Below the pieces are notes generated by a model. The model worked only from the letters and a program-made list of their open reading frames with translations, was not told where the DNA came from and made no database searches. From IMG/VR virus record IMGVR_UViG_3300026519_000614, positions 1 through 20,155 of that record: a stretch of DNA of 20,155 nt. One strand, 5' to 3'. Every line of letters begins with the position of its first letter. The stretch's first letter is position 1. The DNA is from a virus. Position numbers and translations under genes: made by a program. Below are positions 1 to 20,155 of the stretch, piece after piece.

Positions 1-914
1 TGGCGTGCGATGGCCAGCAACAACATGGCGATGTTGTTCAGGCTCGCGGGCGGGGTTTCTAGGTCGCGCCGCTGCATGTAGGCGATAAACGCTTTTTTCA
101 TGTTGTCAGCGGTGATCACGCTGCGAAGATCGACAAAGCCTTTCGGGTCTTCGCCAGCCTGAACCAGCGCATCCAGGTATTGCCTCAACTGGGCCTCGTT
201 ATTGCGCAGGGACATGGGCGCTTGCGGTCGTATCGGTGCGTCCTCGTTGAAAATGTCCGCGTGTGATACCCGCGCCTGATAGCAGGCGAAATCCGCAAGC
301 AGGCTTTCGGGATAGTCTGGCAGCGGAATGCACTTGTGCGCGCCGCCCTTCTGATAGGTTATTTTTTGCAGGGGCAGGTTGTTGCGTGAAATGATGGCAT
401 TCCACATCTGGGCTATGTCCTTGCACAGCTTGTGCGGTTCTTTTCCCAGCGTCCGGGCATCAATGTAGCTTTGGAAATCGCGCATGACCGCGTCGGTGAC
501 GGCCTCTGGCTCGATCCCGTGATGGCAGCAGAATTTGACGAAACGCGACAGGACGGAAACCTGATGCTTCGCATCGCTCATGGCGAGGAATTCGCGCCAT
601 TTTGCACTATGCTCGGTGCGCGGAATGTCACGCGGGAATGCGCGCGTGATCCGCAAGGCCCTTGTGAGGCCCGACTTGATGTTTGCCCACGTCTTGGGGG
701 TAATCCCGGCCTGAACCGGATGCACCTTCGCCAGCAGACGCCTCAGATCGGGTGCATTGGCGGGAATGTCCCGAGGTGTTTTGTGCAGATATCGGGCCAC
801 GCGATTGATCGCCGAGATCAGATCGCGCCGCTTCGTCTCTGTCAGGTTGCGGTTCGCCTCGAGTGCTTCGCGAACGTCATGAAGGGTTTTTGCGGGTGTT
901 GTGTCGAAGGCCAT
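1..914 (-). CDS. int: Tyrosine site-specific integrase, N-terminal part (gene runs off left edge)
   Basis: An open frame of 304 codons starts at ATG 914 (MAFDTTPAKTLHDVREALEA) and stays open to the window edge, so the catalytic C-terminal domain is not visible. The part seen is helical and basic and resembles the N-terminal and core-binding region of long alphaproteobacterial integrases. These enzymes recombine attP with a chromosomal attB, often a tRNA 3' end. Neighbours support the call: an excisionase-like HTH gene lies just upstream on the same strand. The gene reads leftward with its 3' end toward the presumed element end, the usual layout. I cannot see the R-H-R-Y residues, so the assignment rests on overall resemblance and context. 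A different DNA-binding protein is less likely. A 162-base gap separates it from the excisionase-like gene. Confidence 0.72.
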   Translation of the reverse strand, partial: MAFDTTPAKTLHDVREALEANRNLTETKRRDLISAINRVARYLHKTPRDIPANAPDLRRLLAKVHPVQAGITPKTWANIKSGLTRALRITRAFPRDIPRTEHSAKWREFLAMSDAKHQVSVLSRFVKFCCHHGIEPEAVTDAVMRDFQSYIDARTLGKEPHKLCKDIAQMWNAIISRNNLPLQKITYQKGGAHKCIPLPDYPESLLADFACYQARVSHADIFNEDAPIRPQAPMSLRNNEAQLRQYLDALVQAGEDPKGFVDLRSVITADNMKKAFIAYMQRRDLETPPASLNNIAMLLLAIAR

Positions 915-1061
915 GGTATTTCCTTTTTGGCTCGTCAGGTTTTGGGTTGGTTTGGAGACAGAAAGAGACATGGCGGCCCACGAGCGGAAATTCGGGAAAA
1001 CGGAGTGGTCAATTTGAAGCCGGAGTTTGCTTGACCGTTTTCCCTGTCGCCGAAAAATGCC

Positions 1062-1087
1062 GGACTTTTGAGGACATTAGAGGACAT
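1062..1087. repeat. Three GGAC motifs at 10-bp intervals, including GAGGACAT twice
   Basis: GGAC occurs at 1062, 1072 and 1082. The last two copies are within the octamer GAGGACAT (1070-1077 and 1080-1087). One-helical-turn spacing puts them on the same DNA face. They overlap the last codons of the excisionase-like gene and lie upstream of int, where integrase arm sites or excisionase sites are commonly found. Function is inference. Confidence 0.4.
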
Positions 1088-1289
1088 GGGCCAAATACCC
1101 CTGTCCACGCGCTACCGCGAGCGCTTTCAAGTCGGCTCTGGCGATACGCCAGTCCCGCCCCAAGCGCGTGGCGGGCAAGGTTCGCGCGGTGATCCAGCGG
1201 CGAACGGTTTTGGGGGAGACCCGAAACAATTGCGCAACTTCCTTGACGCTGAGGTAGGTGGCGTTTGTGGGGAAAGGGAGATCAGGCAT
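1077..1289 (-). CDS. Excisionase-like helix-turn-helix DNA-binding protein (70 aa)
   Basis: The small protein (start MPDLPFPTNATYLSVKEVAQ) has the MerR/excisionase-type winged-helix pattern: YLSVKEVAQLF, then VSPKTVRRWI, then a basic wing with LPATRLGRDWRI. Proteins of this kind bind DNA beside integrase genes and either direct excision or regulate int. A longer frame reaches 1430, but I chose ATG 1289 because the HTH family usually begins about a dozen residues before the SVKEVA helix and an AGGGGG ribosome binding site lies just upstream. The start overlaps the end of the preceding small ORF by 8 bases, which suggests translational coupling. It sits between that ORF and int on the same strand. 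An AlpA-like activator is an alternative role. Confidence 0.75.
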   Translation of the reverse strand: MPDLPFPTNATYLSVKEVAQLFRVSPKTVRRWITARTLPATRLGRDWRIARADLKALAVARGQGYLAHVL

Positions 1290-1437
1290 CCTGCACCCCC
1301 TGTTCCCGCTTGGTGGAAAGGGCAGCGAAATCCGCACGTGCGGCTTCACGGGCCAGCAAACGTACAAGGGCGAGCAGGGCTTCGGGGATCGGAAGGCCGG
1401 GGGCGACATCCACGGGCGCAGATGGAGCACAGGTCAT
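1282..1437 (-). CDS. Small hypothetical protein upstream of the excisionase (51 aa)
   Basis: A 51-residue ORF (MTCAPSAPVDVAPGLPIPEA...) with an amphipathic helical middle (LLALVRLLAREAARADFAAL). I do not recognise a family. The start at 1437 is favoured over an upstream start at 1521 because AAAGGA lies about 8 bases before the ATG. Its stop lies inside the first codons of the excisionase-like gene, so the two are probably translated as a coupled pair. It may be a short regulator or a leader ORF of the int/xis operon; the sequence does not decide this. Confidence 0.5.
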   Translation of the reverse strand: MTCAPSAPVDVAPGLPIPEALLALVRLLAREAARADFAALSTKREQGVQDA

Positions 1438-1776
1438 CGAACGAGTCCTTTCGAGAAAGAACCGCGGTTCGGCGATGATCCTTATGGTGAAATCAGGAAG
1501 GCACTCCTGACAACGAACCATAAACCCGAAAACGGGTTTGGATCATTGCCTCGAGTGCCTGGCAGGCGCTTACGCCCAAATTGGCTCCCTAGCGGCCCAG
1601 CCACTATGGCTGGTGGGATTTGTGACCCAAGGATAGTGGGGGTGATTTTCGATTTCAAGAAAAACCTGTTTTGGCGGGGGGGCAGTTTGGATGCGGGGTG
1701 CAGGCCCTCGCAACAGGTTCAGGTTTACTGGTCTTGATAGCACGAAGCAGATCTCGGTTGCAGTGAGGCCATCAAC
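1438..1776. other. Intergenic stretch, no gene seen
   Basis: About 340 bases between the small xis-operon ORF and the end of cap15, both on the minus strand. Short hairpins are visible (AACCCG/CGGGTT around 1526-1541 and CAGCC/GGCTG around 1599-1613). I saw no convincing coding frame, tRNA or repeat array. It probably holds the promoter of the xis-int operon and the end of the cap15 transcript, but I cannot name the boxes with confidence. Confidence 0.4.
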
Positions 1777-2508
1777 CTATTTGGTGGTTCGCTTCAAGAC
1801 AATCAGGCCAGCCGCATTCAAGCCATGGTTCCATGACCGATTTTGCCAGTATTGTCCCTGCATTTCGGTCGCGTCCTCGTTTAGGCTGAGCACCGCGGAC
1901 CCGTAGAACTTGGGTTGATCCGTTACAGCAAGGCGCTGAGTGTTGTCTTGCTTGTTGGTCTGTTCATAAACCCATGCAATCGATTTTTTTCCATTATCTG
2001 ACTTGAAAAATTCCACAGAGATCGTTTCGGAGCTCAGCAATGGTGTCTTATCGTTCGGCAAGAATGCCACGTCGGTTCGAAACCAAGTCTGATTGATTTT
2101 TATATCAAAGCTCGCTTCGAGCAGATCGGGTAACTTGTCGGCAAAAGGGTCAAATGTGATCTCGTCACTCGCGGCGGCGGTTCTTAGCCGTTCTACAATT
2201 GGCCAATTGGACTGGATCGTTACAACCCATTCGCCGTTCAAGTCGGGAAAGAAGCGTTTTTTGAGCCATGGCCCTACAAGAGGTAACTTCCAGAGTAGAC
2301 GCCAGCCTGGCACGACTACGAACAGCGCAATGCTTCCCCAAATCACGCCCGCAACAACTCTTGATGTCAGAAGGTTGGCAACCGTCGTTCCAACAACAGG
2401 CATGTTGGTCGCTAGCAAAGTCTCGATCCAGCCAACAGCAAGAGGTGAAGCCAAAGCCAAATAGACCGCCAAGGTAATCCAGAACGAAAGGGGGACAAAC
2501 TTTGCCAT
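1777..2508 (-). CDS. cap15: Cap15-like CBASS effector: two TM helices plus beta-barrel sensor domain
   Basis: This 243-residue protein has two N-terminal membrane helices (about residues 7-27 and 51-73), a short basic loop, and then a beta-rich soluble domain. That domain starts with FFPDLNGEW (residues 86-94), the signature I associate with the SMODS-associated 2TM beta-strand-rich effector family, now Cap15. Family knowledge: the barrel binds a cyclic nucleotide and the TM part then oligomerises and disrupts the inner membrane, killing the infected cell. The start at ATG 2508 (MAKFVPLSFW) is preferred over an upstream in-frame start at 2580 because AGAGG lies about 10 bases before it and it leaves a normal intergenic space. 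The gene is divergent from the synthase operon, not its first gene as is usual for CBASS effectors. Confidence 0.82.
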   Translation of the reverse strand: MAKFVPLSFWITLAVYLALASPLAVGWIETLLATNMPVVGTTVANLLTSRVVAGVIWGSIALFVVVPGWRLLWKLPLVGPWLKKRFFPDLNGEWVVTIQSNWPIVERLRTAAASDEITFDPFADKLPDLLEASFDIKINQTWFRTDVAFLPNDKTPLLSSETISVEFFKSDNGKKSIAWVYEQTNKQDNTQRLAVTDQPKFYGSAVLSLNEDATEMQGQYWQNRSWNHGLNAAGLIVLKRTTK

Positions 2509-2608
2509 AATGCTCAGCCTCTGGTATTGAAAATTCGACCCTATGCCCCCAAGTATATGGGTAGTCAACGACATCAGCACAAGATGAAGCCGAAGAAGGG
2601 ACAGTTTA
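2509..2608. promoter_or_regulatory. Divergent promoter region of cap15 and the CBASS operon
   Basis: The 100 bases between the two starts must drive both directions. On the minus strand TTGACT (2568-2563) is a plausible -35 box for cap15, with only a weak -10 about 17-18 bases on. On the plus strand TTGAAA (2527-2532) is followed by AT-rich AAGTATATGG. Neither -10 is strong. The synthase start at 2609 has AAGGGA about 8 bases upstream. Effector and synthase could be co-controlled from this shared region. Confidence 0.35.
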
Positions 2609-3850
2609 ATGCCGATTAACGCACATAAAGCCTTCGTGTCTCGTCCTTCGGGTTACAAGTTCGCGTTGAACCTTTCAGAGCAACAGGAACAGGTCCTGCG
2701 GACCGCTCGGGATGACATTCGCAACGAGATTTCCTCCCAGTTCGGAACATTTGCGGAGTCGTTAGGTGATCAGGTTCTGTTTGAAAATTGCGCACCTGTG
2801 TTCGCTCGGAGCTTCCACACTCCGAAGTTCAGGATGCAGGGGAGCTTCTCGTATCACACCTGCAATCAACCTGCTCATGTTCCGCCTCAAGAGATAGATT
2901 TGGATGATGGGTTGTTTATGCCTGTTTCGTATTTTGAAAAGGATGAAGGCAGGGCTCCTGTGATCCAAAGCGCTGCTTACTTTGCTATTGTTGAGCGCAT
3001 CCTAGCGCCCCTCTGCGCAAAGAAGGGCTGGAAACTCGTTACTGACAAGTCTTCATGTATTCGTGTCAAGATCGATGACGCGATGCATACTGACCTTGCG
3101 CTCTATTCCGTGCCGGAGACGGACTTCCAAAGCATCTCAAAGGACGCTCAAAAAAGAGGAATCGATTTTTCGGCCAACCTTCTGATGGAAGACACAGCAT
3201 ATCGTATGCTCTCCCAAGAAGAAATGATGCTGGCGCACCGTGAAGAGGGCTGGAAAAAATCTGATCCGCGAAAGCTTGAGGATTGGTTTATTGATGCCGT
3301 CAAAGAGTACGGTGAGCAAGTTAGGACGGTGAGTCGTTACCTCAAGGGCTGGAAGGATTTCCAGTGGAAACAAGGGAGGCTGGCCTCGATTGCACTTATG
3401 GCCGCTGTTGTAGCTGTGTTCCAAAAGGCATCGGCAGGAATCCCGAGTGATCGGGATGACATCGCGCTGTTGCGTGTTGCCGAGGGCTTACCTGACTTCC
3501 TCTCCAAGGAAATCCCAAACCCGGTTGTTGAGGGGGAACGATTAGATCAGGGGTGGACCCCCGAGGAACGGAATGACTTCGTAGCAAAGGCTAAGGTTCT
3601 TGCGGAGCGACTGCGCGATGCTCTTGTGCATTCGTCCGATCGGGTTCTCGCTGTCGAAGCGCTGCAGGAACAATTTGGGGGGCGCATACCCAAAGACTTG
3701 ACGCTCTATGTGCCCGATGCCGGGTTGGAAACTAAGCCGGACGAATTGGCAGCACCGGCGGCATTGACGCTTGGGATGATTGATAAGATAGAGGCAGAGC
3801 ACAAGGGTCTTGCCGCTGTGAACAAGCAGGGCGGTGGACGCTACGGGTAA
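2609..3850 (+). CDS. cdnA: CBASS cyclic-dinucleotide synthase, DncV-like (clade A CD-NTase)
   Basis: A 413-residue nucleotidyltransferase matching the Vibrio DncV pattern through most of its length. The GS motif is at residues 78-79 (GSFSYHT) and the metal-binding pair D97/D99 lies in EIDLDDG. The third acidic residue is D162 in HTDLALYSVP, and the helical region resembles DncV's KAWRDAQW (here KGWKDFQW). DncV makes 3',3'-cGAMP after phage infection; the product here is inferred, not shown. The C-terminus is GGGRYG, so it ends in glycine, which suits attachment by Cap2. The start is ATG 2609 with AAGGGA upstream. Its last codons overlap the start of cap2. Base composition is more AT-rich than the phage genes to the right. 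Confidence 0.92.
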   Translation: MPINAHKAFVSRPSGYKFALNLSEQQEQVLRTARDDIRNEISSQFGTFAESLGDQVLFENCAPVFARSFHTPKFRMQGSFSYHTCNQPAHVPPQEIDLDDGLFMPVSYFEKDEGRAPVIQSAAYFAIVERILAPLCAKKGWKLVTDKSSCIRVKIDDAMHTDLALYSVPETDFQSISKDAQKRGIDFSANLLMEDTAYRMLSQEEMMLAHREEGWKKSDPRKLEDWFIDAVKEYGEQVRTVSRYLKGWKDFQWKQGRLASIALMAAVVAVFQKASAGIPSDRDDIALLRVAEGLPDFLSKEIPNPVVEGERLDQGWTPEERNDFVAKAKVLAERLRDALVHSSDRVLAVEALQEQFGGRIPKDLTLYVPDAGLETKPDELAAPAALTLGMIDKIEAEHKGLAAVNKQGGGRYG

Positions 3851-5651
3851 TCTGCGCTTGACCGGACCGTCTGAACAAGCTGGCGCTGAGATGGATGAGA
3901 CGTCGCGGTGGGTGCTCGCTCAATATCCGAATGCGCGAGTTCTTTCGCGAACTGAGCTATCTCGATATAAAGCGGACAGCCCGCTCTGCGGATGGCTTGT
4001 GCCGTTCGAGCACGAAGGCGAGCGCTTTGATCTGCAAGTAGTGATCCCGCAGGATTTTCCGTGGATCAAGCCGCGTGTTTTCTGTCCTGAGAAATTTCAG
4101 TTCAAACAGTTGCCACACATCGAGAAAGACGGCGCATTTTGCCTATACCCTCCAGGAACAGAGCACGACCCACTGAACGCCAAGGGGTTGATACAGGATG
4201 CCATCAAAGAGGCGGCGCGATTGATCGTGGCTTCATTCGATGACGCATTTCTCGATGATTTTGGTACAGAATTCGACTCGTATTGGAGCAAAACTGAAGG
4301 CGGGAAAAATGTCATAAGCCTTCTGCCGCCTGGAGGCCCTTCACGGACAATTTCTATCTTGCGTAGTAAAGGTGACTACTATCTGGCGGACGATAACGAC
4401 GCGTTGGAAAGGTGGCTTCGCAATCGCTTTCCCGGAACGAAGTCGGGCTATGAATTCACGACCGCGACGCACGTGGTTCTTAAAAGACCAATTTTTCCCT
4501 CTGAATACCCGAAGTCTGGCGCAGCAGTATTGCTTATAATGAGGGAACTGGCGCCTGATGCCGTGGGTCTGCTAGCAAAAGCCGCTGAAAACGCAGATGA
4601 TAAGTTCACAGTATCTTTTGAGGGGCACACGGAGGACGGCCCAGTATTCTTTGCCGTGGAGGTGATGCCCCCGACGAAGCAGGGCATGCCAACCGGGCGC
4701 CGCCCAGACATGCTGCAAAAGGGTTTTCGTCCGGGAAAGGTGCCACCCCATATCCGATTGCAGAGACAATTAGGTGGGAACAGGGTCGAACACCATGACG
4801 TCATGCGGGCTGATGCATCGTGGGTTCATGGACGCGACACCCCCGGTGTTGCGCCACTATTCGATAAACGAGTTCTCATGATCGGTGTTGGCTCCTTGGG
4901 AAGCGAGGTCGCACAGCTTCTGGCCAAGACGGGCATTGGGTCGATCACTTTGGTTGATCCTGATCTTCTGGATTATTCGAACGTTGGCCGGCATGCGTTG
5001 GGAGTCTCAGAGGTCAGGACATTCAAAGCCAAGTCGCTCGCGGAAAGACTAACTAGAAACTTCCCACACATGCGCTTAGTCGAACACTTTTCTGAGGACT
5101 GGCTATCTCTTTTTCAGAAACGCCCTGAGGTATTCCAAGACGTTGATCTGATCGTGTCTACAGTTGGTAGTTGGTTGGCGGAAGGTAGGCTCAATCAAAT
5201 AGCTAGGAGTGAAGCCAATTTTCCACCTGTGCTCTATGGGTGGGCAGAGTCGTTTTCCGTTGCAGGGCATGCTGTATTGATCGGACCAGACGGTCCCTGT
5301 TTTGCGTGCGGCATGGATAATTTTGGGAGATCGCTCCGAACGGTTTGTGATTGGGATGCCGAGACGACTCGGAAGCAACCCCATTGTGGGGCGAGTTTTC
5401 AGCCCTACGGACCAATCGCGTTGTCGGGAGTTGCAGCATTAGTTGCGAAAACTGCAACGAAAGCACTGCTTGGGGAGGTTCGTCCGGGGACTGAGGCCGT
5501 ATATTGGGCCTCGCAGGAAGAGATTTTGGATCAAGGAGGACGCTTTAACGCAGAATTCCTAACTTGTTTTTCTTCTGTTCCAGAGTTTGGAGGATCAAAA
5601 TTGTTTGATTGGAGGCAGAAAGATGAATGTTCTTTTTGCGGCAAAGAATGA
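3834..5651 (+). CDS. cap2: Cap2: E2-E1 ubiquitin-ligase-like fusion of type II CBASS
   Basis: A 605-residue two-part enzyme. Residues ~25-150 form an E2/UBC-like fold with catalytic cysteine C103 in HIEKDGAFCLYPPG. Residues ~340-605 are a ThiF/E1 adenylation domain with nucleotide loop GVGSLGS (351-357) and VDPDLLDYSN after it. A likely E1 catalytic cysteine is C518 (QPHCGAS). CxxC pairs at C489/C492 and C599/C602 look like a structural zinc site. Family knowledge: Cap2 conjugates the C-terminus of the CD-NTase to target proteins, priming its activity. The start is a GTG at 3834, overlapping the synthase by 17 bases; ATG 3891 is an alternative and would still leave the E2 domain intact. The length agrees with known Cap2 proteins. 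Confidence 0.93.
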   Translation: MDATGNLRLTGPSEQAGAEMDETSRWVLAQYPNARVLSRTELSRYKADSPLCGWLVPFEHEGERFDLQVVIPQDFPWIKPRVFCPEKFQFKQLPHIEKDGAFCLYPPGTEHDPLNAKGLIQDAIKEAARLIVASFDDAFLDDFGTEFDSYWSKTEGGKNVISLLPPGGPSRTISILRSKGDYYLADDNDALERWLRNRFPGTKSGYEFTTATHVVLKRPIFPSEYPKSGAAVLLIMRELAPDAVGLLAKAAENADDKFTVSFEGHTEDGPVFFAVEVMPPTKQGMPTGRRPDMLQKGFRPGKVPPHIRLQRQLGGNRVEHHDVMRADASWVHGRDTPGVAPLFDKRVLMIGVGSLGSEVAQLLAKTGIGSITLVDPDLLDYSNVGRHALGVSEVRTFKAKSLAERLTRNFPHMRLVEHFSEDWLSLFQKRPEVFQDVDLIVSTVGSWLAEGRLNQIARSEANFPPVLYGWAESFSVAGHAVLIGPDGPCFACGMDNFGRSLRTVCDWDAETTRKQPHCGASFQPYGPIALSGVAALVAKTATKALLGEVRPGTEAVYWASQEEILDQGGRFNAEFLTCFSSVPEFGGSKLFDWRQKDECSFCGKE

Positions 5652-6148
5652 GTATCCACTACCCAATTGGCGAAAGCGGGCAATATTTGATATTTGAAAA
5701 AAGCGTTCTTGATCACTTTGACAAGTGGCGACAATTGAATCCGGGAATGCTTGAAGTCGGTGGACAGCTATTCGGTGCGGTAGAAGACGAATGTATAAAA
5801 CTCAAACAAGCGACTGGACCAAGGCGTTCTGACAGGCGAGGCCGCTTTTTCTTTATCGCGGACCGTCTCGCGGACCGTCGGGAAATCGGCTCATTGTACA
5901 AATCTGGGCTGCATTACTTCGGTGATTGGCACACCCACCCTCAAGCTATCCCCGAACCATCTGGAACCGACCTTGCATCAATGGCCGACCTTTTTGCTCG
6001 TTCAAAGCATGAGTTGAATGCATTCGTGATGGTAATTGTCGGGACGTCCCGGTTTCCCGATGGGTTGCATGTATCACTTCACCAGGCCAACGCATGGTCG
6101 AGGCTAATCCCGGGAAACACCGGTGACTTTATACGCCTCATAAAGTAA
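5648..6148 (+). CDS. cap3: Cap3: JAMM/MPN isopeptidase of type II CBASS
   Basis: A 166-residue JAB/MPN metalloprotease. The zinc site is complete: E36 in LEVGGQLFG, H95 and H97 in GDWHTHP, with S105 and D108 in EPSGTDLASM. In CBASS, Cap3 cleaves the CD-NTase off its conjugates and so opposes Cap2. The start ATG at 5648 overlaps the cap2 stop as ATGA; an in-frame start at 5627 exists but the coupled start is the usual arrangement. This is the last gene of the CBASS operon. Only about 38 bases separate its stop from the tRNA-end-like sequence, so it may lie right against the element boundary. Confidence 0.92.
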   Translation: MSIHYPIGESGQYLIFEKSVLDHFDKWRQLNPGMLEVGGQLFGAVEDECIKLKQATGPRRSDRRGRFFFIADRLADRREIGSLYKSGLHYFGDWHTHPQAIPEPSGTDLASMADLFARSKHELNAFVMVIVGTSRFPDGLHVSLHQANAWSRLIPGNTGDFIRLIK

Positions 6149-6186
6149 CGACGCACCTCAACTTTGTTCGACACTGCTGGTATCGA

Positions 6187-6199
6187 ACCCCCGCAACCA
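6187..6199 (+). other. Candidate attachment-site core: 3' end of tRNA-fMet
   Basis: The bases ACCCCCGCAACCA match the 3' acceptor end plus CCA of initiator tRNA-fMet (the E. coli gene ends CCCCCGCAACCA). The sequence upstream does not continue as a tRNA, so this is a tRNA end without its body. That is what the distal att site looks like after integration into a tRNA 3' end. It lies just after cap3, with an integrase at the other end of the CBASS block and a terminator right behind. The match is short, so chance is possible. Confidence 0.42.
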
Positions 6200-6228
6200 A
6201 AATTATAAAATAAAACAGCATGTTAATG

Positions 6229-6251
6229 GACGTCCACGCGGACGTCTTTTT
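6229..6251 (+). terminator. Rho-independent terminator
   Basis: A perfect 7-bp stem, GACGTCC (6229-6235) and GGACGTC (6240-6246), has a 4-base loop ACGC and is followed directly by five T residues. It would end the CBASS operon transcript. If the tRNA-end match just upstream is a real att site, it may originally be the terminator of the tRNA gene. Confidence 0.8.
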
Positions 6252-6487
6252 GCGTTTCGCGTCTGTGTCAACACTGTGTCAACAGATCCCTGACGCCGCG
6301 TGTCAACGGATTGCGCCGTGTTCGCACGGCTCCCCGCTTGTTCCGGCTTCAACCTCGAACCCGGAGGGCGTCGACACCAAGTCTGGGTGCAATCGCCATG
6401 TGCAGAAGCGCAGACCCCAATTGCCTTTCCTAAAGACGTGATCCGCGCGCCTTGGACCAATTACGTGGCTCCAGGCGGCACTATATA
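6252..6487. other. Intergenic stretch with short repeats and a hairpin, no gene seen
   Basis: GTGTCAAC occurs three times (6265-6272, 6276-6283, 6300-6307). The hairpin GCCGTG-TTCG-CACGGC lies at 6315-6330. An open frame runs from 6300 into the membrane-protein gene, but its N-terminal part looks non-coding and precedes the promoter. A GTCGAC site is at 6370-6375. The stretch might be leader or boundary DNA between two elements. Confidence 0.4.
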
Positions 6488-6516
6488 TTGTGGGTTGTGT
6501 GCGCGAGGTATACAAT
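6488..6516 (+). promoter_or_regulatory. Sigma-70-type promoter of the membrane protein/TIR operon
   Basis: TTGTGG (6488-6493) and TACAAT (6511-6516) are separated by 17 bases, near-consensus for -35 and -10. Transcription would begin around 6523, about 35 bases before the first start codon. This also argues against the longer upstream reading frame. Confidence 0.55.
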
Positions 6517-6557
6517 TACATCGATTCCCGGACGCAAGTGAGAGCTTTAGGCTAGCA

Positions 6558-6995
6558 ATGACAACCGAGAGAGATGATCTGCCGAAGCATTTGGAGTTTA
6601 TTCTGGACGTGGTCGAGCGCCACGCTCGTAATACGTTCCTCCTGAAAGGCTGGTCAGTGACATTGGTAGCCGCGGTCTTCCTGTTAGCCATTAGGGGAGC
6701 TGAGCCGACGCTTGCTATGGCCGCAGGATTTCTTCCCTCGCTAACATTCTGGGCTTTGGATGCCTATTATCTTCGTCAGGAACGTATGTACCGCGCCCTC
6801 TACAACCATGTGCGGAAGGCCGTACCAACCTCTGAAAGCCGCTTCAGCCTTGATGCCCGCCCATTCGTTTCAGAGGTTCCAGGATGGTTCCGAACTTTGG
6901 GTGCCACGCCGGTCTTTTGGTTCCATGCAGCTATCTTGGCAATCGTCGTTGTCGCGCTTGCTTTTTTCTCGCTGAGGCCTCCCGATGCCCCGTAA
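6558..6995 (+). CDS. Three-TM membrane protein paired with a TIR protein
   Basis: A 145-residue protein (MTTERDDLPKHLEFILDVVE...) with hydrophobic helices at about 32-47, 51-71 and 117-138. The pattern HLEFI..V..RHA.NTFLLKGW, then TFWALDAYYLRQERMYRALY, is one I recognise from an uncharacterised bacterial membrane family often seen beside TIR-like proteins; I know no assigned function. The start at ATG 6558 was chosen because a good promoter ends at 6516 and upstream codons in the frame look non-coding. The stop overlaps the start of the TIR gene by 11 bases. By analogy with other two-gene signalling defences it could be the membrane effector gated by a TIR product; this is inference. It lacks the beta-barrel of Cap15. 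Confidence 0.7.
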   Translation: MTTERDDLPKHLEFILDVVERHARNTFLLKGWSVTLVAAVFLLAIRGAEPTLAMAAGFLPSLTFWALDAYYLRQERMYRALYNHVRKAVPTSESRFSLDARPFVSEVPGWFRTLGATPVFWFHAAILAIVVVALAFFSLRPPDAP

Positions 6996-7767
6996 GGTGT
7001 TTTTCAGCTTTCATTACGATGACGTCACCCGCGCTAACGTGGTTCGCAACTCTGACAAGATCACGCGGCAATACACGAAAGCTGCCCGTTTCTATGACAA
7101 GAGCCTGTGGGAAGAGGCGAAGAAACAGGGGCCGCTTGCGATAAAGCGGATGATCAACGGAGGCCTCGAAGGCAGCTCCGTCACATGCGTTCTGATCGGT
7201 AGCGAGACATGGCGGCGCCCGTGGGTTCGCTACGAAATTATCAAGAGCCTTGCGCGAGGCAATGGTATCCTCGGTGTCCGGATCCACAATGTTGGGTTCA
7301 AACCTGGGCAACCGGTGAATGCTCTTTCCGGCCTGCTCTCGTCGTTGCCACCAGCAAATGCTCTTACTGGGTATGCTTCCCGCCAAGAGCCAACGCATGG
7401 AGGGCTACTTGGTTTGGCTGGTGGACGTCCGACATCACCGCCAAACTCTATCCTAGGTGCCCTACTGGCTGGCGAACGGGGCATAGCGCCCACGCCGCAA
7501 CCGGGCCCGAACCCGCTTCGCTATCTCGGTTATACACTCGACCGTCGCTACGGGATGGTGCGGTTTCACGAAGTCGGCCCCAATGGGCAGTGGCGCGAGT
7601 ATACGGAGGTGCAGGCTGTTCCGCTTCGCTCACTTCCATGGCTAGCGAGGCTGAAGGAGGCCGACAACCTCGAGAACCTGTTCCGCGTGTACGATTGGAA
7701 GCGAGACCATGGCTCGTTCTATTTCCCCACATGGATCGAGGACGCCGCTGCTCAGGTAGGACGTTAA
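6985..7767 (+). CDS. TIR-like (ThsB/DUF1863 family) protein with C-terminal extension
   Basis: Residues 1-105 match the MTH538/ThsB TIR-like fold: KVFFSFHYDD at the start, DKSLWEEAKKQGPLAIKRMI, then VTCVLIGSETW followed by RPWVRYEI. E84 is the candidate catalytic glutamate. Thoeris ThsB proteins sense phage and use NAD to make a cyclic ADP-ribose-type signal; the product here is unknown. Residues ~108-170 are an unusual Pro/Gly/Leu-rich, low-complexity stretch, followed by a compact C-terminal region (YLGYTLDRRYGMVRF...FYFPTWIEDA). It is translated with the membrane-protein gene (11-base overlap, TGAGG upstream). No ThsA (SIR2 or macro-domain protein) is nearby, so a classic Thoeris pair is not present. 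Its stop shares bases with the stop of the opposing DUF2190 gene. Confidence 0.85.
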   Translation: MPRKVFFSFHYDDVTRANVVRNSDKITRQYTKAARFYDKSLWEEAKKQGPLAIKRMINGGLEGSSVTCVLIGSETWRRPWVRYEIIKSLARGNGILGVRIHNVGFKPGQPVNALSGLLSSLPPANALTGYASRQEPTHGGLLGLAGGRPTSPPNSILGALLAGERGIAPTPQPGPNPLRYLGYTLDRRYGMVRFHEVGPNGQWREYTEVQAVPLRSLPWLARLKEADNLENLFRVYDWKRDHGSFYFPTWIEDAAAQVGR

Positions 7768-8107
7768 GCCGCCGCCGTCGCCACCCCATCGAGCCGCACC
7801 GCCACAGTGGTAACGCCATTCCCGGCAGCCTCCACAGCAACGCCGACGGGAAACCGCCCGGTGCCTGGCACATCTACCTGCTTGGCCGTGTCGTCCCAGG
7901 AGGCGCGCGCGCCAACGGTCAGGACGGCTGCGCTGGCCTTGGGCAGTTGAAACACCCCGGCGTCGCGATCTCCACCGGGTCACCTGCAGCTGCACCATAC
8001 GCCGCGATGCCGAAGATGCTGCCGATGATCAGCGCATCGCCCGAGGTGATGCCGCCGGTGGGGGCCGTTACCGTGATGACCTTGCCGGCCTGGATGTAGT
8101 TTTTCAT
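7764..8107 (-). pseudogene. DUF2190 capsid-cement-like protein, frameshifted
   Basis: Frame one (MKNYIQAGKVITVTAPTGGI..., from 8107) carries the typical DUF2190 N-terminus up to EIATPG. It then turns into unrelated residues and stops at 7919. The next frame supplies the missing half (VFQLPKASAAVLTVGARASW...VRLDGVATAAA, to 7764). One extra C in the CCCC run at 7955-7958 would restore EIATPGVFQLPKAS and a 114-residue protein of normal length. DUF2190 proteins decorate phage heads. It is the last gene of the head operon, three bases after the gpW-like gene. A sequencing error in the homopolymer, a real mutation, or a programmed shift are all possible; the first two are likelier. Confidence 0.8.
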
Positions 8108-8110
8108 GGG

Positions 8111-8320
8111 TTACAGTCCTTTCGAGGATTGGATGCGGACGACCGAGATGCGGCCCGACGCGCCCGCTATCTGTCGGTTGAGATCTGCAAGCGCGGCGGC
8201 CATCTCGCTGTCGGTCGCATAGGTGACGCGCTTGCCGTCATATTCGACGGTGCGGACGCCCCGATAGCGCGCGGCCATCAGGGCGTCCCGCCAGGCGGTG
8301 AGTTGCGAAAGGTCGGCCAT
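8111..8320 (-). CDS. gpW-like phage head-tail connector (69 aa)
   Basis: A 69-residue protein (MADLSQLTAWRDALMAARYR...) with the gpW layout: a first helix with WRDALMAARYRG, a beta turn VRTVEYDGKRVTYAT, and a second helix MAALADLNRQIAG. gpW closes the portal vertex of filled heads and provides the tail docking site. Start ATG 8320 overlaps the capsid stop as TGATG; a GTG one codon earlier is possible. In lambda gpW lies between terL and portal; here it follows the capsid gene. Its presence without tail genes implies the particles would have to borrow tails. Confidence 0.72.
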   Translation of the reverse strand: MADLSQLTAWRDALMAARYRGVRTVEYDGKRVTYATDSEMAAALADLNRQIAGASGRISVVRIQSSKGL

Positions 8321-10131
8321 CACGCACCCGGGTTCATGTACCAGCCGCGGTGGTCGAGGAAGCCGGCGCCGAAGTCCAGGATCACCCGGATTTCCACACC
8401 GTCAACGTCCCAGCCCGAGCGGCTTTCGACCTGTGGACCTTCGGCCCCCGAAAGATAGGCGAACTCAAGCCCATCGATTTCCCCGGGGTCTGCCGTGACA
8501 TACCAGCGCGTGGCGCTCGACAGCCGTGGCTCGACGACAAGGGACAGCGACCCCGAAAACGGGTTCACATCCGCAGCCGTGGCCGGCGCGATCGAGGCCA
8601 GCCATTTCTCGGCCGTGGTTTCCAGCGCAGGCGGCACCAGCAGGTTGCGGGGGGTGGCGCGGATGGTCCGATCCTCGATGCCTTTCTGGGTGCGCAGCGC
8701 CAGCCGGGCAGCCGACAGAGTCGCATCCGAGATCACCGCGCCCGTGGCGGCCTTGTTGCCGTGTTGCGCATGGAACAGGGTCTTGCCGTCCGACATGGTC
8801 GGGCCGTTGCCCGTGCCGGATTCGAGCAGCGTGACGAGGATGCGTGCCTCGGTTTCGGCTGCGGCCTGCCCCATGCGGCGGGCAAGATCGGCGAAGGCGC
8901 CGAGGTCGTCGTTCACCAGAACCTGCCGGGTGATGCCGATCTTCCGGGCCCAGGTCTCGACCTTGTAGGCCTCGCGCGCCTCGGCCATGGTCCCGGCCTT
9001 GATCTCGCCATGCTCGTTCAGCTTTTCCAGAAGCGGCGCCTCACCCAGCATGATCTTGTTCACCGCGCGGAAGTCGCGTGCCGTGGTCTGCCGGCCGAGG
9101 CGACGAATGCCCGAGGGCGCGGCCTGATAGGCATCGCGCAGCACCCGGCCCACCGTGTCGCCAAGGATGATGGGAAAATCCGAGGTGGTGTGCAGCGCGC
9201 GGGTGACAAGGCTTGCAGGCGAAAGCGCCAGCGTGGAGTCCCCGCGCAGCGTCAGCAGTTCCCTGGCCATGTCCACCGGCGTGGCATGGGCATAGCGGCG
9301 AGCGGGTTCGCTCAGCTCATGGCGCGGGTTGATCCGGGCATATAGCGCCTCGCCCATCTGACGGGCGCGCAGTGCCGGGTCGTCGTGGCTTTCGCCCATC
9401 TCCACGCGGATCTGTTCGGTGCGGACAGGGGGCGCGCTGCGGGCCGCCAGCGCCTCGAAGGCGGCGCGGCGGGCGCTGTCGGGATCGGCATTCGCGTCGA
9501 TCTGGCTGTCGATCCAGGACTGGTCCAGCCCGGCGATGCGGGCGATGGAGCGGATCTCGGCGTTTGCCTCGGCCCGGGTCTCGGTCTGCGGCATTGTTTC
9601 GACCACCTCTTGCGTTTCAGTGTCAGGCATTTCTGTCTCCATGCGAATATGGGCGCCGGGATCGGCCGGCGTCGGCACCAGGGAAATCTCGTGGGGTGTC
9701 CAGCGCACGGCCGTCAGCACGCGCGCGCCGTTCTCGGTGGACTCGGCCCATTCCTCGACCGAGTAGCCGACCGAGACATGGCGCAGGATGCCGGCCTGCA
9801 CGTCCTGCCAGATCGGCTCTACCTCGGGTCTGGCCGAGAACTGGATGAGGGCCGTGCCGCGCTTGCCATCAACGGTGGCGCTGCGGACCGAGCCCAGCAC
9901 GTCACGCACAGCGGTCTGGCGATGGGCGTCGAGAACGGACGCCCCCTCAAGGCGCGACAGGTCCACCGCGTCGGGCGCAAGGCTCAGCCGTTCGATATAT
10001 TGCCCGTCCATGTCACGGCGGCGCACCGGCGCGCCGGTGGACCAGACGACCTCGACGGTGCGGGCTTCTGCGTCGGCGGTGGCGGGCGCCAGCGTGGCAC
10101 GGCGGGTGAGAAGCTCGATGGTATCAGCCAT
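8320..10131 (-). CDS. Prohead protease-major capsid protein fusion (HK97 type)
   Basis: A 603-residue fusion. Residues ~20-190 are an HK97-family prohead protease with candidate catalytic H70 (VLDAH) and S120 (LRHVSVGYSVEEW). After an acidic, Glu/Thr-rich linker (about 195-220), a delta/scaffold-like helical stretch follows, and then the HK97-fold capsid domain (from roughly 290: TTARDFRAVNKIMLGEAP, KIGITRQVLVNDDLGAF, FHAQHGNKA). The protease normally cuts the scaffold after head assembly. The start at ATG 10131 (MADTIELLTR) is favoured over an upstream frame extension because AGGAC lies before it and it overlaps the portal stop by 8 bases, typical of head operons. Confidence 0.9.
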   Translation of the reverse strand: MADTIELLTRRATLAPATADAEARTVEVVWSTGAPVRRRDMDGQYIERLSLAPDAVDLSRLEGASVLDAHRQTAVRDVLGSVRSATVDGKRGTALIQFSARPEVEPIWQDVQAGILRHVSVGYSVEEWAESTENGARVLTAVRWTPHEISLVPTPADPGAHIRMETEMPDTETQEVVETMPQTETRAEANAEIRSIARIAGLDQSWIDSQIDANADPDSARRAAFEALAARSAPPVRTEQIRVEMGESHDDPALRARQMGEALYARINPRHELSEPARRYAHATPVDMARELLTLRGDSTLALSPASLVTRALHTTSDFPIILGDTVGRVLRDAYQAAPSGIRRLGRQTTARDFRAVNKIMLGEAPLLEKLNEHGEIKAGTMAEAREAYKVETWARKIGITRQVLVNDDLGAFADLARRMGQAAAETEARILVTLLESGTGNGPTMSDGKTLFHAQHGNKAATGAVISDATLSAARLALRTQKGIEDRTIRATPRNLLVPPALETTAEKWLASIAPATAADVNPFSGSLSLVVEPRLSSATRWYVTADPGEIDGLEFAYLSGAEGPQVESRSGWDVDGVEIRVILDFGAGFLDHRGWYMNPGA

Positions 10132-11536
10132 TGGGGATGTCCTGTTGTTGTGGTGGGCTTGTCGGGCCGAAGCTGAGCCCCAGCCCGTCTGCGCGGTCCT
10201 TGTCGGCGGCGATCTCGCCATCCACCTGTTCGGCGTCGTAGCCGCGTTCCGAGATCGCCTGGGAGCGGCTCTTGAGCCCAGCGCCGATTGCCATGATCTC
10301 GGCCTGCACGTCCTTCACCGGATCGACATAGTCGAACTTCGGCGGCAGCCAGGCGCAGCCGAGGTAGGCTGCCGGGTTCCGGTCGAAATCCCGCGCAGGC
10401 AACTCACCCGTCAGGACCGCCAGGCGGACGAACCGCTCCCACACGGGACGGCAGAACAGGTGCACCACCACGTTGTGCTGCAACTGCTCGACCCGGCGGC
10501 GGAATTCGATCAGCCCAGCGCGGATCGAGGAATAGGTGACGCCTTCCAGATCGCCGGATACCAGCTCGTAGGGCAGACCCAGCCCGGCCGCGATGGCGCG
10601 CAGGTGGTTCTTCACGAAAGGCGCATAGGCATCGTGTTCGGTCGGGTTCGAGAAACGGATATCGGTGCCCGGAGGCAGCGGGATCAGGCTGCCGGGTTCC
10701 ATCCCCACGGTCAGCGCGCCGCCGGTGTTGGTGCCGGACAGCCCGCCCGCGGTGCCGTCGGGATCGGTGATGAAGCCGGTGAAGAGGGCCGCTACCTTGG
10801 CCTTGACCAGCGCCGCATCCTCGAACTGGTCGAGTTCGTGCAGCCGCAGCAGCACCGGCGCGAGCCAGGTGATTCCCCGGAGCTGGCCCGCAGCGAGTGG
10901 CTTGAACAGGTGCAGGCAGTCGGCGGAAGGGACGCGGATCGGGTCTGTGCGGTATGGCTTCAGTGGATCGCCCGGGCGGGAGGACAGCACATGGTAGGCA
11001 ATCCGGCGGCCGGCCGTATCGAACTCGATGCCTGCCCGAATCCGCGCCCCGCCGCTGATCTCGCGGTGCAGATCCAGCGGCACCTGCTCGCGATCCAGAA
11101 GTTCGATGTGAAGGGGGATGCTGCTGGCCTCGGAAGGCACCCTCAGCCGCGCGAAGCTCTCGCCGCTTTCGATCATCGTCCGCACGGCCATGGCCTGCAG
11201 CCCGTAGAAATCTGCAAGCCCGTCCGGCGTGGCGTGATCGGTCCAGCGCAGCCACAGCGCCTGCAACCGTTCGCGCACCGCCCGGTCGGGATGGGTGGAT
11301 TGCGGTTTGATCCCGGCGCCGACGACATTGCCCACCAGGCTGTCCACCGCCGCCGCGACCCAAGGACTGTTCCGTGCATACCACCCGGCCCGCCGCGCCG
11401 CAGTGGTCGCGCCCGCCAGGACCGCCGCGTTCAGCCCGTCGATGGTCTTGGCGCTCTCCCAACGCCGCCCGCCGCCGGCGGCGTCAAGACCGCGAATGCG
11501 CGCGAGTTTGAGCAGGCGTTGGAGGAGGGTCCGCAT
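10124..11536 (-). CDS. Phage portal protein (lambda gpB family)
   Basis: A 470-residue portal with recognisable family blocks: ARNSPWVAAAVDSLVGNVVG near residues 54-73, ESGESFARLRV, HLFKPLAAGQLRGITWLAPV, and YSSIRAGLIEFRRRVE in the C-terminal half. Portals form the dodecameric DNA channel at one head vertex and dock the terminase. The start has no strong ribosome site, possibly because the insertion of the restriction-modification genes just upstream (81 bases before) separated it from its old leader. It overlaps the protease-capsid gene by 8 bases. Confidence 0.9.
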   Translation of the reverse strand: MRTLLQRLLKLARIRGLDAAGGGRRWESAKTIDGLNAAVLAGATTAARRAGWYARNSPWVAAAVDSLVGNVVGAGIKPQSTHPDRAVRERLQALWLRWTDHATPDGLADFYGLQAMAVRTMIESGESFARLRVPSEASSIPLHIELLDREQVPLDLHREISGGARIRAGIEFDTAGRRIAYHVLSSRPGDPLKPYRTDPIRVPSADCLHLFKPLAAGQLRGITWLAPVLLRLHELDQFEDAALVKAKVAALFTGFITDPDGTAGGLSGTNTGGALTVGMEPGSLIPLPPGTDIRFSNPTEHDAYAPFVKNHLRAIAAGLGLPYELVSGDLEGVTYSSIRAGLIEFRRRVEQLQHNVVVHLFCRPVWERFVRLAVLTGELPARDFDRNPAAYLGCAWLPPKFDYVDPVKDVQAEIMAIGAGLKSRSQAISERGYDAEQVDGEIAADKDRADGLGLSFGPTSPPQQQDIPNG

Positions 11537-11617
11537 GGGTTGGAGAATCGCCCATTTTGGAGCCTCAAGCTATTGGGAATGTTTGGGAAAGAGAAAGGTG
11601 GGTTGTTGCACCAATTG

Positions 11618-13195
11618 CTATGCGACTCGGCGGTCGAACAGGTCAGATTGCGTAAGAGAGAGAAGATTCAGGCCGAGGCGCTCGGCCAACGCCTCTGCTG
11701 GGAAGCCTCGAAGTTCTTTCGGTTCGAGTTTGTGCAGTCCACCACCATAGACACGGCCATGACCAAGCAATTCGTCGGCATCGATCCCATTCAGGAACTC
11801 CCATGCTACCCGTATGGCTTCGGCATTCTTTTCCACAGCCCGGTCCAGAATTGGCTTGGGGTACAGTAGCAGGTAGGTGTTGCAAGCGGTTGCGTCAGAG
11901 TGGTTCAAGATGAACCGGAAGGGCTTCGCTCCGTTTCTACTCCGCCCCATGTAAGTGCAAATGATGGGCGCAGCGGGTCGTTTCTCTTGCGAGTACCATG
12001 GCTTCCGCCCCCGGCACAAATAGCGCTCGGCTACCGCCTTTTCACCCGTCTTGCCGGATTCGAGATACGCATGGAGCGCTGGGTAGCGTTCTGCAATCTC
12101 TTCTTCGGTAAGGCGCGTATCAAGAAGAAACAGCTGTTTGGGCAGTAGAGGATGGCCAGCCTCATCGGCTTTGATCTCGTCTCCAAGGATATAGCGTGAC
12201 CCCGGCAAGACGGGGCGAAAACATTCCATTGGTAGGCCGCGTTCTTCGATTTGACCACGGTCCATAATGAAGAAGCTGTTATCGCCAGTGGCAAGGCCGC
12301 GCTTGATCTCGAAGAGATCGCCCAGAGTGATTTCGCTTTTTCGCGTGGCGCTATCGGCCTGCGGATAACGCGTCCATTTTGTCTCAAGAGCCAGTTCGGT
12401 GGCTGGTACCTTGCGTGCGAGTGACGGGGATGCGAGCGTGCCGCCATAGGTGAAGAGAACGCTGTGATTTTTCGGCGGCCGACATTTCTTAATCCACACA
12501 ACCGAGGACGAGACCAGCGCATCATCAAATTGCACATCATTAGGGTCGTAGCGGTGGATTCGGAGAAGCGTTACCTTTTCAAGAAGGTAGCGCTTTAGCA
12601 TGGTCCCGTAATTTACGCCCATGAACTCACTCGGGATGAGCCAGCCTGCGATGCCGTTTTCGGACATGAAGGGATGTGCAAGCCCCATGAAATAGCAGTA
12701 AAGACCAGAGAGTCCGTTCATCTTGACGCCGCAAGCCTCTTCTGTGCGGCGCTGGATGGTAGCCTTTCTCACAGCATCCATGTGATGATGCCGGACGTAC
12801 GGTGGATTGCAGATTAAAAGGTTTGCTTCTCGCCCTACAGGCGACGCCGCTGCAAAGTCTTCGAGGTGGATTTCAAGTTCCGTGTCTTGCCAGAGAGCAC
12901 GGGCAGGCTCACCATAGTGTGGATCGATCTCAAACCCGGCTGCGCTTTCGATCCGTTCACTGGGTACAATCGCTAACAGAGCGGAATAGAATGAGCCGGT
13001 CCCGATAGCGGGATCGAGAAACCGGATTGGAAGGTCCTCAGGCAGCAGGCTAATCCCATAACCAATTATTTCTCGAGCAAGTTCCGTCGGGGTTGCAAAT
13101 TGGCCCATGCGGTTCCGGTCTTCCGACGTTTTCTCACCGTCCAGTGCCGCTTGCAGGGCAAGCCGTTCAGCCTCGAGTTGGTTGATATCGGTCAT
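11618..13195 (-). CDS. N6-adenine DNA methyltransferase of a XamI-like R-M system
   Basis: A 525-residue class I methyltransferase. The AdoMet motif I is DPAIGTGSF (61-69) after a FATPTELAREI entry helix. The catalytic motif IV is NPPY (130-133), which marks exocyclic-amino (adenine) methylation. The C-terminal half carries the target-recognition region. Start ATG 13195 overlaps the nuclease stop as ATGA, so the pair is co-translated. The partner is XamI-like; XamI recognises GTCGAC, so the predicted product is methylated adenine in that site. The length and layout resemble single-chain type II methylases of the SalI/Eco57I-like group. A phage orphan methylase is unlikely given the linked nuclease. 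Confidence 0.87.
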   Translation of the reverse strand: MTDINQLEAERLALQAALDGEKTSEDRNRMGQFATPTELAREIIGYGISLLPEDLPIRFLDPAIGTGSFYSALLAIVPSERIESAAGFEIDPHYGEPARALWQDTELEIHLEDFAAASPVGREANLLICNPPYVRHHHMDAVRKATIQRRTEEACGVKMNGLSGLYCYFMGLAHPFMSENGIAGWLIPSEFMGVNYGTMLKRYLLEKVTLLRIHRYDPNDVQFDDALVSSSVVWIKKCRPPKNHSVLFTYGGTLASPSLARKVPATELALETKWTRYPQADSATRKSEITLGDLFEIKRGLATGDNSFFIMDRGQIEERGLPMECFRPVLPGSRYILGDEIKADEAGHPLLPKQLFLLDTRLTEEEIAERYPALHAYLESGKTGEKAVAERYLCRGRKPWYSQEKRPAAPIICTYMGRSRNGAKPFRFILNHSDATACNTYLLLYPKPILDRAVEKNAEAIRVAWEFLNGIDADELLGHGRVYGGGLHKLEPKELRGFPAEALAERLGLNLLSLTQSDLFDRRVA

Positions 13196-14151
13196 AGGCC
13201 AAAGTCCTGAAGATCGTCGATCCTGTGTTCCCACACCCAATCAATCCCTTCTGCGGCCTCATAGCCGAGATACCCACTATCAAAGTAGCCACACAGAAAA
13301 AGTATGAACTCAATGTCCTTGCCGTAGGTGTGGCGTAGCTGATTGATTTTCTGTGCTTCTTCCTTCCGGCGTTTGTTGGTGTTGGTAAAATCCCCTGCCG
13401 ACTTGGCCTCGACCAGCAATGGGAATTCTCCAGGCTTGGCGGTGCGGCGCATGATGACGGCGTCAACGGGGATGTTGACGGTGTTCGAGCTATTGTCACC
13501 TCCGACCGGAACATTCATGCGGAACGAATAAGTTCCAGCCGGCATGGTGCGGAAATCGCTGTGCCCATCTGCGATCTTGCGGTAGCCGCGAGCCTCTAGC
13601 CACTTGCCAATATATGCTAGTTGGCGTTGTTCCTGCGCATTTCGAATGATGGGATTTGCGACGCTGCCACACAGCCTATCCGCTACAATGGTGGCGGCAC
13701 GATGGATTTCCGCCTCTGTGGCTGGTTCTTCGCGCCCGATCCAGACGAAAATATCTGGGTCGGCCATGCGTTCGATGATGTCCGCGATTTTTCGAAGCTC
13801 GGCATCAAGCGCTGCCCCTTTCAGCCGGACCGGGAGTTTCTTCTCCTTCTCCATCCGCTTGACCATGGCCGGAGGCACATCGGCCAGACCGATGAGCCGG
13901 TCGACAGCCAGCGGAGGGCAGGTTGACATTCTCAGAGTCGGTAGAACTTCCGGCCAGCGCTTCATTACCTCGGGCTTGATATTGGTGAGGTTTGCCGTGG
14001 ACTTGAGAGTCGCCTCTACATCCCTTGTCGCCTCTTTTCGTGTATCGCGGAATGCTTTAGGCGCAAATTTCATGAACCACTGGTTATACATATCAACGGA
14101 TTTGGCGATATCCTTCTTCCAGTATTGGGGCTTGTCGAGATTTACAGGCAT
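13192..14151 (-). CDS. XamI-family type II restriction endonuclease
   Basis: A 319-residue protein starting MPVNLDKPQYWKKDIAKSVD that fits the XamI family closely (WFMKFAPKAFRDTR, then LRMSTCPPLAVDRLIGLA). A PD-(D/E)xK active site is visible as D230 (IPVDAVI), E248 and K250 (LLVEAK). XamI cuts GTCGAC; specificity here is inherited from that resemblance. ATG 14151 is preferred over the in-frame start at 14220 because family similarity begins there and the start is coupled (TAATG) to the stop of the small ORF upstream. It lies between terL and portal in the phage head operon and looks more AT-rich than its neighbours, so it is a probable insertion. Confidence 0.88.
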   Translation of the reverse strand: MPVNLDKPQYWKKDIAKSVDMYNQWFMKFAPKAFRDTRKEATRDVEATLKSTANLTNIKPEVMKRWPEVLPTLRMSTCPPLAVDRLIGLADVPPAMVKRMEKEKKLPVRLKGAALDAELRKIADIIERMADPDIFVWIGREEPATEAEIHRAATIVADRLCGSVANPIIRNAQEQRQLAYIGKWLEARGYRKIADGHSDFRTMPAGTYSFRMNVPVGGDNSSNTVNIPVDAVIMRRTAKPGEFPLLVEAKSAGDFTNTNKRRKEEAQKINQLRHTYGKDIEFILFLCGYFDSGYLGYEAAEGIDWVWEHRIDDLQDFGL

Positions 14152-14309
14152 TATGATTTCTTCGTTTTCTTGTAGAGTTCCCACATTTCTTCGAACAACT
14201 TGTGCAAGGAGAGGCCTCACCCGCCTGCTTCCTGCTTAACCGCAGCCCCCAATTCTGACGGCGCCGAGAAACCGACGATCTTGCGCAGTGTAGAGTGGCT
14301 GTCTGGCAT
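14151..14309 (-). pseudogene. Small ORF before the restriction gene, interrupted by an in-frame TGA
   Basis: From ATG 14309 (GGAGGAA ribosome site 9-10 bases upstream) the frame encodes MPDSHSTLRKIVGFSAPSEL... for 30 residues and meets TGA at 14217-14219. The same frame then continues with the protein-like tail HKLFEEMWELYKKTKKS and a TAA that overlaps the restriction-gene ATG. Without the TGA it would be a 52-residue protein, translationally coupled to the endonuclease. Either the gene is broken, or two tiny ORFs are used, or the TGA is read through. A controller or leader role is possible from position; I do not recognise a family. Confidence 0.5.
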
Positions 14310-14322
14310 GACTGTTTCCTCC

Positions 14323-14357
14323 ATCGTGCGTATCGTGCGTATCGTGCGTATCGTGCG
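14323..14357. repeat. 9-bp tandem repeat ATCGTGCGT, almost four copies
   Basis: Units begin at 14323, 14332, 14341 and 14350, the last with 8 of 9 bases. They lie just upstream of the ribosome binding site of the small ORF, in the 5' region of the restriction operon. Copy number could change by slippage and alter the leader length by 9 bases at a time. Confidence 0.85.
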
Positions 14358-14361
14358 GAGA

Positions 14362-14375
14362 GTCGACATGTCGAC
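14362..14375. promoter_or_regulatory. 14-bp palindrome made of two GTCGAC sites in the R-M promoter region
   Basis: GTCGAC-AT-GTCGAC is a perfect 14-bp palindrome containing two copies of the XamI/SalI target. It lies directly downstream of TTGACT (minus strand, 14387-14382), a plausible -35 box, so it would cover the spacer and -10 area of the restriction operon promoter. Methylation or enzyme binding at these sites could set expression. This regulatory role is inference. Confidence 0.5.
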
Positions 14376-14413
14376 CAGAAAAGTCAATAAGGCACAACAT
14401 CTGGATATGGATT

Positions 14414-16225
14414 TCATGTCGTGAGCCACCGGGAGCGGATTACTGCCTTCGCCTCGTTTTCTGGCACCGCGGCTTGCTTCACCACCCTCTCCACCTCCTC
14501 ATTCAACCGCAACCCCATGCTGATCAGCCCGTGCAACGCAGCGTGGGCATAGACGAAGGTATCCAGCGCCTCGTTGCGCTCGCCGTCGCGCTTGGGCTGC
14601 CAGGAGCGGACGGGGCGGCCGCGTGTAAAGCGGGTGACGACGCGCTCGGCGGTCAGCTGGCGGAAATACTCGGCGTCCAGGCGGCGGGGGAAGTGGATCG
14701 CACCGGGGCCGGGTTCGGTGAGGCGCAGGCGGGCGTAGACGGCATCCTTCACCGCGTCCACACCGACGATGAAGAGCGGGATCTTGCCCTTGTTTCTGCG
14801 TGTGGGGCGGCGCGGCCAGACCGGGATGCCGGGGCCGCCGCGGCCCTTGATCGCCCAGATGCGGCGGGCAAGGCGGGTGCGGCAGAACTCGTAGGCCATC
14901 TTGGTGTGATGACCGCCGGTGTCGATGGCGGCCGCGCGCACGGGCAACTCGATCCCGGCCGGGTGCGGGAAGCTGGTTTGCAACACCATGTCGAGGTCGG
15001 ACCAGAGGCGCGGGCCTGATGGGTCGCCCCAGAGTACGCGGTAGTCGATTACCCACACTTCCTCGTCGCGGCCCCAGCCGAGGATCTGCACCTCGATCCG
15101 GTCGCCCTGCACATCGACGCCGGCGGTGAGCACGGCGACGCAGTCCGGCAGCGCATCGCCCCAATCTTCGCGCCGGGCCATCAGGGGGTCGGCGGGGACG
15201 GTATCGCCGGCCTGGTCTTCCCAGGATTCGCCCAGCTTGGTGTTGACCCAGACCTGAAGCCGGGCGGGATCCTTGCGGATGCGGCCGTGCTCGGTGGCGA
15301 TTTCGGCCCAGGTTTCCCACGGGGAGTAGAGCGCCGAGAGGTGAAAGCCGGCGGTCCGGCCGTCGCCCCTGGCGGTTGCACGCCATTCCCCGCCGGCCAG
15401 CAGGCGCGGCTTGTCGTGCTCGTGGTGGATGCCGCCGCAGGCCTCGCAGACCAGATGGGCTTCATCGCGCCGCCCTTCCGGCCAGCGGATGCGCGCCCAG
15501 GTGATCGGTGCCATATCGCCGCAATGCAGGCAGGGAACGTGAAAGAAACGTTTGTCGCTATCCTCGAAGGCCGCCTCGATACGGGAATGCCCCTTCAGCG
15601 TGGGCGTCGAAACCATGTAGATCTTGCGCCGGCCCTGGAAGGTGGCGGTGCGCTGAATGGCCAGATCGACCGGATCGCCCTCGCCATCGGCATCGCCGGG
15701 ATAGCCGTCCACCTCGTCGAGAAAGAGATAACGCACCGGCGTCGAGCGCAGCCCGACGGCCGAGTTGGCGCCGGTCATCACCAGCTGGCCGCCGGGGAAG
15801 GATTTCCGGAACAGGCTGTTGCCGGCATCGCGGGAGCGGGGCGAGGCGACCAGCTCACGCAGCGCGGGCGTGGCCTCGATCAGCGGGTCGATGCGCACCG
15901 TCGTGTTGCGGCGCACCATGTCGAGCGAAGGCATCACCAGCATCGCGATGCCGGGCGCGTTCTGGATGATGTAGCCAAGCCAGTTCAGCCCTGCTTCGGA
16001 GCCGCCGGTCTGCGCCCCTTTCATCAGCACGACGCGTTCATAGGGGCTGGAGGTGGACAGCGCATCCATCACCTCGCGCAGATAGGGCGTGCGATCCGTG
16101 CGCCAGCGCCCGGGCTCGGCCGAGGTGGGCGGCAGGATGCGGTGCCGGTCGGCCCAGTCCGAAACCGGGATCGGTGGTTCGGGGCGGATGCCGCGCCGCC
16201 AGGCAAGGTCGATCTCAGGCACCAT
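14414..16225 (-). CDS. terL: Terminase large subunit (lambda gpA family)
   Basis: A 603-residue packaging motor. The ATPase part has a variant Walker A KGAQTGGSE (69-77) and Walker B YLFLDEVD (166-173). A zinc-finger-like insert has CLHCGD and CEACGG pairs. The nuclease part shows acidic motifs GVDVQGDR and IDTGGHHT. gpA-type enzymes usually cut at cos sites. ATG 16225 (MVPEIDLAWRRG) is chosen over a start 16 codons upstream because GGAGAA precedes it and it overlaps terS by 11 bases. Normally gpW or portal would follow; here the R-M genes intervene. Confidence 0.93.
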   Translation of the reverse strand: MVPEIDLAWRRGIRPEPPIPVSDWADRHRILPPTSAEPGRWRTDRTPYLREVMDALSTSSPYERVVLMKGAQTGGSEAGLNWLGYIIQNAPGIAMLVMPSLDMVRRNTTVRIDPLIEATPALRELVASPRSRDAGNSLFRKSFPGGQLVMTGANSAVGLRSTPVRYLFLDEVDGYPGDADGEGDPVDLAIQRTATFQGRRKIYMVSTPTLKGHSRIEAAFEDSDKRFFHVPCLHCGDMAPITWARIRWPEGRRDEAHLVCEACGGIHHEHDKPRLLAGGEWRATARGDGRTAGFHLSALYSPWETWAEIATEHGRIRKDPARLQVWVNTKLGESWEDQAGDTVPADPLMARREDWGDALPDCVAVLTAGVDVQGDRIEVQILGWGRDEEVWVIDYRVLWGDPSGPRLWSDLDMVLQTSFPHPAGIELPVRAAAIDTGGHHTKMAYEFCRTRLARRIWAIKGRGGPGIPVWPRRPTRRNKGKIPLFIVGVDAVKDAVYARLRLTEPGPGAIHFPRRLDAEYFRQLTAERVVTRFTRGRPVRSWQPKRDGERNEALDTFVYAHAALHGLISMGLRLNEEVERVVKQAAVPENEAKAVIRSRWLTT

Positions 16226-16724
16226 TGCCCAGTTCTCCAAGCGGCAGGTCGGCCAGATGTTCCAGATGCTCACGCATCATGCGGTCGAGCGCGGCGAAGG
16301 TGGCCCGCGGATCGGCGCCGAGTTCGGCGGCCAGCAGCGGCGCCGTGCGCTGAACCCACGCCAGATGCGCGTCGCGTTCGGCACGGGCGCGCGCATACAC
16401 CGTGCGCTGGGCTTCCTCGGCGTCGATCAGCTTGCCCTGTTCGCGCTCATAGGCCAGGCGGGCGCGCTGGACCTTGACGATTTCGTGCAGCCGCTTGGCC
16501 TCGGCCAGCGTGGCCGTGCGGGTGGAGGCCGACGGGGCACCGCCCTTGTGGCGCCGGGCAGGGTCGAGGTTTGCCTCGATCCAGGCGAGCCCTTTCGCCA
16601 CGTCGATGGTGCCGTCCGGGCGCACGGGGAGTCCCTCGGCAATCAGCTGTGATATCCGCCCCTTGGTCAGACCGACGCGCGCGGCGAAGGCGGTCTTGGT
16701 CTCGGCGCTGTCGAGTTTAGTCAT
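16215..16724 (-). CDS. terS: Terminase small subunit / Nu1-like packaging protein
   Basis: A 169-residue protein starting MTKLDSAETKTAFAARVGLT, with an N-terminal winged HTH (AARVGLTKGRISQLIAEGLP) like lambda Nu1. A long, charged coiled-coil-like helix follows (about residues 65-125) and a helical tail. Nu1 proteins bind the packaging start site and recruit the large subunit. AGGGGG lies about 5 bases before ATG 16724; the longer frame to 16850 is unlikely. It overlaps terL, and the origin-like region lies just upstream. Confidence 0.82.
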   Translation of the reverse strand: MTKLDSAETKTAFAARVGLTKGRISQLIAEGLPVRPDGTIDVAKGLAWIEANLDPARRHKGGAPSASTRTATLAEAKRLHEIVKVQRARLAYEREQGKLIDAEEAQRTVYARARAERDAHLAWVQRTAPLLAAELGADPRATFAALDRMMREHLEHLADLPLGELGNGA

Positions 16725-16831
16725 TTTCGCCCCCTGATGCTGGCGACGCGATGCGCCAAGCCCCCCCACATACGAATGGGCGCAAAAGGAACCGTCCGAT
16801 GGCCCGAGGTCCGCCCATCCTCCGGTTAACG

Positions 16832-17118
16832 ACGGTTCTGAAAGTTTCACGATGCGGATCGGTTTTTGGCATCGGCTGACGAATTGACTGGTGGGGATGG
16901 TGGAGTTTGGTGGGGTGTTTCCCCCTGTTCATCGTTATTGTCACGGATTGCAGGGCGTTGGGGTAATGCGCTTTCATCGATGTGTTCTTCAGCTCTGACA
17001 GTTTTTCGGACAAACATAGATTACGGTCGGAATATCCCCACCAAAGCCACCAAACCCACCAGACGGATCGGGAGTCAACTTCACGCATCAGTAAGCTTCC
17101 GGAAAGTTTCAGAACCGT
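16832..17118. repeat. Origin-like inverted repeat with two sets of three iterons
   Basis: Left set: TGGTGG at 16889, 16898 and 16908. Right set, inverted: CCACCA at 17038, 17047 and 17056. The surrounding blocks 16888-16915 and 17036-17062 are nearly perfect reverse complements. A second pair, 17 bases each with one mismatch (16832-16848 and 17102-17118), lies exactly 40 bases outside each set. About 120 less GC-rich bases separate the arms. The right arm overlaps the primase gene's 3' end. SaPI-type origins have the same plan, iterons on both sides of an AT-richer core beside the replication gene, so a replication origin is the best reading. A packaging (cos) signal is the alternative, since terS follows. 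Confidence 0.6.
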
Positions 17119-19723
17119 TGTGGATCGCCGTTGCGGCCGTTTCCACCCTTTCGAGCTGCCAGCGCGCGCGCCCTGCCGACATGCCTGCCGCAACCAGGCG
17201 ATGCCCACCGACGACGCGGTTCTGGTGCGCGCTGATCCATTTTCCGAGCCTTGCGCCATTGATGTTCCCTGTCGTGCCCGCAACCCGCAGCAACGCCTCG
17301 CGGAACTCGGGATGGACGAATTCTGAACCGCCATGGAATTGCGCGCGTTGTTCTGTCGCACGATCGATGACCTGGCGGACACTGACCCGATCCATGCCGA
17401 TGACTTCGCGCCATTGTTCGACAACGGCGATCAATGCCTCAAGCTTGGGATCGGCCCCGCGCAACTCCTCCATCGTGTCGCAGGGGGCTGCCTCGTCGAG
17501 CCAGATCAGCGCATCGCGCACCCAGCGCGACCAGTCGTTGAACGAGCCCAACGGTGGGCGCTGCTGTGGTCGGCCGGCAATGTGATAGGCTCGCAGCATG
17601 GTAAGCGCCGCGGCGACGTAATTCCCGCGCTGGGCCTTCACCATAGCGATGGGGTCACGGTCGAAGGCGCGCAGCTCCGGCCGTTCGACCCCGGCATCGA
17701 GCGTGGCCCGAAGTGCGCGGCGGGTCATGTCTCCCTCGAAAGTCAGATTGTTGCCTGTGGCAAAGATGGTGGCGTTGCTCGGCACCTCGGCATTCACCGA
17801 CTTGCCAAGGATGCGGACCTTGAGGCTTGTTTGGGTCATGGTTTGGCAGAGGAGCTCGCCGCTCAGCGGTTCTTCGCAGTTATCGATGGCGATCAGCACA
17901 TCGCCTGCAATCAGTGCAGCGCCAAGCCGCTTTTCCATTTCCTCCTCGGACTTTCCCTGTGCGATCACCGGCGCCGGTCGGACGGTGGCGATCAGGCTTG
18001 CGAGATCGACCAGCATGGACTTGCCGGTGCCGGCCGTCGGTGCGTTGAAGCCGTGCAGCGGGGCTGTTGGCAGCGAGCGGCGCACCAGCGCCGTCAGGAT
18101 GGCCGACAGTGCCACGGCCCGATCCGCTGCCGTGACAAAGGGAAAGGTCGAGATCAGGTCCTTGAGATAGCCCAGCGCCCGCAACGCCATTGCGCGGTCG
18201 GGATCGCGCGGCATGGTCGGAAACCGGGTATTCTGGGGATCGAACAGCAGCCCCGTGCGTGCGTCATAGCCGGGCATGTCGAGGATCGAGCCGTCCAGGC
18301 GAAGCGTCGGCGTGTTGATGATCCCCGTGAGCACGGGCAGGCGCCATTGACCCTCGCGCGACAGATATGTTTCGGCAATATGACGCGGGCAGTCGATGCG
18401 CACCCAGTCCTTGGCCCGGGCATCGAAGCGTTCCCAATTGGCAGCCTTGGTGAAGGCTTCAGTCAAATGGTGCCGATCAACGGTGATTAGGCGAGGGGCA
18501 TCTACCTGTCGGTCGCCCGAGATTGCGACTGGCACCATGGCCGGGCGCACAACCATGCTGCCGCGCTGGTAGAAGCCGAGACCGGCACCAATAAGCGCCG
18601 ATTCCGCCCGATCAACGGTGTCGGGGAGGTGGCCTGCGAAAATCTTGATCGTCGGCCGCCCCGAATTGTCGGTCGCATCGGGGGGCCTGGGCGAGACGTT
18701 TCCGCGAGCGGTGCACACCCGACGCGGCCGTTCGGCCCGCCACCCGTTTTGCTGCGCCAGCCAGAATAACGTGCCAACAGTCACGCTGTGGACATTGGCG
18801 AAACTGTCCCACTTCTCGGCGGTGCAGGCCGGATCATTCTTTCCTGCTTGCGCTGACCATGCTTCCCACAACTCGCGCCCGTCGGCGCCCAGCGCCGAAT
18901 AGAGCGCATGCCCGACCTTGATCCATTCGTCGTAGGGCAGGTCGTCATTCGGGATATGCGCAACGGCTTCCTCGACCAGCTCTCGCGATGGGGTCTGGTT
19001 ACGCCTGAGCCCGGCAGCCTTGCGGCCCGCGCGTTCGATCTCGCGGCGATCAACACTGCTCTGTCCCCCAACCTTGCGCAGATATTTCTCTGCTGCGGCG
19101 ATCAAGTCTTGGCACCGCTCCTTGCTGACGGCCGGCAGTTCACGCAGTGGCACGTCAAGCGGTGAGCTTTCAGGCCAGTGATAGGGGGCTTTGGTGTCGG
19201 GGTGGATGCCGAAAGCCACGAATTGTTGCCCGGTGGCCAGAATCTCGACGCGCGCCACCGTGCCGTCGAGCATGTGAAACTCGGGAGTTTGGATCTTGTC
19301 GAAAGGCGCTTCGGTGCGGAAAGCCAGCAAGATCTTCGGTGCGCGGCCAATCCGTACGGCGGGTGTCCTGCCGAGTATTTCGGTGGCAATGCTGGTCAGG
19401 CGGTGGGCGTGATCCCGATCCAGCACGTCGATGTCGATGCCGATCAGCGTCCCGCATAGCAAACCTGTATTGGTGCAGTTGCGCTGGGCCTTCGACCAGC
19501 GGGCAATCTCTGTGTCGTCAGCGCGGGCGCAGACGGTCTCCCAGCCCTTCATCATCGGCCGCTTGCCTGCCGCCTTCATCGAGACATGCGCCCCGACCAC
19601 CGGGACAGGGAGATAGCCGTTGCGGTGGAGCTTCAGGCGCAGTCTGGTCAGATCATCCGGCCGCATGGGGGTGGCCGCCTCGGCGTCAGCCTTGGCGCCG
19701 CTGCTACGCATGGCGCTATCCAT
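17081..19723 (-). CDS. Primase-polymerase/helicase replication protein
   Basis: An 880-residue multidomain protein. Residues ~25-215 are a bifunctional primase-polymerase (AEP) domain with the metal-binding IDID at 96-99. A PriCT-2-like region spans ~250-320 (IPNDDLPYDEWIKVGHALYSALG). The C-terminal part is a P-loop ATPase with Walker A APTAGTGKS (561-569), Walker B VLIAIDN (609-615), sensor ATIFATGNN (651-659) and arginines R668/R669. Such proteins prime and unwind at the origin of phages, plasmids and satellites. ATG 19723 was kept; M5 and M20 are alternatives before the domain begins. It is downstream of the AlpA-like gene on the same strand, and its 3' end overlaps the origin-like repeat. 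Confidence 0.88.
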   Translation of the reverse strand: MDSAMRSSGAKADAEAATPMRPDDLTRLRLKLHRNGYLPVPVVGAHVSMKAAGKRPMMKGWETVCARADDTEIARWSKAQRNCTNTGLLCGTLIGIDIDVLDRDHAHRLTSIATEILGRTPAVRIGRAPKILLAFRTEAPFDKIQTPEFHMLDGTVARVEILATGQQFVAFGIHPDTKAPYHWPESSPLDVPLRELPAVSKERCQDLIAAAEKYLRKVGGQSSVDRREIERAGRKAAGLRRNQTPSRELVEEAVAHIPNDDLPYDEWIKVGHALYSALGADGRELWEAWSAQAGKNDPACTAEKWDSFANVHSVTVGTLFWLAQQNGWRAERPRRVCTARGNVSPRPPDATDNSGRPTIKIFAGHLPDTVDRAESALIGAGLGFYQRGSMVVRPAMVPVAISGDRQVDAPRLITVDRHHLTEAFTKAANWERFDARAKDWVRIDCPRHIAETYLSREGQWRLPVLTGIINTPTLRLDGSILDMPGYDARTGLLFDPQNTRFPTMPRDPDRAMALRALGYLKDLISTFPFVTAADRAVALSAILTALVRRSLPTAPLHGFNAPTAGTGKSMLVDLASLIATVRPAPVIAQGKSEEEMEKRLGAALIAGDVLIAIDNCEEPLSGELLCQTMTQTSLKVRILGKSVNAEVPSNATIFATGNNLTFEGDMTRRALRATLDAGVERPELRAFDRDPIAMVKAQRGNYVAAALTMLRAYHIAGRPQQRPPLGSFNDWSRWVRDALIWLDEAAPCDTMEELRGADPKLEALIAVVEQWREVIGMDRVSVRQVIDRATEQRAQFHGGSEFVHPEFREALLRVAGTTGNINGARLGKWISAHQNRVVGGHRLVAAGMSAGRARWQLERVETAATAIHNGSETFRKLTDA

Positions 19724-19773
19724 GGTTCAGTGTCCGCTGTGATCGTCCGGTGTGAAGAAAAGGGCTGCTATTT

Positions 19774-20019
19774 TCACTGCGCCCGTTCCTGCCGCTCGAT
19801 CCAGTCCAGGAGGCTTGATTTCCGGGCACAAATCACGTTGCCCATCCGGAAGGTCGGCATCCGCACCTTGGCTTCACCTGCGTAGTAGTAGACCTTGCGC
19901 CGGTGTTTCACGTCGCCAAAGACGAAAAGCGCGATAGCGTCGGCGCCCCGCAGCAGATCATCGGCCAGATTTTGGCAAACCTCTCCCGTGGCGGGTCCAG
20001 CCCGCATATGCTCCTGCAT
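19774..20019 (-). CDS. AlpA-like HTH regulator (81 aa)
   Basis: A short DNA-binding protein: HTH pattern ADDLLRGADAIALFVFGDVK, then HRRKVYYYAGEAK, and a wing ending MPTFRMGNVICARKSSLLDW. This resembles small regulators found first in replication operons of alphaproteobacterial prophages and satellites, where they activate or repress the module. AGGAGG is 7 bases before ATG 20019. It is followed 50 bases later by the primase gene. The IS5-type element begins directly beyond the ribosome site, so the native promoter has been displaced. Confidence 0.68.
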   Translation of the reverse strand: MQEHMRAGPATGEVCQNLADDLLRGADAIALFVFGDVKHRRKVYYYAGEAKVRMPTFRMGNVICARKSSLLDWIERQERAQ

Positions 20020-20030
20020 GTTCTGTCCTC

Positions 20031-20155
20031 CTAGGGCGTAGACCTATAAATCAGAATGTGATTCAAGATATGAAACAGGGAGGGTTTCATGTCTGGGACA
20101 TTTTGGTTAACGGAAGAACAATTCAGCAAAATCAAGCCACTATTGCCGAACAAGC
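20031..20155 (+). mobile_element. IS5-family insertion sequence, left end (continues past edge)
   Basis: CTAG at 20031-20034 fits the CTAG/YTAR target duplicated by IS427-group IS5 elements. From 20035 the sequence GGCGTAGACC... is followed by a transposase start at 20089. The other end lies outside the window, so the terminal repeat and the duplication cannot be checked. The exact boundary is inferred. Confidence 0.6.
20089..20155 (+). CDS. IS5-family transposase, N-terminal fragment
   Basis: The 22 residues in view read MSGTFWLTEEQFSKIKPLLP then NK, a typical start of IS5/IS427 transposases (family form: TFWLTDEQ..R..PLLP). GGGAGGG lies 4-10 bases before the ATG. The DDE catalytic domain is beyond the right edge. 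It is transcribed away from the replication genes. Confidence 0.82.
   Translation, partial: MSGTFWLTEEQFSKIKPLLPNK

What the first reader, a model, noticed from the sequence alone, without database searches (positions are those of the whole stretch)
16832..17118. Symmetric inverted iteron array between primase-helicase and terS
Two sets of three GGTGG-type repeats at 9-10 bp spacing face each other across about 120 bases, and a second 17-bp inverted pair lies exactly 40 bases outside each set. Such symmetry is hard to explain by coding. The layout matches satellite origins with iterons on both sides of a melting region beside the initiator gene. The G-rich arms could also fold into G-quadruplexes. 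The outer right block encodes part of the primase C-terminus, so the left arm may have arisen by inverted duplication.
Basis: partly seen in the sequence, partly recalled or inferred. Interest (0 to 1): 0.7.

Follow-up and report, generated by a model that had tools for sequence, protein, structure and literature searches.

The report
Mirrored-iteron replication origin of satellite
The short stretch after the DNA-copying gene of this phage satellite is very probably where copying of its DNA starts: two facing sets of three short repeats, a layout that its relatives keep even when the repeat sequence changes, and that is swapped together with the copying gene.

Summary
Three GGTGG repeats (16890, 16899, 16909) face three CCACC (17038, 17047, 17056); a 17-bp outer pair (16/17) shares the same centre, 16975.0. 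No mirrored triple occurs in 150 shuffles.

Facing arms lie directly 3' of the primase-helicase gene in 70 of 72 relatives, against about 1% of random windows. The iteron sequence changes between lineages, but both arms change together.

In elements with the same terS/terL, two other replication genes can occupy the slot, each with its own mirrored array (23 of 24). So the array follows the initiator, not the terminase. Plasmids without terS next door have it too.

Best explanation: a PICI-type replication origin read by the primase-helicase's C-terminal winged helix (binding inferred).

Origins of this layout are known from PICIs (PMC6092414), so this is a new member of a known kind. New, as far as I could check: the layout also occurs in plasmids, including mapped origins of pWTY27 and archaeal pRN1; rep and origin swap as a cassette; iteron class tracks the winged helix. 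Nothing was tested at the bench.

The parts
16832..16848 (+). outer box, left (ACGGTTCTGAAAGTTTC)
   Evidence: 16/17 inverted match to 17102-17118, centre 16975.0; changes on both sides together in relatives
16889..16914 (+). iteron array distal to the primase gene: three GGTGG at 16890, 16899, 16909
   Evidence: conserved in relatives
16914..17037 (.). centre, presumed melting region
   Evidence: higher A+T than the downstream flank in 71 of 71 loci, mean 45% against 36%; melting itself is inferred
16937..16943 (+). inner box, left (ATTGTCA, degenerate copy of ACTGTCA)
   Evidence: inner inverted pair seen in alignments of relatives
16996..17002 (+). inner box, right (TGACAGT)
17037..17061 (-). 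iteron array proximal to the primase gene: three CCACC at 17038, 17047, 17056
17102..17118 (-). outer box, right; also codes for the disordered primase tail
17081..19723 (-). initiator: Prim-Pol / PriCT-2 primase with D5-like helicase and C-terminal winged helix (880 aa)
   Evidence: Pfam PF09250, PF08707; helicase fold
17153..17449 (-). C-terminal winged-helix domain, residues 759-857, proposed iteron reader
   Evidence: model pLDDT about 85; iteron class tracks this domain
16751..16773 (-). neighbouring conserved element next to terS, candidate packaging site; not part of the origin
   Evidence: consensus in 71 viral stretches, always beside terS; the window copy differs from the pattern at 2 bases
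16215..16724 (-). terS, shared neighbour used as the fixed point of the swap comparison
   Evidence: phrog_57 terminase small subunit; start chosen at the ATG at 16724

Best explanation
This is the replication origin of a phage satellite that encodes its own capsid genes. The primase-helicase encoded immediately next to it reads the GGTGG iterons with its C-terminal winged-helix domain. Each set of three iterons seats one helicase ring; because the sets face each other, two rings load head to head and open the centre between them, so that forks leave in both directions, primed by the Prim-Pol domain. Outer and inner boxes are accessory parts of the same mirror-image origin. Shown here by sequence: the layout, its conservation, arm-to-arm matching, linkage to the type of initiator and not to the terminase, and iteron class tracking the winged helix. 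Inferred: binding, ring loading, melting, bidirectional replication.
For: Facing arms in 70/72 primase relatives against 1.0% of 1,616 random windows at >=19/24. Both arms change together between lineages. Rep type and array type swap together beside a constant terS: 42/42, 18/19, 5/5. Plasmid homologues without terS keep the layout. Preferred lag 9 within arms, 0.64 against 0.34. Helicase fold like D5 and SaPI5 Rep, Z 11.3 and 10.4. All 5 residues that strictly separate the iteron classes lie in the winged helix. Precedents: PICI rep-ori drives plasmid replication (PMC6092414); pWTY27 RepA footprints its mirrored repeat and replicates bidirectionally (PMC3583192); pRN1 origin 3' of its Prim-Pol gene (PMC4234260).
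Against: No replication or binding data for this family. Winged helix and origin are adjacent in DNA, so their co-variation can be linkage. Arm matching can be kept by copying between inverted repeats (L049) without any protein. The window's own arms are less perfect than those of relatives. The A+T rise in the centre is modest. Five of 16 distant relatives show no clear array. pRN1 protein showed no specific binding in vitro (PMC4234260).
Confidence: 0.87

Rival explanations
1. It is an origin, but the initiator recognises a cruciform or hairpin formed by the two arms, not the individual iterons.
For: Single strands of the window region fold better than shuffles (z -5.3) and those of L085 much better (z -11.7), as any long inverted repeat would. 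In pRN1, a stem mutation was tolerated only when symmetry was restored (PMC4234260).
Against: 14 of 19 loci with exact triples in both arms keep unequal spacing, 9-9 against 9-10, which breaks a continuous stem. Direct repetition at lag 9 within arms is not needed for a stem.
Confidence: 0.15
2. It is a packaging (cos/pac) site for the terminase encoded next door.
For: It lies just upstream of terS.
Against: The array is replaced whenever the replication gene is replaced while terS, terL and a separate conserved element at terS stay. Plasmids without terS beside the gene have the array.
Confidence: 0.03
3. It is a transcriptional control region: terminator, promoter or operator between primase and terS.
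For: Position between two genes of one orientation; one sigma-70-like match against 0.2 expected, on the other strand.
Against: Terminator-like count near shuffle level (1 against 0.8) and no Rfam match. The layout persists with quite different downstream genes in plasmids. An added regulatory role is not excluded.
Confidence: 0.05
4. The G-rich arms act as G-quadruplexes.
For: Several arms have two to four runs of three or more Gs.
Against: Arms of L043 and of pRN1, pRN2 and pHEN7 have none, yet the layout is the same.
Confidence: 0.03

Closest known systems
PICI / SaPI replication origins (EcCICFT073, SaPIbov1; PMC6092414, PMC7581432)
   Same: Immediately 3' of the rep gene; [quoted passage not shown] satellite context; helicase fold like SaPI5 Rep.
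   Different: Found here in Rhodobacterales capsid-encoding elements with a Prim-Pol/PriCT-2 initiator, with extra outer and inner boxes. [quoted passage not shown] here plasmids have it as well.
pWTY27 repAB/iteron origin of Streptomyces (PMC3583192)
   Same: Homologous helicase part, mirrored GTGGGAA repeats 3' of repA; RepA footprint and bidirectional replication were shown there.
   Different: Primase on a separate gene; more repeats; a plasmid, not a satellite.
pRN1 origin of Sulfolobus (PMC4234260, PMC3869888)
   Same: Origin 3' of a Prim-Pol plus D5-like helicase plus winged-helix gene; facing arms around an A+T-rich centre. Each arm repeats TGTCCA 9 bp apart.
   Different: Two units per arm, perfect 21-bp arms and 58-nt loop; described by its authors as a stem-loop without iterons.
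Phage P4 alpha protein and ori/crr
   Same: Fused primase-helicase whose winged helix reads origin repeats (PMC4234260).
   Different: Bacterial Toprim-type primase; origin with iterons in two distant places (own knowledge).

Membership tests
PICI-type replication origin | located immediately 3' of the replication initiator gene | tested here: met
   arrays at 16889-17061, gene end at 17081; same place in relatives
[quoted passage not shown]
   3+3 facing iterons; centre richer in A+T than flank in 71/71 loci, though modestly
PICI-type replication origin | cognate Rep binds the iterons | not testable with these tools
   indirect only: class-separating residues lie in the winged helix
PICI-type replication origin | rep plus ori drives autonomous replication | not testable with these tools
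   needs a plasmid assay
capsid-forming PICI (cfPICI) | own head genes: terS, terL, portal, capsid, adaptor | tested here: met
   PHROG and Pfam matches
capsid-forming PICI (cfPICI) | no tail genes of its own | tested here: inconclusive
   no tail gene among the larger ORFs examined, but not every ORF was searched and the record may be a fragment
capsid-forming PICI (cfPICI) | integrase | tested here: inconclusive
   ORF 3-971 runs off the record and matches no family; an excisionase-like domain is present at 1077-1430
capsid-forming PICI (cfPICI) | induced and tailed by a helper phage | not testable with these tools
   no helper known
pRN1-type stem-loop origin | inverted repeat 3' of a Prim-Pol/D5-like helicase gene | tested here: met
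pRN1-type stem-loop origin | perfect stem with short loop (21 bp, 58 nt) | tested here: not met
   window arms match 18/24 without gaps, centre 124 nt
P4-type alpha replicon | Toprim primase domain in the initiator | tested here: not met
   the window initiator has Prim-Pol and PriCT-2, no Toprim match

The most novel reading that the evidence does not exclude
Facing arrays of iterons about 9 bp apart are a general origin design for replicons driven by D5-type self-loading helicases with a C-terminal winged helix, from archaeal pRN plasmids through actinobacterial and proteobacterial plasmids to phage satellites. The stem-loop origin of pRN1 would then be a mirrored two-iteron array, and helicase plus origin would move as one exchangeable cassette. 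[quoted passage not shown]
Probability: 0.5. Interest if true: 0.7.

Novelty: new member of a known kind. Interest (0 to 1): 0.5.

Why it matters
It gives a likely replication origin for a widespread group of capsid-encoding satellites of Rhodobacterales that can carry defence systems. Natural swapping of initiator and origin within a fixed packaging backbone makes origin specificity testable by simple domain swaps. It offers a concrete hypothesis for how the pRN1 origin is recognised, which its authors could not find, and a simple rule for finding origins of cryptic plasmids: look for facing iterons about 9 bp apart just after the primase-helicase gene.

Tried and rejected
G-quadruplex as the common feature: some arms lack G-runs. 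RNA element: no Rfam match. Terminator or promoter: near shuffle expectation. Packaging site: the array swaps with the rep gene while the terminase stays. Half-array as a search handle: common and unspecific. Held copies of the SaPIbov1 origin papers (PMC3804134, PMC1964853) and phage record NC_005809 are missing, so the iteron period of SaPI/PICI origins was not measured. No PDB sequence match to the initiator, so a fold search was used. In one search the pattern for GGTGG/GGTTAGG is loose and also matches GGGTCCGGGT arrays; the table was read with that in mind. For the C-terminal domain alone the best matches are winged-helix-like proteins at Z 5-7, too weak to name a relative. No clear array in Legionella, TPWB-08, vir525, RcXuper or Cereibacter relatives.

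Full report
Setting. The window is a linear 20,155-bp virus record. On the minus strand it encodes a Prim-Pol/PriCT-2 primase-helicase (17081-19723), terS (16215-16724), terL, portal, a major head protein with protease, and head adaptor and decoration genes. Relatives of the primase sit mostly in Rhodobacterales and other alphaproteobacteria. The element looks like a capsid-encoding satellite; completeness and absence of tail genes were not proven.

Three GGTGG at 16890/16899/16909 face three CCACC at 17038/17047/17056, and an outer pair matching 16/17 has exactly the same centre, 16975.0. Shuffles never gave a mirrored triple (0 in 150) or such an outer pair (0 in 20).

Conservation. For 72 loci I took the end of the primase gene plus about 400 bp. 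In 70 the best facing 24-nt arms exceed the 99% point of shuffles. Against real DNA, 97% of these regions score at least 19/24, compared with 1.0% of 1,616 random windows from the same loci; the window itself scores 18. The sequence of the arms is not fixed. Most relatives have GGTGGGTTT units; one group has GGTTAGG/GGGTGGG in both arms; L014 has GGGTTAGG in both; L031 and kin carry the order GGTGG, GGTTG, GGAGG mirrored in both; L042 and L043 have GCAGGATTT in both. The outer box also changes on both sides together (GGTTCTGAA/TTCAGAACC against AGTTTCGGAT/ATCCGAAACT), but it is missing in the more distant loci. An inner pair ACTGTCA...TGACAGT lies in the centre of many loci. The centre is richer in A+T than the downstream flank in 71 of 71 loci (mean 45% against 36%).

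What the array belongs to. A conserved element just upstream of terS (GTATGYGGGGNNGCNCAGCGCAT) was found in 71 viral stretches, always next to terS. In 26 of them with enough upstream DNA the window's primase is absent, and in the same slot there is a different mirrored array. Over 67 non-identical loci: Prim-Pol-type C-terminus with GGTGG/GGTTAGG arrays 42/42; Toprim plus D5-like C-terminus with GTGTTGAGATGACGCA arrays 18/19 (the exception, L102, has a one-base variant); Toprim plus VapE C-terminus with GGGTCCGGGT arrays 5/5; one short locus had no C-terminus to classify. The last two initiators share a 57%-identical N-terminal primase but have unrelated C-terminal parts, so the array follows the C-terminal helicase/DNA-binding part. 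Plasmid homologues without terS directly beside the gene keep the layout: M. tardum pMt-1, M. nodulans pMNOD06, Streptomyces and Psychrobacter plasmids; an Azospirillum element has it too. In all, 11 of 16 distant loci inspected have clear facing arms (20/24 or better; window lengths differ somewhat).

Periodicity. Over 23 representative arm pairs, chosen by arm-to-arm match and not by periodicity, identity within arms is 0.64 at lag 9 against 0.34 (sd 0.015) in shuffles; other lags stay at or below 0.40. About half the set comes from one protein family, so the pairs are not independent.

Known origins re-read. The pRN1 origin, mapped by deletion to the region 3' of its Prim-Pol/helicase gene (PMC4234260, PMC3869888), has arms that repeat TGTCCA 9 bp apart. 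pHEN7 repeats TGTCAC and pRN2 repeats GGAC, each 9 bp apart. The authors described a stem-loop without iterons. The RepA of pWTY27, homologous to the helicase part of the window's protein, binds a 105-bp mirrored repeat by footprint, and the plasmid replicates bidirectionally (PMC3583192). [quoted passage not shown] the plasmid cases here suggest otherwise.

Initiator. The model (mean pLDDT 71) puts residues 363-762 with poxvirus D5/E5 helicases (Z about 11) and the SaPI5 primase-helicase (Z 10.4). Residues 759-859, folded alone (pLDDT 85), form a winged-helix arrangement with weak matches to winged-helix proteins (Z 5-7). Residues 862-880, encoded inside the origin's outer arm, are disordered. 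L013 and L014, whose iterons are of the GGTTAGG class, have winged helices closest to that class (0.89 against 0.65; 0.73 against 0.63); their Prim-Pol domains are closer to the GGTGG class, and the helicase part is closer to it in L013 and even in L014. The only five residues of the protein that strictly separate the classes (770, 773, 804, 848, 851) are all in this domain. Because the domain is encoded next to the origin, linkage could give the same pattern.

Mechanism. Shown by sequence: layout, conservation, arm matching and initiator linkage. Inferred: winged-helix binding of single iterons, one helicase ring per set, head-to-head loading, melting of the centre and bidirectional forks. 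Arm matching may also be kept by copying between the arms (L049 lost its third iteron alike in both), so it is not proof of recognition. A cruciform remains possible, but 14 of 19 suitable loci keep unequal spacing in the two arms.

Verdict. A PICI-type origin, a new member of a known kind, in a little-described satellite group. The unification with plasmid and archaeal origins is the most interesting open claim and needs bench tests.

Noticed in passing
window 16751-16773 (- strand) and 71 viral stretches: Conserved element GTATGYGGGGNNGCNCAGCGCAT just upstream of terS, with short inverted ends (ATGCG/CGCAT); candidate cos/packaging site that stays with terS when the replication cassette is swapped.
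   Followed up: partly
L136, L123, L147 (type 2); L162, L164, L103 (type 3): Same satellite backbone with other initiators: Toprim plus D5-like with GTGTTGAGATGACGCA arrays, and Toprim plus VapE with GGGTCCGGGT arrays. The two share the N-terminal primase only.
   Followed up: partly
window 1777-6148: Type II CBASS-like cargo: Cap15-like two-membrane-helix effector, cGAS-like cyclase, E1-E2 and JAB proteins.
   Followed up: no
window 6300-7767: Pair matching PADLOC candidate system PDC-M50A/B, the second protein also ThsB/TIR-like.
   Followed up: no
window 11618-14220: XamI-type restriction enzyme and an Eco57I-like methyltransferase inserted between portal and terL genes, the cargo slot of relatives as well.
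   Followed up: no
window 14323-14352: A perfect 9-bp tandem repeat (ATCGTGCGT-like units, over three copies) near the start of the restriction-modification cargo; possible phase-variation tract or coding repeat.
   Followed up: no
L086 5084-5183; L097 61-157; L098 about 4687-4783: The stem of the proven pRN1 origin, and the corresponding arms of pRN2 and pHEN7, contain short direct repeats 9 bp apart with a different sequence in each plasmid.
   Followed up: partly
L049, after the primase gene: The third iteron is altered alike in both arms (GGTGGCGATCA / GGTGGAGATCA), a sign of copying between the arms.
   Followed up: no
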